Shown here: positions 1 to 64,000 of the stretch, piece after piece
How the letters are laid out: the number at the start of each line of letters is the position of its first letter
Position numbering within the stretch: the first letter of the stretch is position 1
Source: Paenibacillus lupini
GTDB taxonomy: Bacteria; Bacillota; Bacilli; Paenibacillales; Paenibacillaceae
Reading direction: 5' to 3'
DNA length: 64,000 nt
NCBI RefSeq assembly: GCF_011761355.1
Contig: NZ_JAASRW010000002.1
Location: forward strand, 558,001 to 622,000
Program-made: the position numbers and the translations under genes
The notes under the pieces: generated by a model
Database searches by the model: none
What the model saw: only the letters and a program-made list of their open reading frames with translations
What the model was told of the DNA's origin: nothing

Positions 1-2
1 AT

Positions 3-749
3 GAATTCGTCATATTGCGAGATGAGATGGGCTCCTCCAAATCGGCTCTGCTTAAGGTTAGCAATGACGGCGCACGCCTAGAGCCGTTGTTCTTAAGTAA
101 TGATCCGATCTGGGGAATAACAGCTAGGAATGCTCAGCAGCGTATGGCCCTAGAGCTGCTGCTTAACGATGAAATCCCGCTCGTCACTTTAACCGGAAAA
201 GCCGGCACAGGTAAAACGCTTCTGGCGCTTGCTGCTGGTCTATTGAAGGTCGAGGATGAGCATAAATACAAAAAGCTTCTGATTGCCCGCCCGGTTGTGC
301 CAATGGGGAAAGACATCGGTTACTTGCCGGGTGAGAAGGAAGAGAAACTTCGTCCTTGGATGCAGCCGATCTATGATAACCTGGAATATCTGTTTGATAC
401 GAAAAAATCCGGTGATATCGATAAAATATTAATGGGTCTTGGCAGTATCCAGGTCGAAGCACTTACCTATATTCGCGGTCGTTCGATTCCGGGGCAATTC
501 ATCATTATCGATGAGGCGCAAAACTTAACGAAGCATGAAGTGAAGACGATTGTCTCCCGTGTTGGGGAGGGCAGTAAAATCGTGCTCATGGGTGATCCAG
601 AGCAGATTGACCATCCTTATCTCGATGCAGTGAGCAACGGGCTCACACATATCGTGGAGCATTTCAAAAGCGAAGGAATCAGCGGTCATATTACACTGGA
701 AAAAGGCGAGCGCTCCAAGCTCGCCCAGCTCGCAGCAGATCTTCTGTAA
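3..749 (+). CDS. PhoH-family ATPase, C-terminal part (YlaK-like), truncated by window start
   Basis: The reading frame is open to the left edge, so the 5' end lies outside the window and the first in-window TTG (15) is probably not the start. The visible part is a PhoH-type P-loop NTPase: Walker A GKAGTGKT is near codon 65, and a Walker B-like IIIDEAQN and a GDPEQID segment follow. Full YlaK-type proteins are about 440 residues with a PIN ribonuclease domain ahead of the PhoH domain, so about 190 residues including the PIN domain are probably missing (inference). The family is thought to couple ATP hydrolysis to RNA cleavage or unwinding in the cytoplasm. A strong terminator follows at once, so this is the end of a transcription unit. 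The ATPase assignment is very secure; the PIN-PhoH architecture is not visible here. Confidence 0.9.
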   Translation, partial: EFVILRDEMGSSKSALLKVSNDGARLEPLFLSNDPIWGITARNAQQRMALELLLNDEIPLVTLTGKAGTGKTLLALAAGLLKVEDEHKYKKLLIARPVVPMGKDIGYLPGEKEEKLRPWMQPIYDNLEYLFDTKKSGDIDKILMGLGSIQVEALTYIRGRSIPGQFIIIDEAQNLTKHEVKTIVSRVGEGSKIVLMGDPEQIDHPYLDAVSNGLTHIVEHFKSEGISGHITLEKGERSKLAQLAADLL

Positions 750-763
750 TCTTTAAAAATGTA

Positions 764-804
764 GCGGTGCCGGGAAATCCCAGCACCGCTATTTTGCTGT
801 TTTA
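764..804 (+). terminator. Intrinsic terminator of the PhoH-family gene
   Basis: GCGGTGC (764-770) pairs with GCACCGC (783-789) and is followed by a T-rich tail. Confidence 0.85.
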
Positions 805-809
805 AGGCA

Positions 810-876
810 GGTTAATAGGGCGAACGGAGTAATTCATCGGAAGAACATTTAAATTACGGAGCGAGTCACATTAACC
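810..876. other. Imperfect palindrome in the intergenic region
   Basis: GGTTAAT (810-816) is matched by ATTAACC (870-876), with a second inner match between AGTAATT and AAATTAC. It could be an operator, a cruciform or a leader structure. It lies upstream of the candidate promoter of the solute-binding protein gene, so it would not be in that transcript. Confidence 0.4.
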
Positions 877-910
877 TACAGGGCAGGTGGGATCAAAGTC
901 CTAGACTTGT

Positions 911-940
911 TTGGACAACTCTGCATTTTATTGCTATGAT
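911..940 (+). promoter_or_regulatory. Candidate SigA promoter for the solute-binding protein gene
   Basis: TTGGAC (911-916), an 18-base spacer and TATGAT (935-940), with a TGn extension before the -10. It lies 57 bases upstream of the GTG start. Confidence 0.5.
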
Positions 941-996
941 AGGTTTTAATAGAGATACTGCGGGGGCGTAATGATATATCAGAGAGGGAGACGTGT

Positions 997-2277
997 GTGG
1001 CTACAAGGAGATATATGATGATCCTTGCAGGAGCAGTGCTGTTGTCCGTTATTTTGCTTATACCTAATCTGGACCCAAATAAACCGGCCGCTACCGGCAG
1101 CAGCTCCCATGATGCAAATACAGGACCTGTGACTCACGAGCAGGATGATGAGCCTATGGAATCCATTGTTGTAACCGTTTCCATGACATCTGCGGAATTC
1201 GCGAACCTGGAAGAAGCAAGTCAACGCTTTATGCTGAAATATCCGAACATCAGGGTGCTTTTTTCCAATGTTGAATCCAAGGAAGAGGCTTATGTCGCAT
1301 GGAAACAGGAGCTGGAGCTGGGTTCTTCCTCGGATATTATGCTGATGGACAGCGGATGGGTGCGGGAGTTTGCCGTTATGGGCCTGCTTGAGCCTGTTGA
1401 CAGTGTGAACACGGCAAGTACAATTTCCGATCAGCCCACGAAGCTGCTAGCTCCATTGAAGTGGAACAGCTACCTATGGGGTCTTCCTTATGATGCGGAT
1501 CCGGCTGTGCTCGTGTGGAATAAGGCCATGTTATCAGAGCAAAAGTTATCAGCCCCGCCGAAGGACTGGGACAGCTTTATGAATTTGACTGATCATTTGT
1601 CAGCCCCTCAGGAGGCATCCAAACCGCTTGTTTATTTGCCAAGCGATTTTAGCCTGACGACAGCTTGGCTCGATGGCTGGAGCAATTCAGCACAGCGGGG
1701 CACAGGGGCTTTGTTGTTTAGTGAAGAGTCAGCAAGCCGACTGAAGGCGTTGGCTGGTTTGACGATACCTTCTTTTAATCTTAATAATCGTATGTTAGGG
1801 ACAGAGTTGGAGCAGCAACGGATGCTGGCTTCTGTTCTTCCGTGGTCAGAGTATAAAGCACTTCCTAAATCAGAGCAGGACAAGCTGGTTCTTGATAAGG
1901 ATAAATTACGCAACATATGGCTCGGAAGCCGCAGCTTTGTCGTGTCTGCTGCTTCGGAGAAGACGGAAGCCTCATTTAGCTGGATAAAAGAAATGACAAG
2001 TGTAACCGAGCAAGAGCGCAGCTACGAGCGTTTCGGGAAGCTGCCTGCCAAAAACTCCATATACGAAATAAGCGGATATTCGGGCACAACAGCCCAATAT
2101 CCGCCTTCGTGGATGTTACCTTTGTTAAATGAGGAACCAATGGATGAGCCGCCAGCACCAAATTGGCACAGTGAGTGGAAACGCTGGCAAGCTTTGTGGA
2201 AGCTGTATACGTCGGGTGCGACGGACATCACTTCCTTTATCCAATCGATTACAGCTTCACCTTCAAATGAACAATAA
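997..2277 (+). CDS. Extracellular solute-binding protein (ABC importer type), orphan
   Basis: This 426-residue protein has an N-terminal hydrophobic segment (about residues 6-23) followed by a low-complexity linker. After that comes a family-1 solute-binding fold: an opening strand (SIVVTVSMTS), a SSDIMLMDSG segment, and a WGLPYDADPAVLVWNK segment typical of sugar-binding proteins. No lipobox cysteine follows the hydrophobic segment, so it may stay as an N-terminal membrane anchor, which is unusual for a Gram-positive binding protein. GTG 997 is chosen because GGGAG at 986-990 is well spaced. No permease or ATPase gene is adjacent, so the substrate cannot be guessed. Its last 29 bases overlap the convergent gene on the other strand. 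Confidence 0.8.
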   Translation: MATRRYMMILAGAVLLSVILLIPNLDPNKPAATGSSSHDANTGPVTHEQDDEPMESIVVTVSMTSAEFANLEEASQRFMLKYPNIRVLFSNVESKEEAYVAWKQELELGSSSDIMLMDSGWVREFAVMGLLEPVDSVNTASTISDQPTKLLAPLKWNSYLWGLPYDADPAVLVWNKAMLSEQKLSAPPKDWDSFMNLTDHLSAPQEASKPLVYLPSDFSLTTAWLDGWSNSAQRGTGALLFSEESASRLKALAGLTIPSFNLNNRMLGTELEQQRMLASVLPWSEYKALPKSEQDKLVLDKDKLRNIWLGSRSFVVSAASEKTEASFSWIKEMTSVTEQERSYERFGKLPAKNSIYEISGYSGTTAQYPPSWMLPLLNEEPMDEPPAPNWHSEWKRWQALWKLYTSGATDITSFIQSITASPSNEQ

Positions 2278-3349
2278 GTTCGCCATCTTGCATTTCGACT
2301 GATTTTGCTTGGATCAATGCAATAATATCACCTGGATAAAAACCTAGATCAAACTTTTGTTCGAGTGTTTTCCTTGTTGTATCCGGTAATGCAAATCCGT
2401 TAAATAACAATTCATCGACATGGAATACGATGCCGTTCTTTGGTTTCTCTTCTACCGTATAATGGCCGGAAACTGCGATATCCATATTGTCGTGCTTGCC
2501 GGAGGCGGTCACTTTGCCATCTTCAAACCGGAACGAGAAATCATTAAATCTTTCATCCTGTTGCCTTAGAAATGCGTTAAGCGCGTCTTCCGGAATACGA
2601 AGGGTATAATTAAAGCCGTCAATATCGAGATACTGCTTGTTATCCTCGATCCAGTTCGGCAATTTGTTCATGGCTTTGGACAAAGCGCCAAAGTAAAGCT
2701 CAACTTCTTGCAAACCAGCCGTTTCCCAATAATTCGTCAACTCCTGCATAAGCAGGCGAAGCCGATCTGCGTCGGACCGTCCGGCAAGCTCACCATCAAT
2801 TTGCTGCTCCAGCTGTGCGACTCGATCCCGTTGCATCTTTAAACGGTTTTCGATTTCTTCAAGTTCTGTTTTTCTTCCGTCCAGCTTAGTGTACTCTTCT
2901 TTCAAACTCTTATATTCGTCCGTGTAGGAGTCCAGTGTATCCCGGTCCTTCGTGAAAATAATATCGACATAGTCCAGCATAGCAAACAATTCATGTAAGG
3001 AATCAAAGGATAGTATAGCTCGAAGCAGTATGTCACGTTCACCCATATAATAAGCGCGCAGCACCTTACCGGCTTCTTCGCGTTTTTCCTTGATCAACTG
3101 TTCCCTCTCCAGGATACTCTTGTCTGTAATCGACATATCATCTGTAACCTTCTGCTTCTCCGTCTGAATCCGAGCTATTTCTTTGTCAATTTCAACAATA
3201 GACAAGCTTTTCTCAAGAATTTGATTGACCTGTTCGTCCTCCGTCAGTTGAGGCTCCGCCATGACAGGAAGCTTGCATACAGCAAGCATTAGGATAATAA
3301 GAAGGATAAAGACGAATCTGCCTCGAACATAAACGCGATGGAATGCCAC
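2249..3349 (-). CDS. Secreted coiled-coil protein with PcsB/CwlO-like N-terminal region and no hydrolase domain
   Basis: A 366-residue protein with a basic-hydrophobic signal peptide and a likely cleavage after PVMA (residue 31). Residues about 40-210 are heptad-rich. They include a short break (AYYMGERDILLRAILSFDS) that resembles the loop in the coiled-coil domain of PcsB/CwlO-type peptidoglycan hydrolases. In place of a CHAP or NlpC/P60 domain, the C-terminal 120 residues form a beta-rich domain resembling lipid-binding DUF2993/LmeA-like folds. Both resemblances are judged by eye. The start is GTG 3349 with GAGGAGG upstream on the minus strand. It is convergent with, and overlaps, the solute-binding protein gene. 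A role at the cell wall is plausible but unproven. Confidence 0.7.
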   Translation of the reverse strand: MAFHRVYVRGRFVFILLIILMLAVCKLPVMAEPQLTEDEQVNQILEKSLSIVEIDKEIARIQTEKQKVTDDMSITDKSILEREQLIKEKREEAGKVLRAYYMGERDILLRAILSFDSLHELFAMLDYVDIIFTKDRDTLDSYTDEYKSLKEEYTKLDGRKTELEEIENRLKMQRDRVAQLEQQIDGELAGRSDADRLRLLMQELTNYWETAGLQEVELYFGALSKAMNKLPNWIEDNKQYLDIDGFNYTLRIPEDALNAFLRQQDERFNDFSFRFEDGKVTASGKHDNMDIAVSGHYTVEEKPKNGIVFHVDELLFNGFALPDTTRKTLEQKFDLGFYPGDIIALIQAKSVEMQDGELIVHLKVKL

Positions 3350-3442
3350 CAGCCGCCTCCTCTCTCATGTTGCTAGGCCTGTACAGCAATCATTGTATGC
3401 GACAGTTCCATTTATTATATCTTATTGGCAGGGGATGAACAG

Positions 3443-4603
3443 TTGAAAATAGGCAAAAAAACGTTAATTCAACGCATTGCGGATCATATCGCGAGGCAGC
3501 CTGCAGTAGGCTGGGAGCCTGGCAATGAAGCTTCTGCAAATCGACTTCGCTGTATTACGTTTAAACAATATATGAGCATGTGTTTGTATGACGAGAGGGA
3601 TGGTTATTACCGGTCAGGCTCGACTCGTATCGGCAAGCAGGGGGATTTCTACACTAGCTCAGCTGTAGGTATGGTGCTTGCGCATTGTCTGACGTCATCC
3701 TTGTTCCAATATGCAGAGCGGCATATCAGAGATGACAATTTTCAACTTGTTGAGTGGGGGGCAGGCACTGGCAGACTGTCTGTGCAGATTCAGGAGGCAT
3801 GGAAAGCCCGGGCAAAGGGAATTCCTATACTTTGCCATCCTGTGGTAGTGGAGGATCATCCTGGCCATCGTGAAGAGGCTAAGCTGGCTTTGGCACACTA
3901 TGATTTGCCAAAGTTCCTTTCTTCGGAGGAAGCTTTGAGTGCAACTAGCGGACTTTGGCAGGGGAGGCCTACGGTCGTACTGGTCAACGAGCTGCTGGAT
4001 GCCTTCCCGGTCCATCGCGTTACGATGGAGAATGGAGAGTTGGTGGAGCTAGGTGTAGCTGGAAGTGCGGAAGCTGGCTTTTACGAAGTGTATATGCCCT
4101 TGTCCGATGAGCAGATCGCTGCATCGCTGCAAAGTGATGGCATTGGGTTAGCAGAGGGGCAGCAGACTGAGGTGAATCTAGAGGCTGGAGAGTGGCTCAG
4201 TCAGCTCAGTGAACGAATGTCCTCAGGCCGAGTTATCATTATTGATTATGGTCATGAAGCAAAAGAGTATGCAGCAAAGCATCGGATGAAGGGGACTCTT
4301 CTATGTTACTCTGAGCATGTTGCAGCGGATGAGCCATATCTTCGAATAGGGGAGCAGGATATAACAGCGCATGTGCCGTTCACATCGGTCCGTAAGGCCG
4401 CGGAAGAGGCAGGGTGGATGGTTACCTACTTCGATACCCAAAAGCAATTCCTGGTCGATAATGGGGTGCTGGAGCTCCTTCAGAATCATACGGAGACAGA
4501 TCCGTTCGGGGAGACAGCAAGGAAGAACAGGGCTATTCGCCAGCTGCTGCTCAGCGATGGGATGAGCGAGACTTTTAAAGTACTCATATTGGATAAATAT
4601 TAA
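3443..4603 (+). CDS. Class I SAM-dependent methyltransferase, COG1565 (NDUFAF7/MidA family)
   Basis: About 386 residues. The glycine-rich SAM loop EWGAGTGRL is near residue 105. The N-terminal part contains the family hallmark region with YMSMCLYDERDGYY and GDFYTSSAVG. The later VLVNELLDAFPVHR segment matches the ELLDA-P motif of this family. Eukaryotic members methylate an arginine of a respiratory complex I subunit; the bacterial substrate is unknown. TTG 3443 is preferred over the in-frame TTG 3425, because AGGGGAT at 3430-3436 is spaced correctly only for the former. It is a single-gene unit closed by a bidirectional terminator shared with the convergent DUF2626 gene. Confidence 0.85.
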   Translation: MKIGKKTLIQRIADHIARQPAVGWEPGNEASANRLRCITFKQYMSMCLYDERDGYYRSGSTRIGKQGDFYTSSAVGMVLAHCLTSSLFQYAERHIRDDNFQLVEWGAGTGRLSVQIQEAWKARAKGIPILCHPVVVEDHPGHREEAKLALAHYDLPKFLSSEEALSATSGLWQGRPTVVLVNELLDAFPVHRVTMENGELVELGVAGSAEAGFYEVYMPLSDEQIAASLQSDGIGLAEGQQTEVNLEAGEWLSQLSERMSSGRVIIIDYGHEAKEYAAKHRMKGTLLCYSEHVAADEPYLRIGEQDITAHVPFTSVRKAAEEAGWMVTYFDTQKQFLVDNGVLELLQNHTETDPFGETARKNRAIRQLLLSDGMSETFKVLILDKY

Positions 4604-4639
4604 AAAAGGTGCAGCTCCGTTTTGGAGCCGCACCTTTTT
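4602..4639. terminator. Bidirectional terminator between convergent genes
   Basis: AAAAGGTGC and GCTCC arms pair with GGAGC and GCACCTTTT, with A- and T-runs on the two sides. It can serve both the methyltransferase gene and the DUF2626 gene. Confidence 0.85.
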
Positions 4640-4656
4640 GCTGTTTGCATACAATT

Positions 4657-4893
4657 TTAGAATGGATTGCCCATCTTGAAAACGGTCCAATAAGTAAATC
4701 CTGCAAACGAAATGACCATATATCCCCAGAACATGAGTATGTATGTACGTTCGCTAAATTTTAGATAACCCAGGAAAACGAAAGCAATCGCTTGTGCAAA
4801 AAACAGAAGTGCGAATTCAGTCATGTGACCTGCTGTAGCCATCAAGCCGATCACAAGCGTCCAAAAACCGAGTACCCGATACATGCGTGCCAT
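4657..4893 (-). CDS. DUF2626 family small membrane protein (YqgY-like)
   Basis: 78 residues with three hydrophobic segments (about 8-24, 27-43, 52-70). The N-terminus MARMYRVLGFWT matches the strongly conserved opening of the DUF2626 family of Bacillales. No function is established. ATG 4893 is preceded on the minus strand by an AAGGGGGGAT Shine-Dalgarno sequence, and a consensus-like SigA promoter lies about 45 bases further upstream, so the gene is expected to be monocistronic. Confidence 0.8.
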   Translation of the reverse strand: MARMYRVLGFWTLVIGLMATAGHMTEFALLFFAQAIAFVFLGYLKFSERTYILMFWGYMVISFAGFTYWTVFKMGNPF

Positions 4894-4935
4894 TAAACCA
4901 TCCCCCCTTCGTTATGACCCGAATTTCTATTGTAC

Positions 4936-4964
4936 ATTATAACGGTTGATTTTGGCAGTGTAAA
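4936..4964 (-). promoter_or_regulatory. SigA-type promoter of the DUF2626 gene
   Basis: On the minus strand: TTTACA (4964-4959), a 17-base spacer and a perfect TATAAT (4941-4936). Confidence 0.65.
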
Positions 4965-5159
4965 CAAGCAGGCACGAACAAATTCAACTATTTTGTGTAA
5001 AAATGAGCGGTTATGACAACAGTTTGCGCGTTAATCAGATGAATTATGTATGAGCACATTAAAATTTGGTTATACAATTTAGTATCCAATAGATTCTATG
5101 AACTCTACCAAGGGCATAGAGATAAAGTAAGCGCCTTTACGTAAGGAGGTTTTGGTCGC

Positions 5160-5810
5160 ATGACAGCAGTCAGACAAGATGCGTGGAGTCCGGACGATGA
5201 TCTCATTCTCGCCGAAGTTACACTACGCCATATTAGAGAAGGTAGTACCCAGCTTGCGGCGTTCGAAGAGGTAGGAGAACGTATTGGACGGACGTCTGCA
5301 GCTTGCGGATTCCGCTGGAACAGCTGTGTCCGCAAACGTTATGAAGAAGCGATTCAAATCGCCAAGCAACAACGCCAGAAGCGCAATTATTTGAAAAAAC
5401 AGGCGATTGTCGCAACTCCTCATGTCTCTTCTATTGCTGTATTTGATGCAGAAGAAAGAGCCTTTAGTGCTAATGCGGTAACGACGGAAGAAGGTTTATC
5501 CGTTGATTCCATTATTCGTTTTCTTAGACAATTCAAGACCACTTATCAGGATGTAAGTCGTCAAGTGAAGTCTTTCGAGAAAGAACTGAGGGAAAAAGAG
5601 GACGAGATTGAACGATTACGCGATGAAAATGAGAGATTGTCTAAAGAAGTAAACAATGTTCAAACCGATTACCGGGCCGTCAATGATGATTATAAAACAT
5701 TGATTCAAATTATGGACCGGGCACGCCGGCTGGCGGTGTTAACGCATGAAGAGGAAGCAAAGCCTCGGTTTAAAATGGATGCGAACGGCAATTTGGAACG
5801 AATTGAGTAA
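5160..5810 (+). CDS. gerR: RsfA/GerR-family sporulation transcription factor (YlbO-like)
   Basis: 216 residues. Residues about 6-60 form a Myb/SANT-like helix-turn-helix (WSPDDDLILAEVTLRHIREG, then RTSAACGFRWNSCVRKRY), the hallmark of RsfA/YlbO proteins. Residues about 120-180 are a strongly charged leucine-rich coiled coil, probably for oligomerisation. In B. subtilis, GerR (YlbO) is made in the mother cell under SigE and adjusts spore coat genes; RsfA is its prespore paralogue. Position next to panE matches the ylbO-ylbP-ylbQ order of B. subtilis, which favours GerR over RsfA. Start ATG 5160 follows TAAGGAGG. TATACAAT at 5071-5078 resembles a SigE -10 element, but I see no convincing -35. 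Two terminators follow. Confidence 0.82.
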   Translation: MTAVRQDAWSPDDDLILAEVTLRHIREGSTQLAAFEEVGERIGRTSAACGFRWNSCVRKRYEEAIQIAKQQRQKRNYLKKQAIVATPHVSSIAVFDAEERAFSANAVTTEEGLSVDSIIRFLRQFKTTYQDVSRQVKSFEKELREKEDEIERLRDENERLSKEVNNVQTDYRAVNDDYKTLIQIMDRARRLAVLTHEEEAKPRFKMDANGNLERIE

Positions 5811-5817
5811 GTAGATG

Positions 5818-5854
5818 CCCCGCCGGGAAGATAACGGCGGGGTGTTCGCTTTTT
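5818..5854 (+). terminator. Intrinsic terminator after gerR
   Basis: CCCCGCCG (5818-5825) pairs with CGGCGGGG (5835-5842); a T-run follows at about 5850-5854. Confidence 0.85.
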
Positions 5855-5883
5855 CAGCCCCTTTGCGGGATATACAAGATTAG

Positions 5884-5913
5884 GTATGCTATATATACGA
5901 GCATACTTTTTTT
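5884..5913 (+). terminator. Second intrinsic terminator upstream of panE
   Basis: GTATGCT (5884-5890) pairs with AGCATAC (5900-5906), followed by seven T. The panE leader repeat starts directly after it. Confidence 0.75.
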
Positions 5914-6030
5914 ATGCCAAGGCACTGATATGGCCTATTTTAGTGGCAATTCTTTTTAGTTGATGCTTACGAAGTTAAGAATTACCACACCAAGGCCTTG
6001 TTATGGCTTTTGCAGTGATAATTCTTTTTA
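5914..6030 (+). repeat. Leader hairpin element, 1.5 copies, abutting the panE Shine-Dalgarno
   Basis: A truncated copy (about 5914-5958) is followed by a full copy (5963-6030). The full copy starts ATGCTTACGAAG, carries AAGAATTACC, an inner AAGGCC/GGCTTT arm pair, and closes with TAATTCTTTTT directly before AGGAGG. It belongs to the same family as the repeats before rocD (10661-10797) and ileS (41747-42024). Confidence 0.8.
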
Positions 6031-6043
6031 GGAGGACCATTGA

Positions 6044-6979
6044 TTGAAAATACATATAGTTGGAGGCGGAGCCATCGGTCTCCTGCATGCCGGGAAACTC
6101 GCACAGTCAGGGCAGGAAGTTATTGTATGGACCCGAACAGAAACTCAAGCGGAGTTATTGCAGAAAGAAGGCATCAAGCTAGAGGCTCTGGATGGTTCTG
6201 TGAGGAATGCAGCATTGAATAGTCATAGTCTCTCTAATCTAGAGTCCGTGCTGGCAGAAGACCCAGAGGAGCCTGCCTGGATCTTACTCACGGTAAAGCA
6301 AAGTCATATAGATGAGCTGCTTGTTGATCGATTGAAGAGATTGAGCGGGCCGCATACGGCAATGCTCTGCTTGCAGAATGGGATTGGTCACTTGGACAAG
6401 CTGGCACATGCTTTGCCCAAACTCGCACTCTATGCAGGGGTTACTTCTGAAGGTGCGAGACGGATCGAAGAGAACGGAGTGCGGCATACCGGAAAAGGGC
6501 AGCTATGGTTTGGACCTGCAAATTGGGACAAAAAGGACGAAAATCTCCAAAATTTGTTGTTGAATGTCCTGCAATCGGCAGGATTCAGCGTAGGGCTGTC
6601 GAATCAAATGAGAGATCGGATTTACCAAAAGCTGCTTATTAATGCGGTGATTAACCCGCTTACCGCTATTTTTGATATAACGAACGGAGAGCTTCCTCGG
6701 CATCCATCACGAATTAAGCTTATGCAGTCACTGTATCAGGAGACGTCAACCATCTTAACGGCTGATAGCATGATGCTTGCAGGAGATGGCTGGCAGCTTG
6801 TACTGGATGTATGTGAGGCAACTTCAGCGAACGTATCGTCCATGCTGAGTGACGTTCGGTCAGGTCGTGAGACAGAGATTGATTGGATTAACGGCGGAAT
6901 ATCCGCGGTTGCAAAGCGTCACGGAATTCCTTCTCCGTTAAATGATGCCGTAACCGCACTTGTGAAACAATTACAGTAA
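6044..6979 (+). CDS. panE: 2-dehydropantoate 2-reductase (ketopantoate reductase)
   Basis: 311 residues, the usual length for PanE/ApbA. It reduces 2-dehydropantoate to D-pantoate with NADPH in the pantothenate/CoA pathway. The N-terminal Rossmann fold shows GGGAIG at residues 7-12. The C-terminal helical domain carries YQKLLINAVINPLTA with the conserved lysine and asparagines, and a late EIDWINGG segment. It starts at TTG 6044 with AGGAGG eight bases upstream; that AGGAGG is the 3' border of the leader hairpin repeat. Position matches ylbQ of B. subtilis. The two terminators upstream separate it from gerR, so it needs its own promoter, which I cannot place with confidence. Confidence 0.93.
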   Translation: MKIHIVGGGAIGLLHAGKLAQSGQEVIVWTRTETQAELLQKEGIKLEALDGSVRNAALNSHSLSNLESVLAEDPEEPAWILLTVKQSHIDELLVDRLKRLSGPHTAMLCLQNGIGHLDKLAHALPKLALYAGVTSEGARRIEENGVRHTGKGQLWFGPANWDKKDENLQNLLLNVLQSAGFSVGLSNQMRDRIYQKLLINAVINPLTAIFDITNGELPRHPSRIKLMQSLYQETSTILTADSMMLAGDGWQLVLDVCEATSANVSSMLSDVRSGRETEIDWINGGISAVAKRHGIPSPLNDAVTALVKQLQ

Positions 6980-7010
6980 GTAAGGATACATGAGGAAAGG
7001 TGGGGATGAC

Positions 7011-7406
7011 ATGGGATGGTTATGGGATAGTATTAAATACGTCTATGCCTACTTGGCTGTAATACCTGTCATTCCTTTTGCGCTCGTTTATTTCGGGCAT
7101 GGGTTGTTCTCGGAGGACCGGAAGAAAGCGTTGCAATTAGCGATGGACGTGACGACCGCACTGCTTATTGGATGTGTAGCTGTATTATTTGACTCCTTGT
7201 TCAACAGCCACTTTGGGCTGTACGCGATTATTCTCTTCATGCTTCTTGGAGGCGGTATGCTGGGTAATATGCAATTCCGAAAGCGAGGCAGTGTAAATGT
7301 CCGGCGGATTTTCCGGGCGGTGTGGAGACTTGGTTTCTTTACAATGAGTATGGCTTACCTGCTCCTCATGTTTATCGCAATTGGGCAAAAAATCTTCTCC
7401 GCATAA
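7011..7406 (+). CDS. DUF3397 family membrane protein
   Basis: 131 residues, mostly hydrophobic, with about four predicted membrane segments (roughly residues 10-30, 42-62, 66-86, 105-127). It sits between panE and bshC, which is the usual place for DUF3397 genes in Bacillales. Function is unknown. ATG 7011 is favoured over ATG 6990 because GGTGGGG lies just before it at a normal distance. It is only 31 bases behind panE, so the two are probably cotranscribed. Confidence 0.75.
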   Translation: MGWLWDSIKYVYAYLAVIPVIPFALVYFGHGLFSEDRKKALQLAMDVTTALLIGCVAVLFDSLFNSHFGLYAIILFMLLGGGMLGNMQFRKRGSVNVRRIFRAVWRLGFFTMSMAYLLLMFIAIGQKIFSA

Positions 7407-7440
7407 CTTATAACAGTAGTGAAAGAATAGAGCGAAAGAG

Positions 7441-7519
7441 CAGCCTTTCAAGCTGAATGATGGCCTGTAGCGCATACGCAAGGGGACATTATTCTTGCAA
7501 AAAGGCTGTTTTTCTTTTT
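7441..7519 (+). terminator. Possible terminator with a long loop, upstream of bshC
   Basis: CAGCCTTT (7441-7448) pairs with AAAGGCTG (7501-7508), followed by TTTTTCTTTTT. The loop is unusually long, so it may be a structured leader instead. Confidence 0.5.
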
Positions 7520-7551
7520 GACGCGCGGCTTATCCTTTGTGTACAATCAAA

Positions 7552-7579
7552 TTGTTGCATGATTGATTACAGTTATACA
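7552..7579 (+). promoter_or_regulatory. Candidate promoter of bshC
   Basis: TTGTTG (7552-7557), a 16-base spacer and TATACA (7574-7579). A CAATCA/TGATTG dyad overlaps the -35 area. Confidence 0.42.
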
Positions 7580-7615
7580 AAATATAAGATTGATTTAGGA
7601 GGAACTGGCTGCGCT

Positions 7616-9253
7616 ATGAATACGGAACATTATGACTTGCCAAGCGCCCAGCCTTTAACAGAGGCGTATATACATCGGACGGACGCAAATGTAGATTTGC
7701 TGTATGGCTATCATCCTGAACGGGAACAGGATTGGACAACTCGTTTGGAGCGGCTGGAGAAATTGGCTGGAAGTAGAGCAAATGCGGCTGAAGTTGCCGA
7801 AGTGCTGAGACAATACAATAGTCGTTATACAACACCTGAGGTAGATGCTTCTATTCGTGCTATTGCTGAAGGAGCACCGGTTATTATTGGCGGACAACAG
7901 GCGGGACTGTGGTCAGGAGCACTGCTTGTGATACATAAAGCAGTTTCCATTGTTAGTGGCGCCAAATGGGCTTCTCAAAAGCTTGGATGTAAGGTTGTAC
8001 CCGTTTTCTGGATTGCGGGCGAGGATCATGATTGGGATGAAGCGAATCATACCTTCCTGCTGAACGCAGAACAGGAGCTGCGCAAGCTTACCTTGCAGCG
8101 CCCGGAAGGACCAAGAACTTCCGTTAGCCGTACAGCAGTTGATGAAGACAGCTGGAACAAGCTGCTGGATGAGCTGGAGCAAACACTTCCCCACTCGGAC
8201 TTTAAACCAGGCCTGCTCGAGGAACTGAAGCAAATTGCAGGACAATCTCATTCCTTATCGGACATGTTTGCGGGCATTTTGGCTTTTTTGTTCGGGAAGG
8301 AAGGACTTGTGCTGCTTGATGCGGATGATCCAAAGCTGCGCAAGGTAGAAGCACCAATGTTCCGCCGAATGATCGAGCAAAACGATGAGCTGGAGCAAGC
8401 TTATAAAGCAGCTGCTGAGAAAGTGAAGTCGTTTGGTTATCAACTGCAGGCTGATGTTGTGGACGGCAGTGCGAACCTCTTCTTGTTCAATTCGGAGAGC
8501 GGAAATGAACGGACACTTCTGCATAAGCGTGACGGGCAGTTCCAGGATCGGAAGGGAACAGCCTTCTGGTCGAAGGAGCAGCTGCTGCAGCTTGCGGAAG
8601 ATCAACCTTCACAATTCAGCAATAACGTGCTGACTAGACCTATTATGCAGGATTATCTGTTCCCTGTTCTTGGCACGGTGCTGGGACCTGGAGAAGTTGC
8701 TTATTGGGCATTAACCGGAGAAGCTTTCCGTAAGCTAGAAATGGAAATGCCGATAATTGTGCCGCGAAGTTCCTTCACTTTGGTAGAAGGTACGATTGCG
8801 AAGCATATGATGAAATATGAGCTGTCCTTCGAGGATGTGGCAAAGAGATTTGATGCTCGCAAACAGCAGTGGCTGACGGAGCAGGATCAATTGTCCATCG
8901 AAGAGCGATTCCAAGAAGTGAAGCAATCATTTATTTCGATGTATGGGCCGCTTTTGGAGCTTGCTGGCTCGGTTCAGCCGGGACTTCTCAAGCTAGGCGA
9001 AACGAATCGTCAGAAGATCGTGGAGCAGATCGAATATTTGGAATCAAAAACGAAGGATGCCTTCAACAAGCAATATGATGCATCCATTCGCCAGCTAGAC
9101 CGTATTGCGCTTTCGTTATGGCCGAGCGGCAAACCGCAGGAACGCGTAATCAATATGACCGGTTATTGGAATCGTTATGGTTCCGTTTGGCTGGAGAAGC
9201 TCCTCGAGCTTCCATTTGAGCCAAGCGGCGGTCATCAGCTCGTCTATTTATGA
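7616..9253 (+). CDS. bshC: Bacillithiol synthase BshC (YllA)
   Basis: 545 residues, matching the family length of about 540. BshC is the putative cysteine-adding enzyme that converts GlcN-malate to bacillithiol, the low-molecular-weight thiol of Bacillota. Recognisable family segments are VIIGGQQAGLWSG, VPVFWIAGEDHDWDE (a HIGH-like nucleotide-binding region), and RPIMQDYLFPVLGTVLGPGE. The C-terminal third is a long coiled coil. The upstream frame stays open, but ATG 7616 gives the right length; TAGGAGG lies 13 bases before it, slightly far. Position before the mraZ cluster equals yllA in B. subtilis, although here ahcY, rocD, rocF and a lipoprotein gene intervene. Confidence 0.93.
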   Translation: MNTEHYDLPSAQPLTEAYIHRTDANVDLLYGYHPEREQDWTTRLERLEKLAGSRANAAEVAEVLRQYNSRYTTPEVDASIRAIAEGAPVIIGGQQAGLWSGALLVIHKAVSIVSGAKWASQKLGCKVVPVFWIAGEDHDWDEANHTFLLNAEQELRKLTLQRPEGPRTSVSRTAVDEDSWNKLLDELEQTLPHSDFKPGLLEELKQIAGQSHSLSDMFAGILAFLFGKEGLVLLDADDPKLRKVEAPMFRRMIEQNDELEQAYKAAAEKVKSFGYQLQADVVDGSANLFLFNSESGNERTLLHKRDGQFQDRKGTAFWSKEQLLQLAEDQPSQFSNNVLTRPIMQDYLFPVLGTVLGPGEVAYWALTGEAFRKLEMEMPIIVPRSSFTLVEGTIAKHMMKYELSFEDVAKRFDARKQQWLTEQDQLSIEERFQEVKQSFISMYGPLLELAGSVQPGLLKLGETNRQKIVEQIEYLESKTKDAFNKQYDASIRQLDRIALSLWPSGKPQERVINMTGYWNRYGSVWLEKLLELPFEPSGGHQLVYL

Positions 9254-9290
9254 GTTATCCCGAAGAATGTTGTAGGAGGCTACTGAAAGA

Positions 9291-10553
9291 ATGAGTACAC
9301 AAGAAAATAGCATTATCCGCGATATCGCCCTTGCCCCGGAAGGACATTTAAAGATTGACTGGGCGAGTGCACACATGCCGGTATTAAACCGGATTCGCGA
9401 GCAATTTGAGCAAGAGCTGCCTTTTAAAGGGCTGAAAGTAACGATCTCGCTTCACCTTGAGGCGAAAACTGCTTATCTGGCTAAAGTAGTGAAGGCAGGC
9501 GGAGCAGATGTAACAATTACAGGCAGTAACCCGCTGTCTACGCAGGATGATATTTGCGCGGCACTTGTAGAAGACGGGATTACTGTCTTTGCCAAGTACA
9601 ATCCGGATCCACAAGAATATAAGGAACTGCTTATTAAATCTCTGGAATCCAAGCCTGACCTCATTATTGATGACGGCGGCGATCTTGTGACGATTCTCCA
9701 TACAGAACGTCCGGATCTTCGTGTGAATATTCGCGGAGGGGCGGAAGAGACTACGACTGGCATTATCCGCTTGAAAGCAATGGAGAAGGAAGGCACGCTC
9801 AGCTTCCCGATGGTTGCCGTTAACGATGCTTACTGCAAATATTTGTTCGATAACCGTTATGGTACCGGCCAATCTGTCTTTGACGGAATCAACCGTACCA
9901 CTAACCTTGTCGTAGCAGGCAAGACTGTTGTTGTTGTCGGCTACGGCTGGTGCGGCAAAGGTGTTGCGATGCGTGCAAAAGGTATGGGCGCAAACGTTGT
10001 TGTCACAGAAGTGGACGCAATTAAAGCGGTAGAAGCTTATATGGACGGCTTTACTGTACTACCGATGAGCGAAGCGGCTAAAGTCGGCGAATTGTTCATC
10101 ACTGTAACTGGGAACAAGGATTGCATCCGTGCCGAGCATTACGAAGTAATGAAAAATGGTGCGATTTTGTCCAATGCAGGACATTTTGACGTGGAGTTCA
10201 ACAAACCGGAGCTTGCAGCCATGTCTACAGATATTCGTACCGTTCGCCGCAATATTGAGGAGTATAAGCTGAAGGACGGTCGCAGCATTTATGTGCTGGC
10301 GGAAGGTCGCTTAGTTAACCTGGCTGCTGGTGACGGTCATCCAGCTGAGATTATGGATACGACCTTTGCCCTTCAAGCTCTTGGCCTGAGATATGTGAAC
10401 GATGAGTATGCTGCGATCGGCAAACAAGTCGTAAACGTTCCTTATGCGCTTGATGAGCAGGTTGCACGCTTCAAGCTGGATTCACTGAATATCAGCATCG
10501 ACAAGCTGACAGCTGAACAAGTTACTTATCTTGACAGCTGGAAGGAAGACTAA
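9291..10553 (+). CDS. ahcY: Adenosylhomocysteinase (SAH hydrolase)
   Basis: 420 residues. It hydrolyses S-adenosylhomocysteine to adenosine and homocysteine using bound NAD+. The NAD loop VVVVGYGWCGKG is near residues 205-216; substrate-site segments such as ITGSNPLSTQDD and NIRGGAEETTTG are present. It is the short bacterial/archaeal form without the insertion seen in many proteobacterial enzymes. B. subtilis uses the Pfs/LuxS route instead, so this is a lineage marker. Start ATG 9291 follows TAGGAGG. It lies 37 bases after bshC, probably in the same transcript, and is closed by a strong terminator. Confidence 0.95.
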   Translation: MSTQENSIIRDIALAPEGHLKIDWASAHMPVLNRIREQFEQELPFKGLKVTISLHLEAKTAYLAKVVKAGGADVTITGSNPLSTQDDICAALVEDGITVFAKYNPDPQEYKELLIKSLESKPDLIIDDGGDLVTILHTERPDLRVNIRGGAEETTTGIIRLKAMEKEGTLSFPMVAVNDAYCKYLFDNRYGTGQSVFDGINRTTNLVVAGKTVVVVGYGWCGKGVAMRAKGMGANVVVTEVDAIKAVEAYMDGFTVLPMSEAAKVGELFITVTGNKDCIRAEHYEVMKNGAILSNAGHFDVEFNKPELAAMSTDIRTVRRNIEEYKLKDGRSIYVLAEGRLVNLAAGDGHPAEIMDTTFALQALGLRYVNDEYAAIGKQVVNVPYALDEQVARFKLDSLNISIDKLTAEQVTYLDSWKED

Positions 10554-10584
10554 AACCTATTTTTCACTTGTATATGACAAAAAA

Positions 10585-10615
10585 GGGACGTGCCAAATGG
10601 CACGTTCTTTTTTTG
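10585..10615 (+). terminator. Intrinsic terminator after ahcY
   Basis: ACGTGCC (10588-10594) pairs with GGCACGT (10599-10605), followed by a long T-run. Confidence 0.88.
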
Positions 10616-10621
10616 CGGTCA

Positions 10622-10648
10622 TTGGACTTGCGGCAATCGCCGTACAAT
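10622..10648 (+). promoter_or_regulatory. Weak candidate promoter of rocDF
   Basis: TTGGAC (10622-10627) and TACAAT (10643-10648), but the spacer is only 15 bases. It would put both leader hairpins inside the transcript. Confidence 0.33.
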
Positions 10649-10660
10649 GAAACAAGGGGT

Positions 10661-10797
10661 ATGCTTACGAATAAGAATTACCGCAAATGGCCCAATTAGG
10701 CCATCATTGCAGAAATTCTTAGGAGAATGCTTACGACGTAAGAATTACCGCAAATGGCCCAATTAGGCCATCTTTGCAGAAATTCTTTTTAGGAGGG
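10661..10797 (+). repeat. Leader hairpin element, two tandem 66-bp copies, abutting the rocD Shine-Dalgarno
   Basis: Copies start at 10661 and 10727 (ATGCTTACGA). Each holds AAGAATTACC, a strong inner stem (GCAAATGGCC with GGCCAT..TTGC) and AAATTCTT. The first ends AGGAGA; the second ends TTTTTAGGAGGG and provides the rocD ribosome-binding site. They are nearly identical to each other. Confidence 0.85.
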
Positions 10798-10804
10798 ATA
10801 GGCT

Positions 10805-11998
10805 ATGAGAAGTTCCGTTGACACAATACGTCTTATGGATCGCTTCGGTGCCCGTAACTATAGTCCGCTTCCTGTCGTTATCACGCATGCTGAAGGAGTG
10901 TGGGTGGAGGATCCGGAAGGCCGCAGGTACATGGATATGCTCAGCGCTTATTCAGCGTTGAACCATGGACATCGGCATCCAGCCATCATCCGTGCACTTA
11001 AGGAGCAAGCGGATAAAGTAACCCTTACTTCTAGAGCTTTCCACAGCGAGGAGTTAGGTCAGTTGTACAAGAAGCTGGCAGAGTTTACGGGCAAGTCCAA
11101 AATTCTAGCAATGAATACAGGTGCAGAAGCAGTGGAAACAGCCTTGAAGGCGGCGCGCCGCTGGGCTTATCGGGTTAAGGGCGTACCGCACGGTCAAGCG
11201 GAAATTATCGTCTGTGAAGGGAACTTCCATGGCCGGACCATTACCATTACTTCTTTCTCCTCGGAAGCGCAGTACCGTGCAGGCTTTGGTCCTTTTACAC
11301 CTGGATTCAAAATTATTCCATACGGTGACGCGGAAGCACTTGAGAATGCGATCACTCCGCATACTGCAGCTTTTCTTGTAGAGCCGATCCAAGGAGAAGC
11401 GGGCGTTATCGCTCCGGCTGACGGCTATTTGAAGCAGGCCTTTGAGCTGTGCAGACAGCAAAACGTTCTATTTATTGCTGATGAGATCCAGACCGGCTTT
11501 GGCAGAACAGGCAAACGTTTCGCCTGCGATTGGGAGGATGTTATTCCCGATATGTATATTCTTGGAAAAGCACTTGGCGGCGGTGTCCTGCCTATATCGG
11601 CCGTTGCGGCTGGTGATGATGTGCTTGGTCTATTCGAGCCCGGCTCACATGGTTCAACCTTTGGCGGTAATCCACTCGCATGTGCTGTTGCGCTTGCTGC
11701 GCTGAAGGTGATGGAAGATGAGAAGTTGGCTGAGCGCTCCGAACAGCTTGGTCAATATTTTAAGCAATGCCTGGAAGCAATAAGCCATGAAGATATTATC
11801 GAAGTAAGGGGAAAAGGGTTATTTATCGGTATGCAGCTGTCAGTGCAGGCGAGGGCTTATTGTGAAGCGTTGTTCCAGATCGGGCTGTTATGCAAGGAGA
11901 CTCATGAGACGGCGATCCGCTTCGCCCCGCCGTTAACTATTTCGAAGGAGGAGCTCGACTGGGCGCTGGAGCGAATTAAGGAAGTGTTCCAAATATGA
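10805..11998 (+). CDS. rocD: Ornithine aminotransferase
   Basis: 397 residues, typical of class-III PLP ornithine-oxo-acid aminotransferases. It transfers the delta-amino group of ornithine to 2-oxoglutarate, giving glutamate semialdehyde in arginine catabolism. Visible motifs are [13 protein letters not shown] (cofactor phosphate region), [12 protein letters not shown], a late [14 protein letters not shown] with the PLP-ring aspartate, and ILGKALGGG with the Schiff-base lysine. It overlaps rocF by four bases, so the pair is translationally coupled. The B. subtilis rocDEF operon uses SigL and RocR; I find no correctly spaced -24/-12 site here, so control probably differs. The leader hairpins at 10661-10797 are candidates for that control. 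Confidence 0.95.
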
Positions 11999-12894
11999 AG
12001 ACACCTCCGAAAATTGCGTTGTTGTCGGTTCCTTTTGGTCTTGGTGCCGGAAACCCCGGAAGTGAACTAGCTCCCCGCCATCTCCTTCATCTTGGTCTTT
12101 TACAGAGTCTGCAGCGGCTGGGATGCCATATTGACGAGCAGAAGGATATAGGGGCCGGTATTCAAATACCACCCATTCAACTGCCTATGAAGCATTCAGC
12201 AGAAGTCATTGCAACAGGGACGGCGCTCGCTGGAGAAGTATATACGGCTGTATCAGCCGGTCAATTTCCTTTTGTACTTGGTGGGGACCACAGCCTTGCA
12301 ATGGGAACATTAGCAGGCTTATCTGCTTATTACCCGAGACTTGGTGTCATATGGATCGACGCGCATGCTGATATGAACACAGAATCAACCAGCCCTTCCG
12401 GCAATATGCACGGCATTCCGCTTGCTGTCGCTCAAGGAAGGGCACAGCTGTCTTTATCGCATTTGTGGCCTGGAGCAGGCATTGTTTCCCCAGCTAATAT
12501 TGTCCTGATTGGGGCTCGTGATCTGGATCCAGCGGAAGAGGTACTCATTCATTCTGCAGGTATTGCTTGTTTCGGGATAGCGGATATCCGCAAACTTGGT
12601 ATCGATACGGTTATTGCTGAGGCGATTAGACTAGCTGGGGCAAATACTGACGGTATTCATCTCAGCTTTGATATCGATAGTGTTGATCCGACTGAAGCAC
12701 CAGGAACCGGAACTCCTGTACAGGGTGGATTAACTTCAGAGGAAGCGCGGAATGCCCTTCGCCAGCTTGGTCTGTCTGCAAGACTAACATCTGCTGAATT
12801 CGTAGAGGTGAATCCGCTTCTGGACCGCGCAGATCAGACAGCGAAGCTAGCGGTGGAGCTAATTGAAGTATTATTGAGCAACTTAAGGAATTAA
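11995..12894 (+). CDS. rocF: Arginase
   Basis: 299 residues, the standard ureohydrolase length. It cleaves arginine to ornithine and urea with a binuclear manganese centre. Metal-ligand motifs are all present: GGDHS (96-100), DAHADMN (122-128) and a later SFDIDSVDP. Its product is the substrate of RocD encoded just upstream, so the pair forms a short arginine-to-glutamate semialdehyde route. The ATG overlaps the rocD stop (ATGA). No clear terminator follows. Confidence 0.95.
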
Positions 12895-12912
12895 TCACCA
12901 TTTACTCCCTTT

Positions 12913-12940
12913 TGCAACATTTCCAAATATTGAGCGTCTA
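12913..12940 (+). promoter_or_regulatory. ECF-sigma-type promoter for the DUF4349 lipoprotein gene
   Basis: TGCAAC (12913-12918), exactly 16 bases, then CGTCTA (12935-12940). This matches the AAC-N16-CGT pattern of Bacillus extracytoplasmic-function sigma factors (SigW/SigX/SigM type). The gene starts 33 bases downstream. Confidence 0.6.
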
Positions 12941-12972
12941 GAACGGTGGACGACAAAAAAGGGGGAGTAAAG

Positions 12973-14019
12973 ATGCGTAATATAACAAAATGGTATACGT
13001 TCTTGCTCATGATTATGGTTGTTGCACTTATTCTAGGAGGATGTTCAAGTTCAAACGACAGCAGTAATAGTGATAGTGCTACTTCTAGTTCGAATGGCGC
13101 TGCCGCAGCAGCAGACAGTTTTGAAAACCAATCGGTAGCCACGGAAAACAGCGCAAGCAGCTCGTCGGCAGAGGCGCCGACTGCAGTAGCAGGTGAAGCT
13201 GGCAGCGGTTCAATCGGGGAGATCGCAGCGGAAGGCACCGGAACCGCCATGAATCAGAAGCTGATTTATAAAGCGAATCTGACAATAGAAGCCGTTGATT
13301 ATGATAAAGCCGCAACAGCGCTCCGGAATGCTATACATCAATCTGAGGGCTACATTTTACAATTCCAAGACGGGCAGTACAATGGGGAGAAGAGCTCTAC
13401 TTATACCATCAAGGTTCCCGCTGCCGGGTTCATGGCGTTCATAGACCGGCTGGATGGCATCGAGCATAAAAAGTTTGAGCGGCAGATCAGCGGAACGGAT
13501 GTGACGGAAGAGTATGTGGATCTTCAATCACGGCTGACAGCTCAGCAGGTGGTGGAGGAACGACTTCTTGCCTTTATGGATAAAGCAACTAAGGCAGATG
13601 ATCTGGTTAAGTTTTCTGAGCAGTTATCCACGGTACAGGAAAATATTGAACGGCTGAAGGGCCGGATCCGCTATTTGGATAATAACGTTTCTTATTCAAC
13701 AATCGAGCTGAGATTGTATCAACCGGATGCGAAGGCAGAGACGAAAGATAAGGAAGACGGCATCGGGGATAAAATGTCTGAAGCAATCAATGACAGTGTC
13801 GATGCTATGATCAGCGTTCTGCAAGGCCTGCTTGTCTTCATTGCAGGCGCACTGCCCATTCTGTTACTGCTATTTATTATCGGTGTTCCTGTTTATTGGC
13901 TGCGTGGAAGAAGCCGGGCAAGAAACAAATCCATGCCTTCCATCCCGCCGCAAACTCCTGTAACCCCTTCAGTTAAAGAAGAAACCGAGGAGGATGACCC
14001 GAATCATCCAAATGGTTAA
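12973..14019 (+). CDS. DUF4349 domain lipoprotein
   Basis: 348 residues. The signal peptide ends in a lipobox LILGGC, so the mature protein starts at Cys and is membrane-anchored. A Ser/Asn/Ala-rich linker follows (about residues 23-90). Next comes the DUF4349 domain: an NQKLIYKANLTIEAVDY beginning, SGTDVTEEYVDLQSRL, and a coiled-coil of ERLLAFMDKA type. Near the C-terminus is a membrane helix (about residues 285-315) followed by a short basic cytoplasmic tail. DUF4349 proteins are envelope proteins of unknown role. ATG 12973 is chosen because GGGGGAG precedes it; the earlier GTG at 12946 would add residues before the signal peptide. The ECF-like promoter suggests induction by envelope stress. 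Confidence 0.82.
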   Translation: MRNITKWYTFLLMIMVVALILGGCSSSNDSSNSDSATSSSNGAAAAADSFENQSVATENSASSSSAEAPTAVAGEAGSGSIGEIAAEGTGTAMNQKLIYKANLTIEAVDYDKAATALRNAIHQSEGYILQFQDGQYNGEKSSTYTIKVPAAGFMAFIDRLDGIEHKKFERQISGTDVTEEYVDLQSRLTAQQVVEERLLAFMDKATKADDLVKFSEQLSTVQENIERLKGRIRYLDNNVSYSTIELRLYQPDAKAETKDKEDGIGDKMSEAINDSVDAMISVLQGLLVFIAGALPILLLLFIIGVPVYWLRGRSRARNKSMPSIPPQTPVTPSVKEETEEDDPNHPNG

Positions 14020-14041
14020 TCATATGAATTAAATTTATTAA

Positions 14042-14073
14042 AAATCCTGCTCATTGAGCAGGATTTTTATTTT
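14042..14073 (+). terminator. Intrinsic terminator before the dcw cluster
   Basis: AATCCTGCTC pairs with GAGCAGGATT, followed by TTTATTTT. Confidence 0.88.
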
Positions 14074-14097
14074 AGGTGGCGAACTACTGTATCTTAG

Positions 14098-14132
14098 TGG
14101 GAGAATGTGGTGCAAAGTGGGGGATTCGGGGG
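14098..14132 (+). promoter_or_regulatory. MraZ-binding repeats upstream of mraZ
   Basis: Four TGGGA-like boxes are spaced exactly ten bases apart: TGGGA (14098), TGGTG (14108), TGGGG (14118), GGGGG (14128). MraZ in other bacteria binds TGGG-type direct repeats with 5-base gaps in its own leader, so autoregulation of the dcw operon is likely. Confidence 0.65.
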
Positions 14133-14150
14133 AAGGGGTGGGTCAATCTC

Positions 14151-14588
14151 ATGTTTATGGGTGAATATCAACATACCATTGATGAGAAGGGCCGTATTAT
14201 TATTCCTTCTAAGTTTCGAGACTCGCTTGGTACCAGCTTTATCGCAACCCGCGGATTGGATAATTGCTTGTTTGTTTACCCGATGAGTGAGTGGGCTGTG
14301 CTTGAGCAGAAGCTTAAGTCGCTGCCACTGATGAAATCGGATGCCCGTGCGTTTACACGGTTTTTCTTTTCCGGAGCTACGGAATGCGAGCTGGATAAAC
14401 AGGGAAGGGTAAACATACCAGCTCACCTTCGCGAATATGCGAAGCTGGACAAGGATTGCATGGTGCTTGGTGTTTCCAGCCGTGTTGAGATTTGGAGTAA
14501 ATCGACATGGGAAGGCTACTATGAGCAATCCGAGCAAGCGTTCAATGAGATCGCGGAGAAATTGGTCGATTTCGACTTCAACTTCTAG
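14151..14588 (+). CDS. mraZ: Transcriptional regulator MraZ
   Basis: 145 residues starting [15 protein letters not shown], the conserved start of the family. The ATG at 14151 is used because upstream codons are not conserved and AAGGGGTGGG precedes it. Two AbrB-like MraZ domains are visible: residues about 5-50 with [13 protein letters not shown], and about 76-120 with [13 protein letters not shown]. MraZ forms a ring that binds DNA repeats before its own gene, acting with RsmH as the first pair of the division/cell-wall cluster. Matching repeats lie just upstream at 14098-14132. Confidence 0.96.
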
Positions 14589-14618
14589 AGTAAACAACAA
14601 GAATGGGAGGATGTTAGC

Positions 14619-15569
14619 GTGTTTCAGCATATTACAGTGCTTTTGGAAGAGGCGGTTGACGGACTGGCAATCAAGCCGGACGGCATATACGTCGACTGTA
14701 CGCTTGGCGGCGCAGGCCATAGTGAACGGATTGTGTCCCAGCTGAGCGATGGAGGGCGTTTAATCGCATTTGACCAGGATGATGCAGCGCTGGAGAACGC
14801 ACGCGTAAGGCTTGCTCCCTATATGGATAGAGTAACGCTAGTCAAAAGCAATTTTCGCTATTTGGAAGAAATGCTGCTCACGTGTGACGTTCCAACGGTA
14901 GACGGTGTTCCTCAGGTAGACGGTATTTTGTTTGACCTTGGTGTTTCCAGTCCACAGCTTGATGAAGCGGAACGTGGCTTTAGCTACAATCATGATGCAC
15001 CGCTTGATATGAGGATGGATCAGGGAGGCGCATTAACGGCTTACGATATCGTCAACAGCTGGGAAGAACGGGAGATTTCCCGGATCCTGCATATTTATGG
15101 GGAAGAGAAGTTCGCAAGATCGATCGCGCGTAAGATTATTCAAGCTCGAGAGAATGCGCCGGTGGAGTCTACAGGCGAGCTTGCGGAACTGATCAAATCC
15201 GGTATACCAGCAGCAGCAAGAAGAACAGGCGGCCATCCAGCCAAACGTTCGTTCCAAGCGCTTCGTATTGCAGTGAATGATGAGCTTCGTGCAGAAGAAG
15301 TTGCGTTAGAGCAGGCAGTCAAATGTGTTCGTCCAGGTGGCAGAGTATCTGTCATTACGTTCCATTCGCTAGAGGATCGCATCTGCAAGCAATTATTTGC
15401 GAGTTATCTTGAAAAATGCACTTGTCCGCCGGATTTCCCAAAATGTGTATGCGGTGGCACAGGACAGCTTCGGTTAGTGAACCGCAAGCCGATTGTTCCG
15501 AGCGAGCAGGAGTTAGAAGTTAATCCACGCTCTCGTTCGGCCAAGCTGCGTGTCGCAGAAAAATTGTAG
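14619..15569 (+). CDS. rsmH: 16S rRNA (cytosine(1402)-N(4))-methyltransferase
   Basis: 316 residues, the normal RsmH/MraW length. It methylates N4 of C1402 in 16S rRNA using SAM. The SAM loop [12 protein letters not shown] is at about residues 28-39, followed by [22 protein letters not shown] is the catalytic-region signature and [13 protein letters not shown] the C-terminal motif. GTG 14619 follows GGGAGG. It lies 30 bases after mraZ in the same operon. Confidence 0.96.
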
Positions 15570-15588
15570 GTTAGAGGGGGTTCTTTCA

Positions 15589-15975
15589 TTGGCTTATATT
15601 AATGGCAATTTGGCAATGCAGCCAAAGCGCAAGCCGGATCAACGGCCAGTCATCCGTGAGACGAAACGGATCGTTGTAAAGCGCAAGCCGATTCCGGTAA
15701 AGGAAAAGCTGCTTTACATGTTCACCGTTGTTTTTTGTGTGATCGTGCTTGGTGTAATTGTGAATCAGTATGCCAAAAATTACGATATGCGCGTGCAAAT
15801 CAAGCAAATGAACAACCAATACGCAGTTATGAATATTGATATGAAAGAATTACAGAAACAAGTAGAAATGCTAGGCGATCCGGAGCGCATTCGCAAGATG
15901 GCCGAAACGCAAGGTATGGCCAGCACTGAGCAGCCTGACATCATGGTAAAAACGCAGCAAGCTAAGACCGAATAG
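15589..15975 (+). CDS. ftsL: Cell division protein FtsL
   Basis: 128 residues. A basic cytoplasmic N-terminus (residues 1-40, many Lys/Arg) precedes one membrane helix (42-59). An extracytoplasmic leucine-zipper-like stretch follows (about 60-97), ending in GDPERIRKMAE, typical of FtsL. FtsL joins DivIB and DivIC in the divisome core. TTG 15589 with AGAGGGGGT upstream is preferred over the upstream start inside rsmH. Sequence conservation is low in this family, so the identification rests on architecture and its position between rsmH and pbpB. Confidence 0.87.
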   Translation: MAYINGNLAMQPKRKPDQRPVIRETKRIVVKRKPIPVKEKLLYMFTVVFCVIVLGVIVNQYAKNYDMRVQIKQMNNQYAVMNIDMKELQKQVEMLGDPERIRKMAETQGMASTEQPDIMVKTQQAKTE

Positions 15976-15984
15976 GTGACGACC

Positions 15985-18192
15985 ATGATAAAACGAATTA
16001 AGCTTCGTACGTTGTTGTTTGGAGGGATAATGACCCTCCTTTTTGTTGTTTTAATCGGCAGAATCTATTGGGTACAAGTAGTCAAAGGTGACTTTTGGTA
16101 TGACGAGGCCAAGACGAGGTGGGCAGCGGAAGAGAAACTTGTAGCGAAGAGGGGGTCTATCACTGACAGAGACGGCAACATGTTCGCTATGGATTCCATT
16201 GCTTATGATGTATCGGTTAATCCGGCTATGATTCATTCCTTAAATATAGCAGATGAAGTAGCAGAAGGATTGCATAAGATACTCGGAAAGTCAGAAGCTG
16301 ATCTGCTTAAGATCGTGACCGCACAAAAGGATAATGGCGATTACTATCAGCAGCGGGAGATTCACGAGGAAGGCTGGAAGATTGATAAGGCGCTAGCCGA
16401 TAAAATCGTTGAGTTCGAAGACGGGTTGAAGAAAAAATACGATAAAAAAGACATTGGTATCATCATAAGCAATGATCAGAAGCGTTATTATCCTCGTAAT
16501 GCAAAGGCTTCCCAATTACTTGGTTATGTGACAAAGGAAGGCGAAGCCAAGACCGGTATTGAAGCCTTCTTCGATGAAAAATTGAGAGGCATTGACGGAG
16601 AGCTTAAGTATGAGAAGGACGGCAAGCGGGTACAGCTCGCGAAAGGCGATGTAGAATACCAGCCGGCTAAGGATGGACAAGACATTGCATTGACGATCGA
16701 CATGGATATTCAGGATTATGTCGAGAAGGCACTTCAAGACATTGATGATAAGTACCATCCGAAGAGCATTACAGCAATCGCGGCCGATCCCAATACGATG
16801 GAAATCCTGGCGATGGCCAATTATCCGACATTTGATCCGAATACTTATTGGGACAGCAATTATGAGAATGCTTATAATCATTCGATCAAATCTCTGTATG
16901 AACCGGGATCTACCTTTAAGATTGTGACGCTTGCCGCTGCGGTGCAGGAAGGCATCTTTAATCCAAATGCGACTTATCATTCTGGTTCGATTGCCGTTCC
17001 AGGGACACCGGTACGGGATATCAACAAAGTTGGCTGGGGTACCATTACTTATCTGGAAGGCCTGAAGCGTTCCAGTAACGTTGCCTTCGTAAAGCTAGGC
17101 TGGGAACAGCTGGGCGGCGAAAAGCTGCTGGATTATATTAATCGGTTTGGTTTTGGCAAAAAGACCGGGATCGAGCTCGGCGGAGAATCCGCAGGTGCAA
17201 TTAATGTTAATTTATCTATTCCGTCTGATATTGCCCGCGCATCATTTGGTCAAGGTAAAGTACAGGTAACGGCGCTTCAGCAGGTTGCGGCTGTAGCTGC
17301 AGTGGCAAACGGCGGTAAGCTGATGGAGCCGCATATTGTCAAGCAGATCTATGATCCGAATACCCAAACTACGGTGAAGACCGAGCCAAAGGTAATTAAT
17401 AACAATGTTATTTCAAAGGAAACCTCGAAGAAGGTTGGCGAATATCTCGAGCAGGTTGTATCGGACCAAGAAATTGGTACGGGACGCAATGCCTACATCG
17501 AAGGTTACCGGGTAGCAGGTAAGACAGGTACGGCGCAAAAGGTAATCAACGGCAAATATTCTTCAGACAAATTCGTTGTATCTTTTATCGGATACGCACC
17601 TGTTGAGAATCCGAAGATTGTCCTTTATATCGTAGTTGACGAACCAAACGATTCTACAGTTGGTGGTGGTGCAGTAGCAGCGCCAGCCTTCAAGGACATT
17701 GTGTATAAAAGCTTGAAGCATATGGGTATCGCACCTGAGATTCAAGGTGCCGATGACGAGAAGAAAGAAGTAACCGTTACTGTGCCAGCGCTCTCCAAAC
17801 TGACCGTATCTGCTGCGAAGTCCCAGTTGAAGTCACGTAGTCTTAATGTCGAGGTAGTTGGCAGCGGCAAAACGGTCATCCAGCAAGTACCTGCATCAGG
17901 AGCTTCTGTTCATCCTGCCCAGAAGGTTTATTTGATAACTGAGCAGCGGGACAAGCTCAAGATACCGGATATGACGGGCATCTCCTTGCGGGATGCGCTG
18001 GAAATTGCTTCTGTTCTTGATATTCGTGTAACTGCGGAAGGCGCAGGATATGTCGTGAGTCAAAAGCAGGTAACGAAAAATGGCGAACGGCTGCTTCAGC
18101 TTACTTTGTCTCCTGAATTACAACAGGAATCAGGACAAGATGAAGCTGCTGATGCAGATGCATCCAAGGCAGATACAACAAATACGCAATAA
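15985..18192 (+). CDS. pbpB: Penicillin-binding protein 2B-type transpeptidase with PASTA domains
   Basis: 735 residues; a class B PBP that cross-links septal peptidoglycan. One membrane anchor (about 8-28), then the PBP dimerisation domain with KRGSITDRDGN. The transpeptidase domain carries the three active-site motifs: STFK (309-312), SSN (363-365) and KTG (513-515). Two PASTA repeats occupy about 590-720, and an acidic Ala/Asp-rich tail ends the protein. B. subtilis PBP2B is 716 residues with the same plan. ATG 15985 is chosen over GTG 15976 because AGGTG overlaps the latter. Position directly after ftsL supports PBP2B over a sporulation PBP. Confidence 0.93.
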   Translation: MIKRIKLRTLLFGGIMTLLFVVLIGRIYWVQVVKGDFWYDEAKTRWAAEEKLVAKRGSITDRDGNMFAMDSIAYDVSVNPAMIHSLNIADEVAEGLHKILGKSEADLLKIVTAQKDNGDYYQQREIHEEGWKIDKALADKIVEFEDGLKKKYDKKDIGIIISNDQKRYYPRNAKASQLLGYVTKEGEAKTGIEAFFDEKLRGIDGELKYEKDGKRVQLAKGDVEYQPAKDGQDIALTIDMDIQDYVEKALQDIDDKYHPKSITAIAADPNTMEILAMANYPTFDPNTYWDSNYENAYNHSIKSLYEPGSTFKIVTLAAAVQEGIFNPNATYHSGSIAVPGTPVRDINKVGWGTITYLEGLKRSSNVAFVKLGWEQLGGEKLLDYINRFGFGKKTGIELGGESAGAINVNLSIPSDIARASFGQGKVQVTALQQVAAVAAVANGGKLMEPHIVKQIYDPNTQTTVKTEPKVINNNVISKETSKKVGEYLEQVVSDQEIGTGRNAYIEGYRVAGKTGTAQKVINGKYSSDKFVVSFIGYAPVENPKIVLYIVVDEPNDSTVGGGAVAAPAFKDIVYKSLKHMGIAPEIQGADDEKKEVTVTVPALSKLTVSAAKSQLKSRSLNVEVVGSGKTVIQQVPASGASVHPAQKVYLITEQRDKLKIPDMTGISLRDALEIASVLDIRVTAEGAGYVVSQKQVTKNGERLLQLTLSPELQQESGQDEAADADASKADTTNTQ

Positions 18193-18213
18193 TCAATAAA
18201 CAGCTTGTTCTAT

Positions 18214-18291
18214 CCCCCCCTTGTCCCTCATAAGTTGGGAATGAGCGTCAGCGTACGCTCTGCCGAAGGATGAGGCGGAGGGGGACAAAGG
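18214..18291 (+). promoter_or_regulatory. Long-range stem covering the spoVD ribosome-binding site
   Basis: CCTTGTCCC (about 18219-18227) with flanking CTCAT can pair with GGGGACAAAGG (about 18281-18291) and ATGAG (18270-18274). The right arm contains the G-rich Shine-Dalgarno of spoVD. A smaller GAGCG/CGCTC hairpin lies inside. This could limit spoVD translation on read-through transcripts from pbpB. Confidence 0.45.
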
Positions 18292-18293
18292 AT

Positions 18294-20231
18294 ATGAAGG
18301 TATCAAATGTAACATTGCGTCGCCGGCTGTTTATTGTGTTAATGATTTGTGTAATTGCTTTTGCAGGTTTGATCTTTCGGCTTGCCTATGTTCAGTTATG
18401 GCAGGGGGAGAAGCTGTCTGCCAAGGCAGAAGATTCCTGGCGGCGCGAAATTACTTATAAGGCGAAAAGGGGCGAGATTTGGGACCGCAACGGGGTGAAG
18501 CTCGCCTTTGACGTGAGCACGCCATCCGTACTTGCTATACCTGTCCAAATTCCGGACAAGGCAGCGACTGCGGCCAAGCTGGCCCCTTATTTGGACATGA
18601 CAGAGGAATCGCTTATTAAGCTGTTATCAAAGAAGGAACGGATTGTGGAGCTGAAGCCGGGCGGCCGGAAAATGTCGCTGAATGAAGCACAGGAAGTAAG
18701 AGACCTGCATCTGAGCGGCATTGTTATTGCCGAAGATAACAGCCGGTACTACCCTTATGGCAGCCTTGCTGCACATTTGCTTGGTTTTACGGGTATTGAT
18801 GGAGGCCTTACAGGTGTAGAATCCAAATATAATGATAAGCTGACAGGAATTAACGGCAATGTATCGTATTTATCTGATGCAGCGGGCAAGACGATGCCTA
18901 ACTCATCGGACACCTATAAGGCGCCTCAACAAGGTCTGACGATGGAATTAACTATTGATAAGCAGATTCAAGCCGTAATGGAACGTGAACTCGATCAGGC
19001 TATGACCGCACTTCAAGCCGATAATATAATCGCGATTGCGATGAATCCGAACAACGGTGAAATATTAGGCATGGCCAGCAGGCCAACCTATGAACCGGCC
19101 AATTATAGAGAGTTTCCGACCGAGGTATACAACCGTAACCTTCCGATTTGGATGACTTACGAGCCGGGTTCTACCTTTAAGATCATAACGCTTGCAGCAG
19201 CCATTGAAGAGAAAAAGGTTGATTTGAAGAATGAGTACTTCTTCGATCCGGGAGCCGTAGAGATTGGCGGAGCAAGGCTTCGCTGCTGGAAGAAAGGCGG
19301 CCATGGCAGCCAAACGTTCCTGGAGGTTGTTCAAAATTCCTGCAACCCGGGATTTGTAAACCTTGGCAATCGGCTTGGCAAAGAGAAGCTTTTCGATTAT
19401 ATTAAAAACTTCGGATTCGGTTCGAAGACAGGTATTGATATTCCAGGCGAAGCGAACGGGATCTTGTTCAAGCTGGATAAGGTAGGTCCTGTCGAGCTGG
19501 CTACAACTGCCTTTGGGCAAGGGGTATCGGTGACGCCAATTCAACAGATCGCTGCCGTTTCTGCCGCTGTAAATGGCGGTACCTTGTATAAACCGCATGT
19601 GACGAAAGCGTGGATTAATCCATTAACCGGGGAAACCGTGCAACAAGTGGAGCCGGAAGAGGTACGCAAGGTTATATCGGAAGATACGTCGAGGCAAGTG
19701 CGTGAAGCACTTGAAAGTGTCGTAGCTCAAGGGACGGGGAAAAATGCTTTCATTGACGGCTACCGAGTTGGAGGAAAAACAGGTACAGCACAAAAAGTAA
19801 TTAACGGTCGTTACTCTCCTAATGAACATATCGTATCCTTTATCGGATTCGCACCAGCAGATAAACCAGAGATCGTCATCTATGTAGCGGTTGATAATCC
19901 GCAGGGCATTCAATTTGGTGGCGTTGTCGCAGCACCAATCGTTCATAATATTATGGAAGATGCGCTAACCATTTTGCAGGTGCCGCCGCGTGAAAAGCAG
20001 ATTGACAGAACTTATAAGTATGGTGAAACTCCGATTGTGACGGTGCCTAATATGATCGGCCAGTCGGTATCAGACATCTATGAAGATATGAACATGAACT
20101 TTAATCTTTCTTCAGCAGGCTCAGGCAATACCGTCATTCGTCAGGCACCAGCCGCTGGTACAAGAGTGGATAAAGGTTCTACAATCCGAATATATTTGGG
20201 CGATGAGAATGATATATCCGATACCCATTGA
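18294..20231 (+). CDS. spoVD: Stage V sporulation protein D (sporulation-specific PBP)
   Basis: 645 residues (B. subtilis SpoVD 646). A class B PBP needed for spore cortex synthesis, acting with SpoVE at the forespore membrane. A membrane helix (about 11-31) is followed by the dimerisation domain with KRGEIWDRNG. The active site has STFK (293-296), SCN (349-351) and KTG (495-497). A single PASTA domain is at about 580-640, against two in the preceding PBP; this and the exact length separate the two paralogues. ATG 18294 follows GGAGGGGGACAAAGG. The pbpB-spoVD-murE order is as in B. subtilis. A SigE promoter is expected, but I cannot place one firmly. Confidence 0.93.
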   Translation: MKVSNVTLRRRLFIVLMICVIAFAGLIFRLAYVQLWQGEKLSAKAEDSWRREITYKAKRGEIWDRNGVKLAFDVSTPSVLAIPVQIPDKAATAAKLAPYLDMTEESLIKLLSKKERIVELKPGGRKMSLNEAQEVRDLHLSGIVIAEDNSRYYPYGSLAAHLLGFTGIDGGLTGVESKYNDKLTGINGNVSYLSDAAGKTMPNSSDTYKAPQQGLTMELTIDKQIQAVMERELDQAMTALQADNIIAIAMNPNNGEILGMASRPTYEPANYREFPTEVYNRNLPIWMTYEPGSTFKIITLAAAIEEKKVDLKNEYFFDPGAVEIGGARLRCWKKGGHGSQTFLEVVQNSCNPGFVNLGNRLGKEKLFDYIKNFGFGSKTGIDIPGEANGILFKLDKVGPVELATTAFGQGVSVTPIQQIAAVSAAVNGGTLYKPHVTKAWINPLTGETVQQVEPEEVRKVISEDTSRQVREALESVVAQGTGKNAFIDGYRVGGKTGTAQKVINGRYSPNEHIVSFIGFAPADKPEIVIYVAVDNPQGIQFGGVVAAPIVHNIMEDALTILQVPPREKQIDRTYKYGETPIVTVPNMIGQSVSDIYEDMNMNFNLSSAGSGNTVIRQAPAAGTRVDKGSTIRIYLGDENDISDTH

Positions 20232-20317
20232 CCTACAATAGTCAAGGGGGATGATATAACTCATACTCCTTGACTTACAATAGTCAATGAGGATGATATA
20301 ATGCATCCTCCTTGACT
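20228..20317 (+). repeat. 42-bp tandem repeat with palindromes and an extended -10, upstream of murE
   Basis: Two full 42-base units start at 20228 and 20270 and a third begins at 20312. Each unit opens with TTGACY-TACAAT-AGTCAA, a perfect dyad around TACAAT, and continues with GGATGATATAAY. The second has TGATATAAT (20294-20302), an extended -10, and a GGATG/CATCC hairpin. It may be a duplicated promoter/operator for murE onward. The first unit overlaps the spoVD stop codon. Confidence 0.7.
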
Positions 20318-20357
20318 ATAATGAGAGATAACGACCTACATATGGGAGGAAAACAAC

Positions 20358-21845
20358 ATGCGATTAAGCGATTTGGCCAAACGGCTTATTACAGCGAAGC
20401 TGCTAGGCTCCGGCGATATAGAGGTGACTGGTATTGAGACGGATTCCCGCAAGGTAGAACCCGGCCAGCTATTCATTTGTTTGCCGGGGCATACCGTTGA
20501 CGGGCATGCGTACGCGCCTCAGGCAGCAGCCAAAGGCGCAGTCGCCTTCGTCGTCGAACGTGAGCTGGAGCTGGATGCTCCACAGCTCCTCGTAAAAGAT
20601 TGCAGGCTGGCAATGGCTGTGCTTGCCGATCATTACTATGGACATCCTAGCGAAGCTTTGAATTTGATCGGAGTTACGGGAACTAACGGCAAGACAACAA
20701 CGACTTATTTAATCGAGCAAATTTTGAATGACAATGGCCGGAGCTCTGGTGTGATTGGGACAGTTGAGATGCGTTATGCGGGCAAATCGTTCCCGATGTC
20801 CGGGACAACGCCTGAGGCGCTGCAGCTTCAGCAATACTTAGCTGCTATGCGTGAGGAAGGAACAGCATATTGTGCGATGGAAGTATCTTCGCATGCACTT
20901 GAGCAAGGCCGTGTGAAGGGCTGCCGTTTCCGTACGGCCATCTTTACAAACCTGACGCAGGATCACCTGGATTATCACGGCACGATGGAGAAATACGCTG
21001 CGGCGAAGGGCTTATTCTTCTCCCGTCTTGGCAATGAGTTCCCGTCACAACAGGGCGACTGTTCCTACGCGGTATTAAACGTCGATGATGAAGTGTCGGA
21101 TCAGTTCGCCAAGCTGACGGCAGCGGAAGTTATTACTTACGGGATTGACCGGGAAGCTGATGTACGTGCGTCCAATATCCGAATTTCCGCACAAGGGACG
21201 ACTTTCCATTTAACAACGTTCCGCGGGGAAACAGATATAGCGCTTCAGATGGTCGGCAAGTTTAATGTCTACAATGCATTGGCAGCCATTACAGCAGCTC
21301 TGATCGAAGATATTACGCTCGAACAGATAAAAGCCAGTCTCGAAGCCGTTCCAGGCGTGCCTGGCCGAGTTGAGTCGGTGCAGGCAGGTCAGGATTTTGC
21401 TGTTGTTGTTGACTATGCACATACACCGGATGGACTTGAGAATGTTCTGCGAGCTGTGAAGGAGCTTGCACCGCCTCGTATTATTTGTGTGTTTGGCTGC
21501 GGCGGAGACCGTGACCGAACGAAACGTCCAATCATGGGCTCCATTGCAGCACGTTATGCAGACTATGTGTTTGTCACATCAGATAATCCAAGAACAGAAG
21601 ACCCTGATCTGATCCTGAAGGATATTGAGGCAGGACTAGAGGCCGATGGCGTATCGCCGGAACATTACGAACTGCTGGTCGATCGCCGCGCTGCGATTGA
21701 AAAAGCGGTTGAAATGGCAAGCTCCGGCGATGTAGTATTGATTGCGGGGAAAGGTCATGAAACGTATCAAATTATCGGAAGCGTAACGCATCCATTTGAT
21801 GACCGATTAGTGGCGAAAGAAGCGATAAGGGGATTGTTACATTGA
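20358..21845 (+). CDS. murE: UDP-MurNAc-tripeptide ligase (meso-diaminopimelate-adding)
   Basis: 495 residues. It adds the third residue to UDP-MurNAc-Ala-Glu. The ATP loop GVTGTNGKTTT lies at about 105-115 and the central Mur ligase domain follows. DNPR (around residue 408) is the meso-DAP specificity motif, so the stem peptide should carry meso-DAP, consistent with the dapL gene at 48142. The start ATG is 18 bases after the TATG-rich end of the repeat region, with GGGAGG in front. The stop overlaps the murF start, so the two are coupled. Confidence 0.96.
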   Translation: MRLSDLAKRLITAKLLGSGDIEVTGIETDSRKVEPGQLFICLPGHTVDGHAYAPQAAAKGAVAFVVERELELDAPQLLVKDCRLAMAVLADHYYGHPSEALNLIGVTGTNGKTTTTYLIEQILNDNGRSSGVIGTVEMRYAGKSFPMSGTTPEALQLQQYLAAMREEGTAYCAMEVSSHALEQGRVKGCRFRTAIFTNLTQDHLDYHGTMEKYAAAKGLFFSRLGNEFPSQQGDCSYAVLNVDDEVSDQFAKLTAAEVITYGIDREADVRASNIRISAQGTTFHLTTFRGETDIALQMVGKFNVYNALAAITAALIEDITLEQIKASLEAVPGVPGRVESVQAGQDFAVVVDYAHTPDGLENVLRAVKELAPPRIICVFGCGGDRDRTKRPIMGSIAARYADYVFVTSDNPRTEDPDLILKDIEAGLEADGVSPEHYELLVDRRAAIEKAVEMASSGDVVLIAGKGHETYQIIGSVTHPFDDRLVAKEAIRGLLH

Positions 21846-23254
21846 TAAATCGTACATTGGAGCAGGTCGCCGTCATGTGCGGCGCTAGAGCCTATAAAGG
21901 TGAGCCGATCCGTATTGCTGGTGTAAGTACTGATACGCGTAGTATTAAGGATGGCCAGCTGTTCGTTCCGCTCGTTGGGGAGAACTTTGATGGCCACCAT
22001 TATGTACTGCAGGCGCTGCAGCAAGGTGCTGCCGCTGCATTATGGGAGATGAAGCGGGAAGTGCCGTCGGAGCTGGCGGATGCACCACTGCTGTTCGTAA
22101 GAGATACGTTAAAGGCATTGCAGCAGCTTGCTACTTCCTACCGTGAAGAATTGTATGTTCGTGTCATTGGCATTACGGGAAGCAACGGCAAGACAACAAC
22201 AAAGGATATGGTTGCTGCTGTACTTGGCACCTCCTATAAGGTTCATAAAACAGCAGGTAACCTAAATAATCATATCGGTCTGCCGCTTACGGTGCTGGAG
22301 CTTGATGAAGAAACGGATGCGGCTGTACTGGAAATGGGAATGAGCGGCTTTGGTGAGATTGAGCTGCTTACGAATATTGCACGTCCAGATGTAGCGGTCA
22401 TTACGAATATTGGTGATGCGCATTTGCTGCAATTAGGTTCAAGGGAAGGAATTGCTAAGGCGAAGCTCGAAATTGCACAGGGTCTCCAATCGGGAGGCAT
22501 TCTGCTGTATAACGGTGATGAGCCATTGCTAGAAGCTGAGCTTAAGACGATGAGCCTGCCGGAAGGCATGCAGCTCCAGACGTTTGGTTTAGGCGAGCAA
22601 AATGACTGGTCGGCAGCAGAGATTGGGATAGGCGCTGTTTCCTCTACCTTTACGGTTAAACGCAAAGGGCTGGAGAATGCATCAGCACCCTATACCATTC
22701 CTGTGCCTGGCCAGCATAATGTAAGCAATGCTCTTGCTGCCATCGCAATCGGACGCCGTTTCGGCATTTCGGAAGACAATATCCGCAATGGCTTAGTTGG
22801 GCTTGAGCTGACAGGGATGCGTATCCAGCCAGTGAAAGCAAGTAATGGAGCCATGATTCTAAATGATGCTTATAACGCTAATCCAACAGCTGTTCGGGCT
22901 GCTATCGATTTAGTTGCCCAGTTATCCGGTTTCCGCCGGAAGTGGATTGTGCTTGGTGATATGCTGGAGCTTGGTCCGGATGAAGAGTCACTTCATTTCG
23001 AGACAGGCGCTTACATTACACCGGACAAGGCTGATGCCGTTGTCACGTTTGGCAGCTTATCTCTGCATACGTCGGAAGGGGCTTTGTCCCAATTCCCGGC
23101 AGAAGCAAAGAATACGAGAATTGTACATTTTGACGATAAAGAAAAGCTTGGAGAATGGTTAAAAGAGCAAGTGGAGCCAGATGATATCATACTGGTCAAA
23201 GGCTCCCGCGGTATGCGAATGGAACAGATTGTCCAAACTTTGGAAGCGAGGTGA
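21842..23254 (+). CDS. murF: UDP-MurNAc-pentapeptide ligase (D-Ala-D-Ala-adding)
   Basis: 470 residues. It adds D-alanyl-D-alanine to UDP-MurNAc-tripeptide. The ATP loop [11 protein letters not shown] is at about 110-120; [22 protein letters not shown] and LNDAYNANP are MurF signatures. It starts at TTG 21842 overlapping the murE stop by four bases. In B. subtilis murF lies elsewhere next to ddl; here it is inside the dcw cluster, the more common bacterial arrangement. Confidence 0.96.
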
Positions 23255-23258
23255 GATA

Positions 23259-24215
23259 ATGGACACGATGGTCATCTTATTTTCTTTAGGCGCATCATTC
23301 TTAATAGCAGTTCTGCTTGGACCATTGTTCATTCCGCTTCTCCGGCGCATGAAGTTTGGACAGCAAATCCGGACTGACGGTCCACAAAGCCACTTGAAGA
23401 AGAGCGGCACCCCTACAATGGGCGGCATCATCATTATGCTTGCACTACTTATTTCTTTCTTGAAATTTTCCGATAAGACAGCTGATTTCTGGGTGCTGCT
23501 AACTGCATCTGTAGGGTTTGGTCTTGTTGGTTTCCTGGATGATTATATCAAAATCGTATTTAAACGTTCGCTTGGTCTGACAGCACGTCAGAAGTTGTTC
23601 GGTCAGCTGTTGTTCTCCATCATCGTATGCGCAGAGCTGTATAATATGAATCACAGCACGCTGATTACAATACCGGGAACATCATGGGACTTTGATCTTG
23701 GGTGGTTCTACTATCCTTTTGTTGTCATCATCTTATTTGGTTCCAGTAATGCAGTAAACTTCACAGACGGCCTGGACGGTCTTTTGTCGGGCACAAGTGC
23801 TATCGCTTTTGGCGCATTTACGATTCTAGCTCTGCAAGTATCTGAGCATGAATCGGCTATTTTCTCCGCAGCGATGGTAGGAGCGGTATTAGGATTCCTA
23901 ATCTTTAATGCTCATCCGGCCAAGGTGTTTATGGGTGACACCGGATCACTTGGAATTGGCGGGGGCATTGCTGCAGTCGCCATCTTGACGAAGATGGAAA
24001 TTTTGCTTGTTATTGTTGGCGGCGTGTTCGTTCTGGAGATGCTTTCTGTTATCTTGCAAGTAGGATCATTTAAATTGCGAGGCAAAAGGATCTTTAAAAT
24101 GAGCCCAATTCACCATCATTTCGAATTAAGCGGCTGGTCCGAATGGCGTGTCGTTACAACGTTCTGGTCGGTTGGTCTTGTGTTAGCGGTAATTGGACTT
24201 CTTCTTGGTCTTTAA
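23259..24215 (+). CDS. mraY: Phospho-MurNAc-pentapeptide transferase (lipid I synthase)
   Basis: 318 residues with about ten membrane helices. MraY transfers phospho-MurNAc-pentapeptide to undecaprenyl phosphate on the inner membrane face. Family motifs present: [18 protein letters not shown] with the paired aspartates, [23 protein letters not shown], and SPIHHHFE. An upstream in-frame start at 23181 would lie inside murF; ATG 23259 with GCGAGGTGAG upstream gives the family length and a four-base gap after murF. Confidence 0.96.
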
Positions 24216-24229
24216 GGTTTCATTATTAC

Positions 24230-24283
24230 TTTGGCCTCCCTACAGCCGGTCTCCTATGTGAGACTGGTAAAAGGGTAGCCAAA
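24230..24283 (+). other. Two-tier stem-loop between mraY and murD
   Basis: TTTGGC..CCCT and CCGGTCTC pair with GAGACTGG, AGGG and GCCAAA. There is no T-run, so it looks more like an mRNA processing or stability hairpin than a terminator. Confidence 0.5.
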
Positions 24284-24345
24284 GTTACACATAACGAACG
24301 AGAATTAGCGGCTTACACCGCTTTTCATACAAAGGAGTTGTACTT

Positions 24346-25767
24346 ATGAACCATCCGGCGACATATCGGGATCGCCGCGTCGTTGTATTAGGTCTTGCGA
24401 GAAGCGGCGTGAGCGTTGCAAAAGTGTTCCATGCTCTGGGAGCGGAAGTTATCGTAAATGATAAAAAAGAACGTGAACTATGCCCCGAAGCGGATGAATT
24501 GACTGCTTTGGGCATTTCTGTGCTATGCGGTTATCATCCGGACGATCTCGTCACTAGTGAGACAGCATTGCTGGTCAAGAATCCAGGTATCCCTTATACG
24601 GCAGGTCCTGTACAGCAAGCAGAAGCGCATGGCGTGGAGATTGTAACGGAAGTTGAGGTTGCTTATTGGTTGTCAGCAGCGCCAATTATCGGAATTACAG
24701 GCTCGAATGGCAAAACAACGACGACAACATGGATCGGCCAGCTGCTTGGAGAAGCGGGCTTGAAGCCAATCGTGGCAGGTAATATTGGGATACCATTGTG
24801 TGAAGCGGCAACTGAAGCAAAGGAAGACAACTGGATTGTTGCTGAGCTCAGCAGCTTCCAATTAAAAGGGACATCTTCGTTCCGTCCGCGTATTGCTTTG
24901 CTTCTTAATATTGCGGAGACGCATCTGGACTATCATGGCGGCATGGAGGACTATGTGGCTTCTAAAGTGAAGCTGTTTGCTAATCAAACTGCCGACGATA
25001 TCGCAGTTCTGAACTGGGATGATGCCACCTGTAGAGCGCTAGTGGATCAGGTGACGGCAAAGGTGCTGCCTTTTTCCCTTTATACACGATTGGACAACGG
25101 TGTTTGCATAGAACCGCCGTTTGAGGCAGGGAGTGATGCAGAAGTAGCTCGAGTAATCGTATGGCGCAAAGAAGACGGATCTGAGAAGGTCATTCTGCCA
25201 GTTGCTGAACTTGGTATTCCAGGCCGCCACAACGCTGGTAATGCGCTTGCGGCTATTGCAGCCTGCATAGCTGCTGGAGTTGAACCTGACGTGATCGTGC
25301 CCGCACTGAAGCAGTTCAATGGTGTTGAGCATCGACTTGAGTATGCGGGTGAAGTGAAAGGCGTTAAATACTACAACGACTCCAAGGCGACTAATCCTAC
25401 AGCTACGATAATGTCTGTTGGCTCCATAAGCGCGCCAATTATACTCCTTGCGGGTGGTCTTGACCGTGGTTCCGATTATATGGAGCTTCTTCCGGTATTT
25501 CGCGACCGTCTCAAAGGACTGGTGGTTCTTGGCGAGTCGAGAGGCAAGCTGGCGAAGGTGGCCGAGCTTGCAGGTTTAACGAATCTGCGATTGGTCGAAC
25601 CTGAGGAGGACGCCGAGTCAACTTTGCGGAAGGCCGTACAAGAAGCTGCTAGCTTGGCAGAGCCTGGAGATGTTGTTTTATTGTCGCCGGCTTGTGCTAG
25701 CTGGGATATGTTTAAATCCTTTGAGCAGCGCGGACGCATTTTTAAAGAATCGGCGCATACCTTGTAA
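24346..25767 (+). CDS. murD: UDP-MurNAc-L-alanine:D-glutamate ligase
   Basis: 473 residues. It adds D-glutamate to UDP-MurNAc-L-Ala. The N-terminal Rossmann-like domain has VVVLGLARSGVS; the ATP loop [11 protein letters not shown] is at about 117-127. AELSSFQL, NIAETHLDYHG and YYNDSKATNP are characteristic. ATG 24346 follows AAGGAGTTG. It begins 130 bases after mraY behind a stem-loop, but is still likely in the same operon. Confidence 0.95.
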   Translation: MNHPATYRDRRVVVLGLARSGVSVAKVFHALGAEVIVNDKKERELCPEADELTALGISVLCGYHPDDLVTSETALLVKNPGIPYTAGPVQQAEAHGVEIVTEVEVAYWLSAAPIIGITGSNGKTTTTTWIGQLLGEAGLKPIVAGNIGIPLCEAATEAKEDNWIVAELSSFQLKGTSSFRPRIALLLNIAETHLDYHGGMEDYVASKVKLFANQTADDIAVLNWDDATCRALVDQVTAKVLPFSLYTRLDNGVCIEPPFEAGSDAEVARVIVWRKEDGSEKVILPVAELGIPGRHNAGNALAAIAACIAAGVEPDVIVPALKQFNGVEHRLEYAGEVKGVKYYNDSKATNPTATIMSVGSISAPIILLAGGLDRGSDYMELLPVFRDRLKGLVVLGESRGKLAKVAELAGLTNLRLVEPEEDAESTLRKAVQEAASLAEPGDVVLLSPACASWDMFKSFEQRGRIFKESAHTL

Positions 25768-25814
25768 GTAGGGGGCTTGTCCCTACTTTACGCAAATCAA
25801 GAGGTGTGTTTGCT

Positions 25815-26912
25815 ATGGTCAAAGCCAGGTCCGCCCCGGATGTATGGATGATCGTTTCTATTGCGCTTATCCTGACAATTGGATTAGTAATGGTATACAG
25901 CGCGAGCGCTGTGCTCGCTTTCCATGAATTTGGCGATAAATTCTATTATGTGAAGCGCCAATTTATATTTGCCGTTCTTGGCGTTGGTGCTTTACTATTT
26001 ACGATGAACGCGAACTATCTGATATGGAAAAACTGGGCGAAAGTTGCACTACTGATCTGCTTCGTCCTGCTTATTATCGTACTTATTCCTGGAATTGGCG
26101 TTGTTCGCGGCGGAGCTCGAAGCTGGCTAGGCATCAGTTCGTTTGGTATTCAGCCTTCTGAATTTATGAAACTGGCTATGATTCTGTTTCTTTCTAAATG
26201 GCTGTCAGAGAAACAGCAGACAATTACGCTCTTTACGAAAGGTCTTCTGCCTCCGTTAGGGCTCGTTGGACTAGCCTTTGGACTTATCATGCTACAGCCG
26301 GATCTTGGATCCGGTGCGGTTATGGTCGGAGCCTCTCTTATCCTTATATTTGCTGCCGGTGCGAGAATCAGTCATTTGTCTTTACTCGCTTCCAGCGGGT
26401 TAGTGGGACTTATAGGACTGGTTATAGCCGAACCTTATAGGATGAAGCGTATTACAGGCTTCCTGGATCCATGGGCGGATCCGCTCGGTACAGGCTATCA
26501 GATCATTCAGTCCCTTTACGCGATTGGACCAGGCGGCCTTGTAGGGCTTGGATTAGGGATGAGCCGTCAGAAATTCAGCTATCTGCCTGAACCGCAGACG
26601 GACTTCATCTTCTCCATTGTCTCGGAGGAGCTTGGCTTTATCGGAGGGGCAGCACTTATTCTCTTATTTATGATATTAGTCTGGCGGGGGATTCGGACTG
26701 CGATTTCTGCTCCGGATACATTCGGCAGCCTGCTCGCAGTAGGGATTACCGGCATTATAGGTGTGCAGGTTCTGATTAATATCGGAGTGGTTATTGGCGC
26801 GATGCCGGTAACGGGCATAACATTGCCGCTCATCAGTTATGGAGGCTCCTCGCTCACCTTATTGCTTACAGCACTTGGCATTTTGCTCAATATATCCCGT
26901 TATTCGAGATAA
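25815..26912 (+). CDS. spoVE: SEDS-family glycosyltransferase SpoVE/FtsW
   Basis: 365 residues (B. subtilis SpoVE 366) with about ten membrane helices. SEDS proteins polymerise glycan strands from lipid II with a partner class B PBP; here the partner is probably SpoVD. Visible family marks: VMVYSASA near the start, GARSWLGI, LQPDLGSG and the C-terminal ISYGGSS. ATG 25815 is chosen because GAGGTG lies eight bases upstream. Position after murD is that of spoVE in B. subtilis. A vegetative FtsW could equally sit here, so the sporulation role is inferred from synteny and length. Confidence 0.85.
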   Translation: MVKARSAPDVWMIVSIALILTIGLVMVYSASAVLAFHEFGDKFYYVKRQFIFAVLGVGALLFTMNANYLIWKNWAKVALLICFVLLIIVLIPGIGVVRGGARSWLGISSFGIQPSEFMKLAMILFLSKWLSEKQQTITLFTKGLLPPLGLVGLAFGLIMLQPDLGSGAVMVGASLILIFAAGARISHLSLLASSGLVGLIGLVIAEPYRMKRITGFLDPWADPLGTGYQIIQSLYAIGPGGLVGLGLGMSRQKFSYLPEPQTDFIFSIVSEELGFIGGAALILLFMILVWRGIRTAISAPDTFGSLLAVGITGIIGVQVLINIGVVIGAMPVTGITLPLISYGGSSLTLLLTALGILLNISRYSR

Positions 26913-26931
26913 AGGGATGAAATATTGGTGT

Positions 26932-26990
26932 AAATGGCCGGCATGACGCTGCCTTTCGAGGCGGCGTATGACGTCCATTTTTGTGTTTTG
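26932..26990 (+). terminator. Probable terminator after spoVE, where murG is normally found
   Basis: AAATGG (26932-26937) with GACGCTGCC pairs with GGCGGCGT and CCATTT (26975-26980), followed by TTGTGTTTT. It separates spoVE from murB. Confidence 0.6.
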
Positions 26991-27059
26991 AGGGTAGAAT
27001 AGGCGATTGTCACATTCGGAATGGAGAGGGCATAAGATACTCTATAAATCGTGACCGTC

Positions 27060-27123
27060 GCCCGGTTCGGGCCGTAAGTTACAAACGCCGCGAGCAGTTA
27101 AGTCAGCACTGAACTCGCAGCGG
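27060..27123 (+). other. Structured leader upstream of murB
   Basis: A small GCCCG/CGGGC hairpin (27060-27072) is followed by a larger one, CCGCGAG with AGTT pairing AACT and CGC/GCGG (27088-27123). No known riboswitch class was recognised. The murB Shine-Dalgarno AAAGGAGG follows about 30 bases downstream. Confidence 0.45.
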
Positions 27124-27168
27124 ATCTGCCTAACTCTCTCAACAAGAAGCTAAAGGAGGCTTGACAAC

Positions 27169-28074
27169 ATGGAAAATTATATTGCGGAATTGGAACAAGC
27201 AGGTCTAGGCCAGATATTATTTAATGAGCCGCTTGCAAAACATACAACTTGGAAAATCGGCGGACCTGCAGATGTTCTGTTTATCCCACACGGCAAAGAT
27301 CAGCTCGTGTCGGCCATCCGCCTTCTTCATAAGCATGGTGTACCGTGGACGAATTTAGGCCGCGGCTCCAATATGCTGGTGAGTGATAAAGGAATCCGCG
27401 GTGTTGTGATTAAGACCCGTGACGGACTGGATTATGTGCGTTTTGAAGGAACGCTCGTGCATGCTGGCGCATCATTCTCGTTTGTGAAATTATCGAGAAT
27501 GTCGGGCAGGGAAGGTCTGACTGGACTGGAATTCGCGGGGGGAATTCCAGGGAATGTCGGCGGAGCTGTCTACATGAACGCAGGCGCACATGGATCGGAT
27601 GTGTCACGTATTTTTAGATCAGCTGAGATTGTGCTGGAGACAGGTGAATTGGTTCGATTCGACCGAGAGGCAATGCAATTCTCTTACCGCCACTCTATCC
27701 TTCATGAAGTAAGAGGCGTTGTCATTGAAGCAACGTTTGAGCTTGCGGAAGGCGACCGTAGTGAAATTCTGGCAACACAGGCGTCCTATCAGGAACGGCG
27801 GTTACGTACGCAACCGTTGCAGCTTGCATGCGCAGGAAGCGTGTTCCGCAATCCGCCGAATGATTTTGCTGCTAGGCTCATTCAAGAGGCCGGTTTAAAG
27901 GGAGTTCGATTCGGGGGAGCGGAAGTTTCCGAGCTCCATGCCAATTTCATAGTAAACACTGGGCAAGCGACAGCTGAAGATGTTCTCACCCTCATGACTC
28001 ACATTCAAGGTACAATAGCAGACCGTTACGGAGTTAAGCTAGTACCGGAAGTATTGGTGGTGGGTGAGCGGTAA
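27169..28074 (+). CDS. murB: UDP-N-acetylenolpyruvoylglucosamine reductase
   Basis: 301 residues; reduces UDP-GlcNAc-enolpyruvate to UDP-MurNAc with FAD and NADPH. The opening HTTWKIGGPADVL and LGRGSNMLV form the FAD-binding part. GIPGNVGGAVYMNAGAHG and CAGSVFRNP (with the proton-donating serine) are type IIb MurB signatures. ATG 27169 follows AAAGGAGG. It follows spoVE after a terminator and a structured leader instead of murG, and precedes murA by 15 bases. Confidence 0.96.
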   Translation: MENYIAELEQAGLGQILFNEPLAKHTTWKIGGPADVLFIPHGKDQLVSAIRLLHKHGVPWTNLGRGSNMLVSDKGIRGVVIKTRDGLDYVRFEGTLVHAGASFSFVKLSRMSGREGLTGLEFAGGIPGNVGGAVYMNAGAHGSDVSRIFRSAEIVLETGELVRFDREAMQFSYRHSILHEVRGVVIEATFELAEGDRSEILATQASYQERRLRTQPLQLACAGSVFRNPPNDFAARLIQEAGLKGVRFGGAEVSELHANFIVNTGQATAEDVLTLMTHIQGTIADRYGVKLVPEVLVVGER

Positions 28075-28089
28075 TTCGGAGGTGATACA

Positions 28090-29358
28090 TTGGACAAATT
28101 GGTGATTGAAGGCGGGAAACCTCTCTCAGGATCCATTGTTATCCAAGGAGCGAAAAATGCCGCTTTGCCGATATTGGCAGCCTGTATGTTGGCGGAAGGC
28201 ACTTCTACAATTAAACATGTGCCTAGACTGCTGGATATCGATGTGATGCTTAACATTTTGCGCGAATTAGGATGCCGCGCTGAGCACGTGGGAGATACGG
28301 TTGTTCTGAATACAGAAACCGCACATACTTCCCATGTACCGGAATCGTTAATGGGACAGATGCGCTCGTCTATCTTTTTGATGGGGCCATTATTAGCTAG
28401 ATTTGGAGAGACGCAGGTTTATCAGCCTGGTGGCTGCGCAATCGGCGAGAGAAAGATCGATCTTCATTTGGAAGGACTTCAAGCACTTGGCGCTGAGATT
28501 GAGGAAATTGGCAACCGGATTATTTGCCGGGCAGAAAAACTGCATGGCGCTGATATCCATTTAGCTTTTCCAAGCGTTGGTGCTACGGAGAACATTATGA
28601 TGGCAGCCGTGCTTGCCGAAGGGCGCACGACAATAAGTAATGCGGCGCGGGAGCCGGAAATTCAAGATTTACAAAGGTTTCTGAACGAGATGGGCGCTAA
28701 AATCATGGGTGCCGGAACGGATACGATCACAATTGAAGGGGTACAGTCGCTTACACCTTGCACATACACAGTAATTCCGGATCGCATCGTTACTGGTACT
28801 ATCATGGTTGCTGCTGCTGCAACACGCGGGCAGGTTACCTTATTGAATACGAATCCCGCACATTTATCTTCGCTCATTCACGTGCTCCGCAGAGCAGGTG
28901 TTCAAATTGTAGTTGACGGTGATATAATCAAAGTGGGCTGTCCTGGGCGGCCAAGAGCAGTAGAAAGAGTCGTTACGGCTCCTTATCCTGCCTTCCCGAC
29001 CGATCTTCAGTCGCAGGTGATGGTGCTGCTTGCGCTGGCAGATGGAGTGAGCATTTTGAAGGAAACGATCTTCGAGGGTCGCCTCAAGCATGTAGATGAA
29101 TTGTCACGCATGGGTGCCGATATCAGGGTTGACATGAACTCGGCATTTATTAGAGGAGTGCCGCGTCTATACGGTGCAACGGTAGAAGCAACCGACCTTC
29201 GGGCGGGAGCAGCGCTTGTTATCGCCGGATTGGCAGCACAAGGCAAAACGATCGTCGAACAAATCCATCATATTGACCGCGGCTATGATTGCATTGAAAC
29301 GATGTTAAGCAGAATCGGCGCGCGCATTTCGCGTTACTCTCCTGTTCCGAAGAGTTAA
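28090..29358 (+). CDS. murA: UDP-N-acetylglucosamine 1-carboxyvinyltransferase
   Basis: 422 residues. It transfers enolpyruvate from PEP to UDP-GlcNAc, the first committed step of peptidoglycan synthesis. The active-site cysteine is C116 in QPGGCAIGERKID, so the enzyme should be fosfomycin-sensitive. The EPSP synthase-like fold shows the repeated GAKNAALP, PAFPTDLQSQ and DLRAGAAL segments. It starts at TTG 28090 with GGAGGTGA in front, 15 bases after murB. Because murA often occurs as two paralogues in Bacillota, a second copy may exist outside the window. Confidence 0.95.
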   Translation: MDKLVIEGGKPLSGSIVIQGAKNAALPILAACMLAEGTSTIKHVPRLLDIDVMLNILRELGCRAEHVGDTVVLNTETAHTSHVPESLMGQMRSSIFLMGPLLARFGETQVYQPGGCAIGERKIDLHLEGLQALGAEIEEIGNRIICRAEKLHGADIHLAFPSVGATENIMMAAVLAEGRTTISNAAREPEIQDLQRFLNEMGAKIMGAGTDTITIEGVQSLTPCTYTVIPDRIVTGTIMVAAAATRGQVTLLNTNPAHLSSLIHVLRRAGVQIVVDGDIIKVGCPGRPRAVERVVTAPYPAFPTDLQSQVMVLLALADGVSILKETIFEGRLKHVDELSRMGADIRVDMNSAFIRGVPRLYGATVEATDLRAGAALVIAGLAAQGKTIVEQIHHIDRGYDCIETMLSRIGARISRYSPVPKS

Positions 29359-29394
29359 TCGACGGATGACCGAATCGCAGCTGGATAGAAACGA

Positions 29395-29430
29395 CCGGCC
29401 CTGCCAAGAAGGAGGACCGGATGTTTTTTT
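29395..29430 (+). terminator. Weak terminator-like hairpin between murA and divIB
   Basis: CCGGCCCT (29395-29402) pairs with AGGACCGG (29413-29420), followed by an eight-T run. It may only partly terminate, since divIB needs expression. Confidence 0.45.
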
Positions 29431-29448
29431 AGAAGGAAGGGACAAGTT

Positions 29449-30216
29449 ATGAGCGAGCTCATGCCTGTATTGAAAGAGCCGGAGAAGAAGAGAAAGGGCA
29501 GCCGTAAACTGCTGGCCGTTCTTTTCCTACTGTTTGCGATTCTCTTATCTGTATTATTTTTCAACTCATCAATCAGCAAGATTACGACGATAACAATAGA
29601 GGGCGCACAATATACCTCGAAGACGGACATACAATCAGCAGCCGGCATAAATGCTGGTGACGCCTATTTCGGTGTTTCAGAGAGCAAAGTCGTGAATCAG
29701 ATCAAGAAATTGAAGCCGATTCAGGAAGCAAGTGTTACGAAGTCTTTCCCTGGCGATGTAAAAATTACGGTCAAAGAATTCCCAATTGTGGCATTTGAAT
29801 TGTCTACGAGCGGCGAAATGTCCGCCATTATGTCGAACGGAACCAATGTTTCGGCATTAAGCGACGAATTTCTTATGGACAAGCCGGTGCTCTCTGGTTG
29901 GAAGGTAGACGATCCCAATCGGGGGGAGCTGACGAAGCAGCTCGGCCAAATCTCGGCGAAGCAGCTTTCTGATTTATCAGAGATTATTCCGGACCCATCC
30001 AAGGCGTATCCAGACCGAATCAAGATTTACACTCGAACCAAATTTGAAGTGATCACTGCTGTTTCTTTGCTGGCAGATAAGATCGATGCATTGAATGCGG
30101 TTATCGAGACGCAGGAGCCTGGGAAAATTACGATGCTGCTCGCAGACACCTATGTTCCTTTTAATAGTAGTGACTCAGAAAATATGGAATCTGATCAAAA
30201 AGAGACTACTCAATAG
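29449..30216 (+). CDS. divIB: Cell division protein DivIB/FtsQ
   Basis: 255 residues. A basic cytoplasmic N-terminus is followed by one membrane helix (about 23-42) and a POTRA domain (about 45-115, starting ITTITIEGAQYTSKTDIQ). The beta domain after it contains a KITVKEFPIVAFE segment typical of DivIB. DivIB forms a complex with FtsL and DivIC. ATG 29449 follows AAGGAAGGG. In B. subtilis ylxW, ylxX and sbp lie between divIB and ftsA; here nothing does. Confidence 0.92.
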   Translation: MSELMPVLKEPEKKRKGSRKLLAVLFLLFAILLSVLFFNSSISKITTITIEGAQYTSKTDIQSAAGINAGDAYFGVSESKVVNQIKKLKPIQEASVTKSFPGDVKITVKEFPIVAFELSTSGEMSAIMSNGTNVSALSDEFLMDKPVLSGWKVDDPNRGELTKQLGQISAKQLSDLSEIIPDPSKAYPDRIKIYTRTKFEVITAVSLLADKIDALNAVIETQEPGKITMLLADTYVPFNSSDSENMESDQKETTQ

Positions 30217-30430
30217 ATAGAAAGAATGGTAGAATTTTATACACAGATTTAATATATTTTCAAGCGAGAATCCAGCATTCATAACATAAGGCTTAATACG
30301 TAACATGAGGGAAATGAAAATTTTGTTGAAAAAAGAGGGAATATATCAAAGGTGTTGAATAAGTAGAAGGACGAATGTTTATAACCCTATTCTTGTCTTT
30401 ATTATTCGTTGAAACGGGAGGTGCCGCGGG

Positions 30431-31678
30431 TTGAGCAGTAACGACATCATCGTCAGTTTGGACATCGGTACATCCAAAGTTCGTGCTATTATTGGGGAAG
30501 TGAGTAACGGAACCATTAATATTATTGGAGTTGGATCTGCCGACTCGGAGGGTATTCGCAAGGGAGCTATTGTAGATATTGACCAGACCGTGCAGTCGAT
30601 TCGCAGCGCAGTGGAGCATGCGGAAAGAATGGTTGGCATTCAAATATCAGACGTCTATGTTGGGATTCAAGGGAATCACATTGCACTACAGACGAATCGT
30701 GGCGTTGTTGCAGTATCCAATGAGGATCGTGAAATAGGCGAGGAAGATATTGAAAGAGTTATTCAAGCGGCCAAAGTGGTCGCACTTCCTCCAGAACGTG
30801 AAATTATTAATCTTGTACCAAAGCAATTTTTAGTTGATGGCTTGGAAGGCATCTCTGACCCACGAGGGATGATTGGCGTACGGCTCGAAGTTGAGGCGAC
30901 AATTGTAACGGGGACAAAGACGGCTATACATAATTTAATGCGCTGCGTAGAGAAAGCCGGTCTTCGGATATCAGGTGTTATTCTGATGTCACTTGCTTCA
31001 GGCGTTATGTCGCTTACAAAAGACGAGAAAACGATGGGAACCGTGCTTACCGATATCGGAGCTGGCTCTACGACGATAACCGTCTACGAGCAAGGCAGCC
31101 TTGCTGCTATTTCAACTCTGCCTATCGGCGGTGAATATGTAACTAATGATATTGCTTACGGTCTCCGGACACAGTCGGAACAAGCAGAGAAGATTAAATT
31201 AAAGTACGGTTGTGCTTTTGTTAATGATGCAGCTGATGATGTGAAGTTTAAAGTAACTCGCATGGGAAGCAATGTAGAGAAGGAATTCTCTCAGGTCGAT
31301 CTGGCCAGCATTATTGAGCCGCGTATGCAGGAAATTTTCCAGCTTGTTCGTCAAGAAGTACGCAGACTTGGTTACGGTGATAAAGTGAATGGATACGTAT
31401 TAACCGGAGGTTCAGTTACAATGCCGGGTACACTGGCTCTTGCACAAGTGGAGCTGGAATCATCCGTTCGTGTCGCTTCGCCGGATTATATCGGTGTGAG
31501 AGATCCTGCGTATAGCAGCGGAGTAGGAATGATCCAATACGTGTCGAAATATATGGGAGTACGTGGAGCATCAACAAGTACAGGGAAGAAAACGGCAAGC
31601 CGCAAGTCGGGTACCACCGCTTCATCCAAACCCGGTATGTTCGAACGGTTGAAAAATATGTTTAGCGAATTTATTTGA
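30431..31678 (+). CDS. ftsA: Cell division protein FtsA
   Basis: 415 residues of actin fold. FtsA tethers FtsZ filaments to the membrane. The first strand and phosphate loop [16 protein letters not shown] lie near residues 6-21; [13 protein letters not shown] forms the second phosphate loop; [14 protein letters not shown] is the adenosine motif. The C-terminus ends in an amphipathic membrane-targeting helix ([13 protein letters not shown]) after a Ser/Thr/Lys-rich linker. TTG 30431 follows GGGAGG. A 214-base AT-rich gap upstream probably holds the ftsAZ promoters, but I could not assign one. Its stop lies in the leader of ftsZ. Confidence 0.95.
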
Positions 31679-31695
31679 TCGGGGGAAAATGTAAG

Positions 31696-32829
31696 ATGTT
31701 GGAATTCGATTTGGATCTAGAGCAACTGGCTCAAATAAAAGTAATTGGTGTTGGTGGCGGCGGCAGCAACGCGGTTAACCGAATGATCGACAACGGCGTT
31801 AAAGGCGTCGATTTTATTACTGTAAATACGGATGCACAAGCTTTGCATCTGGCAAAGTCCGAGCATAAGCTGCAAATCGGCGATAAGCTGACTCGTGGAC
31901 TTGGCGCTGGAGCGAATCCGGAGGTAGGCAAGAAAGCCGCTGAAGAGTCGAGAGAGCTTGTCATCAATCAATTGAAAGGCTCGGACATGGTATTCGTTAC
32001 AGCCGGCATGGGCGGCGGTACGGGTACTGGCGCAGCACCAGTTATTGCTGAAATCGCTCGTGAGTGCGGCGCATTGACAGTTGGTGTAGTTACTCGTCCA
32101 TTCACCTTCGAAGGCCGTAAACGCGCCTCGCAAGCGGAGCTTGGCATCGAAGCGTTGAAGGAAAAAGTAGATACACTGATCGTTATTCCGAATGACCGTT
32201 TGCTCGAGATTGTTGATAAGAAGACGCCAATGCTGGAAGCATTCCGTGAGGCGGACAACGTGCTACGTCAAGCTGTACAAGGTATTTCCGATTTGATCCA
32301 AGTTCCTGGTCTGATCAATCTTGACTTCGCGGACGTGAAGACGATTATGACGGAGCGTGGCTCGGCGCTGATGGGCATCGGTATCGCAACAGGCGAGAAC
32401 CGTGCTGCTGAAGCAGCAAAGAAAGCGATCATGAGCCCGCTGCTTGAGACGTCCATTGACGGAGCACGTGGCGTAATCATGAACATTACAGGCGGCAGTA
32501 ACCTGTCTCTGTATGAAGTCAACGAAGCAGCTGAGATCGTAATCTCCGCTTCTGATCCAGAAGTAAACATGATCTTTGGTGCAATCATTGATGAAGATTT
32601 GAAAGATGAGATCAAAGTAACGGTAATTGCAACGGGCTTCGAATATAAGCCATCCGCTGCAGCACGCCGTATGCCTCAGCCGCAAGCTGAGCCGGAAGCA
32701 CGCCCGACTTCGACATCAACTTCGTCGGCATCATCGCAAGCTTCGGCAGTTAAGCCATTTGGCGCATCACCTTCGAGCGACCAGCTCGAAATCCCAGCGT
32801 TCCTACGCAATCGTCGTACTGACCGCTAA
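31696..32829 (+). CDS. ftsZ: Cell division protein FtsZ
   Basis: 377 residues. The tubulin-like GTPase that forms the Z-ring. The N-terminal [14 protein letters not shown] and the tubulin signature GGGTGTG (106-112) bind [14 protein letters not shown] contains the T7 loop that activates GTP hydrolysis of the adjoining subunit. A Ser/Pro/Ala-rich linker ends in the conserved tail [11 protein letters not shown], the docking site for FtsA and SepF. ATG 31696 is preferred over TTG 31675, which overlaps ftsA. A strong terminator follows. Confidence 0.97.
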
Positions 32830-32844
32830 TCTCTTAATCTTTCG

Positions 32845-32874
32845 CCTGACCGGCTCGCCGGTCAGGTTTTTTTG
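32845..32874 (+). terminator. Intrinsic terminator of ftsZ (end of the dcw cluster)
   Basis: CCTGACCGG (32845-32853) pairs with CCGGTCAGG (32858-32866), followed by a T-run. Confidence 0.9.
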
Positions 32875-32887
32875 TTTACATAGCTCT

Positions 32888-33602
32888 GAAAGTCCGTCTG
32901 GTGATCAAAAGTGCCAAAACCAGGTTTACGTGGTCCTGAAGGCTGGAACCAGCCTTCAGGATGCTAACCTAGCCAACTATAGCCCGCAGTAAGTCCGAAA
33001 ACCGCCCTACAGGAGGTCAAACGTGCCCAAACCAAGGCTAGTGTATCGTGTAAGGCTGAAACCAGCCATTCAGGATGCTAACCGGCCAACTAGCCAGCTG
33101 TAAGTCCGGAAACCGCCATACAGAAGGTCAAACGTGCCCAAACCAAGGTTAGTGTATCGTGTAAGGCTGAACCCAGCCTTACACGATACAAAACTAGCAT
33201 ATAGCCCGCTGTAAGTTCGGAAACCGCCCTACAGGAGGTCAAACGTGCCCAAACCAAGGTTAGTGTGTCGTGTAAGGCTGAAACCAGCCATTCAAGATGC
33301 TAACCTAGCCAACTAGCCAGCTGTAAGTCCGGAAACCGCCATACAGAAGGTCAAACGTGCCCAAACCAGGGTTAGTGTATCGTGTAAGGCTGAACTCAGC
33401 CTTACACGATACACAACTAGCCATCTAGCCCGCTGTAAGTCCGAAAACCGCCTTACAGGAGGTCAAATGTGCCAAAAGCAAGGCTAGCGTGCTCCTGAAA
33501 GGCTGAAAGCAGCCTTTCAGGGTAAGAAACTAACCATCTAGCCCGCTGTAAATCCGAAAACCGCCCTATAGATGGTCAAACGTGCCGAAAGCAAGTTTAG
33601 CT
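32888..33602. repeat. Tandem array of about 6.5 units of 101-113 bp, each with a central hairpin
   Basis: Units begin at GTAAGTCC-like points: 32888 (degenerate, 101 bp), 32989, 33100, 33211, 33323, 33435 and 33548 (half unit, ends about 33602). Most carry a conserved block CCGCCCTACAGGAGGTCAAA and then GTGCCCAAACC. Units at 33100 and 33323 have a long near-perfect hairpin with arms GTATCGTGTAAGGCTG and CAGCCTTACACGATAC. Units at 32888 and 33435 have different arms (TCCTGAAGGCTGG-type, CCTGAAAGGCTG-type) that are again self-complementary. Units at 32989 and 33211 mix a left arm of one type with a right arm of the other. The array ends about 11 bases from the stop codon of the minus-strand nuclease gene. 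Confidence 0.93.
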
Positions 33603-33612
33603 CTGCCAATCA

Positions 33613-34266
33613 TTATTTATTTACAATAAAGCAACGAGCACGTTTAGTGCCTTCACCATGTTTGATTAGTCTATTGGATTTAATGAGATTATTAATCAGA
33701 GATTTTGTTCGATCTTTCCCAATTTGTAAGTGCTGACGAACATCTATCGGCCGTATCGGACGATCAAGCTGCAGCGCGTAACGAATAATCTCCTTCTCCA
33801 GAATATCATCCGCGCTCGAATCAGCATCCAGGGCACTCCCCAGTCTTGATCCAAAAAACTGCTGCAGTATTTGGATGCACATGCGAGGCTTATCCCTGAC
33901 ATCGTCGTAGGAGAAACGCAGAACATTCCATTCGTCGATCACTAGATGATTTTGCCTCACCAGATGATCAGAGAATTGCCATCTGCTTACCCCAGCAGCG
34001 TGAGTGTTAAATCCATCTATCTCGATAGCAAGCCGGAGAGGGGAGCGAATATAGGCAAAATCCAAATATCTTTTCCCATCACGAAAGTCCACTATCTCAA
34101 ATTCAGGATGAAGGTAGTCGAATTGTGAGAAGGCGGGGAACCATACTTTTTGCAGAAAAAGTTGTCCTTCGTGACTATGTCCTTCCAGTAGTCTTCTTTT
34201 ATTTTCTCCGACTCGCCTCTTAAGATGATCATGAAACCAGCTTTCATAAACCTCTTCATACGACAA
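33613..34266 (-). CDS. Vsr/DUF559-like endonuclease-domain protein with C-terminal winged helix
   Basis: 217 residues. Residues about 60-135 have the layout of a PD-(D/E)XK nuclease of the DUF559/Vsr type: RYLDFAYIRSPLRLAIEIDG supplies a D...E-x-D core, and HLVRQNHLVIDEWNVLRFSY matches the R..D-L...W-VLRF-Y block shared by Vsr and DUF559 proteins. Residues about 150-217 look like a winged helix (RPIDVRQHLQIGKDRTKSLI). The only possible start is TTG 34266; GAGGAG lies about 12 bases before it, slightly far. It interrupts the otherwise conserved ftsZ-spoIIGA junction, so it is probably accessory. The tandem hairpin array lies directly behind it. No cognate methylase is nearby, so it is not an ordinary restriction system. 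Confidence 0.75.
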   Translation of the reverse strand: MSYEEVYESWFHDHLKRRVGENKRRLLEGHSHEGQLFLQKVWFPAFSQFDYLHPEFEIVDFRDGKRYLDFAYIRSPLRLAIEIDGFNTHAAGVSRWQFSDHLVRQNHLVIDEWNVLRFSYDDVRDKPRMCIQILQQFFGSRLGSALDADSSADDILEKEIIRYALQLDRPIRPIDVRQHLQIGKDRTKSLINNLIKSNRLIKHGEGTKRARCFIVNK

Positions 34267-34294
34267 ATCTAGTCACGCTCCTCGCAATTAGATA

Positions 34295-34341
34295 CAAAAA
34301 AGCCACGCCTCCAGGAACAAAATAGTTCCTAAAAACGTGGC
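34295..34341 (-). terminator. Terminator-like hairpin inside the leader of the nuclease gene
   Basis: On the minus strand GCCACG (34341-34336) pairs with CGTGGC (34307-34302), with an inner AGGAAC/GTTCCT stem, followed by TTTTTTGT. It lies between the candidate promoter (34375-34403) and the TTG start, so it could act as an attenuator. Confidence 0.65.
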
Positions 34342-34374
34342 GTGTGCCTCACGACCATGCGATTCATATGGATA

Positions 34375-34403
34375 AAGATACCATATTACAGGATAATCAA
34401 CAA
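34375..34403 (-). promoter_or_regulatory. Candidate promoter of the nuclease gene
   Basis: On the minus strand: TTGTTG (34403-34398), 17 bases, TATCTT (34380-34375). Confidence 0.4.
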
Positions 34404-34467
34404 CCCATCAGCCCTATAAACTCCCATTTTACCCTCGACAAAAAAAGCTATGTCATGCCGTCATGTT

Positions 34468-34500
34468 TAGACAGACTTTGAAATAGGATTTTTATATACT
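34468..34500 (+). promoter_or_regulatory. Candidate spoIIG promoter with long spacer
   Basis: TAGACA (34468-34473), a 21-base spacer and TATACT (34495-34500). The B. subtilis spoIIG promoter is known for an unusually long spacer of about 22 bases and activation by Spo0A~P. Spo0A-box-like sequences (TCGACA near 34436, TGTCATG near 34451) lie just upstream. A CTCTCC/GGAGAG hairpin (34514-34529) lies in the leader. Confidence 0.55.
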
Positions 34501-34568
34501 AGGTTCAATCGTTCTCTCCGGAGGGAGAGTAAACGATCTGTCGTTCGAACCCGCTGGAAGGTGAAGCT

Positions 34569-35492
34569 GTGGCTGTTTATGTCGATGTCATGTTTGTGCG
34601 GGAAATGCTTGTTGACGGCAGTATATTGCTCACGACTGCTTGGGTCCGCCATATCCGTGCACGTCCTTGGCGGGTGCTGACTGCAGCGAGCATTGGCGCT
34701 GGTTATGTCATTCTTATGCTTTTTCCACCACTATCAATTTTATTTACATTAGCCGTCAAAATACCGATTTCTCTCCTGATGCTATGGGTTGCGTTTGGAT
34801 TTTCTTCCATACAAAACTTTTTCCGAAACATCGCCGCCTTTTACACGGTTAACTTTGTTGCCGCCGGAGCGATCATCGGGATTCATTACTTGCTTATGCA
34901 GGGCTCAGGCGAAGTATGGCGTACGATCACCTTTATAAATGGCGGTATGCAGGTTGAGCTGAAGATGGGATTTATTTATGTGCTCGCTGCATTTAGTATC
35001 GGCATTTACATATACCGCTCTGTTTATGTTCAGCGGCGCGAGAGGGAGCTGGTGAGAACACATTTGGCCGAGGTGAAAATTCAAATCGGCGACCGGCAGC
35101 ATACCTGCACCGGACTGATCGACACAGGCAACCAACTGTATGATCCGTTAACCCGGACACCAGTTATGGTTGTGGAAGCGAACATATGGCAAGACGACTT
35201 ACCAGAGTCATGGTTAAAGAGCATACGCGATTCGCAGGTAGATAGACTGGTTGCAGGACTTGGCGAAGAAAATTTCGTCTGGCAGGATCGGCTGCGACTT
35301 GTACCCTACAGAGGGATCAATCGTGGTTCACAGTTTATGTTGGCACTCAAGCCGGATTTTGTTCAGATTGAGCGGGAAGGGCAAGTGTACGTTTCACGGA
35401 AGGTGCTGGTCGGCATCGACGGCGGTAAACTTTCGTCAGACAGCGCTTACCAAGCGATAATCCATCCGTCACTCGTTCAGAACAGCCAATGA
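34569..35492 (+). CDS. spoIIGA: Sporulation sigma-E factor processing peptidase SpoIIGA
   Basis: 307 residues. Five membrane helices occupy about residues 1-150; a cytoplasmic aspartic-protease domain follows. The catalytic motif is LIDTGNQLYDPLT with Asp at about residue 185. SpoIIGA sits in the septal membrane and removes the pro-sequence of sigma-E when signalled by SpoIIR from the forespore. GTG 34569 follows GGAAGGTG. It is followed 50 bases later by sigE, as in all Bacillales. Confidence 0.95.
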   Translation: MAVYVDVMFVREMLVDGSILLTTAWVRHIRARPWRVLTAASIGAGYVILMLFPPLSILFTLAVKIPISLLMLWVAFGFSSIQNFFRNIAAFYTVNFVAAGAIIGIHYLLMQGSGEVWRTITFINGGMQVELKMGFIYVLAAFSIGIYIYRSVYVQRRERELVRTHLAEVKIQIGDRQHTCTGLIDTGNQLYDPLTRTPVMVVEANIWQDDLPESWLKSIRDSQVDRLVAGLGEENFVWQDRLRLVPYRGINRGSQFMLALKPDFVQIEREGQVYVSRKVLVGIDGGKLSSDSAYQAIIHPSLVQNSQ

Positions 35493-35542
35493 TTGGATAA
35501 AGAAGATGAACGGATACATCAATTTGGGGAGGGATGGGCCAG

Positions 35543-36265
35543 ATGCTCGTCAAGTGGAAATTAACCCTGCAGTTATATTATTATCGTGTTTTGTTTTTAT
35601 TCGGATTAAAAAGCGAAGAAATCTATTATATTGGCGGCAGCGAAGCACTTCCTCCGCCCTTGACCCGTGAAGAAGAGGAATATTTACTCGATAAGCTTCC
35701 ATCCGGCGATACGGCGATTCGTGCCATGCTGATCGAACGCAACCTGCGTCTGGTCGTTTACATTGCGCGAAAATTCGAGAATACAGGTATCCATATTGAA
35801 GATTTGGTATCCATCGGTGCAATTGGACTTATTAAAGCAGTTAACACCTTTGATCCGGAGAAAAAGATTAAGCTTGCGACGTATGCATCTCGTTGTATTG
35901 AGAATGAAATTCTTATGTATCTAAGGCGGAATAGCAAGACGCGGACGGAAGTATCCTTTGATGAACCACTCAACATTGATTGGGACGGTAATGAGCTGCT
36001 GTTGTCTGACGTGCTTGGTACAGAAAATGATACCATTTACAGGAATATTGAAGAGCAGGTAGACCGGAAGCTTCTCCATAAAGCACTCGATAAGCTGTCG
36101 GAGCGGGAGCGTATTATTATGGAACTGCGCTTTGGACTCGCCGATGGTGAAGAAAAAACACAGAAGGATGTTGCCGATCTTCTCGGCATTTCTCAATCTT
36201 ATATTTCACGTCTGGAAAAACGTATCATTAAGCGGCTGCGTAAGGAATTTAACAAAATGGTGTAA
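35543..36265 (+). CDS. sigE: RNA polymerase sigma-E factor precursor
   Basis: 240 residues. The N-terminal 25-30 residues form the hydrophobic pro-sequence ([14 protein letters not shown]) removed by SpoIIGA. Region 2 is conserved ([45 protein letters not shown]); region 4 contains the helix-turn-helix [20 protein letters not shown]. It is the first mother-cell sigma factor. ATG 35543 is used since the ATG at 35534 touches the Shine-Dalgarno GGGAGGG. Confidence 0.97.
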
Positions 36266-36293
36266 TGTTATACCCAATTATGGGGCAACAGAT

Positions 36294-36323
36294 ACCCCTG
36301 TTTTTGAAGAATAAAATAGGGGT
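36294..36323 (+). other. Hairpin between sigE and sigG
   Basis: ACCCCT (36294-36299) with TTTT pairs with AAAA and AGGGGT (36318-36323). No T-run follows, so it is a weak terminator at best. The candidate sigG promoter starts inside it. Confidence 0.5.
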
Positions 36324-36336
36324 CCAGGGAGATAAT
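36309..36336 (+). promoter_or_regulatory. Candidate forespore (SigF/SigG-type) promoter of sigG
   Basis: GAATA (36309-36313), a 14-base spacer and GGAGATAAT (36328-36336), similar to GHATR / GGHRARWT. The match is imperfect. Confidence 0.35.
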
Positions 36337-36370
36337 GTACATTAATGTTTCTCCTTGGGAGGTAATCACG

Positions 36371-37153
36371 TTGACCCGAAATAAAGTCGAGATCTGTGGA
36401 GTGGATACTTCGAAACTGCCTGTCCTTACAAACGCCGAGATGCGGGAGCTGTTCACCGCATTACAAACCAAGAGCGAATGGGCAGCCAGAGAGAAATTAG
36501 TTAACGGCAATTTAAGACTGGTTCTTAGTGTTATTCAGCGGTTTAATAACAGGGGAGAGTTTGTAGACGACTTATTCCAGGTCGGCTGCATTGGACTTAT
36601 GAAGGCGATCGATAATTTCGACCTTAGCCAGAACGTCAAATTTTCCACCTATGCCGTGCCGATGATTATCGGTGAAATTCGCCGTTACTTACGTGACAAT
36701 AATCCGATCCGTGTATCGCGGAGCTTAAGGGATATTGCCTACAAAGCGCTTCAGGTGCGTGACAGCCTGACGAATCAAAATTCGCGTGAACCAACGATTT
36801 TTGAAATTTCAGAAGCGCTGAATGTACCAAAGGAAGATGTTGTATTCGCGCTGGACGCGATTCAAGATCCGGTCTCCTTGTTCGAGCCGATCTATCATGA
36901 CGGCGGTGACCCGATTTATGTAATGGATCAAATAAGTGATGACAAGAACAAAGACGTATCCTGGATCGAAGAAATTGCACTTCGTGAAGCGATGCATAAA
37001 TTAAACGATCGTGAAAAAATGATCTTGTCGATGCGCTTCTTTGAAGGAAAGACGCAAATGGAAGTTGCTGACGAAATCGGCATTTCACAAGCACAGGTAT
37101 CCAGGCTGGAGAAATCAGCTATCCAACAAATGCAAAAACATGTTAAGACTTGA
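36371..37153 (+). CDS. sigG: RNA polymerase sigma-G factor
   Basis: 260 residues, the same length as B. subtilis SigG, starting with the diagnostic NKVEICGVDTSKLPVL. Region 2 is nearly invariant (LVNGNLRLVLSVIQRFNNRG, DDLFQVGCIGLMKAIDNFD), as is the following YAVPMIIGEIRRYLRDNNPI. Region 4 holds EVADEIGISQAQVSRLEKSA. It directs late forespore genes. TTG 36371 with GGGAGGTAA upstream fits the family start; an ATG at 36335 would add 12 unconserved residues. A terminator follows directly. Confidence 0.97.
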   Translation: MTRNKVEICGVDTSKLPVLTNAEMRELFTALQTKSEWAAREKLVNGNLRLVLSVIQRFNNRGEFVDDLFQVGCIGLMKAIDNFDLSQNVKFSTYAVPMIIGEIRRYLRDNNPIRVSRSLRDIAYKALQVRDSLTNQNSREPTIFEISEALNVPKEDVVFALDAIQDPVSLFEPIYHDGGDPIYVMDQISDDKNKDVSWIEEIALREAMHKLNDREKMILSMRFFEGKTQMEVADEIGISQAQVSRLEKSAIQQMQKHVKT

Positions 37154-37178
37154 ACGGTGCCACTTGGCACCGTTTTTT
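37153..37178 (+). terminator. Intrinsic terminator of sigG
   Basis: AACGGTGCC pairs with GGCACCGTT, followed by TTTTT. A second small ACAAG/CTTGT hairpin with seven T follows near 37205-37225. Confidence 0.87.
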
Positions 37179-37305
37179 CATGTTCCAGTGCTTGTTCAGG
37201 TGAACAAGCTAACTTGTTTTTTTGTCCGAACAGGACATTTTGGGCGTTTTGTACATATAGATAAGAGAGGATGTTCATCCCGTTCAAGTGAAAGGTGATG
37301 TGCAA

Positions 37306-37584
37306 ATGAAGATATCGGATTTTCAAACGAAGGATGTTATTAATATTGTGGACGGCAAAAAGCTAGGGCAAGTCAGCGATCTGGAACTTGACCTGCGTCA
37401 AGGTCGTATCGATGCGATCGTTATTCCCCAGTACACAAGATTTCTAGGTGTGTTCGGAAACGGCGGGACAGAGGTCGTTATCCCGTGGCGTAATATTGTT
37501 AAAATCGGGGCAGACGTCGTGCTTGTCCGAATGGATGAATCAAATAAGAAACTTGAGGACGAAGATTTGCACGCCCGCTCATAA
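37306..37584 (+). CDS. ylmC: YlmC/YmxH family PRC-barrel protein
   Basis: 92 residues with a PRC-barrel fold (MKISDFQTKDVINIVDGKKLGQVSDLELD is the typical opening, followed by GRIDAIVIP and EVVIPWRNIVKIGADVVLV). Family members are linked to sporulation in Bacillota, but the role is unknown. ATG 37306 follows AAAGGTGATG. It leads the conserved ylmC-ylmD-ylmE-sepF-ylmG-ylmH-divIVA run. Confidence 0.87.
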   Translation: MKISDFQTKDVINIVDGKKLGQVSDLELDLRQGRIDAIVIPQYTRFLGVFGNGGTEVVIPWRNIVKIGADVVLVRMDESNKKLEDEDLHARS

Positions 37585-37617
37585 CAGGGTAAACTGCTTA
37601 CAGAGGTGAGTGCCCGT

Positions 37618-38472
37618 ATGGAATCGTTTAAATCTATTCTTTCGGCGAAGGGACCTTCGCTTTTTTTATTGCCAACATGGATGGAGCAAAATGAATATTT
37701 GACTGCTGGTTTTACAAGCAGAAACGGCGGAGTAAGTGAAGAACCTTGGGCTTCTCTTAATGTAGGTCTGCATGTTGGTGATCAGGATGCAGACGTTGTA
37801 CGTAACCGTCAGCTAATTGCCGAAGCTATAGATTGGCCATTTGAGGCTTGGACGTGCGGGGAACAGGTGCATGGCAGTGATGTATTCGCCGTTACGGAAG
37901 TGGAGCGGGGGATGGGCCGGCTGTCACGAGCTTCAGCCATTGCAGATACGGACGCGCTTATTACGAACGTGCCAGGTGTGCTGCTTGCATCATTTTACGC
38001 GGACTGTGTTCCTTTGTATTTCTATGACCCGGAGCATCAAGCGGTTGCGCTTGCCCATGCAGGGTGGAAGGGCACGGTTCAGCAAATTGCGATACGGACA
38101 ATTGAAGCGATGGAGAAGCAATACGGGTCAAAGCCCGAACAGATTCGCTGTGCTATAGGTCCGTCGATTGATGACTGCTGTTATGAAGTCGACGGTTTTG
38201 TCATTGATAAGCTGCAGCCGCTCGTACAAGAACTCGCAAACTTAGTAAATTCTGTCCCTGAATCTATGCTTACATTGGTGGAAAACGGTAAAGCTATGGT
38301 AAACTTAAAACAAATTAACCGACATATTATGCTTAAAGCAGGAATTTTGCCGATTCATATCGAATTATCCGAGTGGTGCACAGGATGCAGCAGTGATCAG
38401 TTTTTCTCCCACCGGAAGGAAGGCGGCAAAACTGGCCGTATGGCCAGCTGGATCGGTATCCGGGAAAGGTGA
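37618..38472 (+). CDS. ylmD: YlmD/YfiH laccase-domain protein (purine nucleoside phosphorylase family)
   Basis: 284 residues. Members of this family (YfiH, LACC1) act on purine nucleosides and are often annotated as polyphenol oxidase. Metal-site motifs: GEQVHGSDV, FYADCVPLYFYDP (Cys and Asp) and HAGWKGTV (His), with a late SEWCTGCSSDQFFSHRK. ATG 37618 is favoured over GTG 37606 because GAGGTG overlaps the GTG. It ends four bases before ylmE. Confidence 0.92.
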   Translation: MESFKSILSAKGPSLFLLPTWMEQNEYLTAGFTSRNGGVSEEPWASLNVGLHVGDQDADVVRNRQLIAEAIDWPFEAWTCGEQVHGSDVFAVTEVERGMGRLSRASAIADTDALITNVPGVLLASFYADCVPLYFYDPEHQAVALAHAGWKGTVQQIAIRTIEAMEKQYGSKPEQIRCAIGPSIDDCCYEVDGFVIDKLQPLVQELANLVNSVPESMLTLVENGKAMVNLKQINRHIMLKAGILPIHIELSEWCTGCSSDQFFSHRKEGGKTGRMASWIGIRER

Positions 38473-38476
38473 TCGA

Positions 38477-39205
38477 ATGACGAATACGATTAAAACAGCA
38501 TTATCTGAAAGAATAGAAGAGGTGGAGCGTCGGATCGCAGCAGCTTGCGAGAGAAGCGGCCGCAGCCGTGAGGATGTAAACATTATTGCGGTAACAAAGT
38601 ATGTGTCGCTGGAAACAGCGGAGGCTGCCTATCAGTTAGGACTTCAGCATCTCGGCGAGAATCGTTGGCAGGACGCTAAGGACAAGTGGGAAGCCATTAG
38701 CGGCAAGGATTCAGGCAAAGGCAGTGGACAAGCCATATGGCATTTTATCGGGTCGCTGCAGACGAACAAAGTGAAGGACGTCATTGGGAAATTTACATAC
38801 ATACATTCGATCGATCGTTTGTCTTTGGCACAGGCGATTGATAAAAGGGCTTCCCAGCTAGGTATTACCGTTCCATGTTTCGTCCAGGTTAATGTGTCAG
38901 GTGAAGATTCCAAGCATGGTATTGAACCGGAGCAACTGCCGGTCCTTTTAACGGAGCTTAAGGAATTATCATCTCTGCGCATTATCGGACTTATGACGAT
39001 GGCTCCGTATGAGACGGAAGCGGAGGAGACAAGACCTGTATTTCGTGCTTTGCGAGAGCTTCGGGATGAGATGAACAAGCGTGAACTACTCTCTGAACCG
39101 ATGAAGGAATTGTCGATGGGGATGTCGGGAGATTTCGCGGTTGCGATAGAAGAAGGTGCAACCTGGATCCGTTTGGGAACGATATTAGTAGGAAAAGAGG
39201 GATAA
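38477..39205 (+). CDS. ylmE: YggS-family PLP homeostasis protein
   Basis: 242 residues. A PLP-binding single-domain TIM barrel without known catalytic activity; homologues maintain cellular PLP and amino-acid balance. The PLP lysine is K41 in IIAVTKYVS. Signature segments HLGENRWQDA, HFIGSLQTNKVK, and LSMGMSGDFAVAIEEGATWIRLGT are complete. ATG 38477 follows AAAGGTGAT; the longer frame from 38393 lies within ylmD. Confidence 0.94.
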   Translation: MTNTIKTALSERIEEVERRIAAACERSGRSREDVNIIAVTKYVSLETAEAAYQLGLQHLGENRWQDAKDKWEAISGKDSGKGSGQAIWHFIGSLQTNKVKDVIGKFTYIHSIDRLSLAQAIDKRASQLGITVPCFVQVNVSGEDSKHGIEPEQLPVLLTELKELSSLRIIGLMTMAPYETEAEETRPVFRALRELRDEMNKRELLSEPMKELSMGMSGDFAVAIEEGATWIRLGTILVGKEG

Positions 39206-39208
39206 TCG

Positions 39209-39670
39209 ATGAGTGTCATGAACCGGTTTATGAACTTTTTAGGCCTTCAAGAGGAAGAAGAAGTTGTAGAGCGTGAGAAGGTAACTCCACAATCAGAAGA
39301 ACAAGAGGTTGAAACTTCTCCTTTCGAATCACGTAGAAACACCAAAGGCGGTAATAACAACAATATTGTGAGTATTCATTCGCAAAAGAGTGTCCGAGTC
39401 GTATTAAGCGAGCCGCGCTCATACGATGAAGCACAGGATATTGCCGACCATTTGCGTTCTCGCCGGGCGGTTATTGTCAATCTGCAGCGTGTGCGTACAG
39501 ATTTGGCTGTGCGGATCGTTGATTTTTTAAGCGGTACCGTATATGCGCTTAACGGCCACATTTCGAAACTTGGGCCAAACATCTTCCTATGTACACCGGA
39601 TTCCGTGGAAATTCAAGGCGCCATTACAGAAATGCTGGCAGAGGATATTGATTACAATAAGATGAGGTGA
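39209..39670 (+). CDS. sepF: Cell division protein SepF
   Basis: 153 residues. The N-terminal [13 protein letters not shown] is the amphipathic membrane-binding helix, followed by an acidic linker. The C-terminal DUF552 domain (about 65-150) carries [20 protein letters not shown] and [12 protein letters not shown]. SepF rings bundle FtsZ and anchor it to the membrane by binding its C-terminal tail. It starts three bases after ylmE. Confidence 0.95.
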
Positions 39671-39677
39671 CCTTGAT

Positions 39678-39950
39678 TTGGACGTCTATGGTTTGATAAT
39701 GAACATCCAGAATATTTACAGCTTTATGATTATTGGTTACGTATTGTTGTCCTGGCTGCCTAATGCTCGTGAGAGCTTTATTGGTGTATGGCTGGGCAAA
39801 CTGGTGGAGCCGTATCTTGGTATTTTCCGCAGATTTATTCCACCGATTGGCGGCATGCTTGATATTTCACCGATTATAGCAATCTTTGCTTTGCGCTTTA
39901 TTGCTTACGGTCTCTATGCTGTTGTCGATTTCATTCTGAACATGTTCTAA
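39678..39950 (+). CDS. ylmG: YggT-family membrane protein YlmG
   Basis: 90 residues with two membrane helices (about 10-27 and 65-88) flanking LVEPYLGIFRRFIPPIGG, the YGGT signature. Homologues influence division or nucleoid distribution. TTG 39678 follows GAGGTG. Confidence 0.9.
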   Translation: MDVYGLIMNIQNIYSFMIIGYVLLSWLPNARESFIGVWLGKLVEPYLGIFRRFIPPIGGMLDISPIIAIFALRFIAYGLYAVVDFILNMF

Positions 39951-39963
39951 GGAAGGGCATTCT

Positions 39964-40743
39964 ATGAAGCCAACATTATACGAGCATTTCCATCCGGATG
40001 AGAAACCTTTTGTAGACCGGGCCATGGAGTGGGTTGAACGGTCCGCGCAGCTTCATGAGCTGAAGCGGACCGATTTTTTAGATCCGAGACAAGCAGAGAT
40101 TGTGCAGATGCTTGCAAATCGGAATCCAGACGTACAGCTTCGCCTTGCAGGCGGTTATCCGGAGGCTGAGCGATGCAGAGCCATTATTGGACCAGAATAC
40201 CGTTATTTGGATGATGAGCCGATTGGTTTATCCGTCCTGGCCGTAGATGGCGGAGGTACTCATCTGGATCTTGATCACGGCGATTACCTGGGCGCATTGC
40301 TCGGTCTCGGCGTCAAACGTGATCGAATTGGAGATATTCATGTACATGAGGACTACTCACATATAATTGTTTTGGACGAAATTGCCGATTACTTAAATGT
40401 ACACTTAAGACAAGTGCATCGTGCGAGCGTACTTACGGAAATAATTCCCATCACTGAGCTTAAGCCCGTTGTACCTGCCCTTCAAGAAATGTCCTTCACA
40501 GTCGCTTCCATGCGGCTTGATGGAATCGCTAGCGACGTCTACCGTATCAGCCGGACTAAGATTGTGGATCCCATCCGTGCAGGCAGATGTAGAGTTAACT
40601 GGAAGACATCCGAGAATCCGTCAGAACAGCTCAAACTGGGAGATGTTGTTTCCTTTAAGGGGCTTGGAAGGTTTAAGGTGTTGGAAATTGATGGCATGAC
40701 GAAAAAGGGAAGAATTCGCGTCAAGGTTGGTAAATTTATTTGA
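39964..40743 (+). CDS. ylmH: S4-domain RNA-binding protein YlmH
   Basis: 259 residues. The C-terminal S4 domain (about 182-240) contains MRLDGIASDVYRISRTK and VNWKTSENPSEQLKLGD. YlmH binds 50S subunits with peptidyl-tRNA after subunit splitting and has been proposed to act in ribosome quality control. ATG 39964 follows AAGGAAGGG. It lies between ylmG and divIVA as usual. Confidence 0.93.
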   Translation: MKPTLYEHFHPDEKPFVDRAMEWVERSAQLHELKRTDFLDPRQAEIVQMLANRNPDVQLRLAGGYPEAERCRAIIGPEYRYLDDEPIGLSVLAVDGGGTHLDLDHGDYLGALLGLGVKRDRIGDIHVHEDYSHIIVLDEIADYLNVHLRQVHRASVLTEIIPITELKPVVPALQEMSFTVASMRLDGIASDVYRISRTKIVDPIRAGRCRVNWKTSENPSEQLKLGDVVSFKGLGRFKVLEIDGMTKKGRIRVKVGKFI

Positions 40744-40844
40744 TTCGTTGCAGGATTTTGGAAAGAACTGTCGAAATCCATTCCAACAACGAATAATTCC
40801 GAGTACATCCGCGAATGCGGCAAATACGTTGAGGAGGTGCGCCA

Positions 40845-41375
40845 ATGCCGTTGACGCCATTGGACATACATAACAAGGAATTTGGACGAAGATTACGCGG
40901 GTATGACGAGGATGAAGTGAATGAATTCCTCGATCAGGTGATCAAGGATTACGAATCGATTATTCGCGAGAACAAGGAACTGCAGAACCAGATTTTGGGT
41001 CTTCAGGAGAGATTGAATCACTTCTCGAATATCGAAGAAACGCTCAGTAAAACGATTATCGTCGCTCAAGAGGCTGCAGACGAAGTGCGTAGTAATGCTA
41101 AGAAAGAAGCGCAGCTTATTATAAAAGAGTCAGAGAAAAACGCAGATCGTATTATTAACGAGTCGCTTTCCAAATCACGCAAAGTATCGCTTGAGGTGGA
41201 AGAGCTCAAGAAGCAAGCCTCAATCTATCGTGCTCGTTTCCGTACGCTGGTAGAAGCTCAGCTTGAACTGCTTGGTCAAGAGGGCTGGGATTCGTTAAAT
41301 GCCGAGAGTCAGCAGATTTCTCACTCATCGTCTACGGTAACTCATCTGACGGCTGAACATTTACAGCGCGGATAG
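40845..41375 (+). CDS. divIVA: Septum-site / polar scaffold protein DivIVA
   Basis: 176 residues. The N-terminal membrane-binding domain ([32 protein letters not shown]) is highly conserved; a long tetramerising coiled coil covers about 30-150. DivIVA binds negatively curved membranes at septa and poles and positions division and sporulation factors. ATG 40845 follows GAGGAGG. The ileS promoter begins 12 bases past its stop. Confidence 0.96.
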
Positions 41376-41386
41376 GCATTTGACAT

Positions 41387-41415
41387 TTGACATCGCAGTG
41401 GCGATAAGCTATAAA
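41387..41415 (+). promoter_or_regulatory. SigA promoter of the ileS T-box transcript
   Basis: Perfect TTGACA (41387-41392), 17 bases, TATAAA (41410-41415). A second TTGACA lies at 41380-41385. Confidence 0.8.
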
Positions 41416-41423
41416 TAATAGTA

Positions 41424-41745
41424 ATTGCATGGTAGTTGATTCAAACTTCATTGACGAGAACGAGTACGATTCCAAGTTCGTCCACCAGAGAGCCGTTGAT
41501 TGCTGAGAAGCGGCGTTCGAACCGATTCGGAAAATCATCTCCGAGAAGCAGCGCTGAACATGTGACCCTTGGTGGTTGCATCATTAAGAGCTGACGGTTT
41601 GTCCCCCGTTACAGGGACCGCGAATTGTTCATTCGCGCCAAGGTGCCGCAGTCGGTTGATTCATTCAACGTGGACTACGGAACAAGGGTGGTAACGCGAG
41701 CTAAGCCTCGTCCCTTTTACAGGGACGGGGCTTTTTTGTTTTTTA
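41424..41745 (+). promoter_or_regulatory. T-box leader (tRNA-Ile sensing) of ileS
   Basis: The 3' half shows the T-box AACAAGGGTGGTAACGCG (41681-41698), one base off consensus. A terminator follows: CCTCGTCCC (41706-41714) pairs with GGGACGGGG (41722-41730) and runs into a T-run. The 5' half folds as stem I with an AGTA element (near 41462). ATC (Ile) codons at 41534 and 41537 lie in the segment where the specifier loop is expected; the exact specifier needs folding. Uncharged tRNA-Ile should favour the antiterminator. Confidence 0.88.
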
Positions 41746-41746
41746 A

Positions 41747-42024
41747 GCTAATGCTTACGAAGTAAGAATCATCACGAACAGCCTGAATTTGGCTGTTAAA
41801 GTTCTAATTCTTTTAAGCTAATGCTTACGAAGTAAGAATCATCACGAACAGCCTGAATTTGGCTGTTAAAGTTCTAATTCTTTCAGCTAATGCTTACGAA
41901 GTAAGAATCATCACGAACAGCCTGAATTTGGCTGTTAAAGTTCTAATTCTTTAAAGCTAATGCTTACGAAGTAAGAATCATCACGAACAGCCTGAATTTG
42001 GCTGTTAAAGTTCTAATTCTTTTT
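41747..42024 (+). repeat. Leader hairpin element, four tandem 69-70 bp copies, between the T-box and ileS
   Basis: Copies start at ATGCTTACGA at 41751, 41821, 41890 and 41960, and are almost identical. Each has a CTTAC/GTAAG mini-hairpin, then AAGAAT paired with ATTCTT around a perfect AACAGCC/GGCTGTT stem. The last copy ends TTCTTTTT directly before AGGAGG. It is the same family as the elements before panE and rocD, but with a different inner stem. Confidence 0.92.
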
Positions 42025-42039
42025 AGGAGGTCATGAATA

Positions 42040-45000
42040 ATGCAAAGAGTAGATGTCAAAGAAAAAGCAAGAGCTCGGGAATTGCGTATTCTGCAGCAAT
42101 GGGCAGAGAACGATACGTTCAAGAAATCGATCGAGAACCGTACAGGTAAACCAAACTATGTCTTCTATGAAGGCCCGCCAACTGCTAATGGTGCACCGCA
42201 TATCGGTCACGTGCTTGGCCGCGTAATTAAGGACTTTATCGGCCGTTACAAAACGATGTCGGGCTACCGTGTCGTTCGTAAAGCCGGCTGGGATACTCAC
42301 GGTCTGCCGGTAGAGCTTGGCGTGGAGAAGCAGCTTGGTATTTCCGGCAAGCAAGAGATTGAGAAGTATGGTGTTGAGGAATTCATCAAGAAGTGTAAAG
42401 ACAGCGTGTTCGTGTATGAGAAGCAATGGCGTGAACTGACAGAAGCAATTGCTTATTGGACAGATCTCGATAACCCATATATCACTTTGAAAAATGAGTA
42501 CATCGAAAGCGTTTGGCATATCCTCTCGACGATTCACAGCAAAGGTCTGCTGTATCGCGGACATCGCGTAAGCCCTTATTGCCCTTGCTGCCAAACGACA
42601 CTGAGTTCGCATGAGGTTGCACAAGGCTATGAAGATGTAAAAGATCTAAGCGCAACAGTTAAGTTCAAACTCAGCAACGGCGAATCGATTCTTGCTTGGA
42701 CGACTACGCCTTGGACATTACCGGCGAACGTTGCTCTGGCAGTAAATCCGGAGCTTGATTATATTCGCGCATCCAAAGACGGCGAAGTATACATCGTCGC
42801 TCAAAACCTGGCAGAGAGCGTGCTTAAAGAGGGTTATGAGACACTCTCGACGGTGAAAGGTTCGGAGCTTGTTGGTCTTTCTTATGAGCCTCCATTCCGC
42901 TATGTACCAATTGAAAAAGGTCACATTGTTATCCCTGGTGACTTTGTCAGCGACACAAGTGGTACTGGTATCGTTCATATCGCACCAGCACATGGTGAAG
43001 ATGACTATAAAGTAGCCCGTCAGAACGGCATCAGCATGCTGAGTGTAGTAAATAACGCTGGACGTTACGTAGATGAAGTAACGGATTTGGCTGGTAAATT
43101 CGTTAAAGACTGCGATGTTGACATTGTTAAAATGCTCAGCGAGCGTGGACTGCTCTATTCCAAAGAGCGTTATGAGCACAGCTATCCATTCTGCTGGCGC
43201 TGTAAATCTCCGCTTCTGTACTATGCGACAGAGAGCTGGTTCATCGAAACAACAAAAGTGAAAGAGCAGTTGATCGCTAACAACAGCACAGTAGACTGGT
43301 ACCCAGGTCATATCCGTGAAGGACGCTTTGGCAAGTTCCTTGAAGACTTGGTGGATTGGAATATCAGCCGTAACCGTTATTGGGGAACGCCGCTTAATGT
43401 TTGGGTATGTGAAGCAACGGGTAAAGAATATGCACCTAGCAGCATTGCTGACCTGCGCGAACGCGCCGTAGACTTTGTGCCGGAAGATATCGAGCTTCAT
43501 AAGCCGTATGTGGATGAGATCAAGCTGAAGTCGCCATTCCAGGAAGGCGCTGTGATGACTCGTACTTCTGAAGTTATTGATGTATGGTTCGACAGTGGTT
43601 CGATGCCATTTGCACAGCAGCATCATCCGTTCGAGAATGCGGAAGAGTTTGCCGAGCAATACCCGGCAGATATGATCTGTGAAGGTATCGACCAAACGCG
43701 CGGCTGGTTCTTCAGCTTGCTCGCTGTTTCGACGCTGTACAATGGCAAAGCGCCATACAAAGCAGTTATCTCGACTGGCCATATCCTTGATGAGAACGGT
43801 CAAAAGATGTCCAAGTCGAAGGGCAATGTTATCGATCCTTGGGAAATCATCAATGAATACGGTACGGATGCCTTCCGTTGGGCACTTCTTGCAGATAGTG
43901 CACCATGGAACAGCAAACGCTTCTCACGCGGCATTGTGGGCGAAGCGAAATCGAAAGTTATCGATACGATCGTAAACACACATGCGTTCTACGCGTTATA
44001 CGCTTCAATTGACGGCTTTAACCCGGCTGATCATCCAGAGCGTCCATCCACAAGTAAGCTGGATCGCTGGATTGTATCCCGTCTGAACAGTCTGATCAAA
44101 AACGTAGTAAAAGGTCTCGAAGTTAATGACTTCTTGAACGCTGCGAAAGCAATCGAGATCTTCGTTGATGAGCTGAGCAACTGGTACATCCGTCGTTCGC
44201 GTGACCGTTTCTGGGGAAGTGGTCTTACGGAGGATAAAATCGCTGCTTACCAAACGCTGCGCCACGTGCTGCTGACGCTCTCCCGTGTTATCGCACCATA
44301 CGCACCACTGCTTGCAGAAGATGTATACGGTAATCTTGGAGGAGAGTCCAGCGTTCACTTTGCCGATTATCCGACAGCGGACGAAGCGGCTATTGATGAG
44401 ACACTGGAACGTGATATGGACAGTGCGAAGCAAATCGTTGAGCTTGCGCGCAACGTACGGAATGAGACGGGTATCAAGACTCGCCAGCCTTTGTCAGAGC
44501 TGATCGTATCGCTTGACCGTGACTTTGCTGTAGCAGAGTATGAGGATATTATCAAAGACGAGATCAACGTGAAGACCATTGTGGTTCAAAATAGCGACAG
44601 CGGTTTTGTTGACTTCTCTCTGAAGCTCAACCTGAAAGTGGCGGGCAAAAAATACGGTAAGCATGTTGGACCTATCCAAGCGTATTTGAAAGGATTGGCA
44701 GCGGAAGCTACTCGCGAGGCTGTTACTTCTGGAAGCCTTGTATTCACTTCGGCAGAAGGCGAAGCGATCACCGTAACAACGGAAGAGCTGCTTGTTGAGA
44801 AACAAGCTAAATCCGGTTTTGCTTCTGCTTCTGCTAGCGGTGTTACAGTTGCGCTCAACACAGATATTACGCCAGAGCTTGAGCAGGAAGGTTGGGTGCG
44901 TGAAGTTATTCGTGCGGTTCAGGACACTCGTAAGAAGCTTGATCTTCCAATCGAAAAACGGATTGATCTGGCACTTGATGTTGACGCAGAGCTTCAAGCA

Positions 45001-45129
45001 GCTCTTCAAGCATTCAGCAATGTACTGAATGACAATGTCTTGTTAAACAGTGTTTCGTATGAATCGGCAGAAGGTATGGAACGCGTGCAGCTTGGCGACA
45101 AAGAAATCGGCATTCTTGTCCGCGGATAG
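42040..45129 (+). CDS. ileS: Isoleucyl-tRNA synthetase, type 2 (eukaryote-like)
   Basis: 1029 residues. Class I aminoacyl-tRNA synthetase: HIGH at 54-57 (GAPHIGH) and KMSKS at 589-593. The editing domain and anticodon-binding region follow. The length exceeds the usual bacterial enzyme (about 920), and segments such as GWDTHGLPVELGVEKQLGI and AYWTDLDNPYITLKNEYIES resemble the eukaryotic/IleS2 group, which is typically less sensitive to mupirocin. The type call is by eye. The C-terminus lacks the zinc-binding cysteines of type 1 enzymes. It starts at ATG 42040, nine bases after AGGAGG. Control is by the T-box at 41424-41745 and perhaps by the four leader repeats. Confidence 0.95.
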   Translation: MQRVDVKEKARARELRILQQWAENDTFKKSIENRTGKPNYVFYEGPPTANGAPHIGHVLGRVIKDFIGRYKTMSGYRVVRKAGWDTHGLPVELGVEKQLGISGKQEIEKYGVEEFIKKCKDSVFVYEKQWRELTEAIAYWTDLDNPYITLKNEYIESVWHILSTIHSKGLLYRGHRVSPYCPCCQTTLSSHEVAQGYEDVKDLSATVKFKLSNGESILAWTTTPWTLPANVALAVNPELDYIRASKDGEVYIVAQNLAESVLKEGYETLSTVKGSELVGLSYEPPFRYVPIEKGHIVIPGDFVSDTSGTGIVHIAPAHGEDDYKVARQNGISMLSVVNNAGRYVDEVTDLAGKFVKDCDVDIVKMLSERGLLYSKERYEHSYPFCWRCKSPLLYYATESWFIETTKVKEQLIANNSTVDWYPGHIREGRFGKFLEDLVDWNISRNRYWGTPLNVWVCEATGKEYAPSSIADLRERAVDFVPEDIELHKPYVDEIKLKSPFQEGAVMTRTSEVIDVWFDSGSMPFAQQHHPFENAEEFAEQYPADMICEGIDQTRGWFFSLLAVSTLYNGKAPYKAVISTGHILDENGQKMSKSKGNVIDPWEIINEYGTDAFRWALLADSAPWNSKRFSRGIVGEAKSKVIDTIVNTHAFYALYASIDGFNPADHPERPSTSKLDRWIVSRLNSLIKNVVKGLEVNDFLNAAKAIEIFVDELSNWYIRRSRDRFWGSGLTEDKIAAYQTLRHVLLTLSRVIAPYAPLLAEDVYGNLGGESSVHFADYPTADEAAIDETLERDMDSAKQIVELARNVRNETGIKTRQPLSELIVSLDRDFAVAEYEDIIKDEINVKTIVVQNSDSGFVDFSLKLNLKVAGKKYGKHVGPIQAYLKGLAAEATREAVTSGSLVFTSAEGEAITVTTEELLVEKQAKSGFASASASGVTVALNTDITPELEQEGWVREVIRAVQDTRKKLDLPIEKRIDLALDVDAELQAALQAFSNVLNDNVLLNSVSYESAEGMERVQLGDKEIGILVRG

Positions 45130-45175
45130 GCATATCAACACGACAGTTCGGGATATAGTATAAGGAGCATGGCCA

Positions 45176-45212
45176 CAAAAAAAGGAGTGCCTTATCACAA
45201 GGCTCCTTTTTC
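45176..45212 (+). terminator. Intrinsic terminator of ileS
   Basis: AAAAAGGAG and CCTT pair with AAGG and TCCTTTTT. Confidence 0.85.
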
Positions 45213-45277
45213 CTTATAGCAAGCGGATGGTTCCTAACCGGTTCCGACCGTTAACGCTTTGCAAAGGGGGACGCCAC

Positions 45278-45640
45278 TTGGTCCGTATTAAATTGAACGA
45301 TGAGTCGGAAAATGAAAATAAGAAACCAGACGATGAAGAAACACTAGAAAGTAAATTAAGCAAATTAGATATGCGTCTGAGCAAAATCGCTACGAATATG
45401 GAGCGGACTCAAATTGCAGAATATGTAGATTTGCTGAATCATCCCATTCGGCTTTTGTGGCGTAATTTGCTGGCAGGTCTCGCGAAAGGTGTAGGCCTCG
45501 CGATTGGCTTTACTTTCTTTGCGGCGACAATCTTGTATGTGCTGCGAATTTTAGGTGCACTGAACTTGCCTATCATTGGCGATTACATTGCGGATATTGT
45601 TAGGATTGTACAAAGCCAGCTGGAAGGCAAGATGTATTAA
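45278..45640 (+). CDS. DUF5665 domain membrane protein
   Basis: 120 residues. A charged N-terminal half with a short coiled coil (KLSKLDMRLSKIATNMER) precedes NHPIRLLWRNLLAGLAKGVGLAIG, the DUF5665 core. One or two membrane segments lie at about 70-105. Function is unknown. TTG 45278 is favoured by AAAGGGGG upstream; the longer frame from 45227 has no ribosome-binding site. It is single, between two terminators. Confidence 0.78.
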   Translation: MVRIKLNDESENENKKPDDEETLESKLSKLDMRLSKIATNMERTQIAEYVDLLNHPIRLLWRNLLAGLAKGVGLAIGFTFFAATILYVLRILGALNLPIIGDYIADIVRIVQSQLEGKMY

Positions 45641-45649
45641 AATAGCAGC

Positions 45650-45687
45650 AAAAAGGCGGCGGTGCCAAGCACCGCCGCCTTTTTATT
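45650..45687. terminator. Bidirectional terminator between convergent genes
   Basis: A perfect 16-base stem AAAAAGGCGGCGGTGC / GCACCGCCGCCTTTTT with a three-base loop. It just overlaps the stop codon of ylyA on the other strand. Confidence 0.93.
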
Positions 45688-46396
45688 ATTGCTCCTCGAG
45701 CTCATGATCGCCTTCATTATGGTCCATATACTGTTTGTAGTGGCGATTGCGAATAACGGAGACATGATTACCGGTTATATCGGTTGCCACGAAGCTTTCG
45801 AATGATTCCACAAAGCCGTCGTTCTCATCTGCTTCGATACCGATATGGTCATAATCACCAACATTGGCGTTCTCAGACGTAGCCGGCGATTCTGCAGTAC
45901 CCCATTGCTCAACAATTTGCCAGGCGTCTTCACCGTCAAAGCCGTTATAATCATCGTCATCCCGGCTTGATCGGCCAAATGGATGAGCTAGAAATTCTTC
46001 TTCTACCGGCGTGTGATGGGAAAGTTCTTGGCGTGGTGCGTGCTCGACGCAATACAGCGAATCAGGCAGGGCTTCAAGTCGTTCATAAGGAATTGGCTGG
46101 CCGCATGCACGGCATTGGCCGTAGCTTCCATTATCCAATGCCTCCAAGGCATCGGCAATACGGGCTAAATGAAGATCTTCTTGCTCAAGTAAAGCCAGAT
46201 CCTTCGAGCGTTCAAACATTTCAGTCCCCAGATCGGCGGGATGGTTATCTATTGGCGATAGCTCACCTGTATTATCACGCAGGGAAGAAGCGAGACCATT
46301 ATGCTCGTTTTGGGATAATCGTTCCTCGAGCTCCCTTTTCTCAGCTTCAAGACGGCTGCGGAGATGTGCAAGCTGGGCAGCTGTTGCATTCGGCAT
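45686..46396 (-). CDS. ylyA: TraR/DksA-type zinc-finger protein, YteA/YlyA family
   Basis: 236 residues. An N-terminal coiled coil (residues 5-35), the DksA-like ADLGTEMFERSKDLALLEQE region, then a zinc ribbon: CRACG and, 18 residues on, CVEH, so one ligand may be His instead of Cys. The C-terminal half is very acidic and has no known domain. B. subtilis YlyA, found between ileS and lspA, binds RNA polymerase and affects SigG-dependent genes. Here the gene is at the same place but on the opposite strand. ATG 46396 follows AAGGAAGG; a GTG nine bases upstream overlaps that Shine-Dalgarno. Confidence 0.82.
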   Translation of the reverse strand: MPNATAAQLAHLRSRLEAEKRELEERLSQNEHNGLASSLRDNTGELSPIDNHPADLGTEMFERSKDLALLEQEDLHLARIADALEALDNGSYGQCRACGQPIPYERLEALPDSLYCVEHAPRQELSHHTPVEEEFLAHPFGRSSRDDDDYNGFDGEDAWQIVEQWGTAESPATSENANVGDYDHIGIEADENDGFVESFESFVATDITGNHVSVIRNRHYKQYMDHNEGDHELEEQ

Positions 46397-46519
46397 CGAT
46401 TGCACCTTCCTTAAATGGATTAGGTATGTCGTTCAACATCTACGCTATAGTGTTCACAAACCGTCTTTTTTTATAAAGGACTTCGTTGGAAACAGTACTA
46501 CTGGCTCAATAGACGAACG

Positions 46520-46531
46520 TTATGCTACAAT
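46520..46531 (+). promoter_or_regulatory. Candidate extended -10 promoter of lspA
   Basis: TATGCTACAAT contains an extended -10 (TGC-TACAAT, TACAAT at 46526-46531). No good -35 is visible. lspA starts 33 bases downstream. Confidence 0.4.
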
Positions 46532-46563
46532 ACAATAGTTTGGTACAAACTAGGAGGGATACG

Positions 46564-47085
46564 ATGCGTTTTTATTATTACTGGATCGCGATAGTGGCAT
46601 TTGTGCTGGACCTTATCACGAAAAAAATGATTGCTGCTCAACTTGAAATCGGCGAGCAGATTAGCGTGATCGGCAATTTCTTTATAATTACCTCGTATCG
46701 GAACCGCGGCGCAGCATTTAGCATTTTGCAGGAACAGAGAGCATTTTTCATCATTATTACCATCATCATTGTCAGTGCTATCGGCTGGTATATTCACATT
46801 TCCAGAAATTCCGGTAAAGCTTGGCTTCTGACCGGTCTGGGATTAGTGCTTGGCGGAGCATTCGGCAATTTTCTTGATCGTGCCGTTTATGGTGAAGTCG
46901 TTGATTTCCTTATGTTTAATTTCGGCAGCTATACGTTCCCGATTTTTAACATAGCAGATTCCGCTATTTGTGTAGGCGTGGCTTGTATTATAATTGACAC
47001 CTTGCTGAATTCGAAGGAAGATTCTAAACGAATTGGCAACAGAGAGGATAAGGACCAAAACGAGCATGAACAGCAACCAATTTAA
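46564..47085 (+). CDS. lspA: Lipoprotein signal peptidase (signal peptidase II)
   Basis: 173 residues with four membrane helices. It cleaves prolipoproteins before the lipidated cysteine. The catalytic aspartates are in GNFLDRAVYGEVVDF and FNIADSAI; SYRNRGAAFSI is the other conserved block. The C-terminal tail is highly charged. ATG 46564 follows AGGAGG. Its 3' end overlaps ylyB by 20 bases. The DUF4349 and MacA-like lipoproteins in this window would be substrates. Confidence 0.95.
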   Translation: MRFYYYWIAIVAFVLDLITKKMIAAQLEIGEQISVIGNFFIITSYRNRGAAFSILQEQRAFFIIITIIIVSAIGWYIHISRNSGKAWLLTGLGLVLGGAFGNFLDRAVYGEVVDFLMFNFGSYTFPIFNIADSAICVGVACIIIDTLLNSKEDSKRIGNREDKDQNEHEQQPI

Positions 47086-48010
47086 TGAAACTGAAGAACT
47101 GTTGGAATATGAGGCGACGCCTGAACAGGCTGGGGAACGTATCGATAAATTTATAACAGACAGTATGAATGATGATGCGATATCCCGTACACAGGTGCAG
47201 GAATGGATTAAGGCTGGAGCTGTACGGGTTAATGGAAATATAGTTAAGTCCAACTATAAATTGTCATCCGGCGATCAAGCAGTCGTTCGTATTCCTGAGC
47301 CGGAAGATGCGGCAATTGCAGCGGAGAATATTCCGCTTGATATTGTGTACGAAGACTCGGATGTCATCGTAATTAACAAACCAAGAGGAATGGTTGTTCA
47401 TCCCGCACCTGGGCATTCATCTGGTACTGTCGTTAATGCGTTGATGTATCATTGCAAGGATTTGTCTGGCATCAATGGTGTTCTTCGTCCAGGTATCGTT
47501 CACCGAATTGATAAAGATACGTCCGGATTATTGATGGCTGCGAAAAATGACCTTGCTCACGTATCACTTGCTGAGCAATTGAAAGAGCATACGGTATCAC
47601 GCAAATATATTGCACTTGTTCATGGCAATCTGCCTCATGATCAGGGGACAATAGATGCACCTATCGGACGTGATCAGAATGACCGGAAGCTGTTCACTGT
47701 AACGGAAAAGAACAGTAAGCATTCCGTTACTCATTTTGTTGTGCTGGAGCGTCTGGTGGATTATACAATTGTAGAGCTGCAGCTAGAAACAGGACGTACT
47801 CATCAAATTCGTGTTCATCTGAAATATATCGGTTATCCGCTCGCTGGTGATCCGGTTTATGGACGCAATAAGACAGTGGCCCTTAAAGGTCAAGCGTTGC
47901 ATGCTGCATTATTAGGGTTTAAGCATCCCCGGACAGGGGAGTTTCTGGAATTCGAGGTACCTATTCCTGGTGATATGGAGCATGTCATTAATTCGCTGCG
48001 TTTGCGCTAA
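47066..48010 (+). CDS. ylyB: RluA-family 23S rRNA pseudouridine synthase (RluD-like)
   Basis: 314 residues. An N-terminal S4 domain (about 15-75) is followed by the RluA catalytic domain. The catalytic aspartate lies in GIVHRIDKDTSGLL (about residue 147); LETGRTHQIRVHL and GDPVYG are family marks. It isomerises uridines in 23S rRNA, by homology near helix 69. ATG 47066 overlaps lspA, so translation is coupled. This is ylyB in B. subtilis. Confidence 0.93.
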   Translation: MNSNQFNETEELLEYEATPEQAGERIDKFITDSMNDDAISRTQVQEWIKAGAVRVNGNIVKSNYKLSSGDQAVVRIPEPEDAAIAAENIPLDIVYEDSDVIVINKPRGMVVHPAPGHSSGTVVNALMYHCKDLSGINGVLRPGIVHRIDKDTSGLLMAAKNDLAHVSLAEQLKEHTVSRKYIALVHGNLPHDQGTIDAPIGRDQNDRKLFTVTEKNSKHSVTHFVVLERLVDYTIVELQLETGRTHQIRVHLKYIGYPLAGDPVYGRNKTVALKGQALHAALLGFKHPRTGEFLEFEVPIPGDMEHVINSLRLR

Positions 48011-48141
48011 TAAGTGGGGAACTCTATTTAGAGGCATGTGCGGAAAAGTACAAACATTTCAGCAAATTCTTCATTATTTCGACGTGAAAAGTAAGCTATC
48101 CTTAGCTTACTATCATATCGCAAAAGGAACGGTGACCATTC

Positions 48142-49377
48142 ATGACAGCAATTAATCACAATTATACAGAGCTGCAAGGCAGCTACTTGTTCTCCGAAAT
48201 CGCTAAACGCCGCACGAAATTTGTGCAAGAAAATCCAAATGCTGAAATTATCAGCCTTGGTATTGGCGACGTAACTCGCGGTCTGCCTGAAGCTGTAACA
48301 AAAGCGATGCATGCGGCAGTTGACGAACTGGCTGTGCCAGGTTCTTTCCGCGGCTATGGCCCTGAGCAAGGTTATGACTTCCTGATCAACGCGATCATCG
48401 AGAATGACTATAAAGCTCGCGGCATCAACATTCAAACGAATGAAGTATTCGTCAGCGATGGCTCGAAATGTGACGTTGGTAACATTCAAGAAATCTTCAG
48501 CACGAACAGCATCGTGGCGGTACAAGATCCTGTTTATCCGGTATATGTGGACACTAACGTTATGGCTGGCCGTTCCGGTAAATTCAACAAAGAGACTAAC
48601 CGTTACGAGAACATCGTATATCTGGATTGCAATGCGGAGAACAACTTCACGCCTAGCCTTCCTGACCGCAAAGTAGATATCATCTACCTTTGCTACCCGA
48701 ACAACCCAACAGGTATGACTCTTTCCAAAGAAGAGCTGAAAAAATGGGTTGATTACGCAAAAGAAAATAACTGCATTATTTTGTATGATTCGGCTTATGA
48801 AGCGTTCATCCAAGAAGATGACGTACCACACAGCATCTACGAAATCGAAGGCGCTGACGAAGTGGCTATCGAATTCCGCAGCTTCTCGAAGACTGCAGGC
48901 TTCACTGGCGTACGGTGTGCTTACACAGTTGTTCCTCGCAAGCTGAAAGGCCTTGATGCGAACGGCAATGAAGTGCTGATCAACGATCTGTGGAATCGCC
49001 GTCATACAACTAAATTCAACGGTGTATCTTATGTAACGCAACGTGGTGCAGCAGCGATCTACTCGCCGGAAGGCAAAGAGCAAATCGCAGCACTTGTTGA
49101 CTACTACATGACAAACGCAGGCATTATCCGTGACGGACTTGCTTCGATCGGTCTTGAAGTATTCGGCGGCGTTAATGCTCCATACATCTGGCTCAAAACA
49201 CCAAACGGCATGGACAGCTGGGCATTCTTCGATAAGCTTCTGTCAGAAGCAAACATCGTAGGTACACCAGGCGTTGGTTTCGGTCAAAGCGGTCAAGGTT
49301 ACTTCCGCCTTACAGCCTTCGGTTCCCGTGAGAACACGGAAAAAGCCGTAGAACGTATCCGTAACCTGTCCCTCTAA
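48142..49377 (+). CDS. dapL: LL-diaminopimelate aminotransferase
   Basis: 411 residues, the length of DapL. It makes LL-DAP directly from tetrahydrodipicolinate and glutamate, bypassing the succinyl or acetyl route. The opening [28 protein letters not shown] and [15 protein letters not shown] fit the DapL group; the PLP lysine is in [20 protein letters not shown] 48142 follows AAAGGAACGG. A GTAAGCTA/TAGCTTAC hairpin (48091-48110) precedes it. B. subtilis lacks this gene and has pyrR directly after ylyB. The product feeds MurE and dipicolinate synthesis. Confidence 0.94.
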
Positions 49378-49392
49378 TATCTATTAATGAAC

Positions 49393-49430
49393 GGCCGTGC
49401 AGAATTCAAATCTGTACGGCCTTTCTTTTT
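49393..49430 (+). terminator. Intrinsic terminator of dapL
   Basis: GGCCGT..CAGA pairs with TCTG..ACGGCC, followed by a T-rich tail. Confidence 0.85.
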
Positions 49431-49441
49431 CTTTCCCCATC

Positions 49442-49593
49442 AGTTAAATAACAAACGGAGCATTTCGAATGATTCTTGAGGAGCGGAGCGACCGCCTTTG
49501 CTCGGGTATTTCCACCTGATACAACTAATTCAAGGAAATCCCCGAGCAACAGCGGCCAAAAGAACATTCGAATGCGCAGTTTGCTATTTAACT
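49442..49593. repeat. 152-bp imperfect palindrome (MITE-like or giant hairpin)
   Basis: Outer arms AGTTAAATAACAAAC (49442) and GTTTGCTATTTAACT (ends 49593) are nearly perfect. Next come CATTTCGAATG / CATTCGAATG and TTCTT / AAGAA. The inner arms are CCGC..GCTCGGG..TTTCC and GGAAA..CCCGAGC..GCGG around a loop of about 20 bases. A ten-base bulge lies in the left arm. No ORF is present. It ends ten bases before the pyr -35 box. Confidence 0.85.
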
Positions 49594-49602
49594 AACTCCC
49601 TC

Positions 49603-49631
49603 TTGACATCTTTTGTCGAACACGGTACAAT
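49603..49631 (+). promoter_or_regulatory. SigA promoter of the pyr operon
   Basis: TTGACA (49603-49608), 17 bases, TACAAT (49626-49631). Confidence 0.88.
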
Positions 49632-49639
49632 TCTTTTGA

Positions 49640-49826
49640 TATATGGCAGTACCTTTAAATCAGCCCAGAGAGGCTGGCAAGGTAGCGTGAATAACAGATC
49701 TGCCATACATAGAACAGGGGCCTTAGCCTGAACCGTATCCTGCTGGGATAGCGGCGGCTGAGCTGACCCTCTATGTATGGCTGGTCTCAGGCTCCTTGCG
49801 TTGTTAGCGAGGAGCCTTTTTTTGTC
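49640..49826 (+). promoter_or_regulatory. PyrR-dependent attenuator of the pyr operon
   Basis: The PyrR-binding loop CAGCCCAGAGAGGCTG (49661-49676) matches the known ARUCCNGNGAGGYU pattern. The antiterminator pairs CCATACATAGA (49703-49713) with TCTATGTATGG (49770-49780). The terminator pairs AGGCTCCTTGC (49789-49799) with GCGAGGAGCCT (49807-49817), then a T-run. UMP-bound PyrR should favour termination. Only this one attenuator is seen in the operon, before pyrR. Confidence 0.87.
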
Positions 49827-49859
49827 TCCTTGCTGATGTGCGCGATTGATTATCCATAA

Positions 49860-50446
<587 letters not shown>

Positions 50447-50447
<1 letters not shown>

Positions 50448-51349
50448 TGACGACGATGACACAACTTAAACAACGTAGTTTGCTCGGATTAAAAGATCTT
50501 AGCAAAGAGGAAATTGAAGCAATTCTGGATCGCGCAGCTTACTGGGAGCAGCATCCAAGCAAAGTGCATACAACTATGCAAGGCAAATTCGCAGCGAACA
50601 TGTTCTTCGAGAACAGCACAAGAACAAGATTCTCGTTCGAAGTAGCAGAGAAACGACTTGGAGCGGAAGTGCTGAACTTCTCGGCAGCTGTATCAAGTGT
50701 ACAGAAGGGCGAATCGATCTATGATACGGTCCGCACACTTGAATCGATGGGAATCGATGTGGGAATCATCCGGTTGAAACCAATTGGTGTACTGGCTGAG
50801 CTCGCAACGAAAATTCAAGTACCGCTGATTAACGCTGGTGACGGTAATAACGAGCATCCTACACAGGCACTGCTTGATTTATATACAATGCGCAAACAAT
50901 TCGGCAATCTGAACGGTCTGACGGTATCCATTATCGGAGACGTTCTGCACAGCCGTGTCGCACGCTCGAACCTGTGGGCGCTTCGCAAGTTTGGTGCGAA
51001 AGTTCAGTTCTGCTCGCCAGGCAACATGAAGGCTCCTGAGCTTGACGTTCCGTATGTAACGATGGAAGAGGCACTGAAAGCTGATGTGGTCATGATGCTC
51101 CGCGTACAGCTGGAGCGCCATGAGAGCGGCATGCTGAACTCGGCAGAAGCTTACCGCGAGCAGTTTGGCCTGACGGTCGAGCGCGCAAGCAAGCTCGCTG
51201 AACACGCGATTATCATGCACCCGGCTCCAATTAACCGCGGCGTTGAGATCGACGATGAACTTGTAGAGCATTCGCAATCACGCATTTTCCCGCAAATGGC
51301 AAATGGCGTACCGATTCGGATGGCAGTTGTAGAACGGGCACTGAGCTAA
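50447..51349 (+). CDS. pyrB: Aspartate carbamoyltransferase catalytic subunit
   Basis: 300 residues. It joins carbamoyl phosphate and aspartate. The carbamoyl-phosphate loop is FFENSTRTRFSFE, with VQKGESIYDT and HPTQALLDLYTM completing the site. No pyrI-like regulatory subunit gene is present, as usual in Bacillota. It lies within the pyrR-pyrE operon. Confidence 0.96.
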
Positions 51350-51380
51350 CACGAATAAAATCCGGAAGGTGAACAAAACA

Positions 51381-52673
51381 ATGTCAGTATGGATTATTAA
51401 CGGTAACGTATGGGATAACGCTTCTGGAAGCTTGCAAAAGAAACATATCCGCCTTGAAGGCGAACAAATTGCAGAGATCGTAGACGGCTCTGTAACACCT
51501 GATACAGGATCTGCTGAAGTGATTGATGCGGCTGGGAAGCTGGTGTCGGCGGGCTTCATCGATATGCACGTCCATCTGCGTGACCCGGGCTTTGAATATA
51601 AAGAAGATATCGCGACAGGTACTAGATCGGCTGCTAAAGGCGGATTTACAACAATCGCTTGTATGCCGAACACCCGTCCTTCAGTAGATACGCCTGAAAC
51701 GGTGAAATACATTTTGGATAAGAACGCTACGGAAGGTGTAGTAAAAGTTCTTCCTTACGCGGCGATTACAAAGAACCAGCTCGGCCGCGAATTGACAGAC
51801 TTTGCTGCCTTGAAAGAAGCGGGAGCAATTGGCTTCACGGATGACGGTGTTGGTGTTCAAAGTGCGCAAATGATGAAGGACGCTATGGCACTGGCACAAT
51901 CGATGAATATGCCAATTATTGCACACTGCGAAGACAACACACTGGTTGAAGGCTTGTATGTAAGCGAAGGCGCCTTCGCCCGTAAGCATGGGCTGAAAGG
52001 CATTCCGAACGAATCGGAAGCGATTCATGTCGGCCGCGATGTTCTGTTGTCTGAAGCAACAGGCGTTCACTACCATGTATGCCATGTCAGCACGGAGCAA
52101 TCGGTTCGCTTGATCCGTCTTGCGAAGCAAATCGGTGTACGTGTAACAGCTGAGGTTTGTCCGCATCATCTGGTGCTGTCGGATGAAGATATTCCAGGCA
52201 TGGACTCGAATTGGAAAATGAACCCCCCGCTTCGTACTCCACGTGATGTAGAAGCAGTTATCGAGGCTCTTGAAGACGGCACGATCGATATGATCGTAAC
52301 GGACCATGCACCACACAGCGCGGAAGAGAAAGCTCGCGGCATGCAGCTCGCACCTTTTGGTATCGTAGGCTTCGAAACAGCTTTCCCGCTGCTCTACACG
52401 AAGTTCGTGCTGACAGGCAAATGGACGCTGGGCTTCCTGCTTGACCGCATGACAGGTGACCCTGCTCGCGTGTTTGGCCTTCCAACTGGTCGTCTGGAAC
52501 AAGGGGCACCAGCTGATATAACAATCGTCGATTTGGATAACGAGCGTGCGGTAGATCCTTCTACCTTCGCATCTAAGAGCAACAATACCCCGTTTGGCGG
52601 GTGGAAGCTGCAAGGCTGGACGGTAGCAACGATCGTTGACGGCAAAGTCGTATATAACGAATCCGCTAACTAA
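51381..52673 (+). CDS. pyrC: Dihydroorotase (type I)
   Basis: 430 residues. A zinc amidohydrolase that cyclises carbamoyl aspartate. The metal motif DMHVHLRDPGFEYKED, the later HCEDNTL, VCHVSTEQSVRL and TDHAPHSAEEK contain the histidines and catalytic aspartate. ATG 51381 is chosen because GGAAGGTG precedes it; the GTG at 51369 overlaps that site. Confidence 0.96.
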   Translation: MSVWIINGNVWDNASGSLQKKHIRLEGEQIAEIVDGSVTPDTGSAEVIDAAGKLVSAGFIDMHVHLRDPGFEYKEDIATGTRSAAKGGFTTIACMPNTRPSVDTPETVKYILDKNATEGVVKVLPYAAITKNQLGRELTDFAALKEAGAIGFTDDGVGVQSAQMMKDAMALAQSMNMPIIAHCEDNTLVEGLYVSEGAFARKHGLKGIPNESEAIHVGRDVLLSEATGVHYHVCHVSTEQSVRLIRLAKQIGVRVTAEVCPHHLVLSDEDIPGMDSNWKMNPPLRTPRDVEAVIEALEDGTIDMIVTDHAPHSAEEKARGMQLAPFGIVGFETAFPLLYTKFVLTGKWTLGFLLDRMTGDPARVFGLPTGRLEQGAPADITIVDLDNERAVDPSTFASKSNNTPFGGWKLQGWTVATIVDGKVVYNESAN

Positions 52674-52704
52674 TAGACAAACGAAGACCTGAGGAGTGAT
52701 ACGG

Positions 52705-53850
52705 ATGCAAGCAAGATTATTGTTGGAAGACGGAACATTGTTTACAGGACAATCTTTCGGCGCGGATACGCAAACGTTGGGAGAAGTTGTTTTTAATACA
52801 GGTATTACTGGTTACCAAGAAGTATTGTCCGATCCATCCTACTGTGGACAAATTGTAACAATGACTTACCCACTAATCGGCAACTACGGGATTTCCCGCG
52901 ATGACTTCGAATCGATCAGCCCAAGCATTCACGGTTTTGTAGTACGCCGTTATGAGCCGGTACCAAGCAACTGGCGTGCACAATATTCCCTTGGTGATCT
53001 GCTGAAGGAATACAACATTCCAGGTATTACTGGCATCGATACTCGTATGCTGACTCGTATTCTTCGTCAGCATGGTACGATGAAAGGCCTTCTGACTACA
53101 GGTAACGAGCGCATTGAAGAGCTTCAAGAGCGCATTGGTGCTTCTAGCCTGATGATCGATCAAGTAGCACGCACATCTACAAAATCCGTATTCTCAAGCC
53201 CAGGCTTTGGCGAGCGTATCGTACTCGTTGACTTCGGAGCGAAGAGCGGCATTTTGCGCGAGCTGACGAAACGTGGCTGCGACGTAGTAGTTGTTCCACA
53301 TAACACAACGGCTGAAGAGATCCGCCGATTGGCACCAGACGGCATTCAGCTGTCCAATGGCCCTGGGGATCCGAAAGATGTTCCTTACGCGGTAAAAATG
53401 ATCTCTGAGCTTCTCGGCGAGTTCCCGATCTTCGGCATCTGCCTTGGTCACCAACTGTTCGCACTGGCTTGCGGCGCAGATACAACAAAACTGAAATTCG
53501 GTCACCGTGGCGGCAACCATCCAGTTAAGGAGCTCGCTACAAACCGCTGCTACATCACTTCGCAGAACCATGGTTACACCGTTCTTGAAGATTCGATCAA
53601 CAGCACAGAGCTGTCGGTTACACATATCAACAACAATGATAAGACGATCGAAGGTCTGAAACATAACAAATACCCTGCATTCTCGGTACAATACCATCCG
53701 GAAGCAGCACCAGGTCCATTTGATTCCAGCTATCTGTTCGATGAATTCCTGGATATGATCCGCGAACACAAACAGAACAACCCGCAAAAACCACGTCAAG
53801 CTGTGCTGGCGGCAACATTGAAAGGAGAACTTCAATATGCCCAAAAATAA
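52705..53850 (+). CDS. carA: Carbamoyl-phosphate synthase small (glutaminase) subunit
   Basis: 381 residues (PyrAA of B. subtilis). The C-terminal class I glutamine amidotransferase has the nucleophile in [14 protein letters not shown] and the His/Glu pair in [13 protein letters not shown] 52705 follows GAGGAG. It overlaps carB by 14 bases, ensuring coupled synthesis of the two subunits. Confidence 0.96.
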
Positions 53851-56800
53851 TGAACTCAAAAAAATTCTCGTTATCGGCTCCGGCCCGATTGTCATCGGAC
53901 AAGCGGCAGAGTTCGACTATGCTGGTACGCAAGCTTGCCAAGCGTTGAAAGAAGAAGGCTATGAAGTCGTTCTGATCAACAGCAACCCTGCAACAATCAT
54001 GACGGATACAAACATGGCTGATAAAGTATACATCGAGCCAATTACACTTGATTTCGTATCGCAAATCATTCGCCAAGAGCGTCCAGATGGCCTCTTGCCA
54101 ACACTTGGCGGCCAGACTGGTCTGAACATGGCCGTTGAACTGGCACGTGCAGGCGTTCTGGAAGCAGAGAACGTTAAGCTTCTTGGTACGCAGCTGACTG
54201 CTATCGAGAAAGCTGAAGACCGCGACTTGTTCCGCGACCTGATGCGTGAGCTGGAGCAGCCTGTACCAGAGAGCGTAATCGTAACAACGGTAGAAGAAGC
54301 AGTAACTTTTGCTAATGAAATCGGCTATCCAATTATCGTTCGTCCTGCCTATACACTTGGTGGTACTGGCGGCGGTATCTGTGGGAATGAAGAAGAGCTT
54401 CGTGAGACAGTTGCTTCAGGTATTCGTTACAGCCCGATCAGCCAATGCTTGATCGAGAAATCGATCGCAGGTTTGAAGGAAGTCGAATATGAAGTTATGC
54501 GTGATGCGAATGATAACTGTATCGTTGTCTGCAACATGGAAAACTTTGACCCGGTAGGCGTTCATACTGGCGACAGTATCGTAGTGGCTCCTTCTCAAAC
54601 GTTGTCCGACCGCGAGTATCAAATGCTTCGCTCGGCATCGCTGAAGATCATTCGCGCCCTGAACATCGAAGGCGGATGTAACGTTCAGTTCGCACTTGAT
54701 CCGTTTAGCTTCCAATACTATGTAATCGAAGTTAACCCACGTGTAAGCCGCTCGTCGGCGCTGGCATCGAAAGCGACTGGTTATCCAATCGCGAAGATGG
54801 CTGCGAAGATCGCAATCGGCTATACACTGGACGAACTTGTTAACCCGGTAACAGGTCAAACATACGCTATGTTTGAACCTACTCTTGACTATATCGTATC
54901 GAAAATCCCGCGCTGGCCGTTCGACAAGTTCGTTAACGCGAACCGTAAGCTCGGCACGCAAATGAAAGCTACAGGCGAAGTTATGGCTATCGGCCGTACT
55001 TTTGAAGAATCGATGCACAAAGCTGTTCGTTCGCTTGAGATCGGCGCACATCGTATTCACCTGAAGGAAGCTGTACTACTAGATGACGCTGTTCTGCAAA
55101 CACGTCTGGCTAAGCCGGATGACGAGCGTATGTTCCTTGTAGCGGAAGCATTCCGCCGTGGTTACAAGCTGCAAGATATTCAAGATTTGACGAAGATCGA
55201 CTGGTGGTTCCTGGACAAAATCCAAGGTATCGTTGAATTCGAAGATCAAATCCGCAGAGAAGTTGCCCTGTCACGTGAGACGCTATATGAAGCGAAGCGC
55301 AAAGGCTTCTCCGACCGTTCGATCGCTGAGATCCGTAAGGAAGGCTTCCCGAACGGCAGCCACACGAACGAGCATGACATTCGCGCGTTCCGTAAAGAGC
55401 TGGGCTTCAATCCGGTATACAAAATGGTAGATACTTGCGCCGCTGAGTTTGAAGCAACGACGCCTTACTACTACTCGACATATGAGACAGAGAATGAAGT
55501 AACTGAATCGAGCAAAGAGAAAGTACTCGTACTTGGTTCTGGTCCAATCCGTATCGGTCAAGGTATCGAGTTCGACTACTCGACTGTACATGCTGTATGG
55601 GCGATTCAAAACGCTGGTTACGAAGCGGTTATTATCAACAATAACCCTGAGACTGTATCGACGGACTTCAGCACATCTGATCGTCTGTACTTCGAGCCAT
55701 TGTTCTTCGAAGATGTAATGAACGTTATTGAGCAAGAGAAACCAATTGGTGTAATCGTTCAGTTCGGCGGCCAAACAGCAATCAATCTTGCTGCGCCACT
55801 TACAAAAGCTGGCGTACGCATTCTGGGCTCAAGCCTTGAGAGCATCGATGCAGCGGAAGACCGTAAGAAATTCGAAGCTTTGCTTCGCAGCTTAGATATT
55901 GCTCAGCCAGATGGCAGCACGGTTACTTCGGTTGACCAAGCGGTAGAAACAGCACAAAAACTTGGCTATCCTGTACTTGTTCGTCCTTCCTACGTCCTTG
56001 GCGGCCGTGCGATGGAGATCGTATACTCGGATGAAGAGCTTCTGAGCTACATGGAAGTAGCTGTGAAAATCAACCCAGAGCATCCGGTTCTGATTGACCG
56101 TTACATGCTGGGTAAAGAAGCGGAAGTTGACGCGATCTGCGACGGCGAGACAGTTCTGATCCCTGGTATTATGGAACATATCGAGCGCGCAGGCGTTCAC
56201 TCCGGTGACTCGATCGCGGTATATCCTCCGCAATCACTGTCCGACGATATCAAGAACCAGATCGTCGACATTACAATTAAAATCGCAAAAGCACTGAATG
56301 TTGTTGGTCTTGTAAATATCCAATTCGTTATCTTCAATGAAAAAGTATATGTAATCGAAGTTAACCCACGTTCGTCCCGTACGGTACCGTTCCTTAGCAA
56401 AGTAACGGATCTGCCGATGGCGAACCTCGCAACAAAAGCGATCCTTGGAACAAAGCTGGCTGACCTTGGTTATGTAGATGGCCTGTGGCGTGAAGACAGC
56501 TATGTATCGGTTAAAGTACCGGTATTCTCCTTCGCGAAGCTGCGCCGCGTTGACCCTACGCTGACTCCAGAGATGAAATCGACGGGTGAGGTTATGGGCC
56601 GCGACGAGAATTATGCGAAAGCTTTGTACAAAGGCTTGATCGGCGCAGGAATGAAAATTCCAATGTCCGGTGCCATCGTTGCAACAGTGGCTGACAAAGA
56701 TAAAGAAGAAGCGACTGAACTGCTTCGCGGCTTCTACGATCTGGGCTACAAAATTATTGCAACAGGCGGAACGGCTGATACGCTTGAAGCTACAGGCATG

Positions 56801-57055
56801 CGTGTAAGACGTGTGAACAAGCTGAGCGAAGGCGCTCCAAACATTCTTGACTTGATCCGTGAAGGTGAAGCACAATTCGTTGTGAATACCTTGACGAAGG
56901 GTAAAACACCTGAGCGTGACGGATTCCGTATCCGCCGTGAAGCAGTAGAGAACGGTGTTGTATGTATGACATCGCTTGATACGGTTCGCGCTTTGCTGAA
57001 GATGCTCGAGTCGATCAACTTCTCTTCGCGCCCTATGCCGGTGCTTCAGAAGTAA
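53837..57055 (+). CDS. carB: Carbamoyl-phosphate synthase large subunit
   Basis: 1072 residues (PyrAB). Two homologous ATP-grasp halves: the first starts [20 protein letters not shown], the second near residue 556 with [19 protein letters not shown]. Each has ATP-grasp signatures ending VIEVNPR. The C-terminal domain (about 940-1072, from [18 protein letters not shown]) is the allosteric MGS-like region where UMP and PRPP act. Codon use is strongly biased, as in highly expressed genes. A large hairpin follows before pyrF. Confidence 0.97.
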
Positions 57056-57071
57056 TTGAATAGATGAAAGT

Positions 57072-57142
57072 ACGGCCAGCGCCGGTTACTTTCGGAGGAT
57101 GAAGCTTTGCTGCTTCAGTCTCCGAAGCCGGCGGATGGCCGT
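57072..57142 (+). other. Nested 71-base hairpin between carB and pyrF
   Basis: ACGGCCA (57072-57078), CGCCGG, TTCGGAG and GAAGC pair in order with GCTTC, CTCCGAA, CCGGCG and TGGCCGT (ends 57142). Four stems stack with small internal loops, followed by TTATTT. It may be a partial terminator or an mRNA processing site within the operon. Confidence 0.75.
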
Positions 57143-57179
57143 TTATTTCGACCTTAGAAGAGAAAGGGGACTTGGAGCG

Positions 57180-57905
57180 ATGAGTCTGACAAGAGAACAA
57201 GCGGCAGGAAAAGTAATGGTTGCTCTTGATTATGCGGATGCAGCTTCGGCTGAGCGGCTGCTGAGTGAACTAGAAGGCATTCCATGCTATATGAAGGTTG
57301 GCATGCAGCTCTTTTATGCAGCAGGACCTTCCTTCGTAGAAGGCTTGAAGAAACGTGGCTACCGTGTCTTCCTGGATGTGAAGATGCATGATATTCCGAA
57401 CACCGTCAAAGGCGGCTCAAATAGTGTAACGAAGCTGGGTGTCGATATGTTCAACGTCCACGCAGCTGGTGGAGCAGCGATGATGGAAGCAGCGGTAGAA
57501 GGCGCTGAAGCAGCTCTAACGAATGGTCAAGTTAGACCAACCATTATTGCCGTAACGCAGCTGACAAGTACAAGCGTACAGGTTCTAAATGATGAGATTG
57601 GTATTTCAGGCACAGTTGAGGAAGCCGTTGTCCGTTATGCGAAGCTGGCAAAGCAAGCAGGTCTTAATGGTGTTGTTGCTTCACCGCTTGAAGTAGAAAT
57701 CATTAAAGCTGCATGCGGCAAAGAATTCCAAACAGTAACACCGGGCATTCGTCCGACATGGGCGGCTGCGAATGATCAATCCCGCATTATGACTCCTCGT
57801 GAAGCCTTGCAGCAAGGCACCGACTATATGGTAATCGGCCGTCCGATTACAGCTGCGGCAAGCCCGCGTGAAGCATTGGAATCTATTATTGAGGAGCTGA
57901 TTTAG
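57180..57905 (+). CDS. pyrF: Orotidine 5'-phosphate decarboxylase
   Basis: 241 residues, TIM barrel. It converts OMP to UMP. The catalytic tetrad lies in LDVKMHDIPNTVKG (Lys-Asp); VTPGIRP and YMVIGRPIT form the phosphate site. ATG 57180 is used; the extended frame from 57099 runs through the hairpin and lacks family similarity. It lies two bases before pyrE. Confidence 0.96.
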   Translation: MSLTREQAAGKVMVALDYADAASAERLLSELEGIPCYMKVGMQLFYAAGPSFVEGLKKRGYRVFLDVKMHDIPNTVKGGSNSVTKLGVDMFNVHAAGGAAMMEAAVEGAEAALTNGQVRPTIIAVTQLTSTSVQVLNDEIGISGTVEEAVVRYAKLAKQAGLNGVVASPLEVEIIKAACGKEFQTVTPGIRPTWAAANDQSRIMTPREALQQGTDYMVIGRPITAAASPREALESIIEELI

Positions 57906-57907
57906 CT

Positions 57908-58555
57908 ATGAGTAAAGTAACATTAACTGATTTGCCTCGCGCAATCGCAACAAAATTGCTGGAGATCGAAGCGGTAGCGCTTCGTCCAAACGATCCGTTC
58001 ACATGGACATCCGGTATGAAATCACCGATTTATTGCGATAACCGTTTGACTATGACCTATCCAGAGATCCGCGATATGATCGCAGAAGGGTTCGCAACGG
58101 TTATCCGAGAGAACTATCCGGATGCAGAAGTAATCGCGGGCACTTCAACTGCCGGTATCCCGCATGCAGCTTGGGTAGCGCAAAAGCTTAATCTGCCAAT
58201 GGCTTACATTCGCGATAAAGCAAAAGGCCATGGCAAGCAAAACCAAATTGAAGGCCGCATTAACCCAGGACAAAAAGTTGTTGTTATCGAGGACTTGATC
58301 TCGACTGGCGGCAGCTCGCTGAAAGCTGGCCTTGCAGTACGTGAAGCAGGCGCGGAAGTATTGTCCGTTCTGGCGATCTTCACGTATCAATTCGAGAAAG
58401 CCTCTAACGCTTTCGCAGCGGAGAACATGCCGCTTGAAACGTTGTCGAACTATAGCGCGCTGATTGAAGCAGCTGTAGAGATTGGTAAAGTACAAAGCGA
58501 TGATATCGCGACGCTGCAAGCTTGGCGTGCCAATCCGGAAGAGTTCGGCAAATAG
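57908..58555 (+). CDS. pyrE: Orotate phosphoribosyltransferase
   Basis: 215 residues. It couples orotate to PRPP, giving OMP. The PRPP loop is VVVIEDLISTGGSS; FTWTSGMKSPIYCDNR binds orotate; KAKGHGKQNQIEG is the flexible catalytic loop. Last gene of the operon, closed by a terminator. pyrK and pyrD, which lie between carB and pyrF in B. subtilis, are absent. Confidence 0.96.
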   Translation: MSKVTLTDLPRAIATKLLEIEAVALRPNDPFTWTSGMKSPIYCDNRLTMTYPEIRDMIAEGFATVIRENYPDAEVIAGTSTAGIPHAAWVAQKLNLPMAYIRDKAKGHGKQNQIEGRINPGQKVVVIEDLISTGGSSLKAGLAVREAGAEVLSVLAIFTYQFEKASNAFAAENMPLETLSNYSALIEAAVEIGKVQSDDIATLQAWRANPEEFGK

Positions 58556-58570
58556 AAATAATGCTATAGA

Positions 58571-58604
58571 AAGAGCAAGTCCCTTGTGGACTTGCTCTTT
58601 TTTA
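58571..58604 (+). terminator. Intrinsic terminator of the pyr operon
   Basis: AAGAGCAAGTCC pairs with GGACTTGCTCTT, followed by TTTT. Confidence 0.92.
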
Positions 58605-58709
58605 ATTAAATTCGACACAGTTTTTAAAAAAATTGGTTATTCATTCTAATCGAATACCCCCTTTTTAACCGATATCATAATAGAGATGATGTTAAGGGGC
58701 GATTGGCAG

Positions 58710-60434
58710 ATGAGATTCAACTTAAAATGGAAACTGGCGTTAATTGGGGTGTTACCTCTCTTTTTCTATGTGTTTACCAGTACCTATTTATTGACCGAAC
58801 TTAAAAAAACGAATGAGACGATGTCACATGATGTATACGGTGTGTCTGCTCGCTCTGCTTCGCTTATTCTCAATGCGGATCGTGATTTGTATCAAGCCTT
58901 CTCGGCTTATCAATATTTGGCCTTAGGTAATTTAAATGAGGGCGGTAAGACGGAATGGAATAAAGTGCTTAATGAAAATTTGAAGGATGCAGCAGGCCGA
59001 GTGAATGAGGCTAAATCCATATTTGAAGCTAATAAACTGCTTGAGATCAAGGGAGAGGACGGCAGAACGATCGGGCAGCTTATCGAAGAGTTCAATACCG
59101 AATATGGTACATGGGCGGAAGTGGTAATCGGATCCATTCAGACAGGTAATGCCGTGGACAAAGATGCAGAGGTACGTGAGCAATTCGAGAAAGCTCGAGG
59201 TGGTTTGGACGATCTGAACAGCTTCCTCGAAAGCTCTGCTGATCAGCAAATAGCTGAAAGCAAGGAGCAGCTGAACTCAACGAAAAATAGCATTTACATT
59301 GGCATGAGTGTGGCTACTATTCTGCTGTCCTTACTTATCTATTTCTCGATTCGCAGCGTCATGCGGACAGTAAGAGCGGTCATGGTGAAAATGAAAATGG
59401 TAGCGGATGGTGATTTGACAGCTGAACGCAGCCTCAAACGCAGTAAGGACGAGCTAGGTGATATTTTACGCTCGGTTGATGATATGATCGACGTCTTGAA
59501 ACGACTCATTACCTCTATCGTATCAAGCGCAAAGGACGTTGGGAGCTCCACGACACAGTTAAACATTGTGTCTCAAGAATCGGCTTCCGCCTCGCAGCAT
59601 GTGGCGGCAAACATTCAAGAGGTGACGAGTGGTACCGAAGTTCAAGCACGCAGCGCAGAAGAAACAGCGAAGGCGATTGAAGAGATGGCCATCGGTATTC
59701 ATCGACTCGCTGAGAATACATCTGCTTCGGCTGAGCAGTCAGTCTCAACGGCAGCTGAAGCTGGTCAAGGGCAAGAATCACTTGAACGGCTGATTGAACA
59801 AATGGGAGAGGTTAAGGATGTCATTGCTCAGCTCTCGGACACTATTGAGACATTGGAAACCCGCTCACAGCAAATTGGCGCAATAGCCGAGAATATTACT
59901 GCATTCGCTAATCAGACGAATATTCTATCTCTTAATGCTTCTATTGAAGCGGCAAGAGCTGGTGAGCATGGACGTGGATTTGCCGTCGTTGCTGGTGAGA
60001 TCCGTAAGCTTGCTGCTAGTTCCCTGGAATCGGCGGATGGCATTCATCAGCTGGTGGCTGAGACTAGAGGAGAAATAACCGGTGCTTCAAGCTACATGGT
60101 GCGGACGCTGGAAGAAGTGCATCGCAGCAATAACCGGATAGAAGAGCTTCAGCAGAGCTTAGCAGTTATTGTGGCAGCAATTGATAATATGACTGAACAG
60201 CTGCAGGAAAATTCGGCCATTACGGAGCAAATGTCGGCCAGCTCCGAGCAGGTTAACGCCTCTATGGAGCAGTCGGCTTCTTCAGCCGCCGCTAACTTGG
60301 AGCGTACCGAGAGTGTTGCTGCGGCAACGGAAGAGCAGCTCGCGCTTATGGAGAGCATCGCTTCTGCTGCAAGCCAGTTGGATGGAGTCGCCCGTGAGCT
60401 AAATCAAGCTGTAAACACATTTAAAGTTAATTAA
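58710..60434 (+). CDS. Methyl-accepting chemotaxis protein
   Basis: 574 residues. A membrane helix (about 8-28), an extracellular four-helix-bundle-like sensor (about 29-190) and a second helix (about 196-216) come first. A HAMP domain (about 217-270) and the long signalling coiled coil follow. The hairpin tip is EAARAGEHGRGFAVVAGEIRKLA, where CheA and CheW bind. The ligand cannot be told. ATG 58710 gives a normal basic start before helix 1; AAGGGG lies about ten bases upstream. CCGATAT at 58669-58675 resembles a SigD -10, but the -35 distance is poor. A terminator follows, so it is monocistronic. Confidence 0.9.
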   Translation: MRFNLKWKLALIGVLPLFFYVFTSTYLLTELKKTNETMSHDVYGVSARSASLILNADRDLYQAFSAYQYLALGNLNEGGKTEWNKVLNENLKDAAGRVNEAKSIFEANKLLEIKGEDGRTIGQLIEEFNTEYGTWAEVVIGSIQTGNAVDKDAEVREQFEKARGGLDDLNSFLESSADQQIAESKEQLNSTKNSIYIGMSVATILLSLLIYFSIRSVMRTVRAVMVKMKMVADGDLTAERSLKRSKDELGDILRSVDDMIDVLKRLITSIVSSAKDVGSSTTQLNIVSQESASASQHVAANIQEVTSGTEVQARSAEETAKAIEEMAIGIHRLAENTSASAEQSVSTAAEAGQGQESLERLIEQMGEVKDVIAQLSDTIETLETRSQQIGAIAENITAFANQTNILSLNASIEAARAGEHGRGFAVVAGEIRKLAASSLESADGIHQLVAETRGEITGASSYMVRTLEEVHRSNNRIEELQQSLAVIVAAIDNMTEQLQENSAITEQMSASSEQVNASMEQSASSAAANLERTESVAAATEEQLALMESIASAASQLDGVARELNQAVNTFKVN

Positions 60435-60453
60435 AAAGTATAAAATGCAAGAG

Positions 60454-60510
60454 GCTTAGTTCTATTTCCGGAATTGATTAATGGGAAAAGAGCTAAGCTT
60501 TATTTATTTT
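60454..60510 (+). terminator. Intrinsic terminator of the chemoreceptor gene
   Basis: GCTTAG (60454-60459) with TCT and TTTCC pairs with GGGAA, AGA and CTAAGC (60493-60498), followed by TTTATTTATTTT. The in-frame ATG at 60481 is inside this hairpin, which argues against it as the start of the ABC ATPase. Confidence 0.7.
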
Positions 60511-60518
60511 AGAATAAA

Positions 60519-60546
60519 TTACAAATGTATTGGAACTTTTTATGAT
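60519..60546 (+). promoter_or_regulatory. Candidate promoter of the ABC export operon
   Basis: TTACAA (60519-60524), 16 bases, TATGAT (60541-60546). Confidence 0.45.
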
Positions 60547-60612
60547 CGTGCTGCGTCTATCCTGTTAGATGAGAATTATGAAAGAGAGATAGGGGAGGTA
60601 TCACATCCGTAC

Positions 60613-61344
60613 ATGGCGGCAACAGACAAGGAAGAACGAGTAGATGGAGGGCAGCAAGACGCACAATTACATAACACCAAGTTGCTGTCGGTAATTGACG
60701 TAGAGAGGACTTTCCAAGCCGGAGGAGCACCGCTGCGTGTTCTGAAGGGACTTCATATGGAGCTTAAGCATAACCAGCTTGTTATGCTTCGGGGCAGGTC
60801 GGGATCAGGGAAAACAACTCTACTTAACTGCCTAGGTGGCCTTGATACACCAAGCAAAGGTGAGATCTGGTTTAATGGAAGGGCCTTTCATAAGATGAGC
60901 GATAGCGAGCGTACGCTTATTCGACGTAAGGAAATGGGATTTATCTTCCAAGCGTTTGCATTAATGCCGCTTCTATCAGCTTGGGAGAACGTGGAGCTGT
61001 CTCTTCGGATGGCAGGAACGCCACGCTCCGAATGGAAGGAACGAGTTGCGTACTGCTTGGAATTAGTAGGCCTCGAGAAGCGGATGCATCACCGGCCATT
61101 TGAGTTGTCCGGCGGTGAGCAGCAGCGCGTTGCGATCGCGAAGGCGATTGCCCATAAACCAATTCTGCTTCTGGCGGATGAACCAACAGCCGAGCTGGAT
61201 ACGAACATGTCCGCTCAAATCATGGCGGTCTTTCAAAATATTATTCGCACCGAACAAGTGACTATCTGTATGACTACACACGATCCTACAATTTTGGAGG
61301 TTGCCGATCATGTCTATGAAATGGTGGACGGGAAATTTGTATAA
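60613..61344 (+). CDS. ABC transporter ATP-binding protein (MacB/LolD type)
   Basis: 243 residues from ATG 60613. Walker A is GRSGSGKTT, the Q-loop GFIFQAFALMP, the ABC signature LSGGEQQR, and Walker B LLLADEPTAELD, all in the LolD/MacB/FtsE layout. It powers the FtsX-like permease two genes on. GGGGAGG lies 14 bases before ATG 60613, a little far. The frame is open to ATG 60481, but that start lies within the terminator of the previous gene and would add about 44 unconserved residues. The 3' end overlaps the adaptor gene by 35 bases. Confidence 0.9.
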   Translation: MAATDKEERVDGGQQDAQLHNTKLLSVIDVERTFQAGGAPLRVLKGLHMELKHNQLVMLRGRSGSGKTTLLNCLGGLDTPSKGEIWFNGRAFHKMSDSERTLIRRKEMGFIFQAFALMPLLSAWENVELSLRMAGTPRSEWKERVAYCLELVGLEKRMHHRPFELSGGEQQRVAIAKAIAHKPILLLADEPTAELDTNMSAQIMAVFQNIIRTEQVTICMTTHDPTILEVADHVYEMVDGKFV

Positions 61345-62377
61345 GCGTTCTGCAATTGTAATGATTGCAGCATCGGTACTGCTTACAAGCGGGTGCTCGC
61401 TGCTGCCGGCAGAACCGGAAGAGGAGGTGCTGCCGTCTATTGCACCACCGCAAATTTCGAAGAAACCGGAATATGAGGTGACGACGGCAACGCTTGAGAC
61501 AAAGGTGCAGGTTATCGGTAAGATGATCTCGCAGCAGGAAGAAACCTTGTATTTTACTCTCGACGGCATGCGTCTGAAGGAGCTTAATATTAAGGCTGGT
61601 GATCAAGTAGAAGCTGGTCAAACAATTGGTGTTCTTGATGTTGAACTGATGCAGAAAGATCTGCGTAATCAAAAGCTTGCTTTCCGCAGGGAAGAGACGG
61701 CTATGAAGGAAGCGCTCCAGATGAAGGATGAGATGGATCCTATTGAATTCGAGGAGAAATCGATCGCCTTCGAGGAGAAAAAACAGGCCCTCAGCGACTT
61801 GGAGGAGCAGATCAGCCGATCCGTCTTAACCTCTCCATTCAGCGGTACGGTTGTAACCCTGAATGTTCAGAAGGGGGATCTGATCAAGGCTTATGATCCG
61901 ATTGCTGTTATTGCGGATACTAGTGCGCTTGTTCCTGCAGCAAAGCTGACAAAGGACGAACAAGCGAAGATAGCCGTTGGTATGCCGGTGGTCGTCGATA
62001 TTAACAATGCAGGGCAGTTCAAGGGTACCGTGAAGGCGCTGCCGATCACCAATGCTGATCCAAATGGCGGCGGTGGCGGTGGAGGCGAGCAGCCTGCTAA
62101 AGAACGTCCGGAAGATTTTATGATTATTGACTTGAAGGAACTATCTAAAAAGATTAGCCGTGGAACGCCATTATCCATAAATATCATTACGAAAAGGAAG
62201 GAAAACGTCGTCGTTATTCCGCCATCCACGCTTCGTACGATCGGCTCAAGAACATATGTGCAGGTCGTTGACGCAGACGGGAAGCGGGAGGTGGACGTCG
62301 AAGTTGGCCAGCAAACCGCAACACAGGTGGAAATTATAAGCGGGCTGACGCCGGGCCAGAAAGTTGTAGGTAGATAA
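61310..62377 (+). CDS. Periplasmic-adaptor-type (MacA/HlyD family) lipoprotein
   Basis: 355 residues. The signal peptide ends in a LLTSGC lipobox (Cys about residue 28), so it is a membrane-anchored lipoprotein. The lipoyl/barrel-sandwich halves lie at about 75-110 (LNIKAGDQVEAGQTIGVLDVE) and 165-190 (LTSPFSGTVVTLNVQKGDLI), separated by an alpha-helical hairpin rich in Glu and Lys. A beta-barrel and a membrane-proximal domain follow; a Gly-rich insert (about 240-246) is unusual. It would link the permease to the cell envelope in a MacAB-like exporter. ATG 61310 follows GGAGG at nine bases. Confidence 0.88.
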   Translation: MSMKWWTGNLYKRSAIVMIAASVLLTSGCSLLPAEPEEEVLPSIAPPQISKKPEYEVTTATLETKVQVIGKMISQQEETLYFTLDGMRLKELNIKAGDQVEAGQTIGVLDVELMQKDLRNQKLAFRREETAMKEALQMKDEMDPIEFEEKSIAFEEKKQALSDLEEQISRSVLTSPFSGTVVTLNVQKGDLIKAYDPIAVIADTSALVPAAKLTKDEQAKIAVGMPVVVDINNAGQFKGTVKALPITNADPNGGGGGGGEQPAKERPEDFMIIDLKELSKKISRGTPLSINIITKRKENVVVIPPSTLRTIGSRTYVQVVDADGKREVDVEVGQQTATQVEIISGLTPGQKVVGR

Positions 62378-62380
62378 CGT

Positions 62381-64000
62381 ATGGGGATTCCGTTATTCCG
62401 ATTTCTGTTCCGTAAAATGTGGAATACCCGCTGGCTTACTTTAAGCACACTTGCTGGACTTATTCTTGCAGTCGCATTTGCTACAAGTATCCCGATGTAC
62501 GCCGACGGTGCCTTAAAGCGTGTTGTGGCACAATCACTGCAGGAGAAAAGTGATGGACTTCCAGCCGGATCCTTGCTGATGCGTTATCAGGCGCCTGGCG
62601 GCGAGAAGACCGATCCAACTGCACTGAAAGAGCTGGAGCGATTCATTAAAGAAGATGTTCCAGGCAAGATTGGCTTCCCATACCAGACGAATATTACAAG
62701 CTATTCGATCCGGGGAGCTGAAGTAGTTCCGGAAGATACGAGCAAGGTGGATGCCAGCCGTATTCGTCAAATGACGATTATGACGATGGCAGATCTGGAA
62801 GGGAAAACCGAGCTCACGCAAGGCCGTTGGTTCAAAAACACAGAAGGTGTCGATGACGTTCTGGAGGCGGTGATGCTTGAGGAAGGGATGTACCGCAATG
62901 ATCTCCATGTTGGTGATGTGCTGGAATATCCGATCTACGGCGGACTTGATCTCACTCTACGCGTCAAGATTGTGGGTGTTGTAAAACCGATTAATCAAAC
63001 GGATCCTTACTGGTACCAAGGTCTAGAAGGCCTAATGAATACCTTCCAGATCAGCGAAACGGAGTTTATGGGCTCACTGATTCAAAAAGCAGGTGTCCCA
63101 GTCAACAATGCAAGCTGGTATTATGCGTTTGATTTGTCGCAGGTGAAGACCAGTCAGCTTTCTCCGCTTAGCCGGACATTAGAGCGGCTCAATATCGATT
63201 TGTATCAGAGACTTAAAGGTGCAAAAGTTGAGATTTCCTTCGCGTCTACCTTAACGGAATTCAAGAAGCAAAGCTTACAGCTGCAAACCTTGCTCTTTAC
63301 GCTGGCGGCTCCAATGATCGCCATGGTGTTCTACTTTATAGCCATGAATGCGAGACAGTCTCTGGATAAGCAGCGCAGCGATATTGCTGTTCTGCGAAGC
63401 AGAGGGGCGGGAACAAGGCAGATCATATGGATCTACCTGCTCGAGGGCTTACTGCTTGGAAGTGTGGCGATTGTGGCAGGGCCATTAATCGGTTGGTTTA
63501 TGGCCAAGAGTATAGGCTCAGCGGATGGTTTCCTATCCTTCGTAAACCGAAAGTCAATTCCGGTCGGTTTCTCAACAGAAGCTATTATTGCTGGTGCGGC
63601 TGCTGTATTGCTTGCCGTGCTCTCGACAGTTATTCCAGCTGTTATATATGCACGTTCATCCATCGTCAGCTACAAGCGAGACCTTGCACGTTCTGACCGC
63701 GGTCCAATCTGGCAGCGCTGGTTCCTCGACATCGTCTTGCTCGCGATTGCCGGTTACGGCTGGTACATGTTTAACGAGCGGCAGATGCTTAGCTTCCAGA
63801 CAGGGATGACGACAGATCAATTAAATGTACAGCCGTTTCTGTTCTTCGTACCAGCGCTGTCCATATTCGCTCTTGGTCTCTTCTGCCTGCGCTTGTTCCC
63901 ATGGCTGTTGAAGCTGTTTAACTGGCTTGGACGCAAGTTTTTGCCGGTACCTTTATATTTGACGCTGACTCAGTTATCACGTTCATCCAAAGGCTATTAT
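62381..64000 (+). CDS. FtsX-like ABC permease, truncated by window end
   Basis: 540 codons are visible with no stop. The N-terminus (about residues 17-40) is a membrane helix followed by a long extracellular domain (about 45-300). Then comes the FtsX-type four-helix core start: LLFTLAAPMIAMVFYFIAMNA, with the family marker QRSDIAVLRSRGAGTRQI at about 330-347. Further helices follow near residues 350-370, 405-425, 450-465 and 490-510. It starts at ATG 62381, three bases after the adaptor stop; no strong Shine-Dalgarno is seen. With the ATPase and adaptor it forms a MacAB-like export system of unknown substrate (peptide, lipid or antimicrobial). Confidence 0.9.
   Translation, partial: MGIPLFRFLFRKMWNTRWLTLSTLAGLILAVAFATSIPMYADGALKRVVAQSLQEKSDGLPAGSLLMRYQAPGGEKTDPTALKELERFIKEDVPGKIGFPYQTNITSYSIRGAEVVPEDTSKVDASRIRQMTIMTMADLEGKTELTQGRWFKNTEGVDDVLEAVMLEEGMYRNDLHVGDVLEYPIYGGLDLTLRVKIVGVVKPINQTDPYWYQGLEGLMNTFQISETEFMGSLIQKAGVPVNNASWYYAFDLSQVKTSQLSPLSRTLERLNIDLYQRLKGAKVEISFASTLTEFKKQSLQLQTLLFTLAAPMIAMVFYFIAMNARQSLDKQRSDIAVLRSRGAGTRQIIWIYLLEGLLLGSVAIVAGPLIGWFMAKSIGSADGFLSFVNRKSIPVGFSTEAIIAGAAAVLLAVLSTVIPAVIYARSSIVSYKRDLARSDRGPIWQRWFLDIVLLAIAGYGWYMFNERQMLSFQTGMTTDQLNVQPFLFFVPALSIFALGLFCLRLFPWLLKLFNWLGRKFLPVPLYLTLTQLSRSSKGYY

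Follow-up and report, generated by a model that had tools for sequence, protein, structure and literature searches.

The window, a 64,000-nt stretch of Paenibacillus lupini DNA (contig NZ_JAASRW010000002.1, positions 558,001–622,000), carries a tandem palindromic array in the region between ftsZ and spoIIGA and, adjoining it, a minus-strand gene for a protein of a nuclease family (Table 1). The initial annotation had counted about 6.5 tandem units, in agreement with TRF, which reports a 111-bp period repeated 6.2 times (32905–33600) and, within the same array (32888–33602), a higher-order dimer of 223 bp × 3.1. The site was also given correctly, but a 217-codon gene separates the array from spoIIGA. 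The unit range of 101–113 bp was drawn too widely: a 23-nt block occurs seven times across the array at a spacing of 111–113 bp. Units 4–5 are a copy of units 2–3, i.e., a duplicated 223-bp dimer.

Pairing of the arms within each unit, as claimed in the same annotation, holds for the four hairpins it named, which are perfect, but not for units 2 and 4, where the main palindrome (H1) combines a left arm of GTATCGTGTAAGGCTG type with a right arm of ...CAGGATGC type. A weaker second palindrome (H2, CTGTAAG...TACAG), read from the sequence, lies 50–52 bp past H1 in each unit, so the block CCGCCCTACAGGAGG includes the right arm of H2; in unit 2 its centre is 50 bp past H1 and 61 bp ahead of the next H1. 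The array begins 10–13 bp past the stop codon of the nuclease-family gene and flanks that gene on one side only.

Table 1. Coordinates of the array, its palindromes and adjoining features in the window.
Feature	Position	Strand	Description
Terminator-like hairpin	32844..32867	+	3' of ftsZ, on the array's far side
Tandem palindromic array	32888..33602	.	6.2–6.5 units of 111–113 bp
H1, unit 1	32934..32961	.	perfect arms, 13 bp
H2, unit 1	32987..33012	.	degenerate, CAGTAAG...CTACAG; read from sequence
H1, unit 2	33041..33080	.	mismatched arms; contiguous pairs in the inner 5 only
H2, unit 2	33098..33123	.	CTGTAAG...ATACAG
H1, unit 3	33153..33190	.	perfect arms, 17 bp
H2, unit 3	33209..33234	.	CTGTAAG...CTACAG
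H1, unit 4	33263..33302	.	mismatched arms; contiguous pairs in the inner 5 only
H2, unit 4	33321..33346	.	
H1, unit 5	33375..33414	.	perfect arms, 19 bp
H2, unit 5	33433..33458	.	CTGTAAG...TTACAG
H1, unit 6	33494..33521	.	perfect arms, 12 bp
H2, unit 6	33546..33571	.	decayed
Nuclease-family gene	33613..34266	-	217 aa, TTG start; Vsr-like region (MTES_1575/DUF559) and C-terminal winged helix
Winged-helix coding stretch	33616..33819	-	approximately residues 150–217

An Rfam scan of the array returned no family at gathering score and three matches far below it, and a riboswitch or other known RNA was rejected on this ground. CRISPR was rejected because the whole 111-bp unit repeats, with no unique spacers; no cas gene occurs among the five neighbours scanned, which encode FtsQ-type, FtsA, FtsZ, SpoIIGA and sigma factor proteins.

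The nuclease-family gene beside the array

The 217-residue protein matches the profiles MTES_1575 (PF18741) at residues 64–136 and DUF559 (PF04480) at residues 68–134, its nuclease region scoring 18.1 bits, below the Pfam cut-off of 38.2. Among 56 homologues, 46 match MTES_1575 and 49 match DUF559 at E ≤ 0.01, and all 56 share the invariant residues D69, E82, D84 and H89, a putative active site predicted from the sequences. A structure search identified the C-terminal domain as a winged helix close to MarR-type regulators; the nuclease fold was left unconfirmed by this search, in which the winged helix filled the match lists and the N-terminal fold was barely probed. PMC3710099 describes MTES_1575 as a fusion of a Vsr REase with winged helices. 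The protein resembles MTES_1575 and DUF559 domains in its profile match; it differs in its small size, with two domains, and in the tandem palindromes next to its gene. Source databases name its homologues 'DNA-binding response regulator' (several), 'DUF559' or 'very-short-patch-repair endonuclease'.

The gene is under purifying selection, with dN/dS of 0.11 and 0.08 at dS values (1.8 and 2.8) near saturation. Its synonymous divergence from orthologues is roughly 3–4 times that of the adjoining ftsZ and spoIIGA (dS 0.58–0.74), as if it mutated fast or were replaced by copies from relatives. Eight broken or partial copies were left out of the family tree.

Possible roles as mobile or defensive cargo were considered as well. 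Of four homologues run through PADLOC, three gave no match and the fourth two weak ones (E 0.016 and 0.041), and a defence system was rejected. Cargo of phages or plasmids was rejected too: none of 50,697 phage records matched the family, and among 72,556 plasmid records two did, one of them a 2.7-Mb Paenibacillus replicon.

Recurrence of the gene–array pair and its palindromes

The family is present in 50 of 51 genus genomes, with eight copies in the genome of the window, and across the order in 221 of 296. We read up to 20 kb of sequence around 80 further genus copies, drawn from the upper part of a longer match list, so the resulting 81 copies, which include five of the eight in the window's genome, lean toward close relatives. 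Arrays were called within 600 bp on period (48–76, 100–130 or 160–350 bp) and length alone, palindromes inside them being checked separately, and 26 duplicate proteins were removed before counting. A tandem array accompanies 41 of the 81 copies; among 603 control anchors placed in these regions, 12 have one (Fisher 1.7e-32; the counts cluster on the phylogeny and p values ignore kinship). Arrays with a lattice period number 38 beside the genus copies versus 8 beside the 603 anchors, and those with a strong palindrome 29 versus 8, no strong palindrome being detected in 12 of the 41 genus arrays. Array sequences vary by locus and the layout is alike, often with two palindromes per unit of 112–113 or 123–125 bp. 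The array is downstream of the gene at 34 genus loci (a locus with both being counted here) and upstream at 7; downstream arrays often start only tens of bp from the stop codon. Forty control regions (800 kb) of the window's genome contained neither an array with a 100–130 bp period nor a TAAGRYCC palindrome.

Contrary to the view of the array as a stand-alone covarying element, it belongs to the adjacent nuclease-family gene, and such pairs recur. A single local duplication as the origin of the array is ruled out by its recurrence at other loci.

In the order-level set, arrays adjoin 13 of 27 copies, 12 of these in one genus of another family. Among named loci, arrays occur at 8 of 19 in Paenibacillaceae, 3 of 30 in Bacillaceae and 1 of 3 in Caryophanaceae, so it is chiefly on the Paenibacillus side that gene and array go together. 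Arrays went undetected at 35 of the 74 intact copies from the genus, at 14 of the 27 from the order-level set and at 27 of the 30 named Bacillaceae loci, which points to another or older role of the protein. Arrays may be undercounted, since 13 copies scored as lacking one sit within 600 bp of a contig end. In L082, L100, L101, L115, L171, L185 and L190, and likewise in L226, L235, L250, L260, L261 and L268, the contig breaks off no more than 600 bp downstream of the gene, perhaps because arrays break the assemblies.

Other arrangements were seen at individual loci. The copies in L052 and L121 adjoin longer tandem periods (227–288 bp), possibly a variant layout. In L088 (10955–13679), a small palindrome array lies 1.5 kb downstream of a nuclease copy and is flanked by two insertion-sequence-like gene pairs in opposite orientation.

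A nuclease-family gene occupies the ftsZ–spoIIGA interval in many species. We read this interval in 30 of the 51 genus genomes, leaving out G003, which has no ftsZ on the stretch. Arrays accompany 10 of 13 intact genes, 1 of 8 broken or fragmentary genes and none of 9 intervals from which the gene is absent (Fisher 0.0075 for intact versus broken; 9e-5 for intact versus broken plus absent). The sole array beside a broken gene, in G064, is marginal, with a period of 107 bp. SpoIIGA is 92–96% identical in the six nearest relatives. At the ftsZ site, G068, G072, G008 and G031 have a broken gene and no array, G018 has an intact gene with about three units, and G001 has an intact gene with only about one. 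The palindrome sequence at one and the same site varies between relatives.

Palindromes of the array types are also dispersed through genomes. The pattern TAAGRYCC...GGRYCTTA occurs 153 times in the window's genome versus 0 for the reversed control pattern; of the 51 genus genomes, nine have many copies (21–153), three have few (1–5) and 39 have none, the reversed control matching once in each of six. The pattern TGTAAGNRC...GYNCTTACA is common in different genomes (G069, 114; G071, 84; G067, 60; G011, 31; G028, 23), rarer in nine (1–10) and absent in 37, its control matching once in each of two.

As a rule, the dispersed type follows the type of the array. Over the 34 genomes with examined nuclease copies, the six with a TAAGRYCC array at such a copy have 47–153 of these palindromes, versus zero in 23 of the 28 others (p 3.7e-6), and the eight with a TGTAAG array have 4–114, versus zero in 22 of the 26 others (p 5.5e-7); these statistics ignore phylogeny. 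The TAAGRYCC-type nuclease genes are the orthologues beside degSU. TAAGRYCC palindromes without a matching array at an examined copy occur in G063 (29), G018 (21), G022 (5) and G020 (1), and G031 has 74 of them and a truncated nuclease gene at its degSU site. The TAAGGCTG palindrome of the window itself has three genome-wide matches, two of them inside the array, so the array at this locus is resident and lacks a large dispersed population.

The TAAGRYCC arrays that we read (L307–L309 and L311) lie between open reading frames, with spacings mostly of 52, 71–73 or 123–125 bp. The L307 array (10.6–11.8 kb) is an old shared site where the unit number changes: counterparts of differing length occupy the same place in G001, G031, G068 and G072, that of G008 lies at a contig end, and G018 keeps one decayed palindrome. 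No clean or fresh insertion site was found on following this array in the six relatives. A repeat with GGATT...ATCC and TCCAACGTA adjoins the array in the same intergenic region (L307 10831–11060 and the counterparts in G001, G031 and G068) and looks common to several species.

Palindrome spacing and arm pairing

Spacings between palindrome centres, counted once per locus, fall into the classes 51–52, 61–62, 72–73, 112–113 or 124–125 bp in 84 of 128 cases from 59 loci, orthologous loci among these not being independent. Classes are set apart by about one helical turn, each falling within 1–2 bp of a whole multiple of it; the resultant is 0.58 at 10.5 bp, and the best-fitting period is 10.35 over all spacings, or 10.75 over the subset below 100 bp. 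The window array, read from its sequence, has spacings of 50–52 and 61–62 bp. In the far flanks, 82 spacings gave small peaks at 52, 73 and 125 bp (6 each), which we attribute to extra arrays seen there. Phasing of this kind points to protein binding on a single face of the DNA. Classes one helical turn apart favour a role at the DNA level and argue against one in RNA; of the two forms of the fold entertained earlier, DNA is thus the better supported, and palindromy persists despite sequence change.

Arm pairing gave a divided result. For a 17-pair helix in the six window units, 86.3% of 102 cells are paired versus 78.3% in shuffles (none of 500 as high), and 7 of the 17 pairs have changed on both sides, representing few independent events because units 4–5 copy units 2–3. 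These changes may go back to a single event that unit duplication then multiplied, or one arm may have templated the correction of the other. In TAAG-class palindromes (n = 109, 11 loci), arm matching reaches 94, 97 and 85 cases at three variable positions versus a shuffled expectation of 53–54 (none of 1000 as high), and this matching partly reflects a mixture of two subtypes. TGTAAG-class palindromes of relatives (n = 65) show no arm covariation against shuffling, with 25 paired versus 29 at position 1, 51 versus 50 at position 2 and 10 versus 24 at position 4.

Selection for a perfect fold is therefore not general, and we rejected arm covariation as a general rule. The compensatory change that the initial annotation took as a sign of selection for the fold exceeds shuffles in the window but does not extend to the TGTAAG class; absence of covariation among many copies, named there as evidence against such selection, is what we found in the TGTAAG class and not in the TAAG class. 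A dimer reading each half-site independently, or templated correction, fits the covariation data equally well.

A REP-like reading and its alternatives

The Vsr-like nuclease/winged-helix gene and its array likely form a REP-like pair, with predicted binding, local amplification and spread of the palindromes, a proposal that we hold with about even confidence. Beyond the computed gene–array pairing, spacing classes, link to intact genes and matching dispersed types, we infer binding, cutting, amplification and spread by the nuclease-family protein. The winged helix would bind the palindromes as dimers on one helix face, and the nuclease domain would make nicks or cuts inside the array or next to it. 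As the break is repaired or replicated across, units might be amplified and arms homogenised or replaced, and palindrome copies could occasionally be seeded in other intergenic regions. The gene keeps the same chromosomal sites in many species (ftsZ–spoIIGA; beside degSU), and in this it is closer to a domesticated enzyme accompanied by a population of repeats than to an autonomous transposon.

Alternatively, the protein may be a DNA-binding regulator or chromosome organiser, its nuclease minor or lost, and the palindromes useful dispersed operators or docking sites. Such a role would suit helical-turn spacing, through cooperative binding on one face, and a winged helix near MarR-type regulators, and it agrees with the shared sites across species, the purifying selection and the name 'DNA-binding response regulator' given to several homologues. 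We nevertheless think it unlikely, as the catalytic-type residues are invariant in 56/56, palindromes at the same site vary between relatives, which is odd for useful operators, and copy numbers span 0 to 153 between species.

That the hairpins act as RNA, in the 3' UTR of the nuclease transcript, where they would stop transcription or stabilise the message, is quite improbable. Helical-turn spacing classes have no RNA reason, dispersed arrays are intergenic and away from the gene, 7 of 41 arrays are upstream of it, TGTAAG-class palindromes are often arm-mismatched and lack covariation, and no Rfam family lies in the array; these points outweigh the downstream position of the array at 34 of 41 genus loci, often near the stop codon, and the effects of REP hairpins on mRNA elsewhere that PMC8049555 mentions.

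A passive origin, by slippage and unequal recombination of a chance hairpin with templated quasipalindrome correction and no involvement of the nuclease, appears very improbable. It would account for two arm types in units 2 and 4 and one in units 3 and 5 (templated correction plus dimer duplication), and leaves unexplained the link to one gene family, the shared spacings in different sequences and the matching dispersed palindromes. An undetected RAYT or insertion-sequence system making the palindromes, with the nuclease as bystander, would fit the REP-like copy numbers and intergenic placement and is highly improbable: the Y1/HUH transposase profile PF01797 matches nothing in the genome of the window, and none of the 8 of 51 genus genomes that do match has more than one TAAGRYCC or TGTAAG palindrome, which largely rules out a RAYT.

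The REP-like pair that we propose can be set against REP/BIME/REPIN elements and their RAYTs (TnpA-REP, REPtron). According to PMC2817692, RAYTs sit with REPs, evolve fast and track REP abundance; PMC8049555 presents them as single-copy, vertically inherited genes. The likeness lies in high-copy dispersed intergenic palindromes, in few chromosomal cognate genes that adjoin their own palindromes, in a gene outpacing its neighbours in evolution, and in gene presence tracking palindrome number. More than 100 copies per genome are reached by the TAAGRYCC (153, window's genome) and TGTAAG (114, G069) types, the window's own type having three, and the nuclease-gene type tracks the abundance of its own palindrome with the exceptions given above. 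Unlike in REP/RAYT, the enzyme is unrelated (a Vsr-like region plus winged helix, PF01797 being absent), and helical-turn-spaced tandem palindromes lie on one side of the gene, versus two inverted REPs around a RAYT; no GTAG tag was noticed by eye in the printed palindromes. The nuclease–array system is not a REP/RAYT member, and REP/RAYT is its closest working analogue.

Vsr-like (EDxHD) homing endonucleases such as I-Bth0305I place a Vsr-type fold in a selfish element; they are self-copying and lie within introns or genes, unlike the nuclease-family gene here, which is at shared intergenic sites. As small dispersed elements in Bacillales, the palindromes resemble bcr1, a repeat of Bacillus cereus named in PMC3733652, and other MITE-like repeats. 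The literature searched, a scope that left out most subscription journals and preprints, gave no recognised description of a nuclease–palindrome pairing. To our knowledge, bcr1 and MITE-like repeats are not tandem lattices and have no cognate nuclease, and no well-known system other than REP/RAYT pairs a resident gene with a genomic palindrome population.

We tentatively suggest, at slightly less than even confidence, that Bacillota possess a second, independently evolved REP-like class, a small Vsr-like nuclease with a winged helix at fixed chromosomal sites, in which the resident nuclease would found and feed palindromes on a helical-turn lattice and both specificities would change together. 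If true, this would open the REP questions of what spreads such repeats and why hosts keep them to an independent Gram-positive system, and would explain many of the repeats between Paenibacillus genes, along with some breaks in the assemblies. It would also offer a testable role for the protein family now carrying the three source names listed above.

Other elements were noticed as well. A further dispersed repeat family, away from the nuclease gene, occurs at 41741–42023 and 10661–10787 and in L146, L147, L156, L159, L162 and L167, with 41–72 bp units in 2–4 tandem copies, a conserved ATTCTTACTTCGTAAGCAT-like block and a variable hairpin; in the window, one ATTCTTACTTCGTAAGCAT-type array lies directly 3' of a T-box leader (41442–41718). 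The Rfam scan also placed a PyrR binding site RNA (RF00515) at 49648–49825.
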